A stretch of DNA of 64,000 bases from Natrinema sp. CBA1119 (GTDB lineage: Archaea; Halobacteriota; Halobacteria; Halobacteriales; Natrialbaceae), in assembly GCF_002572525.1 (NCBI RefSeq), contig NZ_PDBS01000001.1, positions 3,906,001 to 3,970,000 of the forward strand, read 5' to 3'. Under the pieces are notes generated by a model. The model saw only the letters and a list, made by a program, of their open reading frames with translations. It was not told where the DNA came from and did not search any database. Below, piece by piece: positions 1 to 64,000 of the stretch. Each line of letters opens with the position of its first letter. The stretch's first letter is position 1. The translations under genes were made by a program, and so were the position numbers.

Positions 1-574
1 TCGCCAGATAGTGACCGTCGTCCCCGATTCCGAGCACGAGCGGTGACTCGTGACGCGCAGCGTATACCGTCTCGCTGTCGGAGAACACCGCCGCGATGGC
101 GTAGCTTCCGTCGAGTCGGGAGACTGCCTCACGGAACGCTTCCTCGCGGCTGGCCCCCGTCGTGAGTGCATTCTCGATCAGATGGGGGATGACTTCGGTG
201 TCCGTCGCACTCTCAAACGTGTGCTCACCGGCCTCGAGCTCGTCTCGGAGCGACTGGTAATTTTCGATAATACCGTTGTGGACCACGGCGACCGATTCGG
301 TACAGTCCGTATGTGGATGGGCGTTCTCGTCAGTCGGTGGCCCGTGCGTACTCCAGCGAGTATGCCCGATTCCGGCCGTGCCGTCGATTCCCTCGTCCGG
401 AACGGCGGCCTCGAGGGCCGACACCTCGCCTCGACGCTTGTAGACCATCAACGACTCGCCCGAAACTGACAGTCCAGCGGAATCGTAGCCGCGATACTCG
501 AGTCCAGACAAGCCAGTCAGCAGGATATCACTGGCGACTCTCTCGGTCCCGGTGTAGCCGATAATGCCACACAT
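1..574 (-). CDS. glmS: Glutamine--fructose-6-phosphate aminotransferase, N-terminal part (cut by window edge)
   Basis: Reading the minus strand from the ATG at 574-572 gives MCGIIGYTGTERVASDILL..., the N-terminal glutaminase domain of GlmS. Cys2 is the expected catalytic nucleophile after Met removal, and the class II amidotransferase blocks GYDSAG, GHTRWSTHG and HNGIIENY follow. About 191 codons are present; the rest of the glutaminase domain and the two sugar isomerase (SIS) domains lie outside the window. The enzyme makes glucosamine-6-phosphate from fructose-6-phosphate and glutamine in the cytoplasm. Its ATG shares one base with the stop of the upstream nucleotidyltransferase gene (TGATG), so the two are almost certainly co-transcribed and form a UDP-GlcNAc supply operon. 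Confidence 0.95.
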   Translation of the reverse strand, partial: MCGIIGYTGTERVASDILLTGLSGLEYRGYDSAGLSVSGESLMVYKRRGEVSALEAAVPDEGIDGTAGIGHTRWSTHGPPTDENAHPHTDCTESVAVVHNGIIENYQSLRDELEAGEHTFESATDTEVIPHLIENALTTGASREEAFREAVSRLDGSYAIAAVFSDSETVYAARHESPLVLGIGDDGHYLA

Positions 575-1761
575 CAGGGCCGTACCTCCGTCCCCTCGGG
601 TATCGTTCCGCGGACGGTCGCACCGGTTTCGACCACCGCATCCGAGCCGACAATCGCGCCTGGGACATACGTGTTTCCACCCCGATCCGTCACGTGATCG
701 GCAAGCAATGCACCGAGGTGTTCGTCTTCGAAGATACGATCGCCGACGCGGACATCTCCGGGTCCGCCGGGGATCGTCGTCCCGTTACCGATCGTTACGC
801 CGACCCCAGTGACGCAATCGACGACGGTCGCTCCGGCTCCGATGCGCGTATCCGCATCGACGACGCTTCGCTCGACGACCGCGTTCGAACCGACCGTCGC
901 GTTGTCGCCCAAACAGACGTACGGACCGACGACTGCTCCGGGACCGATTTCGCAGTCGGGGCCAAGGACGATCGGCTCGCGGATGACCGCCGACTCGTGG
1001 ATCGTCGCGGATGTCTCGGTGGTCGCGCCCTTGCTGCCGTCGACGATGCCGGCCTCGAATAGTTCGAACGAGACACCGAGTAGGTCCCACGGATACGTTG
1101 CATCGGTCCAGAGCCCGTCCGAAATGACGCCTTGCACGACGGCGTCCGACGCGAGAAGTTCCTGGATCCCGTCGATCAACGACTGTTCGCCGGTACGCGG
1201 ATCGGCGGCGCGAATCGCATCGAAAATACGGGAATCGAACAGATAGACGCCAGCGTTGAGACGATATGGGCGCTCGTCTTCGGGGTGTTCAACGATCGTC
1301 GTAACCTGTCCGTCACGAAGGAGGACACCACCGTACTCGCCGACATCTATGTGAGTAAGGAGGCCGAGCGTCGCCGCCGTAGTGGTCTTCCTGTGCGCGT
1401 CGAGAACGTCGGTAATAATTCCGTGCTCGACCAGTTGATCGCCATTGACGACTAACACTGGACCGTCGACCTCATCTTCGGCGGCGAGCAGTGCGTGGCC
1501 GCTCCCGAACTGATTCTTCTGTGTGACGTACGTCAACGGGACGTTCTCATACGTCGGACCGAAGTAGGTCTGGACGCGGTTCCGTCCGTAGCCGACGACG
1601 ATCGTGATCTCCGTCACGCCGGCCGCGAGCAACTGATCGAAGACGTGCTCGAGGATCGGCGTGGTCGCAGCCGGCAGCATCGGCTTGGGCCGGTGTTGTG
1701 TCAGCGGGCGAAGCCGCGTCCCCTCGCCCCCGGCGAGGACGACAGCGGAGACCGAGTTCAT
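574..1761 (-). CDS. glmU: Bifunctional sugar-1-phosphate nucleotidyltransferase/acetyltransferase (GlmU-type)
   Basis: The 395-residue protein opens with a nucleotidyltransferase signature (LAGGEGTRLRPLT, then RPKPMLP) covering about residues 1-230. It ends in a left-handed beta-helix built from hexapeptide repeats (for example VLGPDCEIGPGAVVGPYVCL, residues about 255-395). This is the archaeal GlmU/RmlA-like architecture that makes UDP-GlcNAc from glucosamine-1-phosphate, acetyl-CoA and UTP. Direct coupling to glmS by a one-base stop/start overlap supports that substrate over a dTDP-glucose role. The start ATG is at 1761-1759; the short upstream sequence holds an AT-rich TATA candidate near 1786-1795. 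UDP-GlcNAc would feed glycosylation and cell-surface glycans. Exact substrate specificity is inference. Confidence 0.88.
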   Translation of the reverse strand: MNSVSAVVLAGGEGTRLRPLTQHRPKPMLPAATTPILEHVFDQLLAAGVTEITIVVGYGRNRVQTYFGPTYENVPLTYVTQKNQFGSGHALLAAEDEVDGPVLVVNGDQLVEHGIITDVLDAHRKTTTAATLGLLTHIDVGEYGGVLLRDGQVTTIVEHPEDERPYRLNAGVYLFDSRIFDAIRAADPRTGEQSLIDGIQELLASDAVVQGVISDGLWTDATYPWDLLGVSFELFEAGIVDGSKGATTETSATIHESAVIREPIVLGPDCEIGPGAVVGPYVCLGDNATVGSNAVVERSVVDADTRIGAGATVVDCVTGVGVTIGNGTTIPGGPGDVRVGDRIFEDEHLGALLADHVTDRGGNTYVPGAIVGSDAVVETGATVRGTIPEGTEVRP

Positions 1762-1993
1762 GACCGTATCAGATGACGGTAACTCCTTAGTACTATTGTC
1801 TCGGTCGAATACCGCCTGTTACGGTGGGTATCAGCAATCACGTCCACCGGGCGACGTGAGTACGTGCTGTGTGGCACGGCCCGGCCGGTTCCCGTCGACA
1901 GAACGAATAGTTCGTTCCGAGATCCCAGGCGGACTGCGAACGTGCGGCACCCATCGACCGTGATTCGATAGCCGCCTGACCGTGTCGGATACC

Positions 1994-2035
1994 TATAGTA
2001 GCCACTGACAGTCACTGCACATCTGATCGCACGAC
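1994..2035 (+). repeat. Half copy of palindromic repeat family A
   Basis: The segment beginning ATAGTAGCCACTGA and ending CTGATCGCACGAC matches the left arm of the complete element at 9866-9947 over about 41 bases, with few differences. No matching right arm follows, so this copy appears truncated. Confidence 0.7.
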
Positions 2036-2041
2036 TGGAGC

Positions 2042-2089
2042 GCGGTTCGGAGCGGGTGCGGTTCGGAGCGAGTGCGGTTCGGAGCGAAC
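2042..2089 (+). repeat. Three tandem copies of a 16-bp unit
   Basis: Units at 2042-2057, 2058-2073 and 2074-2089 all start GCGGTTCGGAGCG and differ only in the last three bases. They run directly on from the half palindromic element and into a region of GAGCGAAGCGAGC-like sequence. No coding role is seen. Confidence 0.85.
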
Positions 2090-2494
2090 ACAGTGAGCGA
2101 GAACCGCAGGAATGCGAACGGTGAGCGAAGCGAGCCGTAAGCGTTCGAAGTGAGTGAGCACCGCGGGCTGTTCAATCTCGGTTCAGTTGGTATTCTACAC
2201 ACGACGCGCTGGGACTCGAGTCTGCAAGAGTTAAACGGGCCGCGTTCCTAGGGGAGATGCGTGCCTTTAGTCCCCGTCCGAGCAGACCCATTCGGGTGCG
2301 ATGACAGTACGGCGAACCCGGGCACGCGACAATAGTACTCCGGAGAACTCCCACGAGTTCTCCCGCCCGGCACGAGGGTTAGCCAGCCGACGCGGCACGC
2401 CGCCACGGGATGAGGCTGGACGTTAGTGTTCCGGGCGTACATCGATCGCGTAGAGAGATCGCTCTCGTTCGTCAACACACGACTTCTCCAGCCA

Positions 2495-2977
2495 TCATCG
2501 GTTACCTGGTCCTCTCCGATACCAATCGATACGAGGGACGGTTCCAACACACAAGTAGCTACGTTTGACTCTGGTCGTCGCTTCAGTTAATAGTTTGCTG
2601 TAAAGAAACGACTCAGTAGAGTTGCTGACGGTTATATCGACCCCTTCAACTGCTCGTGCACGTTCCACTGTCGACCGTATCGCATCGAATCGATCATCCG
2701 CGTTGATATCGCCACTTCGGCGGTCGTAGTTCACCAACCCATGATCAACCAATCGCGGAAGATGGTTGTGTACTAACGACAGCGCCACCGTGTTCACCGC
2801 GTCTTCAGAAACTGTCTCGATCGGAATATCCTGTTTCCACCCAGCAATCTGGAGTGATACTCCGTTGGCGTTTGTGTACTCACGATCCAGTAAATAATAC
2901 AGAACGTATCGACGATATGAATCGGACAGAAGCTCGCAAAGTGTGTCGAAATCCGCAGCGTTTACCCCTGTATCCAT
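2495..2977 (-). CDS. Winged-helix regulator-like protein (DUF7344-type)
   Basis: Starting at the ATG at 2977-2975 gives 160 residues. Residues about 5-95 look like the haloarchaeal winged-helix domain called DUF7344: LCELLSDSYRRYVLYYLLDR, then a helix with LVHNHLPRLVDHGLVNYDRRSG, the usual 'HxHLPKLxxxGLVxYD' pattern. Such proteins are predicted transcription regulators and many stand alone. The frame stays open for 31 codons upstream, but residues before MDTGVNA look non-coding and would cover the AT-rich promoter (around 3000-3030), so I chose the internal Met. The last 40 or so residues show no family resemblance and may be read-through into spacer DNA. It faces away from the 5S gene. The target is unknown. 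Confidence 0.7.
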   Translation of the reverse strand: MDTGVNAADFDTLCELLSDSYRRYVLYYLLDREYTNANGVSLQIAGWKQDIPIETVSEDAVNTVALSLVHNHLPRLVDHGLVNYDRRSGDINADDRFDAIRSTVERARAVEGVDITVSNSTESFLYSKLLTEATTRVKRSYLCVGTVPRIDWYRRGPGNR

Positions 2978-3158
2978 GTCTCGGCTTTTGGATGCTACTA
3001 CATAAGTTCCGTTCGAAAAATACTTGATGTTGTTGGATAACGATTCGGCGGCTTTCGTATAGTATGCCAACCGATGACGTGTATAACTGCAGAAAACCCC
3101 ACACAGCCAGCGCCGACGCGGTGGCTCTGTAGGGGGTGAAAGTATGAATTATGAGTGG

Positions 3159-3280
3159 AGGCGGCGAAACGGATTTCCCAGAGGCTCGCGCACTCCAGTA
3201 CTCCCCGGAACGCTGGCGAGCTTATCTTCCGTGTTCGGGATGGGTACGGGAGGTACCTCGCCGCTGTGGCCGCCCTAACG
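3159..3280 (-). rRNA. rrf: 5S ribosomal RNA
   Basis: The reverse complement of this segment starts TTAGGGCGGCCACAGCGGCG and contains CCCGTACCCATCCCGAACAC and GCGTTCCGGGGAGTACTGGA, the strongly conserved body of archaeal 5S rRNA; the ends GGCGGCC and the terminal GCCGCC region pair. Length is about 122 nt, normal for haloarchaea. It is the last RNA of the operon, about 125 nt downstream of 23S. I do not find the tRNA-Cys that some haloarchaea carry after 5S. Confidence 0.95.
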
Positions 3281-3331
3281 CCGACCAACGGAATCGAACC
3301 GCTGTCATGCCAATATCGGTGGTGTGTCTCA

Positions 3332-3385
3332 AACCGTGTGTATGTGTAGTCCAGTTTACGTCCGGACCCGTTCTCGCGTCACGGA
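3332..3385 (-). other. 3' arm of the 23S rRNA processing stem
   Basis: In the transcript this strand reads GAGAACGGGTCC, then a short bulge region, then CTGGACTACACATACACACGG. It is complementary to the 5' arm at 6366-6412. Together they form the long helix that closes the 23S precursor, with the interrupted centre expected for archaeal bulge-helix-bulge cleavage by the splicing endonuclease. Confidence 0.8.
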
Positions 3386-3404
3386 TCCAATGCGATGTAA
3401 TGTA

Positions 3405-6325
<2,921 letters not shown>

Positions 6326-6365
6326 CATCGGATCTGAATTGCAACCTGCAGTTGTAATTCAAGAG

Positions 6366-6412
6366 TGACCCGGGAACGGGTCCAGTGGACGCCTGGACTA
6401 CACGTACACACG
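6366..6412 (-). other. 5' arm of the 23S rRNA processing stem
   Basis: The transcript here reads CCGTGTGTACGTGTAGTCCAG, then GCGTCCACT, then GGACCCGTTC. The outer block pairs with CTGGACTACACATACACACGG and the inner block with GAACGGGTCC in the 3' arm. ACT on this side and AAA on the other are left as bulges around a short central helix. This is the archaeal pre-23S cleavage structure. Confidence 0.8.
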
Positions 6413-6553
6413 GTCTCATCTGCACGCCGTAGACGCGGCATGCATTAACCCTTCCCACCCGCGTTTACACGGGGTGGTGCATCGGTTCTGTCGTACTCAA
6501 TCATCGCGCCGTCTCCCACTTAAGGGGCACGATTCGATGATCAGTACGAGACA

Positions 6554-6625
6554 TGGACCCACAGGGATTCGAACCCTGGGCATCCTCCTTGCAAAGGAGG
6601 CACTCTACCACTGAGCTATGGGCCC
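6554..6625 (-). tRNA. tRNA-Ala, anticodon TGC
   Basis: The reverse complement folds as a 72-nt tRNA: acceptor GGGCCCA with TGGGTCC, D arm AGCTCAGTGGTAGAGT, anticodon stem CTCCT/AGGAG with loop TTTGCAA (anticodon TGC), and T arm CAGGG TTCGAAT CCCTG. Discriminator A is present; the CCA end is not encoded. It sits in the 16S-23S spacer, the standard haloarchaeal position. No intron. Confidence 0.97.
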
Positions 6626-6661
6626 ACGCCCGTCTCAATAACGAGACGGGCACGGGAGTTG

Positions 6662-6700
6662 GTGTGAACCTTGGTAGTTCTAAGGTGCCCGATCGGCCAA
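6662..6700 (-). other. 3' arm of the 16S rRNA processing stem
   Basis: The transcript reads GGCCGATCGGGCACC, TTA, GAACTACCAAGGTTCAC. It pairs with the 5' arm at 8367-8407. The 4-bp central helix (GGTG with CACC) is flanked by a 3-nt bulge on each strand (ACG on the 5' side, TTA here), a textbook bulge-helix-bulge for the archaeal splicing endonuclease. Confidence 0.85.
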
Positions 6701-6797
6701 ACGGTGGTCGATCGAACGTGGAACCGCATTGCGATCAGAGATCGCAATTCGTAATCCGCTAAGGTGGGTCAGGCGCGACGGCCTGATCCCGGTCTGT

Positions 6798-8269
<1,472 letters not shown>

Positions 8270-8279
8270 GCTATAATGT

Positions 8280-8299
8280 ACTCCCAGCTTGGCTGGGAG
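8280..8299 (-). other. Leader hairpin just before 16S
   Basis: CTCCCAGCCAAGCTGGGAG is a near-perfect hairpin (8-bp stem, 3-nt loop) in the rRNA leader about 11 nt before the mature 16S 5' end. A role in precursor folding or processing is inference. Confidence 0.6.
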
Positions 8300-8366
8300 G
8301 GTCTGTTGGCGGTGAATGTTGCAAACACACTCACACATAAATGGTCCACGTTCGATGACACTGATC

Positions 8367-8407
8367 GTGTGACCGATCGGGCGTCACCGAACTACCAAGG
8401 CTCACAT
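8367..8407 (-). other. 5' arm of the 16S rRNA processing stem
   Basis: The transcript reads GTGAGCCTTGGTAGTTC, GGTG, ACG, CCCGATCGGTC. Each block is complementary to the 3' arm at 6662-6700 in reverse order, leaving ACG as a 3-nt bulge next to the 4-bp GGTG helix. Confidence 0.85.
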
Positions 8408-8463
8408 CAGATCCCATCTGTACGGCGGACCGCAGGGGTAGGATCCTCATCTCCTTCGGACGT

Positions 8464-8876
8464 ATTCATAAGCCGTCAGGGGTACATAACCCCTTCGGAC
8501 TCCAAATCGTCCGTGTCGACACGGCGTATCCAAACGCCCCGTCGCCACATCTTCGTGTTCACATCCGAATGCCCTCGAACGTATAAGGGCGTCGGATCGC
8601 CCCCACGCCAGAAACCGCATCCAGCGGGGGTGTGTACGATCACAACTGAACGCCCAGACACGTATAAGGGCTCCGGATCGCCGCGACCGGCAGTTCCGAT
8701 CACGACCATCACTCGTGTGGAGCCCTCGAGTACGCAGTCTCTCGTCGGATCGACCCGACGACGTGTCTGAGGACGGATGTAATTCATCCCCCCGTGCCGG
8801 GTTGCGGCCGGAGGGAACGTGGCGGCGTGCGCCACGTCGTTCGCATTACAATCGAAGTCCGAGTGAACATATAAGG
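8464..8876 (-). promoter_or_regulatory. Tandem rRNA operon promoters
   Basis: No gene lies between 16S and 8966. On the minus strand there are three strong TATA boxes with near-identical surroundings: CTTATATG at 8876-8868, CCTTATACG at 8670-8661 and CCTTATACG at 8589-8580. Each is preceded by a BRE-like CGA(C/G)(G/C)CC or CGGAGCCC block and followed after about 20 nt by a shared word resembling TTC.G.TGTGA, probably the start region. Two weaker candidates are TTATGTA at 8493-8483 and CTTATGAAT at 8473-8464. This matches the multi-promoter arrays known upstream of haloarchaeal rRNA operons. The last strong start would give a leader of roughly 290 nt. Confidence 0.8.
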
Positions 8877-8966
8877 CCGTCGTCTCGAGCGGCCACTGCG
8901 CCACGTTGGACAGTCACGAAGTGACTCGATTGGCCCGAGTGCCGTCGGCCGAATGCTCCGGCGACG

Positions 8967-9599
8967 CTACCGCCGATTCGGCGGATTCGAACTCGAGGCG
9001 TCGGGATCTCGTCCGAGAACTGACCGGACAAGTCTCACCCCGGCCAGCAGACACTCGCGAAGGACCGGCGCGCCGTCGACGAGCCACACCACCAGCGCCG
9101 CCCCGGCGAGTCCGAGTTGTGCCCACAGATACGTCGAGATATCGCCGGCGAGCATATCACTCGAGTAGCGACCGAACAGGTCAACAAATGCCTCGAAGAA
9201 ACTCGGTCCGGGAGAGTGACCCTCGACCGATTCGACCGGCCAGAGCATGAGTTCGGGCTGCAGAACATCTTGCCGGAACACCGAGTCCACGACGTCGCCG
9301 AAGGGATGCGACAGGTAGCCCAGTCCGAACGCGAGACCGACCCGCGGCCGTGTCGCGACGTGCGCGATCGTTCCAACGAGAATCGCCAGCGGCACCGCGA
9401 AGAAAAGCGAGTGACCGATCGCGTAGCCGTTTTCGAACACGCCGTACTCCCAGGCGAGTGGCTTGTCGATCAGGTCCGGGAGAACCGACGCGAGGACGAC
9501 CGCGAACGCCTCGAGTCCGGTGGGCGAGTCACGAAAAAGGGTGTGACAGCACAGTGAATATGCAAGATATCCGACAATCGCGTGTTCCCACGGCCACAT
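8967..9599 (-). CDS. Membrane-bound metal-dependent hydrolase-like protein (YdjM/DUF457 family)
   Basis: From the ATG at 9599-9597 the protein is 210 residues and starts MWPWEHAIVGYLAYSL, the typical haloarchaeal start of the 'metal-dependent hydrolase' family of small integral membrane proteins. It has about four hydrophobic segments and polar conserved residues (PDLIDKP near residue 40, GHSLFF near 65, SHPFGDVVDS near 100) that resemble the family's putative metal-binding pattern PDxD...H...H..D. An upstream extension of 41 codons is open, but lacks similarity and covers an AT-rich promoter (near 9625), so it is left out. Biochemical activity is not established for the family. It points toward the rRNA promoters. 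Confidence 0.75.
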   Translation of the reverse strand: MWPWEHAIVGYLAYSLCCHTLFRDSPTGLEAFAVVLASVLPDLIDKPLAWEYGVFENGYAIGHSLFFAVPLAILVGTIAHVATRPRVGLAFGLGYLSHPFGDVVDSVFRQDVLQPELMLWPVESVEGHSPGPSFFEAFVDLFGRYSSDMLAGDISTYLWAQLGLAGAALVVWLVDGAPVLRECLLAGVRLVRSVLGRDPDASSSNPPNRR

Positions 9600-9865
9600 G
9601 GCTGGATGGTCCGTCGTCCAAGGAATAGTTATGGTTCGCTTGTCGTGGCGCTCGCGGCTGAGCCGGGTCTGGGGGGCTGCAACGGTCGATACAGTACTCG
9701 ATAAGCCCGTCTTACGAGACAACGTCTGTGATTGACAGCGTTGTTGTCACGCGTTGATGACACCCCGGCAGTTGGAACGGAAAGTCACTCCCGTTTGACG
9801 AGCCCTTGTGAAACGGCACTGGCCGACACGAGGAGCCATGGCGACGTGTGTCTGGTCTTATAACG

Positions 9866-9947
9866 ATAGTAGCCACTGAACGTCATTGCATACCTGATCG
9901 AACGACAGCTATACGATCAGTATGTAAACCGTTTCAGTGGCTACTAT
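9866..9947. repeat. Complete palindromic repeat, family A (82 bp)
   Basis: The left end ATAGTAGCCACTGAACG is repeated inverted at the right end (CGTTTCAGTGGCTACTAT read on the plus strand pairs with it), and complementarity continues inward to CTGATCG on both sides. The centre is AACGACAGCTATA. The right end runs into CTACTATATAT, which is the only TATA box in front of the following ABC transporter gene. It resembles a miniature inverted-repeat element; no transposase is present. Confidence 0.85.
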
Positions 9948-9952
9948 ATATC
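9942..9952 (+). promoter_or_regulatory. TATA box of the DrrA-type ABC operon, at the edge of repeat A
   Basis: TACTATATATC is centred about 28 bp before the GTG at 9976, which is the spacing expected for a leaderless haloarchaeal transcript. The first half of this box belongs to the terminal repeat of the palindromic element. Confidence 0.6.
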
Positions 9953-9975
9953 CCCGTGGTTGCCATAGCACGACT

Positions 9976-11085
9976 GTGACCGACTACGCTATCGAAGCGC
10001 GCGACGTGGCGGTGACGTACGCGGACGGGACCGAAGCGGTCCGCGGCGTCGACCTCCTCGTCGAACGCGGCGAGTTCGTCGGCTTTCTGGGACCGAACGG
10101 CGCGGGCAAGACGACGACGATCAAGACGCTGGTGACGCTCCTGCGACCGACCGACGGCTCCATCGTTGTCAACGGATTCGACGCCATCGAGGAGCCCCGA
10201 CAGGTGCGGTCGACGGTCGGCTATATGGCTCAGGAGACGAGTATCGATCCCGAGTTGACCGCTCGAGAAAACCTCCGGTTCGCGTGTGACGCCTACGGCG
10301 TGCCGCGAGCGCAGCGTGACGACCGGATCGACGAACTGCTCGAACTTGTCGAACTAACCGACGTCGCGAACAAAGTCGCGGACGACTTCTCCGGCGGGAT
10401 GAAAAAGCGCCTCGACGCGGCGACCGCGCTCGTCCACCGGCCGCCGCTAGTATTCCTCGATGAGCCGACGACTGGACTCGATCCGGCAGCGCGAAATCGG
10501 CTCTGGGAGTACTTTCGGCGGATCAACGACGAGGGAACGACCGTCTTTCTGACGACTCAGTATCTCGAGGAGGCCGACCAGTTGTGCGAGCGGCTGTCGG
10601 TCATTCAGGACGGAACGGTCGTCGCGGAGGGGACACCTGAAGAGCTGAAACGTCGCGTCGGCGGCGAGATACTCGCGGTCGAGCTGGCAGAGCCCGACGA
10701 GAGCGAGCGCGCAGTAGCGGTCGCCCGCGATGAGTCGCTGTTCGCTGACGGGGCGGCGATCGAAGCGACAGAGCCGGGGCTCACAGTGACGGCTCGCGAT
10801 GCGCGCACGCGTGGGACGGAGTTGTTAGTCTCACTGCGGGACGCCGGAATCGACGTTATCGGGTTCGACGTCCGTGCGCCGACGCTCGACGACGTGTTCC
10901 TCGCGGTGACGGGTGAGGGGAACGAAGACGACTCGTCGACGGAACGCGTGTCGGACACGACCGACGCTGCACGGTCCGAAACGATCGGTAACAGCGGCCG
11001 TGACTCGAGAGACGCGAGAGAATCGACGGTGAGCGACGAGAGCGAAACCGGGAACGGTGTCAATCGAGACGAGGTGAACCGATGA
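9976..11085 (+). CDS. ABC transporter ATP-binding protein (DrrA/daunorubicin-type exporter)
   Basis: The protein has 369 residues. The ATPase domain fills about residues 1-225: Walker A GPNGAGKTT, Q-loop YMAQETS, signature FSGGMKKRLD, Walker B LVFLDEPTTGLD and switch residue in LTTQYLEEAD (His replaced by Gln, common in DrrA types). A DrrA-like C-terminal domain follows to about 310, then some 55 mostly charged, low-complexity residues. I start at GTG 9976 because an earlier in-frame GTG (9937) lies inside the palindromic repeat and upstream of the TATA box. The stop overlaps the permease ATG by four bases (ATGA). Together they form a two-component exporter; the substrate cannot be read from sequence. 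Confidence 0.88.
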   Translation: MTDYAIEARDVAVTYADGTEAVRGVDLLVERGEFVGFLGPNGAGKTTTIKTLVTLLRPTDGSIVVNGFDAIEEPRQVRSTVGYMAQETSIDPELTARENLRFACDAYGVPRAQRDDRIDELLELVELTDVANKVADDFSGGMKKRLDAATALVHRPPLVFLDEPTTGLDPAARNRLWEYFRRINDEGTTVFLTTQYLEEADQLCERLSVIQDGTVVAEGTPEELKRRVGGEILAVELAEPDESERAVAVARDESLFADGAAIEATEPGLTVTARDARTRGTELLVSLRDAGIDVIGFDVRAPTLDDVFLAVTGEGNEDDSSTERVSDTTDAARSETIGNSGRDSRDARESTVSDESETGNGVNRDEVNR

Positions 11086-11924
11086 GTACGCCAGATGTCG
11101 ACCGTCACGGTGGGGGCTTCGCGAGCGACGTGTGGGTCACGTTCGTCCGGTGGACGATCAAGTCGGTTCGGAACCCGTTCGTGCTCGTCGTTTCGCTCGT
11201 CCAGCCGATCATCTTCCTCGTGCTCTTCACGCAGGTGTTCGGCGGCGTCGCGACGGCCACCCTCGAGGGGATCAGCTATGAGACGTATCTCGTGCCGGCG
11301 ATCGTGATCCAGGTGGCGCTGGTAGCGGCCGCGACGTCGGGAATCGGGCTGGTCAACGACATCGAGACCGGGATGTTCGAGAAGATACTGGTCAGTCCGA
11401 TGAACCGGACCGCCGTCTTCCTGGGGAAGACGCTCGCCGAGGTCGTTCGCATCGTCGTACAGGTCGTAATCGTGCTCGGATTGGGTGTGTTGCTCGGTGC
11501 CGAAATCGCGACCGGAATCGCGGGCGCGATTGCAATCGCGGCCATCTGCGTCGTGTTCTCGATCTGGTTCACTGCATTCTCGAACGTACTGGCCGTGGTG
11601 ACCCGCGACGAGGAGTCGACGATTATCGGGGCGAACCTGCTTCAGTTGCCCTTGCTGTTCGTTTCGAGTGCGTTTCTCCCGTTGCCGGCGCTTCCGGATT
11701 GGATTCGGACGGTCGCGACGTTCAACCCGATCACCTACGGTGTCGACGCCGCTCGCGCGGTGATGCTCGGCGAGGATACGATGACCGTGATCGAAGTTAC
11801 CCGGTTCGGCGGGATGTGGGACACGCTCGTGCCGGCACTCGCTGTTCTCGTGGGACTCGCGTTCACGTTCGGATCGGTCGCCGTCTACGCGATCGGCCGC
11901 GCAGCCAGCGCCGACGTTCGCTGA
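11082..11924 (+). CDS. ABC-2 type transporter permease (DrrB family)
   Basis: This 280-residue membrane protein has about six hydrophobic segments and the DrrB/ABC-2 pattern. A cytoplasmic N-terminus is followed by a first segment (FVLVVSLVQPIIFLVLFTQV) and the conserved loop NDIETGMFEKILVSPMNRTAVFLGK. A late segment contains FNPITYGVDAARAVML, typical of the family. Start and stop are fixed by the ATGA overlap with the ATPase gene upstream. It forms the membrane channel for that ATPase. A family B palindromic repeat begins on the last base of its stop codon and may act as a terminator. Confidence 0.9.
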   Translation: MSTPDVDRHGGGFASDVWVTFVRWTIKSVRNPFVLVVSLVQPIIFLVLFTQVFGGVATATLEGISYETYLVPAIVIQVALVAAATSGIGLVNDIETGMFEKILVSPMNRTAVFLGKTLAEVVRIVVQVVIVLGLGVLLGAEIATGIAGAIAIAAICVVFSIWFTAFSNVLAVVTRDEESTIIGANLLQLPLLFVSSAFLPLPALPDWIRTVATFNPITYGVDAARAVMLGEDTMTVIEVTRFGGMWDTLVPALAVLVGLAFTFGSVAVYAIGRAASADVR

Positions 11925-12006
11925 TGCGGTCTGCTGTAACGATTTCCGGTGCGACCGTGGGACGGTTTCGCGGCCGCACCGGAACTGACTGACAGCAGTC
12001 CGTATG
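11924..12006. repeat. Palindromic repeat family B, copy 1
   Basis: An 83-bp near-palindrome. The left end ATGCGGTCTGCTGTAACGAT is mirrored by GACAGCAGTCCGTAT at the right. The inner stem CCGGTGCGACCG pairs with CGGCCGCACCGG, and the loop is about 12 bp. The element starts on the last base of the TGA stop of the ABC permease gene. The same design recurs at 28160-28239 and 49768-49850. Confidence 0.85.
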
Positions 12007-12074
12007 CGGCTCCCGACGGTCGCCGATCTGGGAATAACCGATACCATTTAGCGACCGTGCTCGTACGAGTAGCC

Positions 12075-12296
12075 ATGGACCGATCGGGATTCGTCAAACT
12101 CGCGGTCATCGGGTTCGGGATCGTCATCGCGAGCTTCTTCGTGCGTGGGATCAGTCGGATCGTCCTCGACGTGGAAACCGCGAATCTCCTGCAGGCACCG
12201 CTCGCGATCGTCGGCTTCGGGCTCCTCCTCTATCTGTTCGTCAGAGCGACCCTCGACTTCGTCGGAATCTGGAACGTCGAGAATCCCGATTCGTGA
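12075..12296 (+). CDS. Small two-helix membrane protein
   Basis: The ATG at 12075 gives 73 residues with two clear hydrophobic segments (VIGFGIVIASFF, about residues 10-24, and APLAIVGFGLLLYLFV, about 41-57) and a short polar end. The frame is open further upstream, but that part overlaps the family B repeat and has no coding character. Proteins of this type are common in haloarchaea as conserved hypotheticals; I do not recognise a function. It lies between an exporter operon and hisD on the same strand, with its own short upstream AT-rich element. Confidence 0.65.
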   Translation: MDRSGFVKLAVIGFGIVIASFFVRGISRIVLDVETANLLQAPLAIVGFGLLLYLFVRATLDFVGIWNVENPDS

Positions 12297-12422
12297 GACG
12301 GCCGGCCGTCGCTGTGCCTCCGTCTATCGAAACGCCGTGATGCGATCGATCCGGTCACGTTCTCCACTCGAGTCGACCACCGGAAGGAAACCGTTTTTCG
12401 ACCGCCGTTCGAACGTGAAGGT

Positions 12423-13715
12423 ATGACAATCGACGTTCAGGCGATCGCGGACCTCGGGCCGGACGACCGCGCGGCCTTCTTCGAGCGCGACGCCGGCATC
12501 GAGGCGGTCAGGGAAGACGTTCGCGAGATCGTCGAGCGCGTCCACACGGAGGGTGACGTCGCCGTCCGCGAGTTTACGAGCGAGTTCGACGGTATCGAAG
12601 TCGGCAACCTCGAGATCACGGACGAGTGCGAGCGTGCCGCAGACGCAATCGACGACGGGATCCGGGACGCGATCGAGACGGCCACCGCGAACGTCCGGGA
12701 GTTTCACGAGGCCCAACTGCCCGACGACTGGCAACGCGAGTTCAGCGAAGGACGGACGCTGGGACGACGGTTTCGACCGATAGAACGCGTCGGCGTCTAC
12801 GTCCCTGGCGGCTCGGCGGCCTATCCCTCGAGTGCGATCATGGGGATCGTCCCGGCGACCGTTGCCGGCGTCGACCACGTCTCTGTGGTGACGCCGCCGG
12901 CCGACGAACTGAACCCGGTGACACTGGCGGCGATCCACATCGCGGGTGCGGACGCAGTTTACGGCGTCGGCGGCGCGCAGGCGATCGCAGGGCTGGCGTA
13001 TGGGACGGAGACGATCACTCGCGTTCAGAAGATCGTCGGCCCCGGCAACAAGTGGGTGACAGCGGCGAAGGCCGAAGTCCGGGGCGACGTGGAGATCGAT
13101 TTCCTCGCGGGACCGAGCGAAGTGGTCGTGGTAGCCGACGAGACTGGGGACCCGGAACTCGTCGCCGCGGAACTCGTCGCCCAGGCCGAACACGACTCCA
13201 ACGCCTCGGTCGTGGCCGTCACCGACGACGAGGACACCGCCCACGCCGTGGCCGCCGCCATCGATAACCAGATCGACGCGCGCGAGCGCGAGACTGTGAT
13301 CCGAGAGGCGCTCGCGAACGACGCGAGCGGGGTCCTCCACGCCCGGTCGATGAGCGAGGCGATCCTCTTTACCGAGGCGTACGCACCCGAGCACCTCTCG
13401 ATCATCGCCGACGACGACGAGTCGATCCTCGAGCGGATCGAGAGTGCGGGGAGCGTCTTCCTCGGGCCGAACACGCCCGTCGCGGCTGGCGACTACGCCA
13501 GCGGCACGAACCACGTCCTGCCGACCAACGGCGGTGCGCGAGTCACCGGCGGCCTCTCCGTGGAGACGTTCCTCCGGTCGACGACGGTCCAGCGACTCTC
13601 CAGGGAGGGACTCGCCGAACTGGGTGGGACGATCACGGCGCTCGCGGACGCCGAGGGGCTCGAGGCCCACGCCGAGAGCGTTCGAACCCGACTCGACGAG
13701 GAAGCGGATCGGTAA
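12423..13715 (+). CDS. hisD: Histidinol dehydrogenase
   Basis: The 430-residue protein has the full HisD pattern. It contains ERVGVYVPGGSAAYPSS, GVGGAQAIAGLAYGT and the glycine-rich signature KIVGPGNKWVTAAK. Zinc ligands lie in LVAQAEHD (Gln, His), GDYASGTNHVLPT (Asp) and GLEAHAES (His), and the catalytic Glu-His pair is in YAPEHLS. It carries out the last two steps of histidine biosynthesis, oxidising histidinol to histidine with NAD in the cytoplasm. The ATG at 12423 lies about 27 bp after the TATA-like GTTTTTCG, so the mRNA is probably leaderless. No other his genes are adjacent, which is normal for haloarchaea. Confidence 0.97.
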   Translation: MTIDVQAIADLGPDDRAAFFERDAGIEAVREDVREIVERVHTEGDVAVREFTSEFDGIEVGNLEITDECERAADAIDDGIRDAIETATANVREFHEAQLPDDWQREFSEGRTLGRRFRPIERVGVYVPGGSAAYPSSAIMGIVPATVAGVDHVSVVTPPADELNPVTLAAIHIAGADAVYGVGGAQAIAGLAYGTETITRVQKIVGPGNKWVTAAKAEVRGDVEIDFLAGPSEVVVVADETGDPELVAAELVAQAEHDSNASVVAVTDDEDTAHAVAAAIDNQIDARERETVIREALANDASGVLHARSMSEAILFTEAYAPEHLSIIADDDESILERIESAGSVFLGPNTPVAAGDYASGTNHVLPTNGGARVTGGLSVETFLRSTTVQRLSREGLAELGGTITALADAEGLEAHAESVRTRLDEEADR

Positions 13716-13805
13716 GGATCGGTGAAATACTGTCGATCGACGGTGTCTCAATTCGCTGAACTGCAAGCTGGTTTTACGTGGCTAGAGAACGGAAAGGGAA
13801 ATGAG

Positions 13806-14018
13806 ATGGAACCGCGTGTCGATCCGACGGACAGGCGCGTCCTCGAGCGCAACTACGATTACGCACAGAAGAACGTGCGGCTCCTCTCGATGTGGTACGA
13901 CTGCGAGCTCGAACGGATGCTCGAACTCTTGGCGGAACACGACATCGAGCTCTCGCGCAACGACAAACGACAGTTCGGCCCCTACTATCGTTCGTTCCGG
14001 CAGCGCTCGAACTGGTGA
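13806..14018 (+). CDS. Conserved small haloarchaeal protein, unknown function
   Basis: The ATG at 13806 gives 70 residues, MEPRVDPTDRRVLERNYDYA..., rich in charged and aromatic residues with a predicted helical core (DYAQKNVRLLSMWYDCELERMLELLAEHDIEL). No membrane segment or metal site is seen. The frame is open from 13722, but that part reaches into the TATA-like element GGTTTTACG near 13772, which fits transcription starting close to the internal ATG. I do not recognise the family. It stands between hisD and the Fe-S carrier gene on the same strand. Confidence 0.6.
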   Translation: MEPRVDPTDRRVLERNYDYAQKNVRLLSMWYDCELERMLELLAEHDIELSRNDKRQFGPYYRSFRQRSNW

Positions 14019-14128
14019 GCAAACGCGAGAACCGAGGAACCCACTCGCTCGAGCGAAGACGGAACCCGAGTCGGCTAGTCCCAGAGAATGGCGTCACAGT
14101 TAACATCGTTGCGCCGGAATGGAGAGGT

Positions 14129-14503
14129 ATGAGCACGGACAGTATGGACGGCGGGGAGGCGGACACGCGTCCGAAAATCGAAGTGACCGAGGACGCGGCC
14201 GAACAGGCCCTCTCACTGCTTGAGGGCGAGGACCTCGACGTGACTGAGGCGGGCCTCCGGTTGTTCGTCCAGCAGGGCGGCTGTGCCGGTCTCTCCTACG
14301 GGATGCGGTTCGACGACGCACCGGACGACGACGACACGATTTACGAACACCACGAGCTGCGCGTGTTCGTCGATCCGGCGAGCCTGAAGTACATCGAGGG
14401 CAGCGTCCTCGACTACGAGGACGGCCTGCAGGCCGAAGGGTTCCACGTGGACAATCCGAACGTCGTCAGCGAGTGCGGCTGTGGCGAATCGTTCCGGACG
14501 TAA
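14129..14503 (+). CDS. HesB/IscA-type iron-sulfur cluster carrier
   Basis: The 124-residue protein shows the IscA/HesB fold pattern. ITVTEDAAEQ-like start is followed by the three conserved cysteines, the first in QQGGCAGLSYGM (about residue 52) and the last two in the C-terminal SECGCGESF. It is expected to carry iron or Fe-S clusters from the SUF scaffold to target proteins in the cytoplasm. I use the ATG at 14129 (MSTDSMDGG); the upstream open frame overlaps the preceding small gene. Haloarchaea usually carry such A-type carriers as single genes. A NifU-type protein and BolA are encoded further along (54867, 55291). Confidence 0.9.
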   Translation: MSTDSMDGGEADTRPKIEVTEDAAEQALSLLEGEDLDVTEAGLRLFVQQGGCAGLSYGMRFDDAPDDDDTIYEHHELRVFVDPASLKYIEGSVLDYEDGLQAEGFHVDNPNVVSECGCGESFRT

Positions 14504-14653
14504 TCGATCACACGGACAGCGATTCCCGCCACCCTCCCCTCCGCCGTTTTGCCCAGTCGACCGAACGCCGACAGCGCTGGGAGTGGAGAGCGTGGAACTC
14601 GAGCGACAAAAAACAGGAGCGGGTCGAGTAACCGGCCGGACTCGAGACGGGGC

Positions 14654-14854
14654 TTACTCCTCGAGTTCGAAGGCGACGGTGACCTCGGCCTGATACTCGC
14701 GGTCGTCGGCGCTGGCGACCTCGACGCCCAGTTCGTCGACCTCGATCCACTGAACGTTCTGGAGGGTAGCTTCCGCGCGGTCGATCGCGTCGTCTGCTGC
14801 GGCGTCGAAGCTCTCGGGACTGGTGCCGATGAGCGTGATTTTCTTGAATACCAT
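14654..14854 (-). CDS. Dodecin (flavin-binding storage protein)
   Basis: The 66-residue protein, starting [20 protein letters not shown], has the dodecin fold pattern: beta strand, long helix ([16 protein letters not shown]), then two strands. The key Trp lies in [16 protein letters not shown], where the stacked flavins bind. Length is normal for dodecins, which assemble as hollow dodecamers binding riboflavin or FAD, mainly riboflavin in Halobacterium. It is a single gene on the minus strand, convergent with the IscA gene, with its own AT-poor upstream region. Confidence 0.92.
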
Positions 14855-14947
14855 CGCCCCTCCACCTACGAGCCATATCGACGTAAAACTGCTGTCGGTT
14901 TCACGGAGAGAAGCCCGCTGGTGTCGGTAACGGCGACGGCGAACGGG

Positions 14948-15607
14948 TCACTCGGTCCGCGACTCGAGGCGCTCGCGGATCGCACCGGAGACGTCAGTGA
15001 GGTAGGCACCGCCCCATAGCGCGACGACGATCGCGCCGATCGAGTTGAAGACGAAGTCGAGCATCGTGTCCTCGAGCCCGTACTGCGTGAGCACAGCTTT
15101 GACGCCGAGTGCGTCGGCCGAGAGCGCGATTACGAACTCCAGGATCTCCCAGAGAACGCCAAAGGCCAGGACGAAGAGTAGAATGAACACGGCGACGAAC
15201 CGGCGAGGAAAGTAAATGCCCTCCGCGTGCTCGTGGAGCGCGCGGACGGTGGCGTATCCCACGCCCGCGACCAGCGACGCCGACAGGGCGTGGGTCATGT
15301 GGTCCCACCACCAGACCTGACTGTAGAGCGTCGCGGTGGCACCGGGCAGCCCGACGGTACCGAACGCGTGGAGGAAAACGGCGGTGGTAATCCACAGCGT
15401 GAGTCGCGGATCCATCGGGATCTCGTAGTCGCGCTCGAGCAGCGGCGGGAGCTGGGTCACGGCCAGCGCCACGCCGGTGTTGATGACGATCCCACCGTTG
15501 CCCCGCTCGATTCCGACGAACAGCATGCCGACCAACCCGATCTCCATGAGATAGGTGAGCTGCCGCTGGCGATGCTGAGACGGCAACCAATTCGTGAGAT
15601 TACGCAT
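14948..15607 (-). CDS. Integral membrane protein (YjdF/DUF2238-like)
   Basis: The protein is 219 residues from the ATG at 15607-15605 and contains about six hydrophobic segments. Recognisable polar residues within the membrane part, such as WWWDHMTHALSAS (about 95-108) and LWEILEFV (about 160), resemble the DUF2238/YjdF type with conserved His and Glu. Function is unknown. The start overlaps the end of the upstream membrane gene by eight bases, so the two are translationally coupled. An alternative Met two codons earlier exists. Confidence 0.65.
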   Translation of the reverse strand: MRNLTNWLPSQHRQRQLTYLMEIGLVGMLFVGIERGNGGIVINTGVALAVTQLPPLLERDYEIPMDPRLTLWITTAVFLHAFGTVGLPGATATLYSQVWWWDHMTHALSASLVAGVGYATVRALHEHAEGIYFPRRFVAVFILLFVLAFGVLWEILEFVIALSADALGVKAVLTQYGLEDTMLDFVFNSIGAIVVALWGGAYLTDVSGAIRERLESRTE

Positions 15608-16217
15608 CGTCACCCTCCGCGACCTCGATGGCGTTCTCGGAGAAGCGCCGCTCCGGCCGGGCGAGGCGTCTGAAGTAGAGTTCGAAGACGATGCCCGCGC
15701 CGAGACCGGATACGGCGGAGTAGACGAACTCCCACATCACTGCATCGTGGTCGGCGGTAAACGGGATACCCAGCGTCTGCGACGCTCCCCATCTGAGCAC
15801 CGCCCAGACACCCGCGGCGGCCATCGTGGTGACGACGACGAAGACGACGGCGAAGCCGGGCGTCATTCGGACGGACGTAAAGGACTGGAGTTCGACGGCG
15901 ATGACCAGCGCGATGGCTGCGACGGAGAGGTACGCGGCGAAGTGACCGGTCAGTCGATCCGCATCGATGGCCATCCCGAGGACCGGCACTGCGGCGAGCA
16001 ATAACACCTCCCAGGGGAGCATGACGTGAGACGACCGGAAGGAAACTGGCGGGAGCAGTGCCAGGGTCACGAGCGTCGCCGCGAACGTCGCCCACAGGAA
16101 CCCGCCGGTCACCAGTTCGCTGACGCCGACGATCGCGATCGCCGCGACCAACGACCACGCGATCGCCGCGTTGGTTCGCCCGTCCGCGATCAATCCCTCG
16201 AGTGGAGTCTGAGACAC
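15600..16217 (-). CDS. Integral membrane protein paired with the DUF2238-like gene
   Basis: The 205-residue protein has about six hydrophobic segments and ends in a short charged tail (YFRRLARPERRFSENAIEVAEGDDA). It contains VMWEFVYSAVSG in a late segment, which parallels the WEILEFV motif of its downstream partner, so the two may be distant relatives. It overlaps that gene by eight bases and is clearly in the same operon. I do not recognise a function. An AT-rich promoter candidate lies near 16240-16260 (AACATATGTTG). Confidence 0.6.
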   Translation of the reverse strand: MSQTPLEGLIADGRTNAAIAWSLVAAIAIVGVSELVTGGFLWATFAATLVTLALLPPVSFRSSHVMLPWEVLLLAAVPVLGMAIDADRLTGHFAAYLSVAAIALVIAVELQSFTSVRMTPGFAVVFVVVTTMAAAGVWAVLRWGASQTLGIPFTADHDAVMWEFVYSAVSGLGAGIVFELYFRRLARPERRFSENAIEVAEGDDA

Positions 16218-16327
16218 ACTGATTCGTATCGAGCGTTCTCACAAAAACATATGTTGTCACTGATTGAAATGACGCCGGAACGAGAGCAGCGAGGGAACGG
16301 GAACATCGGGCCTTCAACGATCGTTCT

Positions 16328-17317
16328 TCACGTCGGGACGACGAACAGGTAGACGATCGCGTACGCAACCAGAGCGAACGCAATAGCTGCCAGTGCCGTA
16401 AGCGATCGCTCGAGGAACGCGTCCGAAGACGGGAGCCGCCGATAGCTCGCTCGCGGGAACGCCAGCGAGGGGGTCTCCCGAACGATGCCACAGAGGAGGC
16501 CGACGCCGAGGATGGAGAAGACGAAGTGATAGGACACCTCGAGGGTCGGCGGCGTCACCGCGAGCGCGGCGACGCCATACGCCGCGCCCACGCCGGCGCG
16601 ACGGTCGACGAACCCGAGGAGCGACCGGTCGGTGAGCCGGCAGATCGTCGCGAGCGCGAGCGCGATCGCCGCGAGTTCGATCGCGAACGCGCCCAGCAAG
16701 TGCAGCGTCGGGTCCGAATGCAAGACGACGCGCGACTCGAGCGCGGGGGAGCCAAACGGAAAGAGCCAATCCGGGGGTGAGCCGGTAACGAGGTCCCCCC
16801 ACGGATGCGACCAGAGGCCCCACAGCGCGGCGAGGACGACTGTCAACGGCGAGAGCGGCGACGCTCGCGCGGCCCAGCGAGCGACGAGGATGCCGCTCGC
16901 CGCGAATAGCCCCATCACGAGCGCGGCGAGCGGGCCGTCCCAGACGAGTGCGACGGCGACGAGGGCCCCGAGGGCGCCGATCGCACCGGTCTGAAGGGCT
17001 CGCGCCCGAGCGGTGCGACCGCGGACGGCGAGCAGACCGAACGCCGGCGCGGCGATCACGCCGACGACCAGCGAGTGGGTGACCGAGCGGTGGACGACCC
17101 GGCTCGCGTCCCAGAAGGCCGTCGACGCCCCGAGCGCGCCGTCCGCTGCGTGCCACTCGAGGAGGCCGACGAGCGCGTATGCGACGTCGATATCCGGAAT
17201 CGCAGCGAACGCGCCCGCGACGATTCCGACGAACAGGGCCGGCCGCCGATCCCAGCCTCTCCAGTCGGCGACCAGCGCCGCGACGGCGAACGCGAACAGG
17301 GCATGGCCGATGAACAC
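16328..17317 (-). CDS. Membrane-bound metal-dependent hydrolase-like protein (YdjM/DUF457 family)
   Basis: The 329-residue protein has eight to nine hydrophobic segments and the family's polar motifs: IGHALFAFA at the start, AIPDIDVAYAL (about 40-50), RSVTHSLVVG (about 77-86) and SHPWGDLVTG (about 170). These give the PDxD...H...H..D array thought to bind metal. It is a larger relative of the gene at 8967-9599. No enzymatic role has been proved for these proteins. It reads on the same strand as the two membrane genes downstream, with about 110 bp between. Confidence 0.75.
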   Translation of the reverse strand: MFIGHALFAFAVAALVADWRGWDRRPALFVGIVAGAFAAIPDIDVAYALVGLLEWHAADGALGASTAFWDASRVVHRSVTHSLVVGVIAAPAFGLLAVRGRTARARALQTGAIGALGALVAVALVWDGPLAALVMGLFAASGILVARWAARASPLSPLTVVLAALWGLWSHPWGDLVTGSPPDWLFPFGSPALESRVVLHSDPTLHLLGAFAIELAAIALALATICRLTDRSLLGFVDRRAGVGAAYGVAALAVTPPTLEVSYHFVFSILGVGLLCGIVRETPSLAFPRASYRRLPSSDAFLERSLTALAAIAFALVAYAIVYLFVVPT

Positions 17318-17554
17318 AACATGTCGAATACGGAATGCGTGGGCTTAAGCGACTCGCCCCAGTGCCAAACGGTGGCAGTTACCACTCGAGAAACGGGGTG
17401 CCACTCGAGAGGCGATGACCGAACTCGGGCCGTCGTCGAACGGACGCTCTACCTGTCGGCAAACGGACACTGGGCCTGTCGTCGAGTCGAGCGTCGATAC
17501 CTGTAGACGGCCACCGCGGGTCTGTCGTTCGCCGCTGTCGGTAGGTCTTTGCGG

Positions 17555-18787
17555 ATGGCAAGCGAGCACACGCCCATGGCTCAGCAACCGTCGACCGAGG
17601 CGACTCGCGCGCCATCCGTTGGCGAACTCACTCCACCGAATCGGACCCTGATGGGGCCCGGGCCGAGCGACGTGAACCCGCGCGTGCTGCGGGCGATGAG
17701 CACGCCGCTCGTGGGTCACCTCGATCCCGCCTTCATCGAGATCATGGACGAGGTCCAGGAGCTGTTGCGCTACACCTTCCGAACGGACAATCAGTGGACG
17801 ATTCCGGTCTCGGGGACCGGCTCGGCCGCGATGGAGGCCGCGATCGGCAACGTCGTCGAACCCGGCGACACGATGCTCGTCCCGACGAACGGCTACTTCG
17901 GCGGCCGGATGGCCTCGATGGCCCAGCGGGCCGGCGGCGAGGTCGTCGAAGTCGACGCTCCGTGGGGCGAACCGCTCGAGCCCGATGACGTCGCGGACGC
18001 GCTGGCCGAACACGACCCCGATGTCTTCGGCTTCGTCCACGCCGAGACGAGTACCGGGGTGCTCCAGCCCGACGTCCCCGAGCTAACGGCGGCGGCTCAC
18101 GACCACGACGCGCTCGTGATCGCCGACAGCGTCACGTCGCTGGGCGGCGTGGAGCTGCGGGTCGACGAGTGGGACATCGACGTGGCCTACTCGGGGCCAC
18201 AGAAGTGTCTCTCCTGTCCGCCGGGTGCCAGCCCGCTAACCCTCTCGGACGAGGCGATGGAGAAGGTCCTCTCGCGCGAGGAAGACCCTCGCTCGTGGTA
18301 CCTCGATCTCTCACTGCTCGAGGGCTACTGGGGCGAGGAGCGCGCGTATCACCACACCGCGCCGATCACGAACGTCTACGCGCTCCGGGAGGCCCTGCGC
18401 CTCGTCGCCGAGGAGGGAATCGAAGCCCGCTGGGCGCGCCACGAGCGACTGGCCGGCGCGCTGAAAGCCGGCATGGAGGCGATGGGCCTCGAGATGAACG
18501 CGCCCGACGGGTACTGGCTGCCGAGCCTGAACGCCGTCCGCGTCCCCGACGGCATCGACGACGGCGAGGTCTGCGACGCGCTGATCGAGCAGTACGACCT
18601 CGAGATCGCCGGCGGGCTGGGCGATCTCGCCGGCGAAATCTTCCGAATCGGTTGCATGGGCCACTCAGCGCGGCCCGAGAACGTGATCTACGTGGTGACG
18701 GCGCTCGGTGACGTCCTCGAGTCGATGGGGGCGGCCGTCGATCCGGGTGCAGGCGTGACTGCGACGCGCAACGCGCTCGAAGAATAA
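17555..18787 (+). CDS. Class V PLP-dependent aminotransferase (alanine-glyoxylate / serine-pyruvate type)
   Basis: The 410-residue protein matches the AGT family: LMGPGPSDVNPRVLRAMSTPLVGHLDP at the start, SGTGSAAMEAAIGN for phosphate binding, DSVTSLGG with the PLP-binding Asp, and SGPQKCLSCPPG with the Schiff-base lysine. The end has GNGxGHS-like RIGCMGHSARPENV. It probably transfers the amino group between alanine or serine and glyoxylate or a related keto acid; the substrate is not certain. The ATG at 17555 follows an in-frame TTG at 17549; another Met at 17576 (MAQQPSTE) is also possible. It is a single gene with opposite-strand neighbours on both sides. Confidence 0.88.
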   Translation: MASEHTPMAQQPSTEATRAPSVGELTPPNRTLMGPGPSDVNPRVLRAMSTPLVGHLDPAFIEIMDEVQELLRYTFRTDNQWTIPVSGTGSAAMEAAIGNVVEPGDTMLVPTNGYFGGRMASMAQRAGGEVVEVDAPWGEPLEPDDVADALAEHDPDVFGFVHAETSTGVLQPDVPELTAAAHDHDALVIADSVTSLGGVELRVDEWDIDVAYSGPQKCLSCPPGASPLTLSDEAMEKVLSREEDPRSWYLDLSLLEGYWGEERAYHHTAPITNVYALREALRLVAEEGIEARWARHERLAGALKAGMEAMGLEMNAPDGYWLPSLNAVRVPDGIDDGEVCDALIEQYDLEIAGGLGDLAGEIFRIGCMGHSARPENVIYVVTALGDVLESMGAAVDPGAGVTATRNALEE

Positions 18788-18823
18788 GGAACGTCGCGAC
18801 GGTCACTCGTGGACCGTCGGTTT

Positions 18824-19147
18824 CTATGCTGTTACTCGCGGTCCTGGAGGCGCTCGTTCGACCTGATAGTCCTCTCCGTCGACGACGATGATGGCCCACT
18901 CGTAGTTCGGGTTCGTCCGTTCGAGTCGCGCCTCGAGATCGTCCGCGTCCTCGGGTTCGGCGACGAAACAGTGGAACTGTCCCGACGAAGCGGACGGAAG
19001 CTCGTCCGCCTCGAGGACGGCGTTTACGTGGACGACTTTCCACGCGCGTTCGGCGCGAAACTCGGGGCCGTTGCCTTCGACGGTGTAACCCAGCTCAGCG
19101 AAGATCGACCTGGCCTGCTCGGCGAGTCGCATGTTAACAGGACCCAT
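18824..19147 (-). CDS. Conserved haloarchaeal protein (DUF7116-like)
   Basis: The 107-residue protein begins MGPVNMRLAEQARSIFAELG, with a second plausible Met at residue 6. It alternates helix and strands (FRAERAWKVVHVNAV, FHCFVAEPEDADDLEARL, YEWAIIVVDGEDYQVER), suggesting a small alpha/beta fold. I believe it belongs to the haloarchaea-specific family called DUF7116, from memory of the pattern. Function is unknown. It has an AT-rich upstream region (around 19160-19190) fitting a promoter. Confidence 0.7.
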   Translation of the reverse strand: MGPVNMRLAEQARSIFAELGYTVEGNGPEFRAERAWKVVHVNAVLEADELPSASSGQFHCFVAEPEDADDLEARLERTNPNYEWAIIVVDGEDYQVERAPPGPRVTA

Positions 19148-19345
19148 TCACTACCACCTATGTCGGCATCCACCATAAATGTTAGTACGTAACAAGAATG
19201 CCCAGTTACTTCCTCACTAGTTGGAACTACCCAGTGATTTCGGTTCGGCTGTGTCCCGGTATCAGGAGTTTTCGTCAGTAATCGTCTATTAGGAGCGTCC
19301 CGTCGCGCGACTCTCTGGTTTTGCGTATCCGGTGGGGCGACGGCG

Positions 19346-19585
19346 TCACTCGTGAGCGGCGTCCCACTCGGTGGGCTTCCGGAAGTTCCCACATCGGTTG
19401 CATTTAATTCGGCCCATCGAATCCATCGCGTTGTCGAGGGTCTCGCAGTTCGTACAGAACCAGCCGTAGCGGCTGTCGGCAGCGCTGGATTCGTAGGCGA
19501 CGAGGAACGGCCCCTTCGACCCCTTGTCGCCGTCCGTCTCCGAAATATAGACGGTACCGTCATCGTCGGTCGACCGAGTTTGCAT
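19346..19585 (-). CDS. Zinc-ribbon protein (DUF5816-like)
   Basis: The 79-residue protein has two CxxC knuckles, FCTNCETLD (about 43-51) and IKCNRCGNFRKPTEWD (about 60-75), forming a zinc ribbon. The end WDAAHE and the middle GPFLVAYESS fit the haloarchaeal DUF5816 family. It might bind RNA or protein, but no function is proved. It is a single minus-strand gene. Confidence 0.75.
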   Translation of the reverse strand: MQTRSTDDDGTVYISETDGDKGSKGPFLVAYESSAADSRYGWFCTNCETLDNAMDSMGRIKCNRCGNFRKPTEWDAAHE

Positions 19586-19767
19586 GTCCGCTCGTACCGT
19601 CGCTCGCGGTAAATGACTGTCTGTCCGGGTCGATATCGCCTCCTCGAGCGGCCACCGTGTCCGGGAAGCCCCTTACCGACGCGTTCGACCGATAGTGTGC
19701 GACAGGTTCGCAGTGTGGACTGTCCGTACTGAAAGGTTTACCCGCACGGAAATCGTTCGAACGGCTA

Positions 19768-20178
19768 ATGTCGCTGGTCGTGGTTCCCGTTCGGTATCCG
19801 TTGTCGAAGCATTCGAGACGAACGCTCGAGCGGGCGATCGAGGTCGCCCGCGAGCGGGAGGCCGCGTTGACGATCCTCCACGTCGACCTCTACCAGAACG
19901 GGAAAAAAGTGACGCGTCTGGACCTGAAAAACGCCGTCGAGAGAGCGTTCGGACGGCTGGAAAACGCCCGCTACGTCGTTCGGACCGGCTTTCTCGTCGA
20001 GGAGAGCATCCTCGACGAAGTCGCGGCGGAGCAAGCCGACGCCGTCGTCATCGGGAGCAAGCAAGCGAGTCGGCTCCGACGCATCTTCCAGCGCTTTACG
20101 GACAACCCCGATATCGATCGATATCTCCGGAGCCATCTCGACTGTGAAGTCATTACGGTCGAAAGCGCAAGCGCGTAG
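19768..20178 (+). CDS. Universal stress protein family, non-canonical nucleotide loop
   Basis: The 136-residue protein has the UspA fold: MSLVVVPVRYPLSKHSRRTLERAIEVA at the start and ADAVVIGSKQASRLRRIFQ near residue 90-108. The ATP-binding pattern G-2X-G-9X-G(S/T) is not present after VVIGSK, so it probably does not bind ATP in the usual way. It faces the next universal stress protein gene tail to tail (about 50 bp between). The ATG at 19768 follows a TATA-like GGTTTACC (19734-19741) at leaderless spacing. Confidence 0.85.
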   Translation: MSLVVVPVRYPLSKHSRRTLERAIEVAREREAALTILHVDLYQNGKKVTRLDLKNAVERAFGRLENARYVVRTGFLVEESILDEVAAEQADAVVIGSKQASRLRRIFQRFTDNPDIDRYLRSHLDCEVITVESASA

Positions 20179-20231
20179 GCCCCTCGACGTCCGCGTTCAA
20201 TTCTCCGTCTCCGATTCCCCGCCGACCGCCG

Positions 20232-20672
20232 TTACTTGTCACCCGCGTTTCGGACGACGAACACTGGAATAGAGGCGTTATCGACCACCCGCTCCGAGAC
20301 GCTCCCGAGCGAGGTCACCTTCTCGCGCGGACTCTTCCCTCGAGTGCCGATGACGATCAGATCGATCCCCTGCTCGTCGGCGTACTCGAGGATCGTTTTC
20401 GCGGGTGTTCCCTGACGCACCTCGCTGACGGTCTCGAGCCCCTCGGCCGTCGCTCGTTCCTCAACGGTGGCGACGGCCTTCTGGCCCTCGTCCTCGAGCG
20501 TCCGCTCGAGGTCCGTACTGGTGTCTTCGCCGGCAGCGGCGGTGACGCGGCTATCGACCACGTACAGCGTGTGGACCGTCGCGTCGTTGTTCGCGGCGAT
20601 CGGCAGTCCGTGATCCAGCGTCTGGGAAATCGTGTCGCTTCCGTCGGTGGGTATGAGAACGTTGTCGTACAT
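20232..20672 (-). CDS. Universal stress protein
   Basis: The 146-residue protein starts MYDNVLIPTDGSDTISQTLDHGL, the standard UspA start with the ATP-binding Asp. It has IDLIVIGTRGKSPREKVTSLGSVSERV near the end, close to the G-2X-G-9X-G(S/T) loop but with ten residues between the second and third Gly. It probably binds ATP and helps in stress adaptation. It is on the minus strand, sharing the upstream region with no other gene; the mechanosensitive channel gene ends about 100 bp upstream. Confidence 0.92.
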   Translation of the reverse strand: MYDNVLIPTDGSDTISQTLDHGLPIAANNDATVHTLYVVDSRVTAAAGEDTSTDLERTLEDEGQKAVATVEERATAEGLETVSEVRQGTPAKTILEYADEQGIDLIVIGTRGKSPREKVTSLGSVSERVVDNASIPVFVVRNAGDK

Positions 20673-20769
20673 CTGTCGGATACGTTGGGATTGGTGTGGG
20701 GGGCGTATAAATCATCACCACGATGGACACCGGGAGAAGAGCGTGCAGTCGTGAGCGAGAGCGCAGTCG

Positions 20770-21780
20770 TTACCGGTCGGCCGGGTCCGTGGGGCTCCCG
20801 CCCGGTTCGACGGGTGAGTCCGCGGCCGTGCGCTCGAATCGCGAATCGTTGACGGCCAGTCGTGCGACGCCGCTGGTTTCGTCGAAGACGTGGTGGCGGT
20901 GCGGGTAGGCGAACTCCACGTCGAGATCTGCCAACCGTTCGCCGATAGCGTCTTGCACCGCCGACCGGACGACGGTCTGCTTGTAGGGGTGTTTCATCCA
21001 GAAGAACAGCTCTAAGCCGATCCCGTGGTCGCCGTACTCGGAGATATAACAGGAGGGTGCTGCGGCGTATCGGGCGCTGCCGATCCGAATGTCCGGACCG
21101 CCGGAGATGACATCGTCGACGCCTCGGGCGGCTCGTTCGGTCGCCTTTCGCGCCGCCTCGAGGTCGCTCTCGTAGGTGATATCGAGTCTGAGCGAGACCC
21201 GCGTGCGCTCGTCTTCCGCGGAGTAATTGATGACGTCGCGCGCGTGGATCTCGGAGTTCGGAATGACGATGAAGGTGTTCTGAAGCGTGAAGATCTTGGT
21301 GTACCGGATCGTGATGTCCTCGACGAACCCGCGGTGACCGGCATCGGAGACCTCGATCATGTCGCCGATCTCGTAGGGTCGGTCGGCGAGAACGTAGAGA
21401 CCGTTGATCAGGCTGCCGACCACCGGGGCGAGCACGACTGCGATGACGGCCGAGATCACGGTCACCGAGAGGAGGATTTGCGTGTCACCGACGCCGAGGA
21501 TAGTCGCAGCGACGACGGCCGCCCAGAGGAGAACCGCGGCCCTGACACCGCGGAGAGCGGTTCGCGTGACGCTCGGTCGTTCGATTCGACGGGCGACCGT
21601 TCGACCGGCGATCCGAACCGCGACCTTCGAGAGGTACCAGCCGACGGCGAGCACGACGAACGCGAGGGCGATCTCGATGAAGATCTCGGGAGGATCACCA
21701 GGGATGTTGCGCTGAATCGCGTTGACAGCCGAGCTCGCATCTCCCGCGGAGCTCGCGTTCTCCTGAAGGACCCTGCGCAT
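20770..21780 (-). CDS. Small-conductance mechanosensitive channel (MscS family)
   Basis: From the ATG at 21780-21778 the protein has 336 residues. There are three to four membrane segments between about 30 and 150. The pore helix region VTVISAVIAVVLAPVVGSLINGLYVL is followed by the MscS beta domain (RPYEIGDMIEVSDAGHRGFVEDITIRYTKIFTLQNTFIVIPNSEI) and a C-terminal alpha/beta domain ending in a low-complexity tail. It would act as a pressure valve in the cell membrane. The longer frame (from 21849) includes the promoter TTAACCAC near 21806-21813, so the internal Met is preferred. Confidence 0.88.
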   Translation of the reverse strand: MRRVLQENASSAGDASSAVNAIQRNIPGDPPEIFIEIALAFVVLAVGWYLSKVAVRIAGRTVARRIERPSVTRTALRGVRAAVLLWAAVVAATILGVGDTQILLSVTVISAVIAVVLAPVVGSLINGLYVLADRPYEIGDMIEVSDAGHRGFVEDITIRYTKIFTLQNTFIVIPNSEIHARDVINYSAEDERTRVSLRLDITYESDLEAARKATERAARGVDDVISGGPDIRIGSARYAAAPSCYISEYGDHGIGLELFFWMKHPYKQTVVRSAVQDAIGERLADLDVEFAYPHRHHVFDETSGVARLAVNDSRFERTAADSPVEPGGSPTDPADR

Positions 21781-21919
21781 GGCAACACTCTCAGGCCGGT
21801 AGTGGTTAAGGGTTCTGACCATCAGTTTCGGCCACCGGTCATGTAACAACCCGATTTCGAAAACGCGTGCTACTCAGAATATAATAAATCATTTAGCCGC
21901 CGGGATCGTAGGGTCGGAT

Positions 21920-22986
21920 ATGGCACCAGACGAACTTCGCTCGACGGTCGAGCGTGTCGGGGACCGCTTCAACCTCGGCGAATACGAAATCGACGCCTAT
22001 CTCACCGTATTGGAGCAGGGACAGCTCACGGCGAGCGAGATCGCGGACCGAACGGACATCCCCCAGCCCGAGTGTACGATACCGTCCGGAGTCTCAGCGA
22101 CCGCGGCCTCGTCGAACTGCGTGAATCCCGTCCCATGAAGGTCGTCGCGATCGATCCCGGGGAGGCGTTCGACGACGTCCAGACCTCCTTCGAACAGATG
22201 ATCGACGAACTCGAGGCCCGCTACACCGCGCCGGCGCGCGACACGGAGGCGGTCTCCCTCGTGAAATCGCGATCGACGATCCTGCGCTACCTCGAGGAGG
22301 TCATCGACGGTGCGGAGTTCGAACTCGCGCTCTCGCTGACGCCGGACCTGCTGACCCGGTTCGAAGCGGAGTTGCGCGACGCGATCGAGACCGGCGTGAG
22401 CGTCGATCTGATCGTGACGCCGGCGAGCGAGGCGCCCGATCCGGCGGAGTTCGCGTACGGTGAGGTTGCGTCGACCGCCCGCGCCCGACGGGGAATCACA
22501 ACGCCAGTCGTCGCCGTTGCCGACGGCAGCTATTCAGTCTACGCGACGCAAGACGCCCTGCGGGACGATCAGGATCGCTACGGCGTCATCTTCAACCGGT
22601 CGGCGCTGGGCTTTCTCGTCTCCAGTTTCTTCGGGACCGTTCTCTGGACGACCACCGACCAAACGCTCGGCGAGGACGACACCGCGAGATCGTATCCACG
22701 AAAGTACGCCTCGATCCGCCGGTGCGTGAAAGATTTGCTCGACGAGGGCGGTGAGTTCTACGCGACCGTCGACGGTCGCGATGTCGAGGTCGGCGGCAAG
22801 CGGATCGTCCGCGGTCGGGTCCGCGACATCTCCTTCGAGGTCAGCGAGGAAGTCGCTAGCATCACGATCGAAACAGCGGAGGGTGAGGAACTCTCCGTCG
22901 GTGGTCGCGTCGCCGCCCTCGAGGACATCGAGGCCCACGAGATCCGCATCGGTCGGAACGAGCCGCCGACCCTCGAGGATCGCTGA
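21920..22986 (+). pseudogene. trmB: TrmB-family sugar-responsive regulator, split by a one-base frameshift
   Basis: The first frame (from ATG 21920) encodes the winged-helix start typical of Trm[46 protein letters not shown]. Then the sequence CAGCCCGAGTG at about 22062-22072 throws it out of frame, and it stops at 22138. The second frame continues the expected protein exactly ([21 protein letters not shown]..., then a TrmB sugar-binding domain to 22986). Adding one C to the CCC run restores P-Q-P-R-V-Y-D-T, so one base is missing relative to an intact gene. The repaired protein would be about 355 residues, normal size. TrmB proteins control sugar ABC operons, and one lies immediately downstream. 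Whether this is a true inactivating mutation or a sequencing error cannot be told here. Confidence 0.85.
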
Positions 22987-23031
22987 TCACTTTGAGAGCG
23001 GGGAATCGGGCCTCGAGCCGGTCCGGTGAAA

Positions 23032-23106
23032 TCTGCTCACCGATGGAGAATCTGGTAATCCGGCGGCCGGCAGTTGCCGACCGCCGGCGCGAAGCAGGTG
23101 AGTAGA
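23032..23106. repeat. Imperfect palindrome between trmB and the sugar transporter operon
   Basis: The outer arms TCTGCTCACC (23032-23041) and GGTGAGTAGA (23097-23106) pair at nine of ten positions. The inner arms CCGGCGG (23060-23066) and CCGCCGG (23081-23087) pair perfectly. It could terminate the regulator transcript, or be a third type of small palindromic element. Confidence 0.6.
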
Positions 23107-23211
23107 GACACCTTTCCGAGCCGCTTTGCGAACGTGTCGATGGCAATCCTCGCAGCGCCCGCCATTGGGGCGACCATAACTGAAACGCGATTCGAACACT
23201 CACATTTTATT

Positions 23212-23226
23212 ACCAAATTTATAGCT
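23212..23226 (+). promoter_or_regulatory. Promoter candidate of the sugar ABC operon
   Basis: The AT-rich run TTTTATTACCAAATTTATAG ends in a TATA-like AATTTATAG about 43 bp before the ATG at 23263. A start about 27 bp downstream would leave a short leader of roughly 15 nt. I see no clear TACT-N8-AGTA-like TrmB site. Confidence 0.5.
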
Positions 23227-23262
23227 AACAATTAAGGCGATGAACGTGGTCCGTTGCCCCGC

Positions 23263-24729
23263 ATGGGACGCGAATCCACCGGCCGACGCGACCGGACTCG
23301 CTTCAGGCGGCGGTCGTTCCTGAAGGCAGCATCGGCGTCGACAGCAGGAGCGGTCGCCGTCACCGGCTGCCTCGGTCGGGGTCGCAGCCCGGGACAGGTG
23401 GTGATGACCGCCGCTCAGGACGTTGCGGGGATCATGCACAGCGACGGAGACGACCCGTCGATTCAAAAAGCGCTGTGGGACGCCGGTCTCGACGAGGACA
23501 TCCGCGTCGAGATTCAGACCGTTGTCAGCGACTCCGCATCGCGAATGCAGACGACCCAGTCGGCGCTCGAGGCGGGTCGGGCTCCCCCCGACATTCACAT
23601 GATGGACAGCGGCTGGACGGTCCCGTTTATCCTTCGCGAGCAGACGGTCAACCTGACCGAACGCTTCCCGGAGGATGTCCTCGGCTACGTCAACGACACC
23701 TATCTCGAGGCGATCCTCGAGACGGCGCGCCATCCGCAAAACGGCAATCTACACGCCCTGCCGCTGTTCCCCGATCTGGGGTTTACCCTCTACCGGGAGG
23801 ACCTCATCGAGGACGCCGGCTACGACACGAGCGGTTGGGGGACCGATCCACCTCGCTGGGAGGAGTTCGCGAACGCGGTCCGAGATGCGAGGGACGGGGC
23901 CGACCTCAACTACGGACTCACGACACAGGCGGCCGCCTACGAGGGGCTGTCGTGTTGTACGTTCAACGAGGTGATGACGACATGGGGCGGCGCGTACTAC
24001 GGCGGGGTCGAGAACCTGTTTACCGCCGGTGACCGACCGATCACGGTCGACGACCAGCGGGTCATCGACGCGATCCGGATGATGCGATCGTTCATCGAAG
24101 GAGAGGAGCAAAACACCCTCGAGAGGTACCCCCAGATCTGTCCGTCAGCGATCGTCCAGTGGACGGAACAGCAGTCGCTTGCCCCGTTCTCGGGCGGTGA
24201 GGCCGTCTCGAACCGAAACTGGTCGTACGCGATCGCGGAGACCGGGACCGAGGAGGCCTTCGGCGAGAACCTCGGCGTCATGACGAGACCGTACGCGGTC
24301 TCCCGGGAGGAAGCCCAGTACGCGGACGTCGGCGGCACCGCCGCGGCGCTGGGCGGTTGGAACCTCGCGGTGAGCCCGTTTTCGGATCGCCAGGAGGAAG
24401 CGCTGCAGGTCCTCGAGGCCTTCGCCAGCGAGGACGTAATGCTCACGGTCTTCGAACTGGGTGGCTTCCTCCCGCCGAACCTCGAGCTGGTCGCGGAGGC
24501 CAGTCCGGACGATGTCGGGCCCGTCGTCCGCTACGCCGACGTGGTCCAGTCGGCCAGCGAGAACGCGATTCCGCGACCGGCGACCGACCTCTGGCCCGAG
24601 CAGTCGGCGCTGATATACCAGGAAGTGAACGCGGCGTACCGCGGCGAAAAAGCACCCAAGGCTGCGATGAGCGATCTTGCGAACGAACTCGAGCAGAGCG
24701 AAGCGGAGGTGCAAACGAATGGGAACTGA
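23263..24729 (+). CDS. Sugar ABC transporter substrate-binding lipoprotein
   Basis: The 488-residue protein starts with a twin-arginine signal and lipobox: RRRSFLKAASAS (residues about 16-27), a hydrophobic Ala/Gly stretch, then VTGC with the lipidated Cys. After that comes a family 1 extracellular binding fold (MTAAQDV..., PDIHMMDSG, HALPLFPDLGFTLYREDL, YAVSREE.., GGWNLAVSPFSDRQEEAL), as for maltose/trehalose/glycoside binding proteins. It is exported folded by Tat and anchored outside the membrane. TTG at 23254 is another in-frame start, but ATG 23263 is preferred. It overlaps the first permease gene by 11 bases and is the first gene of a four-gene importer operon. Confidence 0.92.
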   Translation: MGRESTGRRDRTRFRRRSFLKAASASTAGAVAVTGCLGRGRSPGQVVMTAAQDVAGIMHSDGDDPSIQKALWDAGLDEDIRVEIQTVVSDSASRMQTTQSALEAGRAPPDIHMMDSGWTVPFILREQTVNLTERFPEDVLGYVNDTYLEAILETARHPQNGNLHALPLFPDLGFTLYREDLIEDAGYDTSGWGTDPPRWEEFANAVRDARDGADLNYGLTTQAAAYEGLSCCTFNEVMTTWGGAYYGGVENLFTAGDRPITVDDQRVIDAIRMMRSFIEGEEQNTLERYPQICPSAIVQWTEQQSLAPFSGGEAVSNRNWSYAIAETGTEEAFGENLGVMTRPYAVSREEAQYADVGGTAAALGGWNLAVSPFSDRQEEALQVLEAFASEDVMLTVFELGGFLPPNLELVAEASPDDVGPVVRYADVVQSASENAIPRPATDLWPEQSALIYQEVNAAYRGEKAPKAAMSDLANELEQSEAEVQTNGN

Positions 24730-25810
24730 TTCCGACGACGAGCAGCGCTCCGACGACGGCCTGGTACCCGCCGGCGAACCGCTGACCGACGGCGGCACGC
24801 TAACCGGCGGCGAATCCGGACGGAGCCGGGAGCGGACCGGCAACGCCGTCATGAACTGGATGGAGAACCTGAGCGAAGCGGCGTACGCGTACCTGCTATT
24901 GCTGCCCGCGTTCGCCTTGCTGACGCTGATCGCGTTCTACCCGCTGATCCGGACGTTCGTCATCTCGCTCCGAGCCAACCAGACGCGGGGGTTGGACCCG
25001 CTGGGCGCGTTCGTCGGCATCGAAAACTACGTCGACATTCTTACCGGGAACGCGCGGCTGGCTCGACAGTTCCTCGACGTCGGATTGACGTCGTCGTTCC
25101 CCTTCGTCGAACTCGGCACCCCGTTCTTCCAGCAGGCGCTGTTCGTCACGCTCGCGTTCGCGGTCATCAGCGTCGTCGTCGAGACGGTGGTCGGATTCGG
25201 CCAGGCCTACGTGCTCGATCAGGACTTCAGGGGCCGACGCTGGGTCCGCGTGGCGATCATCCTCCCGTGGGCGGTGCCGATCGTCATTCAGGGGATGATC
25301 TTCTTCTTGCTGTTCCAGCCGACGGTCGGATTCGGTTCCGACCTCATGCAGAGTCTCGGCATCTTTAGCGCGACGCCGCTGGCGAACAGCCGGGATGCGT
25401 TCATCATCATCCTCGTGGCCGACATCTGGAAGTCCTCGGCGTTCATGGCCCTGCTGATCCTCGCGGGACTCCAGAGCGTCGATCGGAGTCTGTACGATGT
25501 CGCGCGCGTAGCAGGGGCTTCACCGTGGCAGCGGTTCAAACTGATCACGCTTCCGCTGATAATGCCGGCCCTGTTGGTTGCGATGCTGTTCCGTACCATG
25601 GACGCGATGCGAGTCTTCGGGCTGATCGAATCGACGGCCGGCTGTACCACCGTACCATCGCTGAGCTGTCTCGTCGTCGAGGCGATGTTCGGCGGGACGC
25701 GCATCTACGCGACGGCCGCTGCCGTGGCGTTCGCGACGGCGCTGGTGATCGGCCTGATTATCGGCGGCTACGTACTGCTCTTCCGCGACACCGAAGGAGG
25801 GATGTACTGA
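24719..25810 (+). CDS. Sugar ABC transporter permease, MalF-like
   Basis: The 363-residue protein has a polar N-terminal stretch of about 45 residues and six hydrophobic segments. It carries the EAA loop in the form YDVARVAGASPWQRFKLITLPLIMPAL (about 258-284), which contacts the ATPase. Start ATG 24719 overlaps the binding protein gene by 11 bases. The stop shares one base with the next ATG (TGATG). It forms half of the importer channel for the sugar bound by the lipoprotein upstream. Confidence 0.92.
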   Translation: MGTDSDDEQRSDDGLVPAGEPLTDGGTLTGGESGRSRERTGNAVMNWMENLSEAAYAYLLLLPAFALLTLIAFYPLIRTFVISLRANQTRGLDPLGAFVGIENYVDILTGNARLARQFLDVGLTSSFPFVELGTPFFQQALFVTLAFAVISVVVETVVGFGQAYVLDQDFRGRRWVRVAIILPWAVPIVIQGMIFFLLFQPTVGFGSDLMQSLGIFSATPLANSRDAFIIILVADIWKSSAFMALLILAGLQSVDRSLYDVARVAGASPWQRFKLITLPLIMPALLVAMLFRTMDAMRVFGLIESTAGCTTVPSLSCLVVEAMFGGTRIYATAAAVAFATALVIGLIIGGYVLLFRDTEGGMY

Positions 25811-26946
25811 TGACCGATCCGAGAGATTCCACCGATCCGAGAGATTCCACCGATCCGAGAGATTCCACCGATCCGAGAGATTCCACCGATCCGAATGATA
25901 GCGGCAGTATCGGCGACGGCGGAGACGATCGACCACGTGATCCAACCCTCCGCCGGCCCGATGGCGGCGAGCCGACGGACCGGTCCGCGGGCCGCCCCGA
26001 CGGCGGCACGAACGTCCTCGAGGACGCCCGCGAGGCTGAACTCGATCGAGGCCCGCTCCAGCAGTGGGTCTCCGACTCCATCTCCCACCCCGAGCGAGTG
26101 TACCGTGCGATGTTCTACGTCGCGGCGATCTTCTTCCTCTTTACGACCCTGTTTCCCTTCTACTGGCTGCTCATGGTCGCGCTGACGCCTGAGGGACAGC
26201 TCCAGGACATCGTCTTCACCCCTAACGGCTTCAATCCTGGCGCGTTCATCGAGGTCTTCGAGGTCGTCCCCTTCCACGTCTACATGTTCAATAGCTTCGT
26301 GATCGCGCTGGCCTCGACGGTCGTCGTCCTCGTCATCGCCAGCCTCGCGGGCTACGCCTTCGGCCGCCTCGAGTTCCCCGGCCGGACGCCGCTCATGTTG
26401 CTCGTGTTGGTCATTTCCTTTTTCCCGCCAGCGGCCTTCTTCATCCCGCTGAACGACCTCTTCAACACCTCGTTTTTCTTCCTCGAGCCGATCACCGGCA
26501 ACGGGACGCTCTACAACACACCCTTCGCCCTCGTGACGCCGCTATCGGCGATCTTCATGCCGCTGGCAATCTTCATCCTCACGACGTTCTACTCGCAGAT
26601 TCCCGACGGGCTCGAGGACGCGGCCCGCGTCGAGGGAACGACTCGGCTGGGCGCGCTGTTCCGCGTCATCATTCCGCTGTCGGCACCCGGCGTCGCGACC
26701 GCCGGCGTGCTGACGTTCATCGCGGTCTACAACGAGTTCTTCTTCTCGTTCCTGATGACGGACGGCCAGCCCGAAAACTGGGCACCGATCCTCGATGGCA
26801 TCCTCGCCTATCAGGGGCAGTACCAGGTGCTGTACAACCTCATGGCCGCGGCGAGCATCCTCGGGGTCATCCCCGTCGCGATCCTCGTGGTCATCGCACA
26901 GGAGAAGATCGTCAGCGGACTGACTGCCGGCGCGCTCAAAGAGTAA
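25810..26946 (+). CDS. Sugar ABC transporter permease, MalG-like, with repeated N-terminus
   Basis: The 378-residue protein starts with five tandem copies of the hexapeptide TDPRDS (last copy TDPNDS), then a low-complexity acidic stretch to about residue 80. Six membrane segments follow, with the EAA loop DGLEDAARVEGTTRLGALFRVIIPLSAPG (about 260-290) for ATPase contact. Its start (ATG 25810) overlaps the stop of the previous permease by one base. An N-terminal extension of this length is unusual for MalG homologues. It ends four bases before the ATPase gene. Confidence 0.92.
   Translation: MTDPRDSTDPRDSTDPRDSTDPRDSTDPNDSGSIGDGGDDRPRDPTLRRPDGGEPTDRSAGRPDGGTNVLEDAREAELDRGPLQQWVSDSISHPERVYRAMFYVAAIFFLFTTLFPFYWLLMVALTPEGQLQDIVFTPNGFNPGAFIEVFEVVPFHVYMFNSFVIALASTVVVLVIASLAGYAFGRLEFPGRTPLMLLVLVISFFPPAAFFIPLNDLFNTSFFFLEPITGNGTLYNTPFALVTPLSAIFMPLAIFILTTFYSQIPDGLEDAARVEGTTRLGALFRVIIPLSAPGVATAGVLTFIAVYNEFFFSFLMTDGQPENWAPILDGILAYQGQYQVLYNLMAAASILGVIPVAILVVIAQEKIVSGLTAGALKE
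25813..25902 (+). repeat. Five tandem 18-bp repeats in the MalG-like gene
   Basis: The unit ACCGATCCGAGAGATTCC occurs four times exactly; the fifth has AATGATAGC for GAGAGATTCC. Each unit codes TDPRDS and is in frame, so copy-number changes would not break the gene. The DNA identity is exact, which points to recent slippage expansion. Confidence 0.95.
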
Positions 26947-26950
26947 CACA

Positions 26951-28138
26951 ATGGCACGAGTACGACTCGAGAACATCACGAAACGGTACGGAGAGGAAAC
27001 GGCGGTCGAGGACGTCAGCCTCGAGGTCGAAGACGGCGAGTTCGTCACCTTCGTCGGCCCGTCGGGTTGTGGGAAGTCGACGACCATGGAGACCGTCGCG
27101 GGGCTGACGACACCCTCGGAGGGGCGGGTGTACATCGGTGACGACGACGTCACCGATCTCGCCCCGAAAGATCGCGGCGTCGCGATGGTCTTCCAGAACA
27201 TCGCGCTGTTCCCCCACATGGACGTGTACGAGAACATCTCCTTCGGACTCCGCCTCCGGAAGTACGACGACGAGGAGGTCCGACGTCGCGTCGAGCAGGC
27301 CGCCGACATCGTCCAGCTCGAGGGGATGCTCGATCGGATGCCGGCGGACATGTCCGGCGGCCAGCAACAGCGGGTCGGCATCGCCCGCGCGATCGTTCGC
27401 AACCCGGACGTGTTCCTGATGGACGAGCCGCTGGCGAACCTCGACGCGAAGCTTCGGGTGCACATGCGGACCGAGCTCCAGCGCCTTCACCGGGAGCTCG
27501 ACGCGACGGTCATCTACGTCACCCACGATCAGGCCGAGGCGATGACGATGTCCAACCGAATCGCCGTCCTGAACGACGGTAAACTCCAGCAGATCGCGCC
27601 GCCGCTCGTCTGTTACAACGAACCGACGAACCTGTTCGTCGCGGGCTTCATCGGCTCGCCGTCGATGAACTTCGCCGAGGGCGAACTCGTCGAAAACGGC
27701 CTCGAGACGAACAACTTCACCGTCGATCTCGATCCGACGCGGATCCCGGACGTGACAGTCGGCGACGCCGTCACGCTGGGGGTCAGGCCGGAGGACGTCC
27801 ATCTGACCCGTTACGCCGACTCGCTCACCGCGCCGACGGCACCGATCGACGCCCGGACCGATGTCCTCGAGCCGATGGGAGACGAGGTCTTCGTCTACCT
27901 GCTACTCGCCGAGGCCGAGGCGGGGTCGATGGAGCAAGATCCCTCGACGTCATCGAATCAGCTGTTGATGAGCGTCACCCCCGACACGGATATCGAAGCG
28001 GGTCAGGACGTCGATGTCGTGCTGGATCGGTCGAAGATTCACCTCTTCGATACCGCCACCGGAGAGGCGCTGCTTCACGGCCTGACTGACTCCCCGGATC
28101 GCGAGTCCGGCACCACTCGGACGGAAGTGGACAGCTAA
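26951..28138 (+). CDS. Sugar ABC transporter ATP-binding protein (MalK/UgpC type)
   Basis: The 395-residue protein has the ATPase motifs Walker A GPSGCGKST (about residues 37-45), Q-loop MVFQN, signature MSGGQQQR, Walker B VFLMDEP and H-loop VTHDQAEA. A C-terminal regulatory domain with OB-like folds follows from about 240 (VTLGVRPEDVHL, then LEPMGDEVFVYLL), as for MalK, UgpC and CUT1 family ATPases. It powers the two permeases upstream. It is the last gene of the importer operon and is followed by a family B palindromic repeat. Confidence 0.95.
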   Translation: MARVRLENITKRYGEETAVEDVSLEVEDGEFVTFVGPSGCGKSTTMETVAGLTTPSEGRVYIGDDDVTDLAPKDRGVAMVFQNIALFPHMDVYENISFGLRLRKYDDEEVRRRVEQAADIVQLEGMLDRMPADMSGGQQQRVGIARAIVRNPDVFLMDEPLANLDAKLRVHMRTELQRLHRELDATVIYVTHDQAEAMTMSNRIAVLNDGKLQQIAPPLVCYNEPTNLFVAGFIGSPSMNFAEGELVENGLETNNFTVDLDPTRIPDVTVGDAVTLGVRPEDVHLTRYADSLTAPTAPIDARTDVLEPMGDEVFVYLLLAEAEAGSMEQDPSTSSNQLLMSVTPDTDIEAGQDVDVVLDRSKIHLFDTATGEALLHGLTDSPDRESGTTRTEVDS

Positions 28139-28472
28139 TCCCCCGTTCATCGATGGTTGAGACGGTCTGGTGTCACCGTGTCCCGGCCCACCCCATTGCG
28201 GGTCGCGAGTGGCCGGAACTGACTGACGGGAGTCCGTATGAGACGGGAAACCGGACGACCGCTCTCGGATTCCCGTCGAGTTGGAACGGTACCGACACTA
28301 TCGGCTCCGCTGACGACTCGGTCTCCAACCGGCTCTCACCGAGTTCCAGTTGGTCCCCGCGCCTCGTTTGGCAACGGACCGAAGTCCTTCGAGCGAGAAT
28401 ATTCGATATAGCGCCACAGGGTGTATCAGACTGGTGCGAGACGAACGACGGCAGTTCCAGAATCACAGGAAA
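28139..28472 (+). promoter_or_regulatory. Spacer with palindromic repeat and promoter of the oxidoreductase gene
   Basis: This 334-bp gene-free spacer holds the family B element (28160-28239) and, near 28398-28410, the AT-rich AATATTCGATATAGC. The last is a plausible TATA region giving a leader of about 40 nt before the ATG at 28473. The rest has no recognisable signal. Confidence 0.5.
28160..28239. repeat. Palindromic repeat family B, copy 3 (diverged)
   Basis: The left end has GACGGTCTGGTGTCACCG and the right end CTGACGGGAGTCCGTAT, with inner arms of CCGG-type, matching copies at 11924 and 49768 in order and spacing but with more differences. It follows a TGA triplet like the others but lies about 20 bp beyond the ATPase gene stop codon. 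Confidence 0.65.
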
Positions 28473-29558
28473 ATGACACCGAACCGAGCAGATATCGAAA
28501 CTGGTATCGTCGGGCTGGGAAACATCGGCCAGTACCACGCCGAGCGACTCGTGGAACTCGGCGTCACGCTGGCCGGCGGAATGGATATCGCCGCCGAAGC
28601 TCGAACGCGCTTTGCCAGACGGTACGACGTTGACGTCTACGACGAACACCACGAGTTGTACGACGCCGTCGACGCCGTCATCATCACGACGCCGAACAAA
28701 TACCACGAGGAGTACGCGGTCGACGCCCTCGAGCGAGATTTGCACGTCCTGCTCGAGAAACCGCTGGGCCACTCGATCGAAAGCGCAGAACGGATCGCGG
28801 ACGCCGCCGCCGCGTCGAAGGGGTACGCGATGGTCGGGTTCAACAACCGGTTTGCCAACACCGTCCGGATCGTGAAAAACCGCATCGAGCGAGGCGAGCT
28901 GGGCGACGTTTCCCACGTCGAAGCGAACTACGTTCGGCGGCGCGGGATTCCGGGGCGAGGGTCGTGGTTCACCCGGCGACGGATCGCCGGGGGCGGTGCG
29001 CTCATCGATCTCGGCGTCCACGCCATCGACCTCGCGCTGTATCTGCTCGGCTACCCCGACGTGACGGAAGTCAGCGGCGTCGCGCGGAGCGAGTTCGGCT
29101 CCCGCGAGGAGTACGCCTATCTCGACATGTGGGCCGACGACGCGGGAGCGGACGGCTTCGACGTCGACGACTCCGCCAGCGCCTTCATCCGCTGTGGGGG
29201 GAATCGAACGATTTCGCTCGAGGTCGCCTGGGCGACCAACCGACCCGCGACCCACGAGTTCGTCGCCCGCGGGACCGACGCGGCGGCCCGGTTCGACCTC
29301 CTCGAGGGCGACCTCTCCGTCTATTCGGCGAGCAAGGAGGGCCCCGACCACCTCGAGGACACGACGATCGAGACGCGCCAGAACGATACCCACACGGACG
29401 AACAGCGGGCGTTTTTCGACCGGATCGTCGGCGATGGCGGGCCCGCCAACAGCGTCGAGGAGGCGCTTACGGTCCAGCGGATCATCGACGGCATCTATCG
29501 CTCGAGCGAGGAGGAACGGACGTACACGATCGACGAAATGAACGACTCGAGCGAATAG
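28473..29558 (+). CDS. Gfo/Idh/MocA family oxidoreductase
   Basis: The 361-residue protein begins with a Rossmann fold (TGIVGLGNIGQYHAERLVELG, the glycine pattern GxGxxG) and has EKPLGHSIESAERI (about 92-105), the family EKP motif with a catalytic-site lysine. The GGGALIDLGVHAIDLALYLLG segment contains the conserved Asp-His pair. Such enzymes oxidise or reduce sugars and polyols with NAD(P). The position between a sugar importer and a sugar isomerase-like gene suggests it acts on the imported compound, for example by oxidising a ring hydroxyl. The ATG at 28473 is the first with a family-like N-terminus. Substrate unknown. Confidence 0.9.
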   Translation: MTPNRADIETGIVGLGNIGQYHAERLVELGVTLAGGMDIAAEARTRFARRYDVDVYDEHHELYDAVDAVIITTPNKYHEEYAVDALERDLHVLLEKPLGHSIESAERIADAAAASKGYAMVGFNNRFANTVRIVKNRIERGELGDVSHVEANYVRRRGIPGRGSWFTRRRIAGGGALIDLGVHAIDLALYLLGYPDVTEVSGVARSEFGSREEYAYLDMWADDAGADGFDVDDSASAFIRCGGNRTISLEVAWATNRPATHEFVARGTDAAARFDLLEGDLSVYSASKEGPDHLEDTTIETRQNDTHTDEQRAFFDRIVGDGGPANSVEEALTVQRIIDGIYRSSEEERTYTIDEMNDSSE

Positions 29559-29708
29559 CCGTGTCTGGTCCGCCGTTTGCCACCGATATCAACCGGTACG
29601 AGCCGACAACCGCGGTGACAGCACCGAAGCGAAACGCGAACGGGTGGCCGCACCGACGGGGCCATTTCGTGCACGACGTTTACGTCGCGGAGTCACCAAC
29701 GGTCGGAT

Positions 29709-29954
29709 ATGGAAACGCCTCCCGAACTGAAAGACGTCGCCGGCGACGGGGACGAGATCACGATCAGCAACCGCGAGTACGACGACGAGAGCGTCATCGC
29801 CGTTGATTTCGGTCCGACCGGCGAGCATCCGTCGGTCGACGTCGTCGACGACACGGCGATCGTCACCGTCGGCGGAAGACAGTTCGAGTTCGACGTGCCG
29901 ACGGAAGCGAGCGACGTGATCGTCAATGACGGGGTTTTGACGATCAAAGGCTGA
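29709..29954 (+). CDS. Small Hsp20-like haloarchaeal protein (DUF7127-like)
   Basis: The 81-residue protein, METPPELKDVAGDG..., is made of short beta strands, ends in VNDGVLTIKG and has ESVIAVDFGPTGEHPSVDVVDDTAIVTV in the middle. This resembles the beta-sandwich half of small heat-shock proteins, and I believe it belongs to the haloarchaeal family DUF7127. The N-terminal arm and C-terminal IxI motif of full Hsp20 proteins are missing. It sits between two genes of the sugar island on the same strand, which may be chance. Function unknown. Confidence 0.7.
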   Translation: METPPELKDVAGDGDEITISNREYDDESVIAVDFGPTGEHPSVDVVDDTAIVTVGGRQFEFDVPTEASDVIVNDGVLTIKG

Positions 29955-30066
29955 CCCCCGAAGGCAGACCCGGTGTACGGCGATCGTTCGATACCCGGAC
30001 GAAGCACTGCGACGACCGATGCTCGCCGGCCCCCATTTTATTGCTCCGGCAGTGGTCGCTCCCCCC

Positions 30067-31035
30067 ATGGAGATCGGCGTTCATACCCCACCGCTGGCCG
30101 ACGAACCGCTCGAGAGCGCGCTCCCCTACCTCGACGGGATCGGCGTCGGTGCGATCGAGCCGGGCGTCGGCGGCCATCCCGGTCAGGACCACATCACGCG
30201 GGCCGAGTATCTCGACAACGAGACCAGTCAGGCCGAGCTCCGCGACCTGCTCGCGGAGTACGAGATGCGGATCAGCGCGCTCGCGACCCACAACAACCCG
30301 CTTCATCCCGACGACGAGCGGGCCGAGGAAGCCGATACCGAACTCCGAGAGGCGATCCGCCTGGCCGCCCAGCTCGAGGTCGGAACCGTCACCTGTTTCT
30401 CGGGACTGCCGGCGGGCAGTCCGACCGATGAGACCCCGAACTGGATCACCGCCCCCTGGCCGCCCCAACACGCCGAGGCCCTCGAGTACCAGTGGGAGCG
30501 AGCGATCGAGTACTGGGGCGAAATCGCCGACTACGCGGCCGATCACGATGTCGATATCGCGATCGAGATGCACCCGAACATGCTGATCTACGAGCCCCAC
30601 GGGATGGCGCGACTGCGCGAAGAGACGGGCGAGCGGATCGGCGCGAACGTCGATCCCTCGCACCTCTACTGGCAGGGGATCACGATCACCGACGCGATCC
30701 GATATCTGGGCGAGCGCCAGGCGATCCACCACGTCCACGCCAAGGACACCAGAATTTACGACGCAAAGGCCCGCGAAAAGGGCGTACTGGATACGACGCC
30801 GTACACCGACGAGCCGAATCGGTCCTGGCTCTTCCGGTCGGTCGGCTACGGCCATGGCGAAGCCCACTGGAAGGATATCGTCTCGACGCTTCGCATGATC
30901 GGCTACGACGGCGCCCTGAGCATCGAACACGAGGACTCGCTAACCAGCTCCCGAGAGGGCCTCGAGAAGGCGGTCGACCTGCTCGAGCGGGCGGTCTTCG
31001 AAACGCAACCCGGGGAGGCACACTGGGCCGAATGA
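30067..31035 (+). CDS. Xylose-isomerase-like TIM-barrel sugar isomerase/epimerase or lyase
   Basis: The 322-residue protein starts MEIGVHTPPLADEPLE and has the AP-endonuclease-2/xylose isomerase-like barrel. Metal ligand candidates are Glu and His in IAIEMHPNM, Asp and His in ANVDPSHLYWQG, His in HHVHAKD, and Glu in LSIEHED. This family includes isomerases, epimerases and, more recently, enzymes that cleave 3-keto-glycosides. The pairing with an oxidoreductase just upstream makes a step on an oxidised sugar plausible. A TATA-like TTTTATTG at 30037-30044 is about 27 bp before ATG 30067, indicating a leaderless transcript. Confidence 0.85.
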   Translation: MEIGVHTPPLADEPLESALPYLDGIGVGAIEPGVGGHPGQDHITRAEYLDNETSQAELRDLLAEYEMRISALATHNNPLHPDDERAEEADTELREAIRLAAQLEVGTVTCFSGLPAGSPTDETPNWITAPWPPQHAEALEYQWERAIEYWGEIADYAADHDVDIAIEMHPNMLIYEPHGMARLREETGERIGANVDPSHLYWQGITITDAIRYLGERQAIHHVHAKDTRIYDAKAREKGVLDTTPYTDEPNRSWLFRSVGYGHGEAHWKDIVSTLRMIGYDGALSIEHEDSLTSSREGLEKAVDLLERAVFETQPGEAHWAE

Positions 31036-31047
31036 CCCGAACCGGGG

Positions 31048-31356
31048 CTACTCTTCGATCGGGCTGTTGACGGAGTCGTCGGCCGAGGGATCGCGGACCT
31101 CAACGTCGCTGCCGTTGCGAACGACGAGCTCGTAGCCCTCGTACTCGAGTCGGACCACCACGCTGCTGGCGGTACCGGCGGTGGTCGTGAACAGTTCGTC
31201 GAGCGCTTCCGGGTTGACGACCGTAAACAGCGGGTCGTACGCCGGCGGCTCGACGTCGGTGACGTCGACGCCTTCGCGCGCTGCGACGGCCTCGATGATG
31301 GCCTGGGACGGCGGACCAGTCCCGTCGGGCGTCGACGTATTGTCCAGGTAGGACAT
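31048..31356 (-). CDS. HalOD1 output-domain protein
   Basis: The 102-residue protein (start ATG 31356-31354, MSYLDNTSTPDG) has the HalOD1 pattern. SQAIIEAVAAREGVDVTDVEPPAYDPLFTVVNPEALDELF is followed by a strand-rich end with RLEYEGYELVVRNGSDVEV. HalOD1 is a haloarchaea-specific domain thought to be an output module of signalling. The upstream frame extension of 17 codons covers a promoter-like AT-rich stretch (31380-31405) and is left out. Partner unknown; it is convergent with the sugar isomerase gene. Confidence 0.85.
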   Translation of the reverse strand: MSYLDNTSTPDGTGPPSQAIIEAVAAREGVDVTDVEPPAYDPLFTVVNPEALDELFTTTAGTASSVVVRLEYEGYELVVRNGSDVEVRDPSADDSVNSPIEE

Positions 31357-31480
31357 ACTTGTCCCTTTGAGAGTCCCGCTGATAAGGGTGATGGCAAATA
31401 TATGCAACTGATACGTCGCAGTTATATCCTCGTGACGACGTGATTACCGTCTCTCGGTCGAAGGGACCGGTGTTCCGCCG

Positions 31481-32890
31481 TTAGGCGTCCCCCTCACCCC
31501 GCGCTCGCTCGAACAGTTCGATCGCCCGCTCCCGTCGATCGGCGTGTTCGACGATCGGTGCCGGATACGCTGGCGCGATTCGCTCCCGCTCGGCTGGCTC
31601 GAGGTCGTGCCAGCCGTGAATCTCGTCGGCGCTCGCCTCGCCGAGTTCGGAAACGTACTCGCGGACGTACTCGCCGTCGGGATCGTACTCGCGGCCCTGC
31701 TTCATCGGATTGAACACGCGGAAGTACGGCTGGGCGTCGGTCCCGGTCGACCCGGCCCACTGCCAGCCGCCGACGTCGTTCGCGGTGTCGTGGTCGGCGA
31801 GTAGTCGCCGGAACCAGTCGTATCCCGCCCGCCAGTCCGTCAGCAAGTCCTTCGTCAGAAAGGAGGCGACGAGCATCCGCACGCGGTTGTGCATCCACCC
31901 CTCCGCGCGGAGCTGCCGCATCCCGGCGTCGACGATGGGATACCCCGTCTCGCCGGCCTTCCACGCCTCCAGTTCGTCGGGGTCGTTGCGCCACTCGATC
32001 TCGTTCGCGTAGCCGCTGAAGTTCTCGACGACTGTCTCGGGGTTGAACGCGAGCACGTGCGCGTAGAACTCGCGCCACGCGAGTTGGCGCTGGAACTCGC
32101 GGACGCTCTCACGATCGTCGGCCGTCTCGGCTCGCTCGGCGGCCTGCTCCGTGGCCGCGTACAGTTCCCGCGGACCGATCGTTCCCCACTTGCAGTGGGG
32201 AGAGAGCCGCGACGTCCCGTCAGTGGCCGGATAGTCGCGCTCTGCGGCGTAGCGGTAAATCGGCCCGTCACAGAAGTCCTCGACTCGCTCTCGAGCGGCC
32301 GTCGTCGTTACGGTGGGCGGCGAGGCCGCTGGGTCGTCGAATCCGAGTTCCGCGAGCGACGGAATCGTCTCGCCGGAAACGGTCGCGAAATCGGTCCCAG
32401 CAGGCTCGTCCGCAGGTACCCGCTTCTCGCGATCGCGCCACTTCGTCCAGAAGTACGAAAAGACCGAGTAATGCTCACCCTGGTTTGGCGTGATCGACCC
32501 CGGTTCGTGGTGGATCGAATCGTGGACCGACTCGCAGTTGACGCCGTCGTCTGCGAGCGCCGCCCGAACAGCCCGGTCACGCTCGCGCGCGAGACCGCTG
32601 TAGTCCTCGTTCCAGACGACGCTCGACGCGTCGTACTCGGCGGCGACGTCGGGGACGACCCCGCTTGCCTCCCCGCGCTCGACGATCAGATCGCTCCCGT
32701 ACTCCCGATACCGAGACCGCAGGTCGTGGAGCGCCTCGAGCAGGCACGCGACCCGCACCGGCGACGCGTGCTCGAGAACGGTCGGGTCGAGGACGAAAAG
32801 CGGAACGATTGGCTCGTCGATCGACGCGGCGCGTGCGAGCCCGCGGTTGTCGACCGTCCGAAGGTCCCGCCGGTGCCAGTGAACGATCAC
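31481..32890 (-). CDS. phr: Deoxyribodipyrimidine photolyase (CPD photolyase, cryptochrome family)
   Basis: From a GTG at 32890-32888 the protein has 469 residues and starts VIVHWHRRDLRTVDNRGLA, the normal photolyase start. The antenna-binding Rossmann half runs to about 200. The FAD-binding half has SRLSPHCKWGTIGPRELY, REFQRQLAWREFYAHVL, DAGMRQLRAEGWMHNRVRMLVASFLTKDL and DVGGWQWAGSTGTDAQPYFRVFNP. It repairs UV-induced cyclobutane pyrimidine dimers with blue light, important in salterns. The longer frame upstream is not photolyase-like, so the GTG is preferred. Confidence 0.94.
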   Translation of the reverse strand: MIVHWHRRDLRTVDNRGLARAASIDEPIVPLFVLDPTVLEHASPVRVACLLEALHDLRSRYREYGSDLIVERGEASGVVPDVAAEYDASSVVWNEDYSGLARERDRAVRAALADDGVNCESVHDSIHHEPGSITPNQGEHYSVFSYFWTKWRDREKRVPADEPAGTDFATVSGETIPSLAELGFDDPAASPPTVTTTAARERVEDFCDGPIYRYAAERDYPATDGTSRLSPHCKWGTIGPRELYAATEQAAERAETADDRESVREFQRQLAWREFYAHVLAFNPETVVENFSGYANEIEWRNDPDELEAWKAGETGYPIVDAGMRQLRAEGWMHNRVRMLVASFLTKDLLTDWRAGYDWFRRLLADHDTANDVGGWQWAGSTGTDAQPYFRVFNPMKQGREYDPDGEYVREYVSELGEASADEIHGWHDLEPAERERIAPAYPAPIVEHADRRERAIELFERARGEGDA

Positions 32891-33098
32891 GGTCGAAGTA
32901 CGGATTCGAGAGCCGAAAGTACCGGGGTGCTGGCAACCCGCGAGCGTCAGTGCGACTCGAGTGGCGAGTCGTATCGCATCTCGAGCGAGAGGATGGCGTC
33001 GCGACGATCGCAGGTACCAGCGAGACCGCGGAACGACCATCGTGGGTACCAACGAGACCGCAGAAATACGACTGCCACCGGACCGTTGCAGTCTTCGA

Positions 33099-33539
33099 CT
33101 AGTGCTTCGTATCGGTGGGTTCGAGAAGCCGATCGATCGCCGAGCGAAAGCCCGGGCTCTCGTGGTACCACAGCCAGCAGCCGACGCCCGCGGTGAGTAG
33201 CGAGCCGGCGATCATCCCGAGCGTCGCAGTCAGGTACGCGGTCGACCCGTCGCCGGAGACGGCGAAGACGTTCGCGGGGTTGTCGTGAATGAAAAAGAAG
33301 TACACGACGAACCACGCGTTCGTGAGCAGCGTCGAGACCAGCACGGGCGCGCCGTACGCGTAGTTGCGCGCCCAGATCAGCCCGATCGCGACCAGCGGCC
33401 CGAGCAGTCCGACGATGGCGATAAACGCCGGTTGCCCCTGCGTGAGCGGGGCGTCAACCGTCGACAGCCCCATCCCGAACAACCCACAGAGCACGAGGTA
33501 GATGAGAAACGGCGTCGTGACGATGAGTCGTTGATCCAC
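33099..33539 (-). CDS. Small integral membrane protein, unknown function
   Basis: The 146-residue protein has four hydrophobic segments (about 8-28, 38-58, 65-86 and 100-125) and a short basic C-terminal tail. I see no catalytic or transport signature. It is on the same strand as the photolyase gene, with about 210 bp between, and may have its own promoter (AT-rich at 33561-33580). It may be a haloarchaeal family without an assigned role. Confidence 0.6.
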   Translation of the reverse strand: MDQRLIVTTPFLIYLVLCGLFGMGLSTVDAPLTQGQPAFIAIVGLLGPLVAIGLIWARNYAYGAPVLVSTLLTNAWFVVYFFFIHDNPANVFAVSGDGSTAYLTATLGMIAGSLLTAGVGCWLWYHESPGFRSAIDRLLEPTDTKH

Positions 33540-33745
33540 ATCGTATGGTGGTCACCTGTTCATCTTAACTGTTATTACCACTGACTCGAGCGAGCGGGGC
33601 GGATCGAACGGACGACTGACGATCCGGTTGGGGACGAATCCGCCGGCGAGGATCGGTGAACCACGAGCGCCGACCGGGAGTATAGGAACCGATTACCACG
33701 GAAATCGAACGCCGGGGACATATCAGCTCTCGTGTCGTTCACAGT

Positions 33746-33976
33746 ATGAAGGGGATAACAAATTGTGCCAGTCGCAACCGATCGGCCATGAGGGGCCAGG
33801 AACAGTCGAACGGTGCTGCACAGTCGACGATTCGGAACGCGCTCGAGTCGGTCTTTCGCCGAAGCGACGATCAGACAGTCATCGAGGAGTGCCGACGCTG
33901 TGGCACGACGCTCGAGTCGGTATCGACGTGTCCGTCCTGTGGCGGAAGCGACATCGTCGAATATCGGATTCGGTAA
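33746..33976 (+). CDS. Zinc-ribbon (rubrerythrin-like) small protein
   Basis: The 76-residue protein has an N-terminal polar part and a C-terminal zinc ribbon with ECRRCGTTLESVSTCPSCGGSD (two CxxC pairs 12 residues apart). It resembles the short haloarchaeal rubrerythrin-like zinc-ribbon proteins. A TATA-like CATATCAG at 33719-33726 lies about 24 bp before the ATG at 33746; a second Met at 33788 is possible. Function unknown, perhaps protein-protein contact. It stands alone between opposite-strand genes. Confidence 0.7.
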   Translation: MKGITNCASRNRSAMRGQEQSNGAAQSTIRNALESVFRRSDDQTVIEECRRCGTTLESVSTCPSCGGSDIVEYRIR

Positions 33977-34017
33977 CGACCGCCCGCGAGAGACGAGCGA
34001 TCGGGGTCACTGGGGAG

Positions 34018-34725
34018 TTACCGCGAGCCGACGGGAATTCCGTCGGTGTCGATCGAATCCCGTCGGCCGTCGAGCACCGCGAACCGCTCGTCGCGGCGCG
34101 ACTCGAGCCAATAGAGGAGGCGTTCGGCCCACTCGAGTTTGTGAGCCTTCGCGGGGTCGACCGACGGATCGTCGAAATCCCAGCCGACGAACTCGAGGCG
34201 CGCGGCGCCGACGTGGTCGGCGAGAAACGCCGCGCGGTCGCCGTCGGTGAAGCCGCCGACGTTTCGGACCGGTCCGCGGGGTGCGGCCTGCGTCGTCGGG
34301 AGGACGTACGCAGTGTTACACTCGGGGACGACGTCGCGAATCGCGGCGAGATTATCACCGTGGCCGTGGACCGCGACCGGAGTGCCCCGAGCCGTGAGTC
34401 GCTCGACGGTGTCGGGGTTCTTGTCGAGATCGGTCACCATGCAGTCGACGTCGATACCGCGGCTCGCGAGCGTGTCGACGGCCGTCGACGCGGCGAGGAC
34501 GACGTCGGCCTCCCGCGCTCGCTCGAGGTCCCGCTCGGTCTCGAGCGACGGGCCCGCTCCGGCGATAGCGGCGGTCGCTCCGCCGACGAACGAGAGGTCG
34601 GCGAGATCGAACGACTTCTCGAGAAGCGACGCGAGGAGATCGCGTCCTCGTTCGTCACCGGCACGATCGTAGCCGAAATCGCTGCAGATCGCCTCGTAGA
34701 TGGGCTCCCACTCGTCGAACTCCAT
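34018..34725 (-). CDS. mptE: 6-hydroxymethylpterin diphosphokinase, MptE type
   Basis: The 235-residue protein (start ATG 34725-34723, MEFDEWEP) has the DUF115/MptE pattern. FVGGATAAIAGAGPSLETE is the nucleotide-binding loop, followed by VVLAASTAVDTLASRGIDVDCMVTDLD and VAVHGHGDNL. In archaea MptE puts pyrophosphate on 6-hydroxymethyl-dihydropterin, the step before dihydropteroate synthase. The folP gene lies just upstream on the same strand, which supports the call. A TATA-like TAATATATTCG (34811-34801) lies some 80 bp before the ATG, so it can be transcribed separately from folP. Confidence 0.85.
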   Translation of the reverse strand: MEFDEWEPIYEAICSDFGYDRAGDERGRDLLASLLEKSFDLADLSFVGGATAAIAGAGPSLETERDLERAREADVVLAASTAVDTLASRGIDVDCMVTDLDKNPDTVERLTARGTPVAVHGHGDNLAAIRDVVPECNTAYVLPTTQAAPRGPVRNVGGFTDGDRAAFLADHVGAARLEFVGWDFDDPSVDPAKAHKLEWAERLLYWLESRRDERFAVLDGRRDSIDTDGIPVGSR

Positions 34726-34795
34726 GCTCGGTCTCGTCGCGCTATCGGTTTGTGTGTTCGGTCTCGATCCCGCGTTTCCGGTCATCCGGCTTCAG

Positions 34796-35022
34796 GTGTC
34801 GAATATATTACGTGTTCCGAGTACCGGGTGGGCTATCGGCCAGCACGTCGGTTTCCTCGCGTGGGCGATGGTGTTGTCACTGTGCCGTAAGACAGGTTGT
34901 GGCGTAAGACAGGTCGCAGCATCCCAACCGGGAGTCGTCACTGGTCGGTGTAAGACCACAATAATTCCGTGTTGTGGGCCGGGGGTCGCCTCCAAAGTAC
35001 CCCTACCCGGGAGGCCGCCCGG
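34796..35022 (-). ncRNA. Candidate stable RNA between folP and mptE
   Basis: The gap between folP and mptE is about 340 bp without a convincing gene. On the minus strand, right after the folP stop, there is a strong promoter-like AAGCTTATGCC (about 35060-35050). About 26 nt downstream a GC-rich, heavily structured segment starts (GGACGCCGGGCGGCCTCC). It folds into several helices, including GCCTCC with GGAGGC and CCACAA with TTGTGG around a short loop. A pair of similar words CCTGTCTTACG occurs further along. The mptE TATA lies at the end of the gap. I do not recognise SRP RNA, RNase P RNA or a tRNA in it. The ends are guesses. Confidence 0.4.
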
Positions 35023-35049
35023 CGTCCAGTCTCCCTTTTCGAAGCATCC

Positions 35050-35060
35050 GGCATAAGCTT
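35050..35060 (-). promoter_or_regulatory. Promoter candidate just downstream of folP
   Basis: On the minus strand the stop codon of folP is followed by AGAGAAAGCTTATGCC, where CTTATGCC is a TATA-type element like those used for stable RNAs in haloarchaea. The region transcribed from it would be the structured spacer before mptE. Confidence 0.45.
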
Positions 35061-35064
35061 TCTC

Positions 35065-36258
35065 TTAACGCAGCACCCCTGACAGCTTCCGTCCGATACC
35101 ACTGAGACTGTCATTTTTGGCCGTGAGATCGGTGGCAACGTCAGAAATCGCATCTGTCGATCCCACGATCACGCAGTTCCCGCCGGTCACCCGTCGGACG
35201 ACCGCGCCGTGCTCGAGTGCGACCGTCGTAAGCCGGTCGATCGCGTCGGGTGCAAGGCCATCGATCTCGAGGAGTTGGGGCTGCCAGTCGCCGGCGATCG
35301 CGGGATCGATGCCGCGTTCCCGGAGCTGCGTTCGAAACTCCCGGGTGGAGTGGACGTCCAGTTGCGAGATCGTGAGTCCGTCCGCGGTGACGCTCGCGCG
35401 CTCGGTGAACGCCTTCCCGATCAGGGCTGCGTCCCGCGTTTCGGCCACATCGTGGGTCCGGATCACGTGCGCGCCGCGTTCGACGGCCATCGCCGTCGCC
35501 GCGAGGCTGACCGGGAGTCGCTCCTCGGTCTCCCGGTCCGCGATCTCGCCGAGGAAGTTCTTCCGATTGATCGAGACCAGCATCGGTCGTCCGAGCGCCC
35601 GGAACTCCCGGAGCCGCCGAAACGTCTCGCGGTCGTCCTCGAGCGTCTGGGCCTTGCTCCACCCGCCGAACGCGGGGTCGACGATCGTCTTATCGGTCAG
35701 CCCGTTCTGTTTCAACGCCTCGTAGACCTGATCGACGTAGTCGGCCGTTTCCGCCCAGTCGGGCGACTTCCGGGCCGACCAATCGGTTTCCTCGACCGCT
35801 CCCGGTCGCTCGAGATCCGGCGGGCCCGCCATCTTCGCGACGGCGACGTCGTGCTCCTCGCAGACCCGCGGCATCTCGCGGTCGGCGAAGCCACAGATGT
35901 CGTTGACCATGTCGAACCCCTGCGAGAGGGCCTCGTCGGCGACCTCGGCGTAGCGCGTCTCGATCGAGAAGATCGCATCCCCAGAGACGCTCTCGATCGT
36001 GTCGAGCGCGACGTGTAGCCGCTCGAGTTCCTCGTCGGCCGAGAGCACGTCGAAGCGTTTGTTCGCGGACTCGAGGCCGATATCCACGATGTCGGCCCCT
36101 TCTCCGATTAGCTCCTCGTCGACGTAGCGAGCCGCCTCGCCGGGATCGTCGAAGACGCTCGGATCGTAGGGAGACTCCTCGCTGACGTTCAGTACGCCCA
36201 TGATCCGGGGCGGGTAGTCGTCTCCGATCCCCAGACCGGCGGCGTCGACGCTGTTCAT
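35065..36258 (-). CDS. folP: Dihydropteroate synthase with C-terminal extension
   Basis: The 397-residue protein starts at ATG 36258-36256 (MNSVDAAGLG). The DHPS barrel covers about residues 15-280: PRIMGVLNVSEESPYDPS, GADIVDIGLESANKRF, DMVNDICGFAD, TIVDPAFGGWSKAQ, RPMLVSINRKNFLGEI and VIRTHDVAETRDA. A further 100 residues follow (from about 295: LDVHSTREFRTQLRERGIDP..., ending VIVGSTDAISDVATDLTAKN) with no DHPS counterpart; such an extension is seen in haloarchaeal forms. The enzyme joins p-aminobenzoate to the pterin in folate synthesis. It neighbours mptE. The TATA-like GATATCTTTTT is at about 36290-36280. Confidence 0.88.
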   Translation of the reverse strand: MNSVDAAGLGIGDDYPPRIMGVLNVSEESPYDPSVFDDPGEAARYVDEELIGEGADIVDIGLESANKRFDVLSADEELERLHVALDTIESVSGDAIFSIETRYAEVADEALSQGFDMVNDICGFADREMPRVCEEHDVAVAKMAGPPDLERPGAVEETDWSARKSPDWAETADYVDQVYEALKQNGLTDKTIVDPAFGGWSKAQTLEDDRETFRRLREFRALGRPMLVSINRKNFLGEIADRETEERLPVSLAATAMAVERGAHVIRTHDVAETRDAALIGKAFTERASVTADGLTISQLDVHSTREFRTQLRERGIDPAIAGDWQPQLLEIDGLAPDAIDRLTTVALEHGAVVRRVTGGNCVIVGSTDAISDVATDLTAKNDSLSGIGRKLSGVLR

Positions 36259-36343
36259 ACCCGGACTGTGAAAGCGAGACAAAAAGATATCGCGGTTCCG
36301 GCGAGCCGGAGCGAAGCGAGCAGTACGCGGGAGTGAGCGCGGT

Positions 36344-37573
36344 CTACTCCTCGTCCTCGAGCACTGCCAGCCGCGAGTCCCGAAGGAGCACTTTCTTGAC
36401 GATCGAGGGGTTCTCGAGCAGGCGGTGTTTCGCATGTGCGCCGCGGCCGCGGCCGCGTCCCTCGCGCTCGGACTGGATCACGTTGAGGAAGTTCTGTTCC
36501 TGCAGGATCTCCTGAACGCGGCGCTCGGAGAGGACGTCGAAATCGAGCCGGCGGGCGATCTCCTTGTACTGGTTGTAGATGATCTTCGTCGTGAACTCCT
36601 TTTCCGAACTGTTCTCCGTCAGCAGCGTTAGCGAGTAGAGGATCGCCTTGGCCTGCTGGGGAGAGCCCTCGATCAGTTCGTTGAACCGGTCGGCCTCGGT
36701 CTTCTCCTTGGCGTCGCGGACGTGATCCGCGGTCACCCGCGTGTCGCTTCGCTTCTTCGCGATCCGGCCCGCGTTCCGGAGGATGTCGATCGCCTTGCGC
36801 GCATCGCCGTGTTCCTGGGCGGCGAGTGCGGCCGTGAGCGGGATCACGTCATCCGAAAGGACACCATCGTGGAACGCATCGCGGCGCTTCTCGAGGATCT
36901 CGACGAGCTGATTCGCGTCGTACGGTGAGAAGACGAGTTCGTCCCGCGAGAGGCTCGACTTGACGCGTTCGGAGAGGTGGTCGGGGAAATCTATCTTGTT
37001 CGAGATGCCGATGATACCGATGCTGGAGTCCGAGATTCGTCGGTTTTCGCCGGCCCGCGAGAGTTTGCGGAGGACCTCATCGTCCTCGAGCATGTCGATC
37101 TCGTCGAGGATAACGATGGTGACGTCGGTGCAGTGGTCGATGGACTGCCAGAGACGCTTGTAGTAGTCGCCGGTTCCCAGTCCCCGATCGGGGACGGTAA
37201 CCCCGCTGGAGTCGGGGTCGTTGACGATCTGGGCGATCGTCTTGACGATCGACGCCTCCGTATTTTGCTCGCCGCAGTCGATAAAGGCGTACTTGACGGT
37301 GACGTCGTCGTGCTGGGCCTCGGTGATCACGCGCTGGGTGACCGATCGCGAGATGAGCGATTTCCCGGTGCCGGTCTTGCCGAAGATGAACAGGTGGTTC
37401 GGCTCGCTTCCGAAGACTGCCGGGTTCAGGGCGTCCGCAACACGTTGCATCTGCTCGTCGCGACCGACGATCCGATCGGGGCCTGGGAGGTGCGTGATCT
37501 CGAGCAGGCGCTCGTCGGCGAAGACCGGATCGTCGTACCGGAAGAGCGGGTCTCGATCGTCGTTGGCGGACAT
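36344..37573 (-). CDS. orc1: Orc1/Cdc6 replication initiator
   Basis: The 409-residue protein (start ATG 37573-37571, MSANDDRDPLFRYDDPVF) is an AAA+ initiator. It has Walker A FGKTGTGKS (about 63-71), Walker B TIVILDEIDMLED, sensor 1 IIGISNKIDF and arginine finger region SSLSRDEL. The C-terminal winged helix is around 310-405, with QYKEIARRLDFDVLSERRVQEIL and a basic wing GRGRGRGAHAKHRL. It would bind the origin recognition boxes that lie immediately upstream (37624-38087) and load the MCM helicase. It reads away from the origin. The first Met of the longer frame is not used because it lies within the origin region. Confidence 0.95.
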   Translation of the reverse strand: MSANDDRDPLFRYDDPVFADERLLEITHLPGPDRIVGRDEQMQRVADALNPAVFGSEPNHLFIFGKTGTGKSLISRSVTQRVITEAQHDDVTVKYAFIDCGEQNTEASIVKTIAQIVNDPDSSGVTVPDRGLGTGDYYKRLWQSIDHCTDVTIVILDEIDMLEDDEVLRKLSRAGENRRISDSSIGIIGISNKIDFPDHLSERVKSSLSRDELVFSPYDANQLVEILEKRRDAFHDGVLSDDVIPLTAALAAQEHGDARKAIDILRNAGRIAKKRSDTRVTADHVRDAKEKTEADRFNELIEGSPQQAKAILYSLTLLTENSSEKEFTTKIIYNQYKEIARRLDFDVLSERRVQEILQEQNFLNVIQSEREGRGRGRGAHAKHRLLENPSIVKKVLLRDSRLAVLEDEE

Positions 37574-37623
37574 TGCGGTACCGCGCCCTTTCCAACTGAA
37601 TTGAAATAAAGGTGTGGGGATCG

Positions 37624-38087
37624 ATCGCGGATGTAAATACCCCGACAGAGCGACTCGAGTGGAACCTCGCGGCCGCATAACCAAAATTCGCCCTGAACGC
37701 CTGCCTCGCGCTTCTAACCGCCGAAGATGACCGCCACCCACCACGGACACCCCCGTCGCGGATGTAAAGCTCGTGCGCTCGACCGGCTAACGACCGCGCT
37801 ATACCCGGTTTCGGTGGGAAGATCCCGTTCGACGAACGAGGACAGGATCCACATGAATACGGCGAACGAGGGCCCAAGGGACCGAACGAGCAATTCGTCG
37901 ATCACTTCACGGGACCCACACCCCCCTCGCGTTTGTAACGGGAATAATGGAGGGGTGGTCAAGTGTTATATTCGATCTTCCACACTATTGGACTTCATCT
38001 GGCCCGATTTACATCCGCGGCACTGGTGTGTTCCAACGAGAGACCTCCACACGTATTTCGCCTTACAAACGCGAGGGGGGTGTGTCC
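37624..38087. other. oriC: Replication origin region with origin recognition boxes
   Basis: Five related boxes surround an AT-richer core. Plus strand: 37624-37643 (ATCGCGGATGTAAATACCCC), 37746-37769 (ACACCCCCGTCGCGGATGTAA) shortened, and 37916-37939 (ACACCCCCCTCGCGTTTG). Inverted on the other side: 38007-38030 (TTTACATCCGCGG...GGTGTG) and 38063-38087 (TTACAAACGCGAGGGGGGTG). The boxes at 37916 and 38063 are exact inverted copies over about 22 bp. The core 37940-38005 contains GTGTTATATTCG and is the likely unwinding element. The orc1 gene starts 51 bp from the first box, the arrangement of known haloarchaeal origins. Confidence 0.85.
37940..38005. other. Likely DNA unwinding element of the origin
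   Basis: Between the inverted strong boxes, these 66 bases are the least GC-rich part of the region, with ATAATGG, GTGTTATATTCG and ACACTATTGG. In haloarchaeal origins the unwinding element lies between inverted ORBs; this position fits that rule. Confidence 0.6.
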
Positions 38088-38570
38088 CTCTCTCACTCTC
38101 TACGAGATCAGTACCTGCTACTCGAGAACCGCCACTGGTCCAATCGGACACATGCGCTATCGCTTCTCAGAGATGCAGTAACACTGGCAGTCACAATGGG
38201 GCCGTTCTTCGCAATCGAACCGCTATTCAGAATAGAGCCGACAGGCACGAGATGCCTATCGTCGTCAATATAGTCCCGTTCTAGTTCTAGCCTAGACTAG
38301 AACTAGCTAGAGTAAGCTAGAGTAGTGAAGGGAGAAAGAGAAAGAGAGTGAAGAGAGCGAATGTAACAGTAAGAGCACTCCAATCGCAAAACTGAGACGG
38401 CTAGCATTCCCGAGACGTGAACGCGTTCTTTTTGCGTTCGCGCTCGGTACTCCGTCTATGAACGCGTCAATCGTCACAGCACCGACGTTACGGCTCACAC
38501 TCATCGTCGGGACGGAACCCGAACTGTTACCGGAAACACTTCGTCCGAAATTCTCGCCATCGACGCCCCA
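38088..38570 (+). other. Spacer between origin and methyltransferase gene
   Basis: No gene is seen. The stretch holds a small palindrome GGCACGAGATGCC (38243-38255), the CTAG cluster (38281-38320), a purine-rich run and the upstream region of the methyltransferase gene. It probably belongs functionally to the origin. Confidence 0.5.
38281..38320. repeat. Cluster of seven CTAG tetranucleotides
   Basis: In 40 bases CTAG occurs at 38281, 38287, 38292, 38297, 38303, 38307 and 38317, partly as the palindrome CTAGTTCTAG...CTAGAACTAG. CTAG is usually avoided in prokaryotic genomes, so this is a striking local excess. It lies about 200 bp from the origin boxes and is followed by a purine-rich run (38321-38362). 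Confidence 0.95.
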
Positions 38571-39332
38571 ATGACCGACGAATCGATCCCGGACGGATCG
38601 CCTCCGAGTCGAACGACGCCGGCGGTTGCGGTCGTCGACGCCCAGTCGCCGGGCAACGTCGGAACCATCGCTCGCGCGATGAAGAACTTCGGCTTCGAGG
38701 ATCTCCTGCTCATCGATCCGCCGACACTCGACCCCGACGGGGAAGCGTACGGCTTCGCAGGGCACGCTCGAGAGGACGTCCTCCCGAACGCCGATGAGAT
38801 CGGTTTCGACTCGCTCGTCGAGAACTACCACACGATCGGTTGTACGGCCGTCACGAATGAAGACGATCACAGTCACATGCGGTTTCCCTATTCGACGCCC
38901 GCTGAGCTAGCCGATCGGCTGCCGACCGTCGAATCACCGACCGCGCTCGTGTTCGGTCGCGAGCGCGTCGGTCTGACGAACGCGGAACTCGCACAGATCG
39001 ACGAGATCTGTTCGATCCCCGCGAACGCTGACTATCCCGTCCTCAACCTCGGGCAGGCGGCCACGATCACGCTCTACGAACTCCGGACCCTGACCCTTGA
39101 CGAGACGCAGTTACCCGACCTCGAGCGCGTCCGCGCTCCCGAACCGACTGTCGATCGGCTCTACGACCAGTGGGCGGCCCTACTCGAGGAGATCAATCGC
39201 CCCGAGGAGAAACGCGACAAGACGATGCGGATGCTGCGGCGGGTGTTCGGTCGGGCCGACCTGACCGAGCGTGAGGCGAACACGCTGCTGGGACTCCTCC
39301 GTCGGGCGACCGAACGGCCTGCCGAGGACTGA
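38571..39332 (+). CDS. trmJ: SpoU-family RNA 2'-O-methyltransferase, TrmJ type
   Basis: The 253-residue protein is a SPOUT enzyme with VVDAQSPGNVGTIARAMKNFGF (motif 1, with the conserved Asn and Arg), ALVFGRERVGLTNAEL (motif 2) and SIPANADYPVLNLGQAATITLYEL (motif 3, the trefoil knot). The C-terminal helical part (about 195-253) fits TrmJ, which methylates the 2'-O of residue 32 in tRNA anticodon loops. It needs S-adenosylmethionine and acts in the cytoplasm as a dimer. It starts at ATG 38571. Confidence 0.9.
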   Translation: MTDESIPDGSPPSRTTPAVAVVDAQSPGNVGTIARAMKNFGFEDLLLIDPPTLDPDGEAYGFAGHAREDVLPNADEIGFDSLVENYHTIGCTAVTNEDDHSHMRFPYSTPAELADRLPTVESPTALVFGRERVGLTNAELAQIDEICSIPANADYPVLNLGQAATITLYELRTLTLDETQLPDLERVRAPEPTVDRLYDQWAALLEEINRPEEKRDKTMRMLRRVFGRADLTEREANTLLGLLRRATERPAED

Positions 39333-39420
39333 TTCCTCGAACGAGACTTGTCAAATCAGCCACCACAGCCGTTCTCGAGGGCCAGTACAGTAATACGTAC
39401 CCAGTAACCACCACTACTGG

Positions 39421-40443
39421 ATGACCGACCTTTGCCGACGAAACGCACTGAGTTTACTGGGTGGTGGGATGGCGCTTCTGGCCGGTTGTTCAGAGTCGTC
39501 AAACGGGAACGGCAACGGTACCGAAGACAGTTCCGAGAGTGACTCGATCGACGGCAATCTCCCGTCGTACGCCTCGACGCTCCCGACGAACGAGCGTTCG
39601 GAGTACTTTTACGGAGCGATCGATGTCGAAACCATGAACACCCTACTCGACGACGAGGGTGCCGAGGCCGGCCGGGAACCGACGGATCCGCTCGTCGGCA
39701 ATCCGGTCGTCGTCGCGCTCCTCTGTTCGTTCGGTGTCCAGCAACTCGTCGACTCGGCCGGGCGCAACGCGTACACCGAAAACAACGAGACGGCCGACGG
39801 CGAAGAACAGTTCGTCTACGCCGACGGCGTCTACGCGTTCGTCGGCTCGTACGACCGAACCGGCCTCGAGACGGACCTCGAGGCTGCGAGCTATACCGTC
39901 GAGAGCGAAGGGAACGCGTACGTCGTCTACACCGACAGCGAGAGCGACGAGGTCGTCGGCGTCTCCGGCGGCGTGTACGCGTACTCATACCCGAACGGAG
40001 CCGATTCCGAGTTCGATCCGGTCGCGGCCGTCGAACGAACGGTCGCGACGGCGGCCGGCGATCGGGAGCCCAAACACGAGGCGGACGAGGGCTTCGACCG
40101 CCTGCTCCGCACCGGCGAGAACGGCGGGATCGCGTGTTGTCTGTACACCGACAGTGACGAGTTCGCCGCGGAGACCCTTTCGAACGATCAAGCGGCCGAC
40201 GATGAGGGCCTTCAGTTCGAATTCGGGTCCGTCGAGGGATCCCACGGCGTCCACCAGCAACTCGCAGTGACTGGGAGCGACGCGACTGCAAACGCCGTCG
40301 TCACCTACGGCAGCGAGGATCGCGTCGACGAAGCCCGCCTCAAATCGTCGTTGGGAACTGAGGCGGAGACGGTCGATTTCGTCACGAACGGCTCGGGGGT
40401 CGACATCGAAGCCGAGTACGGCGGGGAGTTCGCTCGCGAGTAG
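39421..40443 (+). CDS. Secreted lipoprotein, unknown function
   Basis: The 340-residue protein begins MTDLCRRNALSLLGGGMALLAGCSES, a signal sequence with a twin-arginine-like RR and a lipobox (LLAGC). A Ser/Asn/Gly/Glu-rich linker of about 25 residues follows, then an acidic alpha/beta domain. It is anchored outside the membrane. I do not recognise the family; haloarchaea have many such single-copy lipoproteins. It lies 88 bp after trmJ on the same strand and probably has its own promoter (near 39385-39400). Confidence 0.7.
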   Translation: MTDLCRRNALSLLGGGMALLAGCSESSNGNGNGTEDSSESDSIDGNLPSYASTLPTNERSEYFYGAIDVETMNTLLDDEGAEAGREPTDPLVGNPVVVALLCSFGVQQLVDSAGRNAYTENNETADGEEQFVYADGVYAFVGSYDRTGLETDLEAASYTVESEGNAYVVYTDSESDEVVGVSGGVYAYSYPNGADSEFDPVAAVERTVATAAGDREPKHEADEGFDRLLRTGENGGIACCLYTDSDEFAAETLSNDQAADDEGLQFEFGSVEGSHGVHQQLAVTGSDATANAVVTYGSEDRVDEARLKSSLGTEAETVDFVTNGSGVDIEAEYGGEFARE

Positions 40444-40516
40444 TCACAAGTCCCCGGCGGTTCGTTTCCCCCGCAGTTCATTTCAGGCCGGCTCGGTTTC
40501 CGAGGTCCGTGCGGGG

Positions 40517-41170
40517 TTAGCGAGACTCGATGAGCGCCGACTCGCGCTCTCGTGCGGGTCGGTCCGGCCGAGTCTCGTATCGGCCGGATTCGGTAACGGT
40601 ACCGATCCACCCGCAATCGCTACAGGCGAACAGTCCCTGGCCATCGATCAGAGAGCCGCCGCAGTCGGGGCAGGTATCCGACATCGCCGACTCCAGGCTC
40701 GCGTCCGCATCCCTGACCGACCCGAGGGGCGTCGGGAGTTCGCCCGTTCGGAGCGTGGCGATCGCCTCGTCTGTCGTGTACGTTTCCTCTGCCGCCTCGT
40801 TCGTGTGGGGGAAAACGCCGATCAGTTCGTCGTCCGCGTACAGCTCGAGGCACAACAGCGGCGTCACGAGTCGCTGTCGCGTCGTCCCGGTCACCTGCGA
40901 GGTCGTCGTCCGCTTCCGGAACGGCGGGCGGACGCTCACGCCGCGCTCGTCGGCCCACTCGGCGAACCGCTCGAAGTTCTCGAGGACTTCCTGGTGGGGA
41001 CTCTCCTCGGAGAGCGCGACTTCCTTGGGCCAGCTCCGGAGGAGCAACTCGTCGACCGCGCCCTCGGACTCGCAGGCCTGAAGCGTCTCGACCTGGGCGT
41101 CGACCGGCTCGAGCAACAGCGGTGCGCGAACGTGGCAGACGGTCGTAATTTCGGCTGTGGTGTCAGTCAT
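40517..41170 (-). CDS. HTH-like protein with C-terminal zinc ribbon
   Basis: The 217-residue protein has an alpha/beta N-terminal part (VCHVRAPLLLEPVDAQVETLQACESEGAVDELLLRSWPKEVAL). It ends in a zinc ribbon with DTCPDCGGSLIDGQGLFACSDCGWIG (two CxxC pairs) and an arginine-rich tail. It resembles the haloarchaeal proteins called 'HTH domain-containing' that carry a terminal ribbon, but no clear HTH motif can be pointed to. Function unknown, possibly a regulator. It reads toward the lipoprotein gene and away from the 31-bp tandem repeats. Confidence 0.65.
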   Translation of the reverse strand: MTDTTAEITTVCHVRAPLLLEPVDAQVETLQACESEGAVDELLLRSWPKEVALSEESPHQEVLENFERFAEWADERGVSVRPPFRKRTTTSQVTGTTRQRLVTPLLCLELYADDELIGVFPHTNEAAEETYTTDEAIATLRTGELPTPLGSVRDADASLESAMSDTCPDCGGSLIDGQGLFACSDCGWIGTVTESGRYETRPDRPARERESALIESR

Positions 41171-41222
41171 GTGGGATCGTTGTGAAGTTTGCCAACGGAA
41201 GAACTGATAAAGGTTTCTGGGG

Positions 41223-41278
41223 GCGACTCTATATCGGTTAAAGGTGTCTTATATCATACTAGGATGGGAGAGTCGCCG
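41223..41278. repeat. Inverted repeat with AT-rich loop
   Basis: GGCGACTCT near 41222-41230 is mirrored by AGAGTCGCC at 41270-41278 around a roughly 39-bp loop containing TATATCGG and CTTATATCAT. It may be a terminator for one neighbour or an operator; both flanking genes (minus strand) leave this open. Confidence 0.55.
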
Positions 41279-41351
41279 GAAACCGCGAGGACCGAGCGGC
41301 GGTCGGTCCGAGTGATGGCGACGGCTTCGGGACCGGTCGTCCCGAGAATCT

Positions 41352-41427
41352 ATCGTCGTCGCTCGGAACAGTCCAAAAACTCATCGTCGTCGCTCGGAAC
41401 AGTCCAAAAACTCATCGTCGTCGCTCG
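41352..41427. repeat. 31-bp tandem direct repeat, two full copies and a partial third
   Basis: The unit starting ATCGTCGTCGCTCGG and ending CCAAAAACTC is identical at 41352-41382 and 41383-41413; a third copy begins at 41414 but breaks off after about 14 bases. It lies just after the gatE stop. There is no spacer between copies, so it is not a CRISPR. Confidence 0.95.
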
Positions 41428-41452
41428 AGGCGTCCGAAGGTTCCGGCTGATA

Positions 41453-43321
41453 CTATGCTCGCTTCTGAATCTCCTCGCGCAGGAGTTCGCTCACGAGATC
41501 GCCGTCGGCTTTCCCCCGTAGCGCGCCCATACACTCGCCCATGAGCCCCGAAAAGGCCTGCATTCCCTCTGCTTCGACCTGACCCTCGTTTCGTTCGACG
41601 ACCTCGACGACTGCCTCCCGGACCTCTTCCTCGCCCGCAGAACCGAGTCCGGCGGCTTCGGCAGCTTCGTCGGCGGACTGTTCGGGCTCTTCCGCGAGCG
41701 CCGTCAGCAGATCCGGAACCCCCTCACGCGCGAGGTCTCCGCCCTCGGCCATCGCGAAGACCGCCTCGAGGTGCTCTCGAGTCAGATTTTCGACTGGCAC
41801 ACCGTCGCGCCGAAGTTCGGTCAGCGTCGACTCGAGCGTCGTCGCCGCCAGCGTCGGATCGATTCCATCCGCGACGACGTCCTCGAACAGCGGCATGTAC
41901 CCGCCGTAGGCGACCTGTTCGGCCAGCCCCTCGCCGAGCCCGTACTCGTCCTGATAGCGCTCGACCTTCGCGGTCAGCAACTCGGGTTCCGGAACGTCGC
42001 TCGGGTCCGGTTCGACGGGCGGCACGTCCGTCTCGGGGTACATCCGCGCCGCGCCGGGCAGCGGTCGCAGGTACCGGGTCGTCCCGTCGTCGTTCGCACC
42101 GCGTGTCTCCTCGGGAACGCCCTCGAGTGCGGTTTCCGCCCGCTCCGCGACGGCGTCGATCGCCGACTCCGCGATCTCGGTGTCGGCTGCGACGATCGCG
42201 ACGGCATCTTCGGATCTCGCTCCGACGGCGTCTCGAAGCGACGCGACCTCGTCTTCGGTGACTCCGTACGCGGGCAGTTCGTCCGTGTGGAAGATCCCGC
42301 CCGCGCCGTGGCGCTTCGCGTGATCCGAGAACTCGGTTCCGAGCCGGCGATCGGGGGCGATCTCGCGGCCCACGATACCGTCGAAGCCGTAGAGTGGTAC
42401 CGCCATCACAGACCCGCCGCTGTTCAGTGCACCGCCGATGACGCCGCTCTCGGTACCCTCGAAGACCTCGGTCACGTCCCGAACGTCACCGACCGACGCC
42501 TCGAGCTCCGAAAGTTCGTCCCGAATCGCGACGAGTTCGGCCTGTCGAGCGACCTCGTTGCGCACGATGTCGTCGATGTCGTCGAGGCTCTGGACGCCCT
42601 TGATCTCGACGCGAGCGCCCTCTTCGATCGAGACGTTGACGTCCTGGCGGATCGTTCCCAGTCCCCGCTTGACCTTCCCGGTCGAACGCAGCAACATCCC
42701 GATCCGTTCGGCCGCCTCGAGGGCCTGTTCGGGGCTCGAAATGTCCGGGCTCGTCCCGATCTCGACCAGCGGAATGCCGAGTCGGTCGAGGCTGTAGCGG
42801 ACCCCCTCGTCGGTCTCTTCGACGCGCTGGGCGCTCTCCTCCTCGAGTAGCATGTCCTCGATCCCGACCGTGCCGTCGCTCGTTTCGATCTCGCCGTCGG
42901 TGGCGATCAACGACGAGCGCTGAAAACCCGACGTGTTCGAGCCGTCGACGACTATCTTGCGCATCACGTGGGCTCGATCGACGGGGCTCATATCCATCAG
43001 CTGAGCGACCTCGAGCGTCGTCTCGAGGGCCTCCGCGTCGAGTTCGTGGGGCGGCTCGTCGTCCTCCTCGACGAGACAGGTCGAGTCGTAGGCGAGGTAT
43101 TCGAACTCGCGCTCGACCATGCTCTCCTCGACGGCGGCGTCGTCGAGTTCCCCAAGTTCGCTCCGGGTGGGATGGAGGTAGCGCGTGAACCGGCGCGTCG
43201 ACGCCTCGGGCTCGCGGAGATCGGTCGGACACTGGCAGAACAGCTTCGTCGCCGTGTCGAGTTGCTGGTGGATCTCCAGCCCGGCGACGAGTCCGAGGGA
43301 CTCGTAATCGTACTCGGTCAT
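41453..43321 (-). CDS. gatE: Glutamyl-tRNA(Gln) amidotransferase subunit E
   Basis: The 622-residue protein (start ATG 43321-43319, MTEYDYESLGLVAGLEIHQQL) matches archaeal GatE. The amidotransferase core has EIHQQLDTATKLFCQCP, with zinc-ligand-like Cys. A middle aspartyl-tRNA synthetase-like insertion lies around 280-400 (VMAVPLYGFDGIVGREI). A C-terminal helical and YqeY-like tail ends EECMGALRGKADGDLVSELL-like. With GatD it changes Glu-tRNA(Gln) to Gln-tRNA(Gln), since archaea lack GlnRS. GatD is not adjacent here. Length is normal. The longer frame upstream covers the promoter GGGGTAAAAAACCG (about 43345). Confidence 0.95.
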   Translation of the reverse strand: MTEYDYESLGLVAGLEIHQQLDTATKLFCQCPTDLREPEASTRRFTRYLHPTRSELGELDDAAVEESMVEREFEYLAYDSTCLVEEDDEPPHELDAEALETTLEVAQLMDMSPVDRAHVMRKIVVDGSNTSGFQRSSLIATDGEIETSDGTVGIEDMLLEEESAQRVEETDEGVRYSLDRLGIPLVEIGTSPDISSPEQALEAAERIGMLLRSTGKVKRGLGTIRQDVNVSIEEGARVEIKGVQSLDDIDDIVRNEVARQAELVAIRDELSELEASVGDVRDVTEVFEGTESGVIGGALNSGGSVMAVPLYGFDGIVGREIAPDRRLGTEFSDHAKRHGAGGIFHTDELPAYGVTEDEVASLRDAVGARSEDAVAIVAADTEIAESAIDAVAERAETALEGVPEETRGANDDGTTRYLRPLPGAARMYPETDVPPVEPDPSDVPEPELLTAKVERYQDEYGLGEGLAEQVAYGGYMPLFEDVVADGIDPTLAATTLESTLTELRRDGVPVENLTREHLEAVFAMAEGGDLAREGVPDLLTALAEEPEQSADEAAEAAGLGSAGEEEVREAVVEVVERNEGQVEAEGMQAFSGLMGECMGALRGKADGDLVSELLREEIQKRA

Positions 43322-43715
43322 TGGCGGCCACTCGGAGGCGGAGGGGTAAAAAACCGTCCAGTTGCGGCCGGATCGTCGACGCTCCGCATTCTCTCGGACC
43401 CGATCTGAGGGCCGTGTACGAACTCCGGAGGGCAACGCCCTCCGGAAGGAGTACCGAGCCGCCGTCAGCTCTCGGTGGCGGTTTCAGCGAGCGGTAGCGC
43501 GGAGTCCCCGGCCTCAAGGAGCGAGCGAAGTGAGCGAGTAGGCCGGGGTAGTTCACTTGCTGACTGGGTTCGTATCCGACTGGAAAGCACCGAGCTGAGC
43601 GAATCTCTTCACCGAACAGAACACCGCACTGATCACCCGTTTCACCGCGATCCCGCGTCTCGGACCCGTATCAAGCAAGCACAACGTCTACCCGAAGTGA
43701 ACAACATATCAGAGT
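43322..43715 (+). other. Spacer with hairpins between gatE and the small membrane peptide
   Basis: This 394-bp gap has no gene. It holds the gatE promoter (43340-43352), the hairpin GGAGGGCAACGCCCTCC near 43425-43441, and a second hairpin at 43508-43550. In the second, CCCCGGCC pairs with GGCCGGGG around a loop of GAGCGAGCGAAGTGAGCG. The last word is common in haloarchaeal intergenic DNA and may be a terminator-like or repeat remnant. Confidence 0.55.
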
Positions 43716-43862
43716 ATGGTTCGAATCTCGACGATCGTCATCGTCCTCGCGATTGTTTTCGCAATCGGTCTCATTCCGATTCCCGTCATCCCCGGTGTCG
43801 GGATTATCGTCGGTATCTCGGGCGTCGTTCTCGGAATCGTCCTCCGGTTCCTCGGGTGGTGA
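43716..43862 (+). CDS. 48-residue hydrophobic membrane peptide
   Basis: The frame from ATG 43716 encodes MVRISTIVIVLAIVFAIGLI then PIPVIPGVGIIVGISG and VVLGIVLRFLGW. It is two hydrophobic segments separated by a proline turn, a pattern typical of short haloarchaeal and bacterial membrane peptides. It stops two bases before the corrinoid ATPase gene of the opposite strand. No homologue name comes to mind. The codon choice (GC-rich third positions) looks coding. It may be a real small protein. Confidence 0.55.
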   Translation: MVRISTIVIVLAIVFAIGLIPIPVIPGVGIIVGISGVVLGIVLRFLGW

Positions 43863-43864
43863 TC

Positions 43865-45334
43865 TCAGTCGCTCGAGGACTCGGCCGACACGCCCGAACT
43901 CGAGTCACCATCCGACGACGTTGACCCGGTATTCGACGACTCCGCGTCCGGAATCGAGCGTGACGCGTCACCGCCGGTTTCGAGCGCGTCCGCAACCCCC
44001 TCGAGTATCCGCTCCGCTGGCACCTCGAGAGCGGATTTCGATTCAACCGCGGATACCCGCTCTCGCGACGCACCGGCGTCGCTTTCCGGAGATTCGTCTT
44101 CCTCTGATTCCCCCTTCGTTGCGATCACGATCGAGTCGGCGATCGCATCCGCGACCTCGAGAAGGCGACGTGTTCCTCCGCCGGAGGTGTCGAGCACGCT
44201 CTCCGTAACGACGGTCACGTCGGCCTCCCGAACGACGGTCTCGAACGTCGTCAGATGGGCCGGTGAGAGCGATTCGAACGGCGGGATTTCGATGCAGTCG
44301 ACCGCGAGCGAGCGGGCGGTTTCGGCCGCCGTATCCCCGTCGGTGACCGGACCGAGACTAACCTCGAGGGCGGGAGGGTTGGCCTCACTGTCCTCGTCTC
44401 GCGCGTTCTCGAGTTGGGCGAGCACGCGCGCAGCGATCGCCCCGGTTCCGAGAACGTGGATTCGAACGGTACTCCGATCGGCACCGCTCCATGCACCGTC
44501 CCCTGAACGGGGGAACGCCGTCACGGTTTCGGACCCGGTGAGCGGATGTGTGGTGACCGTCGCGGTCGCGTCGAAGACGTCACCGAGGGCATCACCCGTT
44601 AGTACGTCCGATGGTGGACCGTCGCGATAGACGTCGCCGTCGGCGAGCATCACGAGCCGGTCGCAGTACCGCGCGGCCAGATCAAGATCGTGAATCGCCG
44701 CGCAGACGGTCCGTCCCTCGTCGACCAGTTCGCGGACCAACTCGAGCGTCTCTATCTGGTGATTGACGTCGAGGCTCCCCGTTGGCTCGTCGAGCAACAT
44801 GACCGGCGTTTCCTGAGCGATCGCCCGCGCCAGCACGACCCGCTGGCGCTGCCCGCCGCTGACTTCGTCGATCGGCCGGTCGGCCAACTCCGTCGTCCGG
44901 GTCCGCTCGAGGGCGCGCTCGACCGCGGCGCAGTCCTCCGACGTCGGCGACGAAAACCGCGAGCGGTGTGGATGTCGCCCCATCTCGACAACGTCACGGA
45001 TGGGGAACGAAAACGAGAGCGTCGTGTCTTGGGGAACCACGGAGACGAGTCGGCTTGCGGCTCGCGAGGAGAGTTCGTGGATATCGTCTCCGCCGATGGC
45101 GACCGTTCCGGAATCGGGCTCGAGCGCGCCGCTGATCGCGCGGAGGAGCGTCGTCTTCCCAGCCCCGTTCGGCCCGACGAAGCCGACGAACTCCCCGGGC
45201 TCGATCGAGAGGGAGACGGTATCGAGTACCTCGAGATCGCCGAAGGAGAGCGAGCAGTCCTCGACGGTGATCGTGGCCGGGTCGAGATTTCGATTGACTG
45301 CGTCCCGCTCGCCCGCTCGATCGATTCCAGTCAT
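43865..45334 (-). CDS. btuD: Corrinoid ABC transporter ATP-binding protein with C-terminal extension
   Basis: From ATG 45334-45332 the protein is 489 residues. The ATPase domain (about 20-270) has Walker A GPNGAGKTT, signature VSGGQRQRVVLARA, Walker B VMLLDEPTGSLD and H-loop IHDLD. About 200 more residues follow: a Rossmann-like segment (IHVLGTGAIAARVLAQL), an alpha/beta part, then a Ser/Asp/Glu-rich tail. A similar extension is known in Halobacterium BtuD. It powers BtuC to import cobalamin or cobinamide. The ATG overlaps the end of btuC by four bases (ATGA). The frame is open much further upstream, but that is a shadow of btuC. Confidence 0.88.
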   Translation of the reverse strand: MTGIDRAGERDAVNRNLDPATITVEDCSLSFGDLEVLDTVSLSIEPGEFVGFVGPNGAGKTTLLRAISGALEPDSGTVAIGGDDIHELSSRAASRLVSVVPQDTTLSFSFPIRDVVEMGRHPHRSRFSSPTSEDCAAVERALERTRTTELADRPIDEVSGGQRQRVVLARAIAQETPVMLLDEPTGSLDVNHQIETLELVRELVDEGRTVCAAIHDLDLAARYCDRLVMLADGDVYRDGPPSDVLTGDALGDVFDATATVTTHPLTGSETVTAFPRSGDGAWSGADRSTVRIHVLGTGAIAARVLAQLENARDEDSEANPPALEVSLGPVTDGDTAAETARSLAVDCIEIPPFESLSPAHLTTFETVVREADVTVVTESVLDTSGGGTRRLLEVADAIADSIVIATKGESEEDESPESDAGASRERVSAVESKSALEVPAERILEGVADALETGGDASRSIPDAESSNTGSTSSDGDSSSGVSAESSSD

Positions 45335-46434
45335 ACCGAATGCACCTCCCGGCGAGTGAGCAGAAACAGGAAGAACGGGGCCCCGAGCGCCGCCGTAACG
45401 ATGCCGACTGGGACTTCGGTCGGCCCGGCTGGCCACCGCGCGATCGTGTCGGTCACGACCAGAAACGAGGCCCCTGCGAGGGCACTCGTCGGAAAGAGGA
45501 TCCGGTGGTCGGGCCCAACGAGCAGCCGCATGATGTGTGGTACGACGAGTCCAACGAAGCCGATCACGCCGGTGACGGCGACGCCCGCTGCGGTAACGAT
45601 GCTTGCCAGCGCGAGCAACAGTAGCTTCGTCCGTTCGACATCGACGCCGAGATGGTGTGCGTCCTCCTCGCCGAGCAAGAGGACGTTGAGTTCCCGCGCG
45701 TACGCGCCGAGAATGAGAACGCCGATGAGGGTGACTGGCAGTGCGAACGCGACGTCGCTCCATCCCCGGTCTCGCAAGCTCCCCATCAGCCAGACGACGG
45801 CTTCCCTGAGACCGTCGCCGCTGTGGATGAGCATATACGAAATCAGTGATCCCAGGAACGCTTGGACGGCGACTCCGGCGAGCAACAGCGTTGCGACTGG
45901 CGTTCGACCACCTTCGGTGGCGATAGCGTAGACGAGAAACGCGGTCGTGAGTGCACCCGCGAACGCGGCGAGGTGCAGGTTTCCGAACGGAACGATTGCC
46001 GGGAAAGCGATCAGCGCGACCGCGCCGGCTGCAGCGCCGGACGAAACACCGATGATCGAGGGGTCCGCGAGCGGGTTCCGGAAGAAACCCTGCATAACCG
46101 TCCCCGCAGCGGCGAGTGCGAATCCGACCGTGGCTGCGAGGACGATGCGGGGAAGTCGCATCCGCGTGACGATGAACTGGTGCGTTTCGGGAACGTCGAA
46201 CGAGAAGACGGACGCGTACTCGAGGCCCACCACTGGAACCGACCAGCCGAATACCGGCAGGGTTCCGGATCCGGTTTCGAGGCCCGACGGGACGACGATC
46301 CCGTTCAGGATCGCCATCGCGACGGTCAGGGGATCGATCCGAACCGGTCCGAGTGCGGCGCTGACGACGACGGCGACGACGAGCAGGCCCGCGAGGCCCG
46401 TCGACCAGACCGCTGTCCGGACCGATCGCTTCAT
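45331..46434 (-). CDS. btuC: Corrinoid/iron ABC transporter permease
   Basis: The 367-residue protein (start ATG 46434-46432, MKRSVRTAVWSTGLAG) has nine to ten membrane segments and the FecCD/BtuC pattern: RLPRIVLAATVGFALAAAGTVMQGFFRNPLADPSIIGVSSGA, then AYARELNVLLLGEEDAHHLGV and VTGVIGFVGLVVPHIMRLLVGPDHR. With BtuD it forms the inner membrane importer. It overlaps btuD by four bases and is divergent from the binding protein gene btuF, with a 61-bp shared promoter region. Confidence 0.93.
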   Translation of the reverse strand: MKRSVRTAVWSTGLAGLLVVAVVVSAALGPVRIDPLTVAMAILNGIVVPSGLETGSGTLPVFGWSVPVVGLEYASVFSFDVPETHQFIVTRMRLPRIVLAATVGFALAAAGTVMQGFFRNPLADPSIIGVSSGAAAGAVALIAFPAIVPFGNLHLAAFAGALTTAFLVYAIATEGGRTPVATLLLAGVAVQAFLGSLISYMLIHSGDGLREAVVWLMGSLRDRGWSDVAFALPVTLIGVLILGAYARELNVLLLGEEDAHHLGVDVERTKLLLLALASIVTAAGVAVTGVIGFVGLVVPHIMRLLVGPDHRILFPTSALAGASFLVVTDTIARWPAGPTEVPVGIVTAALGAPFFLFLLTRREVHSV

Positions 46435-46495
46435 ACACCTCAACCTCGGTTGGAGTAGGCAAATATTTGTTGAAGTAGGGCTCACGTATTCGACG
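46435..46495. promoter_or_regulatory. Divergent promoter region of the corrinoid importer
   Basis: The 61 bp between btuC and btuF contain a central AT-rich AAATATTT and the direct repeat TTGGAGTAGGC / TTGAAGTAGGG (about 46450-46460 and 46470-46480) on either side of it. This suggests a repressor or activator site controlling both genes. No cobalamin riboswitch motif is present; leaders are too short. Confidence 0.55.
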
Positions 46496-47599
46496 ATGCG
46501 ACAACAGCTAGCCGTCCTAGTAGTACTTCTGGTGACACTATCCACGATCGGCCCCGCCGTGGCCGGCGCGACTACCGCACCGAACGCTGCCGTTCAGGAA
46601 TCGGATTCGCAGTGTGAATACCCGCTCACGATGACCGACGCGACCGGCGAGGAGGTCACGATCGAGAGCGAGCCGGAGTCGGTCGTGACGCTCTATCCGG
46701 GTGACGCCCAACTCGCCTACTCCATCGGTGCCGAGGGCAAAGTGGTCGGGATGCCGGTCAGCGAATACACGGAGTCGCTCGACGCAGGCGATCGGACTGA
46801 CATTACTGGCGACGACGGCGTGACCCCCGTCGCCGAGGAGATCGTCGCGCTCAACCCCGACGTCGTCCTCGCCGCGAACATCGCCACGTTCAACGAGGAC
46901 CTCCTCCAGACGCTCGACGACGCCGGGATCACGGTCGTCGTCCTCGACACCGCGACCTCGCTCGACGACGTTCGCGAGAACGTCCGCGTAACCGGGCAGG
47001 TGACCGGTGAATGTGCCGGTGCCGAGGAGACGATCGATTGGATGGACGAGCGACTCGAAATTTACGAGGACGCCCTCGAGAACGAGTCCGAACCGCTCGC
47101 GTACTACGACGGCGGCGAGAACGGGGACACGCACGGGACGGAGACGTTCCAACACGAGGTGATGACTACTGCCGGTCTGACCAACCTGGCCGCGTCCGTC
47201 GGTCAAACCGGCTGGGGCCAGATGAACGCGGAAGTCGTCGTCGACGAGGATCCCGAGTGGATCGTCTACCCCGACCGAACGGCGGAACCGCCGTCGGCGG
47301 ACAGTCTCGAGGAGACGACAGCCATCACCGAGGGCAACGTCGTCGCGGTCGACGATAACGCGATGAGCCAACCCGGCCCGAACGTCGTCTACGCGATCGA
47401 AACGATCATCGAGCAGGTCCACCCCGAAGTGTACGCCGAGATCGAAGCCGAACTCGAGGCCTCCGGCGAACCCGGTAACGGGAGCGGCAACGATACGGAC
47501 GAAGACCAGAGTGACGACAGCGCTATCCCCGGATTCGGTGTTCCCGTCGCGCTCGTCGCCCTCCTGGCTACCGCCGGATTCGTCGCGCGGCGACGATAG
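46496..47599 (+). CDS. btuF: Corrinoid ABC transporter substrate-binding protein with PGF-CTERM anchor
   Basis: The 367-residue protein has a Sec-type signal ([19 protein letters not shown], cleavage after about 26). A periplasmic-binding fold of the BtuF/FecB class follows ([39 protein letters not shown]). After a Gly/Asn/Asp-rich linker comes a PGF-CTERM tail: [24 protein letters not shown]. This motif is cut by archaeosortase A and replaced with a lipid anchor. The protein would therefore be an outside-anchored receptor for corrinoids, working with BtuCD across the divergent promoter. The start is ATG 46496; the longer frame upstream is antisense to btuC. Confidence 0.9.
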
Positions 47600-47712
47600 G
47601 TCGCAGACCTCTCGTTGCTCCTGTTTTCACCGTTCTCACTGTTCGTATCGTTGTCGGCGTTCGACGTATCGTTTTGAAAAGGGTTTACTCGCCGGGCTAC
47701 ACAGACTATGGC

Positions 47713-47994
47713 ATGGTCGAGAACGTCATCTGGCCCGCTTATCTCGATGCGAACCTCTCGAGGGCCGAGGGACGGCGCGTGTCCGAGGATCTGGCGGTCG
47801 AGGAACCGACGGTCGACGAGATCGCGAAGTCCGTCCAGCAGATCGGGTACGACGCCACGATCGAGCGGGACAAGTCCTACTCCCGGGAGCACTGGGCCGA
47901 CCGGGGCCGGGTCGTCGTTCGCGGGGCCGACGACTCGACGAAGAACGACCTCGTCCAAGCCGTCGCGGCGTACGTCGTCGCGATGCGCGACTGA
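47713..47994 (+). CDS. srp19: Signal recognition particle 19 kDa protein
   Basis: The 93-residue protein (start ATG 47713, [24 protein letters not shown]) has the SRP19 pattern: IWPxYxD start, then [47 protein letters not shown]. It helps assemble the archaeal SRP by binding SRP RNA before SRP54. The frame is also open from 47674, but the TATA-like GGGTTTACTC (47681-47690) lies within that extension. It is followed by gar1 after one base; this pair is found in other haloarchaea. Confidence 0.93.
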
Positions 47995-47995
47995 C

Positions 47996-48253
47996 ATGCG
48001 CCGAGTAGGCGCAGTCGTCCGGACCGCGCAGGGACTGGCCGTCCTCCGAGCGGACGAGGCGGACGACGCCGGCAGCGACACGCCCGACGAGTTCCGCGAC
48101 GAAATCGGCACGATGGTCCTCGACGACGACCTCGAGGGGGTCGGCCGCGTCGTCGACGTCTTCGGCCCCGTCTCGAGGCCGTATCTGGCGGTGACGCCGG
48201 ACGACGGCGTTCACCTGCCGTCGCTGATTGGATCGACGCTGTACGCGCGATAG
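47996..48253 (+). CDS. gar1: H/ACA RNA-protein component Gar1
   Basis: The 85-residue protein begins MRRVGAVVRTAQGLAVLRAD and has IGTMVLDDDLEGVGRVVDVFGPVSRPYLAVTP, the Gar1 beta-barrel core with the GxVxDVFGPV motif. Gar1 binds the Cbf5 pseudouridine synthase in H/ACA guide particles and aids substrate turnover. It starts one base after the srp19 stop, so they are translated from one mRNA. Its stop is followed closely by a 13-base C run. Confidence 0.92.
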   Translation: MRRVGAVVRTAQGLAVLRADEADDAGSDTPDEFRDEIGTMVLDDDLEGVGRVVDVFGPVSRPYLAVTPDDGVHLPSLIGSTLYAR

Positions 48254-48655
48254 CGTCAGCGGTTACCCCCCCCCCCCCTCGATTTCCGCTTCGGTTTGAT
48301 TTTCAACAGACCGTACACTGGGGGATCGACGTGTCACTCCAGGGACTCGACTGGCATGCGGTGGCGCGCGCTTGAAGCCGACCGAACGGGAGTGAGGGCG
48401 GCTGACGACATTGCGCGAGGGATGAACGAGTGACCGAAGGGAGCGAGTGAATCGGCTGGGGAGGGCGTGGCGATTCCCTGTTGCCGCGATAGCAGGACGC
48501 TTTCGCCACTCAGATACCATCACCCACACCGTTCGATACGCACGGCGTACGGTGCATAACCCACGAACGCGGCACACGAGACACTCCCCTCGAGATGCGA
48601 TATACGAACGCTCGAAGTGGAAAAGACGATAGGAGCGGGGTGCAAACGCCGCGAC
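48254..48655 (+). other. Spacer between gar1 and the presenilin-like gene
   Basis: This 402-bp gap has no gene. It contains the C run, a GAGGGATGAACGAGTGACCGA-type repeat-like region (48419-48460) similar to other haloarchaeal intergenic repeats, and an AT-poor segment. A weak TATA-like GTGCATAACCC lies at about 48552-48562; the ATG of the next gene is about 100 bp further on. Confidence 0.45.
48266..48278 (+). repeat. Homopolymer run of 13 C
   Basis: Thirteen consecutive C at 48266-48278, 13 bases after the gar1 stop. It is prone to slippage and to assembly or sequencing error. Confidence 0.95.
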
Positions 48656-49768
48656 ATGAACGACCGGACACGGATCCTCGCCGCCGTCGGTACGACGGTA
48701 CTGCTCTTTCTCGGCGTCCAGCTCGGTGCGCTGGCGCTGGTCGAGCCGTTTCAGGAATCGGGCCGACAGGCCGTCGAGGATCCACAGAATCCGACGAACA
48801 GCGTCCTCTACTTCGGGGTCATGCTCGTCGCAACTGGCCTCATGCTCGCCGCGTTCAGGTACGATCTCGACTGGCTCATCAGGCTCTTGCTCGTCGGCGT
48901 CAGCGTGATGATTTCGTGGTACGTCTTCGCCGAACTCGTGCCGGCTATCGTCGGGACGTTCGTCTCCGACGGGGTCGCAAACGCCCTCGCGATTATCGCC
49001 TCACTGGCCGTCGGCGCGGCCTTGCTGTGGTATCCCGAGTGGTACGTCATCGACAGTGCGGGGGTGGTGATGGGCGCCGGCGCCGCCGCCCTGTTCGGGA
49101 TCAGTTTCGGCCTGCTGCCCGCGTTACTCCTGCTTTCGGTGCTCGCGATCTACGACGCGATCAGCGTCTACGGCACCGAACACATGCTCGACCTCGCCGA
49201 CGGCGTCATGGACCTCAAGATCCCCGTCGTGCTCGTTATCCCCATGACCCTCTCCTACTCCTATCTCGAGGCCGGAAGCACTGACGACGTGCTCGAGGAC
49301 GATCGCGATCCCAACGAGAGCACCGCTGACGAGAGCGCTCCCGACGAGAGCACCGCCGACGGGAGCGCCGCCGACGGCGGCCAGCGAGACGGCGGAGCCG
49401 CCGCCGGCAGTTCGGACACCGATGCCGACGAACGCGATACCGAAACCGATGCCGAGACTGACGCCGATGCCCTCGAGCGCGACGCCCTGTTCATCGGTCT
49501 CGGCGACGCCGTTATCCCATCGATTCTCGTCGCCAGCGCGGCGTACTTCCTCGAGGCTGGGACGCTCTCGGTTCCCGGAATCGCACTGAACCTGCCGGCG
49601 CTCGGTGCGATGGTGGGGACGATTTCCGGCCTGCTCGTGCTCATGTACATGGTCCTCGAGGGGCGCCCCCACGCCGGATTGCCGCTGCTCAACGGCGGCG
49701 CGATCGGCGGCTACCTGCTCGGTGCGCTCGCGAGCGGACTCTCACTCGCGACGGCGATCGGGTTCTGA
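48656..49768 (+). CDS. Presenilin/signal-peptide-peptidase-like intramembrane aspartyl protease
   Basis: The 370-residue protein has about nine membrane segments and the two catalytic aspartates of the GxGD proteases: LAIYDAISVYG (Asp167) and FIGLGDAVIP (Asp284). The third signature, normally PAL, appears as GLPLLNGGA near residue 345. Between the halves is a roughly 70-residue acidic linker (about 205-275) with repeated DESTAD/DGSAAD words. The family (archaeal PSH) cuts membrane helices inside the bilayer. Substrates here are unknown. The start ATG 48656 is preferred over one 13 codons earlier. A family B palindromic repeat begins on the last base of its stop. Confidence 0.9.
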   Translation: MNDRTRILAAVGTTVLLFLGVQLGALALVEPFQESGRQAVEDPQNPTNSVLYFGVMLVATGLMLAAFRYDLDWLIRLLLVGVSVMISWYVFAELVPAIVGTFVSDGVANALAIIASLAVGAALLWYPEWYVIDSAGVVMGAGAAALFGISFGLLPALLLLSVLAIYDAISVYGTEHMLDLADGVMDLKIPVVLVIPMTLSYSYLEAGSTDDVLEDDRDPNESTADESAPDESTADGSAADGGQRDGGAAAGSSDTDADERDTETDAETDADALERDALFIGLGDAVIPSILVASAAYFLEAGTLSVPGIALNLPALGAMVGTISGLLVLMYMVLEGRPHAGLPLLNGGAIGGYLLGALASGLSLATAIGF

Positions 49769-49850
49769 TACGGTCTGCTGTAACGATGTACCGGTGCGAC
49801 CGCAGGCCGTATTCGCGGTCGCACCGGAAATGACTTACAGCAGTCCGTAT
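49768..49850. repeat. Palindromic repeat family B, copy 2
   Basis: An 83-bp palindrome with left end ATACGGTCTGCTGTAACGAT, right end TTACAGCAGTCCGTAT, and inner arms CCGGTGCGACCG and CGGTCGCACCGG pairing perfectly. It starts on the last base of the TGA stop of the presenilin-like gene, exactly like copy 1. Confidence 0.9.
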
Positions 49851-49871
49851 GACCGTCGCTCTCCATCGCCG

Positions 49872-50570
49872 TCACCCGTCCGCTCCCTCGGCCTCGACGA
49901 TATCGACCTCGAGATCGTCGTACTGCTCGAGTCCTCGAACCAGCGTGTCGATCCGCGTTCGCTCCGACTCTCTATCGCGGACGGCCCCGGTGGGGTAGAT
50001 CGCCACGACGACGAGGTGGTCGTCCTCGTGTTCGTCCCGGATGCTGTCCAGGGCGATGTCGAGGTCGTACTCCCCGTTCAACGTCGCAGTTCCCTCGACG
50101 GATTCGACGGGGAACCGCTCGCCGAGCGCCTCGAGCGCGCGGCCCCCGACGGCCCGGTCGATCGACAGGCCGTCGTAGCGACGTTGCACGCGTTCGGCGA
50201 GTTCCACTGTCGACGGCCCACCGACGGGGTTGAACTCCTCGCCACCCGCGGTGACGTGTGGCGCTGCGAGCACGCTGAACGCCCCCGCCCGCACCGGTTG
50301 GTCTCCGAAGCGCTCGGCCGGGAGCTCGATCGCCCGATCGTAGACGCTATTGTAGCTCGTCAGTTCGACATCCTCGCCGCCCACCTGCTGTGTCTCGACG
50401 CGTTTTATCGTTCCCTGATACTCGTAGCCGGCCTCGGCGGCTGCCTCGTCTGAAACGCGTGCGGGTGCCGCCGAAACCATCGTCATATCGTCGGCGAAGC
50501 CGCCGAGACAGCCGGCCACCGCGCCGACGCCGCCCGCCGTGAGCGCGCCGAGAAACAGCCGTCGATTCAT
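49872..50570 (-). CDS. Secreted lipoprotein (DUF6517-like)
   Basis: The 232-residue protein has a signal with twin arginine and lipobox (MNRRLFLGALTAGGVGAVAGC) and a beta-rich body with FADDMTMVSAAPARVSDEAAAEAGYEYQGT at the start. The body pattern 'APA.VS..A..E.GYEY.GT' fits the haloarchaeal lipoprotein family DUF6517. It would be anchored outside the membrane; function unknown. It reads toward the family B repeat. Confidence 0.75.
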   Translation of the reverse strand: MNRRLFLGALTAGGVGAVAGCLGGFADDMTMVSAAPARVSDEAAAEAGYEYQGTIKRVETQQVGGEDVELTSYNSVYDRAIELPAERFGDQPVRAGAFSVLAAPHVTAGGEEFNPVGGPSTVELAERVQRRYDGLSIDRAVGGRALEALGERFPVESVEGTATLNGEYDLDIALDSIRDEHEDDHLVVVAIYPTGAVRDRESERTRIDTLVRGLEQYDDLEVDIVEAEGADG

Positions 50571-50733
50571 GTGAGTCTCCGACCAGACTCGAAGAAATAA
50601 ACGCCGCGGCGATCTTCACTCCCTGATTACTGTTCGACAATTCGCCCAACCGGCAACGATAGACGACCGACCGAACCGGAACATTCGACCGTGAAACGGC
50701 CGTTCGAGCAGTGACATCGGCGCCCGGTGGCGA

Positions 50734-51924
50734 CTATCGGTCGACCGTCGAGACGTTCCGAATCTCGAATCTTGCGCCGCCGTCCCGACTCGTCTCGGCG
50801 GTGACCGACCAACCGTGCGCGTCGGCGACATCGCGAACGATTGCGAGACCGAGACCGGACCCGCCATCGGGGGAGAACCCCGACCTGAACACCTTTTCGC
50901 GGTGTTCGGGCGGAATTCCAGGTCCATCGTCTTCGATGTAGAACCCATCGATAGCGACTCGTTCATCCGTTCCGTCCGCGGTCGACCGCTCGAGTGACGC
51001 TCCCCCCGCTCTCGGCTCGGCGGGCGCGTCGGTAGACGTCTCGGTGACTGCCTCGAGCACGCCGACCTCGATCGCGACGGCGTCGCCACCGCGTTCGATC
51101 GTATCGTCGGCCTTCGACCGACTGCCTGTGGTGCCGTGCTCGACGCTGTTGCGAAACAGGTTTTCGAACAGATGACTCACGAGATCGGGGTTCGCGCGAA
51201 ACTCGACGTCATCGGCGACCGATACTGTCGCAGATCCAGTACTGACGTGCGCCCACGCGGTCTCGACCGCCGTCTCGAGCGAGAGTACCTCGGTCTCCTC
51301 GACGTCCTCGATCGTCACGAGCGCCAGCGCGTCGTCGATGATCGACTCCATTCGCTCGAGCGACGAGCGCAACGGACTGCGGTCGCCGTCCCCGCAACCG
51401 AGATCGATGTCGTCGTCCAGTTCGAGGGTTTCCGCCTGCGCCAGGGCGACTGACAACGGGTTTCGCAGATCGTGAGAAAGGAGTTTCGCGAACCCCTCCA
51501 TGCGATCCGCCTGCTCGCGAGTTCGCTGCTCGAGCCGACGCCGTTCGGTGATATCGACGTGCATGACGAGGACGAACCGCTCGTCGCCGTGCTCGTACGC
51601 CGTGGCCTGCATCGTAAACCAGCGCTCGCGTTCCGGTGAGTGACAGGGATACTCGAGCGAGAACTCGCCGCGGTCGCCGGTCGCGACCGCCCGTATTCCC
51701 CGTGCCGCCTGCGTCGCATCGGCATCGTCATTCGCAGCGTCACAGACCTCGAGATAGTTGGTCCCGACCCCGCCCGTTGTCTCGGGCAATCCCTCCGTCT
51801 CCCCGAACGCCTCCCACGAAGCGTTCGTGTAGACGATTACCCCCTCTGCGTCGAGAATCGCGACGTTCGCCGGCAGGGCGTCGAACCCCGCGGTGACGAA
51901 CGAACTGTGATCGGCCATCGTCAC
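50734..51924 (-). CDS. PAS-domain sensor histidine kinase
   Basis: The 396-residue soluble protein has a PAS domain (about 12-128; ANVAILDAEGVIVYTNASWEAFG and the PAC-like FVLVMHVDITERRRLE). A HisKA dimerisation helix with His151 in KLLSHDLRNPLSVALAQ follows. The HATPase domain has N box LFENLFRNSVEHG, G1 DDGPGIP and G2 GSGLGLAIV. A negatively charged insertion (about 270-320) splits the ATPase domain. It has no membrane segment, so it senses a cytoplasmic signal. No response regulator is adjacent; many haloarchaeal kinases are orphans. The second Met (51918) may be the true start. Confidence 0.9.
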   Translation of the reverse strand: MTMADHSSFVTAGFDALPANVAILDAEGVIVYTNASWEAFGETEGLPETTGGVGTNYLEVCDAANDDADATQAARGIRAVATGDRGEFSLEYPCHSPERERWFTMQATAYEHGDERFVLVMHVDITERRRLEQRTREQADRMEGFAKLLSHDLRNPLSVALAQAETLELDDDIDLGCGDGDRSPLRSSLERMESIIDDALALVTIEDVEETEVLSLETAVETAWAHVSTGSATVSVADDVEFRANPDLVSHLFENLFRNSVEHGTTGSRSKADDTIERGGDAVAIEVGVLEAVTETSTDAPAEPRAGGASLERSTADGTDERVAIDGFYIEDDGPGIPPEHREKVFRSGFSPDGGSGLGLAIVRDVADAHGWSVTAETSRDGGARFEIRNVSTVDR

Positions 51925-51992
51925 CTAGTAAGCAAAACGGCTACTTGAGAGAATCGGCCATCGAGCGGTCACGACCGGAGAATCGGCGACCC

Positions 51993-53510
51993 TCACTTGC
52001 TCGACGGCAGCCGGTACGTCGCCCCCTCGTCGGTGTCCTGGACTTCGACGCCGAGGGCCTCGAGTTCGTCGCGCAATTCGTCGGCGCGCTCGTAGTTGCC
52101 GGCCTCGCGCTCTCGCTCGCGCACGCTGAGAACGAGGTTTACCACGTCGCCGGCGAGTGCAGCAGCGCCCGTCGTATCGCCCGTAAAGGAGAGTCCGAGG
52201 ACGCCGCCGAGTTCCTCGAGAGTCTCGACGGCCTGCCGGAGTCCGCGGTAATCGTAGCCGTCGGTTTTCCGATCGCTCTCGTCGTTCGTGTCCTCGAGAT
52301 GCCGGTTGATCGCCGTCGCGACCGACAGCAGCGCGGACTGCGCTTCTCGGGTATTGAAGTCGTCGTTCATCGCCGTCGCGAACGACTCGCGCGCGCCGTC
52401 GACCTCGTCGCGCAAGGACTCGTCGTCGACTTTCGAACTCGCCGCCGGGGAGTCGAGTACCTCGACGGCCGCCTCGTAGGCCCGCTCGAGTTGGTCCCAT
52501 CGCTCCTCGGCCTCGGCGATCGTCTCGTCGGAGTAGAGCTGTTTGCTGTTGTACGAGCCGGCGGTCAGGAACGTCCGCATGACGTTCGTCCCCCAACGAT
52601 CGATCGCTTCCTCGACCGTGACGAAATTACCCAGACTCGAGGACATCTTCTCCTCGTCCATCTGGAACAGTTCGCAGTGGAGCCAGTAGTTCGCGAACTG
52701 CTGGCCCGTCGCGGCTTCGGACTGGGTGATCTCGTTTTCGTGGTGGGGGAAGACCAGATCGCGACCGCCGACGTGGATATCCAGCGTCTCGTCGAGGTGG
52801 GTCATGCTCATCGCCGAGCACTCGATGTGCCAGCCGGGACGGCCCTCGCTCCACGGCGAGTCCCAGGTCAGCCCCGTGGGTGGATCTCCGCTGTGGCCGA
52901 CACCTTCGTGGCGGTGCTCCGCGACCGCGTCGGGATCGACGCCGCCGGCCTTCCAGAGCGCGAAGTCCGCCGGATTGCGCTTCTCGGTACGCTCGTCGGG
53001 ATCGCCCTGAGACTCGATCTCGCCGAGCTCCTGATTCGAAAGTTTGCCGTACTCGTCGAAGCTGCTCACGTCGAAGTAGACCGAACCGTTGGACTCGTAG
53101 GCGTAGCCCTTCTCTATCAGTGTCTCGACGAGGTCGATGATCTCGGGGACGTGCTCGGAGACGCGGGGGTAGACCTCCGCCCGCAGGAGGTTCAGCGAGC
53201 GCATGTCGTCGATCGTCCGCTGAATGTAGGTCTCGGCGACGTCGGCCTCGCTCTCGCCCAGTTCGTCCTCGCCGACGCGGGCGACGATCTTCTCGTTGAC
53301 GTCGGTGAAGTTCTCGACGTGACGCACGTCGTAGGAGAGATGCTCGAGCCAGCGGTGCATGACGTCGACATGGACCCACGAGCGAGCGTGGCCCAGGTGT
53401 GGCGGATCCGAGACCGTCAGGCCACAGTAGTAGAGGAGGACGTTCTCGGGATCCCGTGGCTCGAACGGCTCTTTTTCGCCCGTCAACGTGTTCGTCACGT
53501 GCAGGGTCAT
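51993..53510 (-). CDS. cysS: Cysteinyl-tRNA synthetase
   Basis: The 505-residue protein (start ATG 53510-53508, MTLHVTNTLTGEKEPFEPRD) is a class I synthetase. The Cys-binding zinc ligand lies in VLLYYCGLTVSD and the HIGH motif is PHLGHARS. Further zinc ligands occur in GWHIECSAMS and HENE. KMSKS appears as EEKMSSSLGN, and the DALR anticodon-binding part is around 360-470. It charges tRNA-Cys in the cytoplasm. Haloarchaea use this direct route. It is a single gene with a TATA-like AAGTTAAAGC (about 53542) just upstream. Confidence 0.96.
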   Translation of the reverse strand: MTLHVTNTLTGEKEPFEPRDPENVLLYYCGLTVSDPPHLGHARSWVHVDVMHRWLEHLSYDVRHVENFTDVNEKIVARVGEDELGESEADVAETYIQRTIDDMRSLNLLRAEVYPRVSEHVPEIIDLVETLIEKGYAYESNGSVYFDVSSFDEYGKLSNQELGEIESQGDPDERTEKRNPADFALWKAGGVDPDAVAEHRHEGVGHSGDPPTGLTWDSPWSEGRPGWHIECSAMSMTHLDETLDIHVGGRDLVFPHHENEITQSEAATGQQFANYWLHCELFQMDEEKMSSSLGNFVTVEEAIDRWGTNVMRTFLTAGSYNSKQLYSDETIAEAEERWDQLERAYEAAVEVLDSPAASSKVDDESLRDEVDGARESFATAMNDDFNTREAQSALLSVATAINRHLEDTNDESDRKTDGYDYRGLRQAVETLEELGGVLGLSFTGDTTGAAALAGDVVNLVLSVREREREAGNYERADELRDELEALGVEVQDTDEGATYRLPSSK

Positions 53511-53753
53511 TAGGCTCACTTCCCCCGGACGAAAGTTAAAGCGTGTGATGGCATCTGGGTACACGTTCATCCGCGACACGACGAGTTGACGAGACGTTCG
53601 GATGGATACTACTGGCCGCAAAACCGTCTGCGATTCATCGTCCTGATCCGGATTACGTTCGGAGCGCTCGCCGATAGTATATGAAGAAGCGTGTTTTCAG
53701 CGGATACTGGCCGAACAAAGGTTAAGGGATGAACGCGAGTAGCATCTGACACA

Positions 53754-54152
53754 ATGGGGACGGGAAACAGTCGGATAACTGATAGCGACCCGGACGACCT
53801 ACTGCCGGAGCAGAGCGTCCTCTCCCTCGAGGAGTACCTCGAGATGCAGGCCGCGATCGGGAATCGAACCCGATTCGAGATCGTCTACCGTCTCTCTCAC
53901 GCGGACGAGTTGACACCGACGGAGCTCGATTCGGTACTGGAGATCGACGATAGCACGCTCCACTACCATCTCAATAAACTCCGAGACGTCGGGCTCATCG
54001 AGAAGCGCGTCCGAGCGGAACGGGACAGCGACGGGCTCTACACGTACTACAGGGCGACGATCCTCGGTGACGCCCTCCTTGAGCACGGCGTCGAAGCACT
54101 CCTCCGTCGCGAGTGGGATTTCAGCGAGGCGTACGACAGTAGCGAACCCTGA
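53754..54152 (+). CDS. ArsR-like winged-helix transcription regulator
   Basis: The 132-residue protein has a winged helix at about 27-105: EEYLEMQAAIGNRTRFEIVYRLSHADELTPTELDSVLEIDDSTLHYHLNKLRDVGLIEKRVRAE, with the typical STLHYHLNKL recognition helix. It then has YYRATILGDALLEHG and a short acidic end. No metal-binding cysteines are seen. It probably binds DNA as a dimer; the target is unknown. Start ATG 53754. It faces away from cysS and toward the DUF7523-like gene. Confidence 0.88.
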   Translation: MGTGNSRITDSDPDDLLPEQSVLSLEEYLEMQAAIGNRTRFEIVYRLSHADELTPTELDSVLEIDDSTLHYHLNKLRDVGLIEKRVRAERDSDGLYTYYRATILGDALLEHGVEALLRREWDFSEAYDSSEP

Positions 54153-54178
54153 TTTCGCTCGTCCATTTCGTCCGTCTC

Positions 54179-54700
54179 TCACTCCGTCCGAACGCCCACG
54201 CTGTCGAGCGCCGCTTCGACCGCTCGCAGCGCATTGGCTCCCTCGAGCCGGGCGACCACGACGACCATCGTGCCGCCGGAAACGGCCGCCGCACTCGGCG
54301 AAATGTCCTCGAGCGAGAGTCGCGCCAGCATCGCCGCGAGTGCGGCCGTGTCCACGTCGCCGGTCGCGACGATAGCGGTTCTGTCGCCGCCGCAGGGACC
54401 GAAGGCCGTCCCGCCGACGGTGACGAGTGCGTCGTCTCCAGCGGTCGAGGTCCCGCGTTCGTCCCCGCCCTCGAGCGGCCCGATCCCGCTTTCCATTCGG
54501 ACCCGCACGTCTCGTGACTCGGTCTCGTAGGTCGGCAACTCCTCGGCGTACCGCCGGAGCGCAGTCGCAATAGCGTCGATCTCGCCATCGATATCGAGAT
54601 AACGGGCGGCGGCGGTGTAGTTGACGACGCCGGCTCGCAGGGCGGTCCGGAGAAACGGGTGGCGGTCGACCGCCCGGCGCGTCTCGGCTGCCAGTGACAT
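54179..54700 (-). CDS. Conserved haloarchaeal protein (DUF7523-like)
   Basis: The 173-residue protein starts MSLAAETRRAVDRHPFLRTAL (ATG 54700-54698). It has an N-terminal helical half (GVVNYTAAARYLDIDGEIDAIATALRRYA) that resembles a DNA-binding helical fold. The C-terminal half is ACT-like, with TAIVATGDVDTAALAAMLARLS and MVVVVARLEGANALRAVEAAL. This layout is seen in the haloarchaeal family DUF7523, from memory. A TATA-like CTTTATACC at 54732-54724 fits a leaderless mRNA. Function unknown; possibly a ligand-sensing regulator. Confidence 0.7.
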   Translation of the reverse strand: MSLAAETRRAVDRHPFLRTALRAGVVNYTAAARYLDIDGEIDAIATALRRYAEELPTYETESRDVRVRMESGIGPLEGGDERGTSTAGDDALVTVGGTAFGPCGGDRTAIVATGDVDTAALAAMLARLSLEDISPSAAAVSGGTMVVVVARLEGANALRAVEAALDSVGVRTE

Positions 54701-54833
54701 ATCGGAGACGGCGTCTCGAGTCGGTATAAAGTCGCCGTCATCTCGGCCCGCGCGGGCCGGCGCACTCTCGGTTCGGCCGGCTCGAAGACAGTCGTACCGG
54801 CTCGAGGACGCAACCGTGAACCGGTTCGCCCGA

Positions 54834-54845
54834 CAGTATATATCT
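54834..54845 (+). promoter_or_regulatory. TATA box of the NifU-like gene
   Basis: CAGTATATATCTC is centred about 27 bp before the ATG at 54867, consistent with a leaderless transcript. Confidence 0.65.
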
Positions 54846-54866
54846 CTCCAGTTGCTTGGTCTACGT

Positions 54867-55193
54867 ATGAGCGAGTCCGAGCCGGAGCAGTCCCCCGAGG
54901 ACACCGTTCGCGAAGACGTATCGCTGTTCCTCCGCCGGAACTTCCCCCAGATCGAGATGCACGGTGGCGATTCATCGATCACCGACGTCGACCTGGACGA
55001 GCGCCGCGTCTCGATCAATCTCAGCGGCGCGTGTAGCGGCTGTGGGGTCAGCCCGATGACGACTCAGGCGATTCAGCAGCGCCTCCCGGCCGAAATAGAC
55101 GACATCGATCACGTCTCCGTGAGTACCGGGCTCGACGGACTGGCCGAGCAGGGCTCCTCGGGCCGCGACGTCCCGCCCGATACCCCCTTCTGA
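54867..55193 (+). CDS. NifU-domain iron-sulfur cluster protein
   Basis: The 108-residue protein has the C-terminal NifU domain: EDVSLFLRRNFPQIEMHGGDSSITDVD, then ISGACSGCGVSPMTTQAIQQRL with the two Cys of CxxC that hold a cluster between two subunits. It works as scaffold or carrier in Fe-S assembly. A BolA-like protein is encoded about 100 bp downstream on the same strand, a partner type often linked to Fe-S trafficking. The upstream open frame has no NifU similarity, and the start fits the TATA box. Confidence 0.9.
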   Translation: MSESEPEQSPEDTVREDVSLFLRRNFPQIEMHGGDSSITDVDLDERRVSINLSGACSGCGVSPMTTQAIQQRLPAEIDDIDHVSVSTGLDGLAEQGSSGRDVPPDTPF

Positions 55194-55290
55194 GTCCGGG
55201 CGAGCGGCCCGTCGCCTTCGAACCCGCGACTCCGTCACCCCACTGGCCGCGACCGGGGCGCTTTTGCCTCGAGCGCGTTTTCCTCCCACT

Positions 55291-55548
55291 ATGAATCCAG
55301 CTGCCGTCGAGGAACTCATCGAATCGAATCTCGAGGATTGTGAGGCGACGGTCTCCCACGCGCGTGACGAACACGACGAAGACCACCTCGCCGCGACGGT
55401 CGTCTCCCCCGTCTTCGATGGCCTGCCCCTCGTCCAGCAACATCAGCAGGTGTACGACGCGCTCGGCGACCACATGACGACCGACATCCACGCCCTCGAG
55501 CTATCGACGTACACCCCCGAGGAGTACGCGGATCTCGAGGCCGAATAG
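55291..55548 (+). CDS. BolA-family protein
   Basis: The 85-residue protein begins MNPAAVEELIESNLEDCEATV and has the BolA KH-like fold, with HLAATVVSPVFDGLPLVQQHQQVYDALGDHMTTDIHALELSTYTPEE. The HALxLxTYTPEE end is typical. BolA proteins act with monothiol glutaredoxins or NifU-type carriers in Fe-S delivery; no glutaredoxin is nearby. It lies close to the NifU-like gene and may share a transcript. Start ATG 55291; an extension of nine codons is possible but lacks similarity. Confidence 0.88.
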   Translation: MNPAAVEELIESNLEDCEATVSHARDEHDEDHLAATVVSPVFDGLPLVQQHQQVYDALGDHMTTDIHALELSTYTPEEYADLEAE

Positions 55549-55775
55549 CGGGACGTCCGTTCACCGCGGTCGCCGTTGCACCCCGATAGCCGGCGTTGTT
55601 CGACAGCATCCGGACCCTCCGCCAAACACCTGGGACGTGCTCGCGCGTTCGGATGCTCGTTTCACACCGTGAATCCGATTCACTGTCCGTATTCGGACGC
55701 GAGGAACGAAACCGTGAGACGCTATGCATACTTTTCTGGACAAATATTTATCGCTCTGCCCGATACCATGACGTA

Positions 55776-56279
55776 ATGTCATCGAAGTCGAGAAAGACGA
55801 CCGAATCGACCGCGGCCGGCGGCCAGAACGTCGCAGACGCGCTTCCGAACGAGACGGGGAGATTTGATCGCGTCTTGGTCGCGGTCGACGGCGAGACGGA
55901 CGATGCGGTCGGTTCGGTCGCAGTCTCGGAAGCGCTCCGTCACGACGCGCGAGTCGACGCGCTGTCGGTCGTTCGAATGAACGCGTCGGTCGACCGGTGG
56001 GACATGGTCGTCGAGAGACGCGAGGCGAGCGCCGAAGCGGCCCTGGATGCGATCGGCGACGCGGCCACCGAAACCGACGTTTCGGTCGAGAAACGGCTTC
56101 GGTACGGTGATCCAAGCGGTGAGATCGTTCGCTACGCGAGCCACAACGATATCGATCTCATCGTTCTGGGCGAACCGACTCGAACCGGTCTCCGTCGATA
56201 CATCTCCTCGACGAGCGTCACCGAACGGGTCCGCCGATCGGCGCCCGTGCCCGTGCTCACGGTCCCCGGTGAGAACTGA
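55776..56279 (+). CDS. Universal stress protein family, altered nucleotide loop
   Basis: The 167-residue protein has an N-terminal polar extension of about 27 residues, then the UspA fold (RFDRVLVAVDGETDDAVGSVAVSEAL; IDLIVLGEPTRTGLRRYISSTSVTERV). The ATP loop lacks the second glycine of G-2X-G-9X-G(S/T), so ATP binding is doubtful. A TATA-like AAATATTTATCG (55742-55753) lies 27 bp before ATG 55776, so it is probably leaderless. It is one of four universal stress protein genes in the window. Confidence 0.88.
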   Translation: MSSKSRKTTESTAAGGQNVADALPNETGRFDRVLVAVDGETDDAVGSVAVSEALRHDARVDALSVVRMNASVDRWDMVVERREASAEAALDAIGDAATETDVSVEKRLRYGDPSGEIVRYASHNDIDLIVLGEPTRTGLRRYISSTSVTERVRRSAPVPVLTVPGEN

Positions 56280-56365
56280 CTGCCACCACTGTCGACCGGG
56301 TTTCTTCTCGATCTGCGTCCGCTCGGAACCGTAGATTTATCCACCAGTCCTGACACGTTATACGT

Positions 56366-56827
56366 ATGGAATCCCTCCACCCCCGCATCAGGTTGCTCTG
56401 GATCGCCCGCGGGGCGATCGCCGCGATCGTCCTCGGCGGGATCCTCTTCGGCCTCGATCAGTGGCAGTTCAGCGTTCCGCTGGCGGCAATCGCCGGCGTC
56501 GTCGCGATCGGACTCGTCCTGGGAACCGTCTACGCGCTCCGCCTGTATCAGCTCTGGCGGTTCGAGCTGCAAGACGACGCCCTCTACCTCGAGCGCGGCG
56601 TCATCACGTTCGTCGAGACGGCCGTCCCCTTCGTCCGCGTCCAGCACGTCGACACCCAGTTCGGCCCCGTCGAGCGGGTGCTCGGCCTCTCGAGCGTCGT
56701 GGTCTATACGGCCGGCTCCCGGAACGCGGACGTACGGATCCCGGGACTGACCCCCGATCGCGCGCGGCGTCTGCAGGACACCCTCCGCGAACTGGCCGTC
56801 GAGAGCGAAGCCGAGGACGCCGTCTGA
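56366..56827 (+). CDS. PH-domain membrane protein (YdbS-like), pair 1
   Basis: The 153-residue protein starts MESLHPRIRLLWIARGAIAAIV and has two membrane helices (about 12-32, 38-60). A bacterial-type PH domain (bPH2/DUF304) follows: [46 protein letters not shown]. It is one base away from the next gene, which codes for the larger YdbT-like partner. The bPH2 proteins are membrane-linked, and their exact role is unknown. The pair is repeated at 62964-64000. Confidence 0.88.
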   Translation: MESLHPRIRLLWIARGAIAAIVLGGILFGLDQWQFSVPLAAIAGVVAIGLVLGTVYALRLYQLWRFELQDDALYLERGVITFVETAVPFVRVQHVDTQFGPVERVLGLSSVVVYTAGSRNADVRIPGLTPDRARRLQDTLRELAVESEAEDAV

Positions 56828-56828
56828 C

Positions 56829-58436
56829 ATGAATCGCTTGCATCCGCTCAGTGCGGTGACGCTCGCCCTCCAGCGTGGCGTTACCGGGCTCTCGATGCCG
56901 TTTTTCGTTGTGATGGTGCTCTCGAGCATCTCCGATTCCGTCGACATCGGCTGGGTGTTCTGGCTGGCCCCGATCGGCCTCGTCGCCGGCATCGGCTACG
57001 GGATCGCGTACTACTATCGGTTCGCCTACGAAGCGACGCCGAGCACGTTCGACGTCACCTCGGGCGTCTTCTCCCGCCGATCTCGAGAAATCCCGTACCG
57101 CCGTATCCAGAACGTCGACGTGTCTCAGAGCATCTTCCATCGCGTTCTCGGACTCGCCGTCGTCTCGATCGAGACCGCCGGCGGCGGCGAGACCGAGGCG
57201 ACGCTGAACTACGTCAGCGAGGGCGAGGCCGAGCGCCTTCGGGCCGAAATCCGTCGACTGACGGCCGAGACGGACGCCGAAGCGGACACCGACGAGCGCG
57301 CGGCCCCGGCCGACGGCGACGATTCGGCTACCGATGTCGGCGAGCAGGGACAGCAAACGCGCTCTCGAGACGAGGGGAAACCGACCCTTCTGTTCGACCT
57401 CGAGGTCCGCGAACTCCTGCTCTACGCGCTGACCTCGTTCCGGTGGGGCGCAGCGGTCTTCCCGATCGCGATACTGTTCTTCTTCGGTGGTGCCAGTTCC
57501 GGTTCGGGCCTCGTCCCGGCGTTCGTTCTTGACATCGCTCGCCCGTTCGGGGGCCCGGAGACGCTCGACGGTGCCGGCATGGGACCCCTCCTCGTGTTGA
57601 TCGGGATCTCTCTCATCCAGTGGTCGGTCGCCACCTACGTCGCCAGCGCGATCTACACGGCCGCGAACTACTACGGGTTCCGACTCGGGCGGGCCGGGGA
57701 CGATTTCGTCTACGAGCGCGGGCTCATCCAGCGCTACAGCGGCTCGATCCCCGTCGAGAAGGTCCAGTCGGTCACCGTCACTGAGAACCCGCTCCAGCGA
57801 CTGGTCGGCTACGCCGGCCTCTGGGTCGAAACCGCGGGCTACGGCCCAGACAGCAGTAGCGGCAGCCAGTCGGCCGTTCCCCTGGCCGAGACCGATCGCG
57901 TCTATCGGTTCGCCGAGAATCTCACCGGCGTCGAATCGCCGCGATTTCGAAGCCCACCGACGCTGGCTCGTCGGCGCTATCTCGTCCGGTACGCCATCGT
58001 CGCGGCTGCCGTCGTTACCGCGGCGTTCGGTCTCGCGCAGGTCACCAGCCTCGAGCGGTGGTATCTCGCCGCGGTCGTCTTCGCCGCAGTGCCACCCGCG
58101 GCCCACCTGAAGTACGTCAATCTGGGCTACTTCGTCGGCGAGGACCACCTCGTGATCCGAAGCGGCTTCTGGAAGCGCCGGACGACCGTCGTTCCCTACT
58201 ACCGCATTCAGACGGTCTCGACGCGCCGATCGATCTTCCAGCGGCGGCTCGGACTGGCGTCGCTGGCCGTCGACACCGCCAGTTCGCGCACCTTCGCGTG
58301 GGGGTCGCCGACGATCGACGATATCGCCCTCGAGACGGCCCGCGAGATCCACGGCACCGGTCGAGAACGGCTCCAGTCGGCCCTGCGCGAGCGCGCTCGC
58401 GAGGACGATATCGGGCTTTCGGTGGATTTTACCTGA
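56829..58436 (+). CDS. Multi-PH-domain membrane protein (YdbT-like), pair 1
   Basis: The 535-residue protein has three bPH2-type domains, each after a pair of membrane helices. The signatures are FDVTSGVFSRRSREIPYRRIQNVDVSQSIFHRVLGLAVVSIETAG (about 70-115), FVYERGLIQRYSGSIPVEKVQSVTVTENPLQRLVGYAGLWVETAG (about 295-340) and LVIRSGFWKRRTTVVPYYRIQTVSTRRSIFQRRLGLASLAVDTAS (about 440-485). It starts one base after the stop of the YdbS-like partner. An acidic linker lies at about 140-190. Likely a membrane scaffold; the function is not known. Confidence 0.9.
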   Translation: MNRLHPLSAVTLALQRGVTGLSMPFFVVMVLSSISDSVDIGWVFWLAPIGLVAGIGYGIAYYYRFAYEATPSTFDVTSGVFSRRSREIPYRRIQNVDVSQSIFHRVLGLAVVSIETAGGGETEATLNYVSEGEAERLRAEIRRLTAETDAEADTDERAAPADGDDSATDVGEQGQQTRSRDEGKPTLLFDLEVRELLLYALTSFRWGAAVFPIAILFFFGGASSGSGLVPAFVLDIARPFGGPETLDGAGMGPLLVLIGISLIQWSVATYVASAIYTAANYYGFRLGRAGDDFVYERGLIQRYSGSIPVEKVQSVTVTENPLQRLVGYAGLWVETAGYGPDSSSGSQSAVPLAETDRVYRFAENLTGVESPRFRSPPTLARRRYLVRYAIVAAAVVTAAFGLAQVTSLERWYLAAVVFAAVPPAAHLKYVNLGYFVGEDHLVIRSGFWKRRTTVVPYYRIQTVSTRRSIFQRRLGLASLAVDTASSRTFAWGSPTIDDIALETAREIHGTGRERLQSALRERAREDDIGLSVDFT

Positions 58437-58456
58437 CCGACCCCGACCCTCCGCAT

Positions 58457-59872
58457 ATGGCAGACGGAGACGACTACCGAATCGAGGAGGACAGCCTCGG
58501 CGAGATGCAGGTACCCGCGGACGCCTACTGGGGTGCCCAGACCCAGCGCGCCATCGGGAACTTCCCCATCTCGGGGATCACGTTCAGTCGCCGATTCGTC
58601 CGCGGGCTCGGCGTCGTCAAGAAGGCCGCCGCACAGGCCAACCGCGACCTCGGCCTGGTCGATGACGACATCGCCGAGGCGATCATCGAGGCCGCCGACG
58701 AGGTCATCGCTGGCGAACACGACGACCAGTTCCCGGTCGATATCTTCCAGACCGGCTCCGGGACCTCTTCTAATATGAACGCAAACGAGGTCATCGCCAA
58801 CCGCGCCGCCGAACTCATGGGCAGCGAGATCGGCGACCGCGTCGTCCACCCTAACGACCACGTCAACTACGGCCAGTCGAGTAACGACGTCATTCCGACC
58901 GCGATGCACGTCGCCTCCCTCGAGGCCGTCGAGAAAGACGTCATCCCGGCACTGGACACCCTCCGCGAAGCGCTCGAGGAGAAAGAGGAGGAGTTCGACA
59001 ACGTGGTCAAGACGGGACGAACCCACCTGCAGGACGCGACGCCGGTTACGCTGGGCCAGGAGTTCGGCGGCTACCGGACGCAGGTCGCGAAGGGGTTGGC
59101 GCGCGTTGATAGCGTTCGCGATCACCTCGGCGAACTCGCGCTCGGCGGCACAGCAACCGGCACGGGGCTGAACACTCACGAGGAGTTCCCCGGCCGCGCG
59201 GCCGAGTACATCACGAAAGAGACCGGCGTCCAGTTCCGCGAGGCCGACAACCACTTCGAGGCCCAGGCCGCCCACGACGCGATGAGCGAGGCTCACGGCG
59301 CGCTGCGAACGGTCGCGGGCTCGTTGAACAAGATCGCTAACGACCTGCGACTGCTGGCTTCGGGTCCGCGGAACGGACTCGGCGAGATCGAACAGCCCGA
59401 GAACCAGCCCGGCTCCTCGATCATGCCCGGCAAGATCAACCCGGTCGTTGCCGAGGCCGTCAACCAGGTCCACAAGCAGGTCGTCGGCAACGACGCCGCC
59501 GTCTCCGCCGGCGCGGCGGAGGGCCAGATCGACCTCAATCTCTACAAGCCCGTCCTGGCGCACAACTTCCTCGAGTCCGCGGAGCTCATCTCGAACGCGA
59601 GTCAGGTGTTCGGCGAACGGTTCGTCCGCAAGCTCGAGGCCAACGAGGAGTACTGCGAGTCGCGAGTCGAGCAGTCGATGGCGATGGCGACTTCGCTCAA
59701 CGTCCACATCGGCTACGACAAGGCCAGCGAGGTCGCCAAGACCGCGCTCAAGGAGGACAAAACAGTTCGCGAAGTCGTCCTCGAAAAGGGGTATCTCACC
59801 GAAGCAGAGGCTGACGAGGTGCTCGACCCCCGAAAGATGACCGAGCGCGGTATTCTCGGACAGGACGACTGA
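58457..59872 (+). CDS. fumC: Fumarate hydratase class II
   Basis: The 471-residue protein starts MADGDDYRIEEDSLGEMQVP and has the fumarase/aspartase superfamily signature GSSIMPGKIN (about 318-327, SS-loop). It also has FQTGSGTSSNMNANEVI, TGRTHLQDATPVTLGQEFGGY and PVLAHNFLESAELISN. Class II fumarases change fumarate and malate into each other in the citric acid cycle without an Fe-S cluster. Argininosuccinate lyase and aspartase relatives are less likely because of the HPNDHVNYGQSSNDVIPTAMH fumarase-type block. Start ATG 58457, 20 bp after the PH gene. Confidence 0.95.
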   Translation: MADGDDYRIEEDSLGEMQVPADAYWGAQTQRAIGNFPISGITFSRRFVRGLGVVKKAAAQANRDLGLVDDDIAEAIIEAADEVIAGEHDDQFPVDIFQTGSGTSSNMNANEVIANRAAELMGSEIGDRVVHPNDHVNYGQSSNDVIPTAMHVASLEAVEKDVIPALDTLREALEEKEEEFDNVVKTGRTHLQDATPVTLGQEFGGYRTQVAKGLARVDSVRDHLGELALGGTATGTGLNTHEEFPGRAAEYITKETGVQFREADNHFEAQAAHDAMSEAHGALRTVAGSLNKIANDLRLLASGPRNGLGEIEQPENQPGSSIMPGKINPVVAEAVNQVHKQVVGNDAAVSAGAAEGQIDLNLYKPVLAHNFLESAELISNASQVFGERFVRKLEANEEYCESRVEQSMAMATSLNVHIGYDKASEVAKTALKEDKTVREVVLEKGYLTEAEADEVLDPRKMTERGILGQDD

Positions 59873-59930
59873 GTCGGACCGGTCGGACCGGTCAGCCGTC
59901 CGTTCGGTATATTTTCGACTCGCTCGGCGT

Positions 59931-60362
59931 TCAGGGTCGCGCGATCAACACCGACGTCTCGACCGTACGCACCACGCGATCGGTCGTGCTCCCGAGGAGC
60001 CGTTCTTTTAACCCCGATTGACCACTGGCCCCCATGACGATGAGGTCGACGTCGTGTTCGGTACTGTACTCCTCGATCACCTCGTGGGGATCTCCCTCGC
60101 GCGTGGTTTTCTCGTAGTCGACGCCGGCGGCCTCGGCCCGGCTTACCGCGTCGTCGAGGGCCGATTCGGCCTTTTCCTCGAGCGTCTCCGTGAGTTGAGA
60201 TGCGATGTTGCCCGACGCGGATGCGGACATCTCCGTCCCCACGTCAACGACGTGGAGAAAATGGACCGTCGTCGGTTCCCCCTCGGCTATCGCGACGGCC
60301 TGCTCGACCGCCGCCGTGCTCGAATCGCTCCCGTCGGTCGGGACCAAAATATCGTCGTACAC
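59931..60362 (-). CDS. Universal stress protein (canonical ATP loop)
   Basis: The 143-residue protein starts MYDDILVPTDGSDSSTAAVEQA and has the full ATP-binding pattern in MGASGQSGLKERLLGSTTDRVV (G-2X-G-9X-GS). It is a soluble stress protein likely to form a dimer. It is convergent with fumC and reads away from the CBS membrane protein gene, which lies about 75 bp upstream on the same strand. Confidence 0.94.
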   Translation of the reverse strand: MYDDILVPTDGSDSSTAAVEQAVAIAEGEPTTVHFLHVVDVGTEMSASASGNIASQLTETLEEKAESALDDAVSRAEAAGVDYEKTTREGDPHEVIEEYSTEHDVDLIVMGASGQSGLKERLLGSTTDRVVRTVETSVLIARP

Positions 60363-60437
60363 GGGTCCCGATTCCGTCGGGAGACGGAAAAGCTGGACAC
60401 GCGCACTGGCTGGCCCGTCCCGACCGTCGACGCTCAG

Positions 60438-61514
60438 TCAGCGGTCGATCGGATCGATTCGCCCCTCGTCGAGCGGGTCCTCGATATCGCCCATCACCGC
60501 CTCGAGCAGGTCGGTCACGGTCACCAGTCCGACGACCTCCCCATCCTCGATAACCAGCGCAATCTCCTGATTCTCGGCCTGAAACTGGTCGACCGCGTCG
60601 CTAACGTCCACGTCGGGGGAGAGCGTCATCGGCGGGGCCGCGAGTTCCTCGAAGTCGATGGTTCCGTCGGCCAGCTCCTGCCGATGCCGGACGAAAACCG
60701 GCGTGTAGACGATTCCGCGGAAGTCAGTCAGCTCCTCGCCGACGAGCGGATACCGCGTCTGCGGTCGCTCCTCCATCTTCCGGAAGTTTTCCTCGGTGGT
60801 GTCCTCAATCGACAGCGAAACGATCTCCTCGGGGGACACCATCACTTCGCGGATCGGTTTCTCACCGATCTGGAACGCGTTCATCACCTCCTCGCGCCGT
60901 TCCTCGGAGAGTTCTCCCTCATCGAGGACCGAACCGAGCCGATTTCGGAGGTCCGCGCGGGACTCGATGACGTCCTCTTCGGTCTCGAGCCACGCACCGG
61001 TCATCTCGACCCCGAAGAGTTTGAGGGTCAGTTTCGCGACGCCGTCGCCGAGCGTGATGACCGGCGAAATGATCCAGTGGAACCAGTACAGCGGCGCGGC
61101 ACCGTACCGACAGACCAACCGCGACCGCTCGACGCCGAGATACGTCGGCGTCTGCTCCCCGTGGGTCAGGTGAACGAGGTTGATGATCAGGAAGGCGAGG
61201 ATCGCACCGCTCCCGATCGAAGCCAGCGCCGTATTCGCGAACACCGGCTCGAAGATGGCCGCCAACGCGGGTTCGGCCACGATCCCGACGGCGATGCTCG
61301 AGGCCGTAATCCCCACCTGGCACGTGGTGAGATACAGCTCGAGGTCGTCCGTCATCTCCCACGCCCGCTCGAGTTTGGGGTTCCCGCCGACGAACTCCTC
61401 TTCGGTGAACTGCCGTGCGCGCGTCAGTGCGAACTCGATAGCCACGAAGAAGGCGTTCGCCAGGATCAGCAACACGCCCGCGATCAATCGACCGGCAATG
61501 ACGAGTGGATCCAT
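60438..61514 (-). CDS. CNNM/CorC-like membrane protein with CBS domains
   Basis: The 358-residue protein has a DUF21 transmembrane domain (about 1-180, four helices; NAFFVAIEFALTRARQ near the start, VHLTHGEQTPTYLG). Two CBS domains follow (about 205-345; IREVMVSPEEIVSLSIEDT, then ALVIEDGEVVGLVTVTDLLEAVMGDIEDPLDEG). The C-terminal CorC/HlyC domain found in longer family members is missing. Relatives are linked to magnesium or cobalt efflux, but transport activity is not proved for this short type. An AT-rich upstream region is present (61530-61560). Confidence 0.88.
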   Translation of the reverse strand: MDPLVIAGRLIAGVLLILANAFFVAIEFALTRARQFTEEEFVGGNPKLERAWEMTDDLELYLTTCQVGITASSIAVGIVAEPALAAIFEPVFANTALASIGSGAILAFLIINLVHLTHGEQTPTYLGVERSRLVCRYGAAPLYWFHWIISPVITLGDGVAKLTLKLFGVEMTGAWLETEEDVIESRADLRNRLGSVLDEGELSEERREEVMNAFQIGEKPIREVMVSPEEIVSLSIEDTTEENFRKMEERPQTRYPLVGEELTDFRGIVYTPVFVRHRQELADGTIDFEELAAPPMTLSPDVDVSDAVDQFQAENQEIALVIEDGEVVGLVTVTDLLEAVMGDIEDPLDEGRIDPIDR

Positions 61515-61812
61515 TACGGATGTCGTTTAATCGCCGCACACAAATTAGTAGCGAGACCGAACCGAACGAAACCCGGATTCGCGACTGATCTACCAGAGAG
61601 CGAACATAGTTTGAAGTTATACGTTCACATGGGACACGGGTGTGGACATCTACCAGCGCTCTGAATACTCGAACACGAGTAAAAACGAATTCTATCCGTT
61701 CTTTATTCCTGATCGGTGTGCAGTAAATCGGGACAGTGACGCCGAATCATCTCGGAATGCGGCGCAATAAAATAACCAAGCAGTTTTAGCTGATGCTCAC
61801 GTCTGACGAAAT

Positions 61813-62046
61813 ATGCACACCTGTCGCAACTGCAACCAGTCGTTCCAGACCGAGCTCGCCCTCGAGTTGCATCGAGATACGTGCAAAAAGGCACAACTCT
61901 TCTGTCAGGTATGCGGGGAGCGGTTCCGAGAGGGAACGGCGACGCAGGACGGTTGGCACTACGAGTGTCCGAACGAGGACTGTGACGGCGACGGGCTCCA
62001 GGAGGATCTCTATCGCGTCGAGGACGTCCGGACGACGACCCACTGA
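61813..62046 (+). CDS. Small protein with two zinc-finger-like motifs
   Basis: The 77-residue protein begins MHTCRNCNQSFQTELALELHRDTC, a C2HC-type finger (CxxC...HxxxC). It then has CQVCGERFREGTATQDGWHYECPNEDC, a second CxxC...C....C arrangement. It probably binds one or two zinc ions. Such small zinc-finger proteins are numerous in haloarchaea and some affect stress tolerance or swarming. A TATA-like TTTTAGC (61783-61789) about 27 bp before the ATG gives a leaderless message. Target unknown. Confidence 0.75.
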   Translation: MHTCRNCNQSFQTELALELHRDTCKKAQLFCQVCGERFREGTATQDGWHYECPNEDCDGDGLQEDLYRVEDVRTTTH

Positions 62047-62168
62047 GCTCGCGATCCGCTTCTCGCAGCCACAGTAGACTCGCTCTCACTTTCGCTCTCG
62101 AGCGATCGGTGAAAACGGTGGTTCACGGGTTCGCGACTCTACCGTCGAAACCCGTTTGATGCGTCAGC

Positions 62169-62825
62169 TTACTCGGGAACGTACGTGGCCGATTTCAGTT
62201 CACGGACGACGGTCGACTCGTGTTCGGCGATCCCGCCGACGAGTTCGCGGGCGGCATCTTCGACGTCGTCCTCGGCAACGACCCTGTTCGCCAGCCCCAG
62301 TTCGCGGGCTCGGTCGGGATCGATCGCATCGCCGGTGAGAGCGATTTCTTTCGTGGCTCTGGTTCCGACGATCCGCTCGAGCGGTGCGATCGTGTGCGTC
62401 GCGGCGATCCCGAACTGCACTTCCGGCAGGGACAGCGTCGTCTCCTCGCCGAGGACGAGGAAGTCACAGCGCAGCGAGAGGATGAACCCGATACCGACGA
62501 GTGCCCCGTGGGCCGCCACGGCCGTCGGATACGGACGCGAGGTGAGGAAGCCGTAGATCTCGTCGTTCAGGTCATTGATCTCGTCCGCGTACTTCTCGTC
62601 ATACTCCTCGTCGGCGACGATCTCCCTGTCCATTCCGGCACAGGTTGCCGGGCCGTTGCCGGCGATGATGAGCCCGTCCACCGCCTCCTCCGGCAACTCG
62701 ACGAGAGCGTCACGTAGCTCCGAAAGGAGCTCGAGGGTGACGGCGTTGAGTTTGTCCGGACGATTCAATCGGACGGTAGCGATCCCATCGGATCGATCCA
62801 CCGCGACGAGGTCGGGCGTTGCCAT
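62169..62825 (-). CDS. Enoyl-CoA hydratase/isomerase family protein
   Basis: The 218-residue protein starts at ATG 62825-62823 ([34 protein letters not shown]) and has the crotonase fold. The oxyanion hole region [18 protein letters not shown] and the second one [21 protein letters not shown] are present. The two catalytic glutamates of true enoyl-CoA hydratase are not both obvious: [15 protein letters not shown] carries one. It could be a hydratase, isomerase or other crotonase. It is short for the family (about 255 usual). Single minus-strand gene. Confidence 0.88.
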
Positions 62826-62963
62826 GCCGATTACCACCCGTCAACTCCGCATAAATTCGGGGGTAATCGAACTGAACGCGACCCGAACCCGTCGGACTCT
62901 CACGGCGTGCGAACCGCCGCCGCTTTCCCACCCTTTAATCACGATTGTTCCGTGACGATACGT

Positions 62964-63452
62964 ATGGAACGGCTCACTCCGCGAGTGCGGGGCGTCTGGC
63001 TCGCTCTCGCGATCGTTCGAGCCGCGATTTTCGGCGGGATCATCGTCGGCGCGACGATCGCTATTTCCCGCACCGACCTCTGGACCGACGCGCCCGCGGC
63101 ACTCGTCCCGGCTGCCGTCGCGATCGCCCTCGCGCTCGCCGTCCTGCGGATCGGCGTGGCCTGGCTGCGATACGGCGTCTGGCGATTCGACCTTCGGGAC
63201 GACGACCTCTACATCGAACGCGGCGTCTTCACGCGAACCAAGACGGTCGTCCCCTACGTCCGGGTCCAGCACGTCGACTCCAGACGCTCGCCGCTCGAGC
63301 GAACCGTCGGCCTCGCGACGGTGGTGGTATACACGGCCGGCTCGAGGAGTTCCGACGTCGCGATCCCCGGTCTGACGCCGGCACGGGCAGAGGAACTACA
63401 GGAGTCGCTGCGCCGGCTCGCGATCGAGAGCGCGGGTGAAGACGCCGTATGA
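62964..63452 (+). CDS. PH-domain membrane protein (YdbS-like), pair 2
   Basis: The 162-residue protein (ATG 62964, [23 protein letters not shown]) is a close paralogue of the one at 56366. It has two membrane helices and the bPH2 block [46 protein letters not shown]. The PH block is about two-thirds identical to the first pair by eye. Its stop overlaps the next ATG by four bases (ATGA). Confidence 0.88.
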
Positions 63453-64000
63453 AGAAACTCCATCCGGCGTCAGTCGCCGTCCGATCGCTCTCGAGGAGCC
63501 TCAACACCGGCTTCGTCTTCTTCGTCGTCGGCGTCATCGTCTCGCCCGGCGGTAACGGGATGAATCTGCTCTCGGTGTTCGGTCTCGTCCTGTTCGGGGT
63601 CGTTACGGGAATCGTCTACGAGTTCGCCTACTACCAGCGATTTCGGTACGAACTCACTGCGGACACGTTCGATGTTACCTCCGGAGTGATCTCGCGTCGG
63701 GACCGCGAACTCCCCCTTGGTCGGGTCCAGAACGTCGATATCAGACAGAACGTGATCGAACGACTTCTCGGGATCGCGGCCGTCCACATCGAAACCGCCG
63801 GCGGCGGCGAAACCGAAGTCAGCCTCCAGTACGTCGACGAGTCGGAAGCCCGGCACCTCAGACGGCAACTACGGGGTGGCGCGAGCCCCGAGCGGACCGA
63901 AGGGGACGACGATGAGGCACTCGAGGACGAGGTAGACGCGGCCGATTCCGCTGTGGAGCCGTCGGCGGACGAAGAGATCCTGTTCGAGATCGAACCCCGC
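63449..64000 (+). CDS. PH-domain membrane protein (YdbT-like), pair 2, cut by window end
   Basis: The start (ATG 63449) overlaps the YdbS-like stop by four bases (ATGA). The visible 184 codons read [27 protein letters not shown]..., with two membrane helices and the first bPH2 domain ([45 protein letters not shown]), then an acidic linker as in the first pair. The remaining domains lie beyond the window. It is a paralogue of the gene at 56829. Confidence 0.88.

Follow-up and report, generated by a model that had tools for sequence, protein, structure and literature searches.

A conserved hairpin with its own promoter-like element precedes mptE in most Halobacteriales and is probably a cis-acting leader

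The window analysed here, a stretch of 64,000 nucleotides of Natrinema sp. CBA1119, contains a 279-base minus-strand gap between folP and mptE. An earlier note on this DNA had placed a possible stable RNA in the folP-mptE gap. The location is right, with the correction that the minus strand carries all the elements, folP coming first, then the RNA element and then mptE (Table 1). The note had also stated that no protein fits in the gap, which holds on the basis of the list of open reading frames rather than of a search for small ORFs. The mptE call may be too long: relatives begin at a conserved MEFDEW whose methionine is residue 21 here, and for this reason the sequence makes 34725 a more likely start than the first ATG at 34785. 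Just upstream of this conserved start lies GAGACCGAACACACAAACCGATAGC (34741-34766, minus strand), which has no TATA-like word inside it and has near-copies with small changes at a similar place in the genus relatives L002-L005. Elsewhere the window carries one minus-strand rRNA operon (3156-8269), identified with Rfam, in which a tRNA separates 16S from 23S.

Table 1. Features of the folP-mptE locus, in coordinates of the window
Feature	Position	Strand	Basis or remark
folP, dihydropteroate synthase	35065..36258	-	NCBIfam TIGR01496
RNA promoter: BRE-like AAGAGAAA and TATA-like CTTATG	35050..35066	-	directly 3' of folP stop codon
Conserved RNA unit	34933..35031	-	DNA matches across family; covariance model R1
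Hairpin	34975..35028	-	RNAalifold, P3 covariation, covariance model R2
P1	35028-35026/34977-34975	-	
P2	35023-35018/34983-34978	-	
P3	35015-35010/34993-34988	-	
Apical loop GGGUAGGGGUAC, 12 nt, nearly invariant	34997..35008	-	alignments A2, A3, A4
AT-rich tail segment CACGGAATTATTG	34959..34971	-	majority frequency about 0.97-0.99 in family; looser elsewhere
AGTGACGACT element	34933..34942	-	related AGYGACRGCY directly 5' of mptE ATG in many relatives
Two CCTGTCTTACG words	34913-34903 and 34896-34886 (span 34886..34913)	-	outside conserved RNA
mptE	34018..34785	-	Pfam PF01973; alternative start 34725

Used as a DNA query, the gap has matches in all 29 genomes searched in the genus and in 123 of the 125 in the family. 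In nearly all of them the match is confined to the half nearer folP and stops at about query position 140 (window 35070-34933). Across 43 loci, column conservation is 0.84-1.00 over 35068-34959 and 0.70-0.84 on to 34929, and collapses beyond. The conserved unit (35068-34933, minus strand) thus runs from a BRE/TATA element through a hairpin, built of three stacked helices, into a conserved tail.

The strong TATA-like element that had been noticed right after folP is confirmed as the BRE/TATA sequence AAGAGAAAGCTTATGCC. Its majority frequency is 0.96 at the 43 loci of the window's family, and 162 of the 167 unique leaders have a TTAY word 28-29 nt 5' of the hairpin. The GC-rich segment described at start-site distance from it corresponds to the hairpin (TGGACG...), beginning at 35028. 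From the TATA spacing we predict a transcript start at about 35031-35028. Transcription would most likely start a few nucleotides 5' of the hairpin, in which case the hairpin opens the transcript. The separate mptE TATA proposed at the far end of the gap is present as the TATA-like word TAATATATT (34810-34802) near the mptE end; L002 and L003 lack it. Some genomes have an AT-rich segment 25-27 nt 5' of the ATG that could be a second promoter.

The repeated words reported in the gap are real as a pair of CCTGTCTTACG words; they lie outside the conserved unit and are not common to relatives. Since relatives lack the words, and since the window has two such stretches against one in the sister genome L002, the pair looks like a local duplication. 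An AGY-N4-RCY mini-hairpin (P5) 5' of the ATG, considered by eye, looks likelier to be a sequence motif than a hairpin. A leader peptide encoded in the hairpin was also rejected because the frame is not conserved, NTG..GGGTAG being in frame in 141 of the 166 sequences with that word.

The distribution of the element was followed with two covariance models. Model R1 found it in 270 of 392 Halobacteriales genomes and the hairpin model R2 in 325 of 392 (305 of 345 good-quality genomes and 75 of 95 genera), nearly always in a single copy. The hairpin model found none in the roughly 240 genomes from outside Halobacteriales that a sample of 295 from the phylum contained. Scanning 84,980 species genomes with a pattern gave at least 80 loci; among the matches listed, all are haloarchaeal by title. 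Of 12 pattern matches in viral contigs, the model made none convincing. A further match in the genome that the window comes from (E 0.58) is not credible, and a weak match at L144 and antisense matches at L093 and L107 were treated as false. Conservation in relatives, which the earlier note had set as one part of the test of its proposal, is therefore order-wide, and it comes with compensatory base changes.

The consensus folds with RNAalifold into a single long hairpin. Variation within the window's family is too low for testing individual pairs, and the covariance model was then used to reach other families. Beyond the window's family the sequence of P3 varies widely while its pairing persists: 27 distinct P3 helices occur among 40 unique sequences, with G-U pairs tolerated (40 of 493). 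The pairing score of P3 with its own arms has a mean of 14.85 compared to 11.0 (sd 0.43) with swapped arms, and 0 of 400 swaps were as good. Pairing holds in 91.4% of the cells of alignment A3, where 0 of 500 shuffles attain the observed covariation score; the count of double-change pairs alone is weaker, being attained in 41 of 500 shuffles. The structure tested on A3 was derived from the same sequences, and the controls leave some relatedness. In distant members P1 and P2 also show changes by eye. The element thus combines a conserved secondary structure with compensatory changes, as is looked for in a structured leader. The nearly invariant apical loop is seen in alignments A2, A3 and A4; the set of 167 leaders was chosen by a pattern containing the GGGUAGGGGUAC loop and does not count as independent support for its invariance.

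Folding energy was rejected as evidence of structure, the window sequence being not clearly better than shuffles (z of -1.3 for the plus and -0.5 for the minus strand of the gap, -1.4 for the hairpin). The segment had been described as well-folding; its folding energy is unremarkable (z -0.5 to -1.4) and its structure is instead backed by conservation and covariation.

The element is linked to mptE throughout. A same-strand mptE lies directly downstream at all 46 loci of one set, at all 18 strong loci that were newly found and, among the matches listed, at 79 of the 80 named loci, the remaining locus standing at the end of its sequence piece; the three sets overlap and consist of strong matches with a readable downstream side. 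By comparison folP lies upstream in only 67 of the 80 named loci among the matches listed and is absent there from some loci of the other two sets, so that the mptE linkage holds with or without folP. The position 5' of the same gene on the same strand is constant, as would be looked for in a leader.

Over the 167 leaders the distance from hairpin to mptE start extends from 17 to beyond 200 nt and peaks at 40-50, and the start is often found 25-45 nt past the hairpin. In several loci, including named Halobellus and Haloferax ones, the spacing is 25-30 nt, too short to hold a promoter of mptE's own. In the window and many relatives the mptE start is instead 90-280 nt downstream and the unit of about 100 nt is still conserved, an arrangement that would suit a separate RNA too. 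A terminator-like long stem followed by a T-run was seen by eye between hairpin and ATG in L105, L109, L218 and L246. No switching structure or conserved alternative pairing was noticed in an unsystematic reading of the leaders by eye.

The Halobacteriales search with the hairpin model left 67 genomes with no match. We sampled 20 of these together with G129, whose weak match was judged false, and G192, which has no match; mptE is present in 18 of these 22 RNA-less genomes. At 13 of the 17 RNA-less mptE loci with a readable start, a same-strand ORF, several times folP, ends no more than 20 nt upstream. This ORF-gap measure is noisy, as 30 of 167 RNA-bearing loci also score a gap of 20 nt or less, which we put down, not case by case, to chance ORFs in GC-rich DNA. 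A search of nine RNA-less genomes at looser settings revealed no convincing copy elsewhere. Conversely, inspection of eight genomes with more than one match identified five of one family (L277, L279, L280, L282 and L284) with a second hairpin that has the same loop and no mptE alongside. At least two of these extra copies have the promoter, which in L279 is complete and accompanied by the AGTGACGACG tail. Those of L280 and L284 belong to two genomes from the same genus and are similarly located.

These observations make it probable that the element is the structured 5' leader of the mptE mRNA, expressed from its own TATA promoter and regulating mptE in cis. The proposal of a stable RNA was thus partly supported, as regards a structured RNA with a promoter-like element of its own, while a free-standing RNA is less likely than a 5' leader given the mptE linkage, the 25-45 nt spacing and the lack of convincing copies elsewhere in the RNA-less genomes checked. 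Such an RNA would be a small RNA of about 100 nt acting in trans from its own promoter, its gene being retained beside mptE. What keeps this alternative alive is that the unit is conserved irrespective of mptE distance in the window's family and that five genomes have extra copies away from mptE, and the strong stem and T-run between hairpin and ATG in L105, L109 and L218 would fit it as well. We nevertheless consider it unlikely, as every strong match with a readable flank is linked to mptE, several loci have a spacing of 25-30 nt and no convincing copy was found elsewhere in the RNA-less genomes searched; the absence of the element where mptE is packed behind another gene likewise speaks more for a cis leader than for an RNA acting in trans. 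A guide RNA of the box H/ACA or C/D type is the least credible alternative, with hardly any weight. Haloarchaea do have H/ACA hairpins (PMC2584109) and the CCTGTCTTACG words are able to pair with 23S rRNA. These words are not conserved, however, and we estimate that 14-nt matches to 23S rRNA such as theirs are expected by chance, so that we rejected an rRNA guide. The consensus has small internal loops only, with no pseudouridylation pocket, and by eye we saw no C/D boxes, nor the K-turn and ACA box of an H/ACA RNA.

A DNA operator downstream of the TATA box, with no RNA structure involved, would account for the constant distance to the TATA word. It is very improbable since the arms vary with compensatory changes and G-U pairs and since the invariant part is an asymmetric loop rather than the arms. 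The leader itself may act in more than one way. The nearly invariant loop and the conserved UGGAMGCCGG/CCGGCYCA stem would serve as the binding site of a protein or of a metabolite from the folate or pterin pathway, and the effect would be carried by the variable sequence between hairpin and start codon. One sub-case of the leader reading, which shares in its probability and does not add to it, involves no metabolite sensing: the hairpin would be a 5' stabiliser or a protein-binding site for autoregulation. Either role would fit a 5'-terminal position and a stable stem, and archaeal leaders bound by ribosomal proteins have been proposed (PMC7247131); a 12-nt loop invariant across an order nevertheless demands a specific partner, and we regard this sub-case as possible but doubtful. 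We are slightly more hesitant about a natural riboswitch class, confined to haloarchaea, that senses a pterin or folate metabolite and controls mptE.

Long 5' leaders are few in Haloferax, and leaders with structure have been regarded as atypical for haloarchaea (PMC4983044). A folate-pathway gene preceded by a covarying leader in most of an order is a clear exception to this picture, and Haloferax, in which genetics is easy, is a ready target for its study. There we take HVO_2628 to be the mptE orthologue; the part of the literature on HVO_2628 available to us relates the protein to methanopterin-pathway enzymes, calls its function doubtful (PMC8305020) and contains no mention of an RNA that we found. 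If the leader binds a metabolite, it would help settle the role of the haloarchaeal MptE homologue and would join a very small number of archaeal riboswitches.

The best reading of the element is a new family of structured 5' leaders with no Rfam counterpart. Rfam 15, whose families include THF, folE, crcB, SRP and RNase P among others, reports nothing in the gap at the gathering threshold, in agreement with the early impression that the RNA is neither SRP RNA nor RNase P RNA. The bacterial THF, folE/THF-II and ZTP riboswitches stand 5' of one-carbon and folate genes and have a conserved core and a variable downstream part. The putative mptE leader resembles them in its folate-gene position and in having a conserved core with a variable downstream part, and differs in having no Rfam match and in being a single hairpin. 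Structured ribosomal-protein leaders have been proposed in archaea, including an S15 leader of Halobacteria (PMC7247131). That leader and the predicted mptE leader are both structured haloarchaeal leaders from comparative genomics, set apart by gene (a ribosomal protein gene there, mptE here). The H/ACA sRNA hairpins that haloarchaea possess (PMC2584109) are stable like the hairpin before mptE, whose consensus lacks their guide pocket. By 2021 the fluoride (crcB) riboswitch was the sole archaeal riboswitch experimentally shown (PMC8241225); the gene is different and the Rfam scan gave no crcB match, while both it and the predicted mptE leader would be cis-acting structured leaders of archaea.
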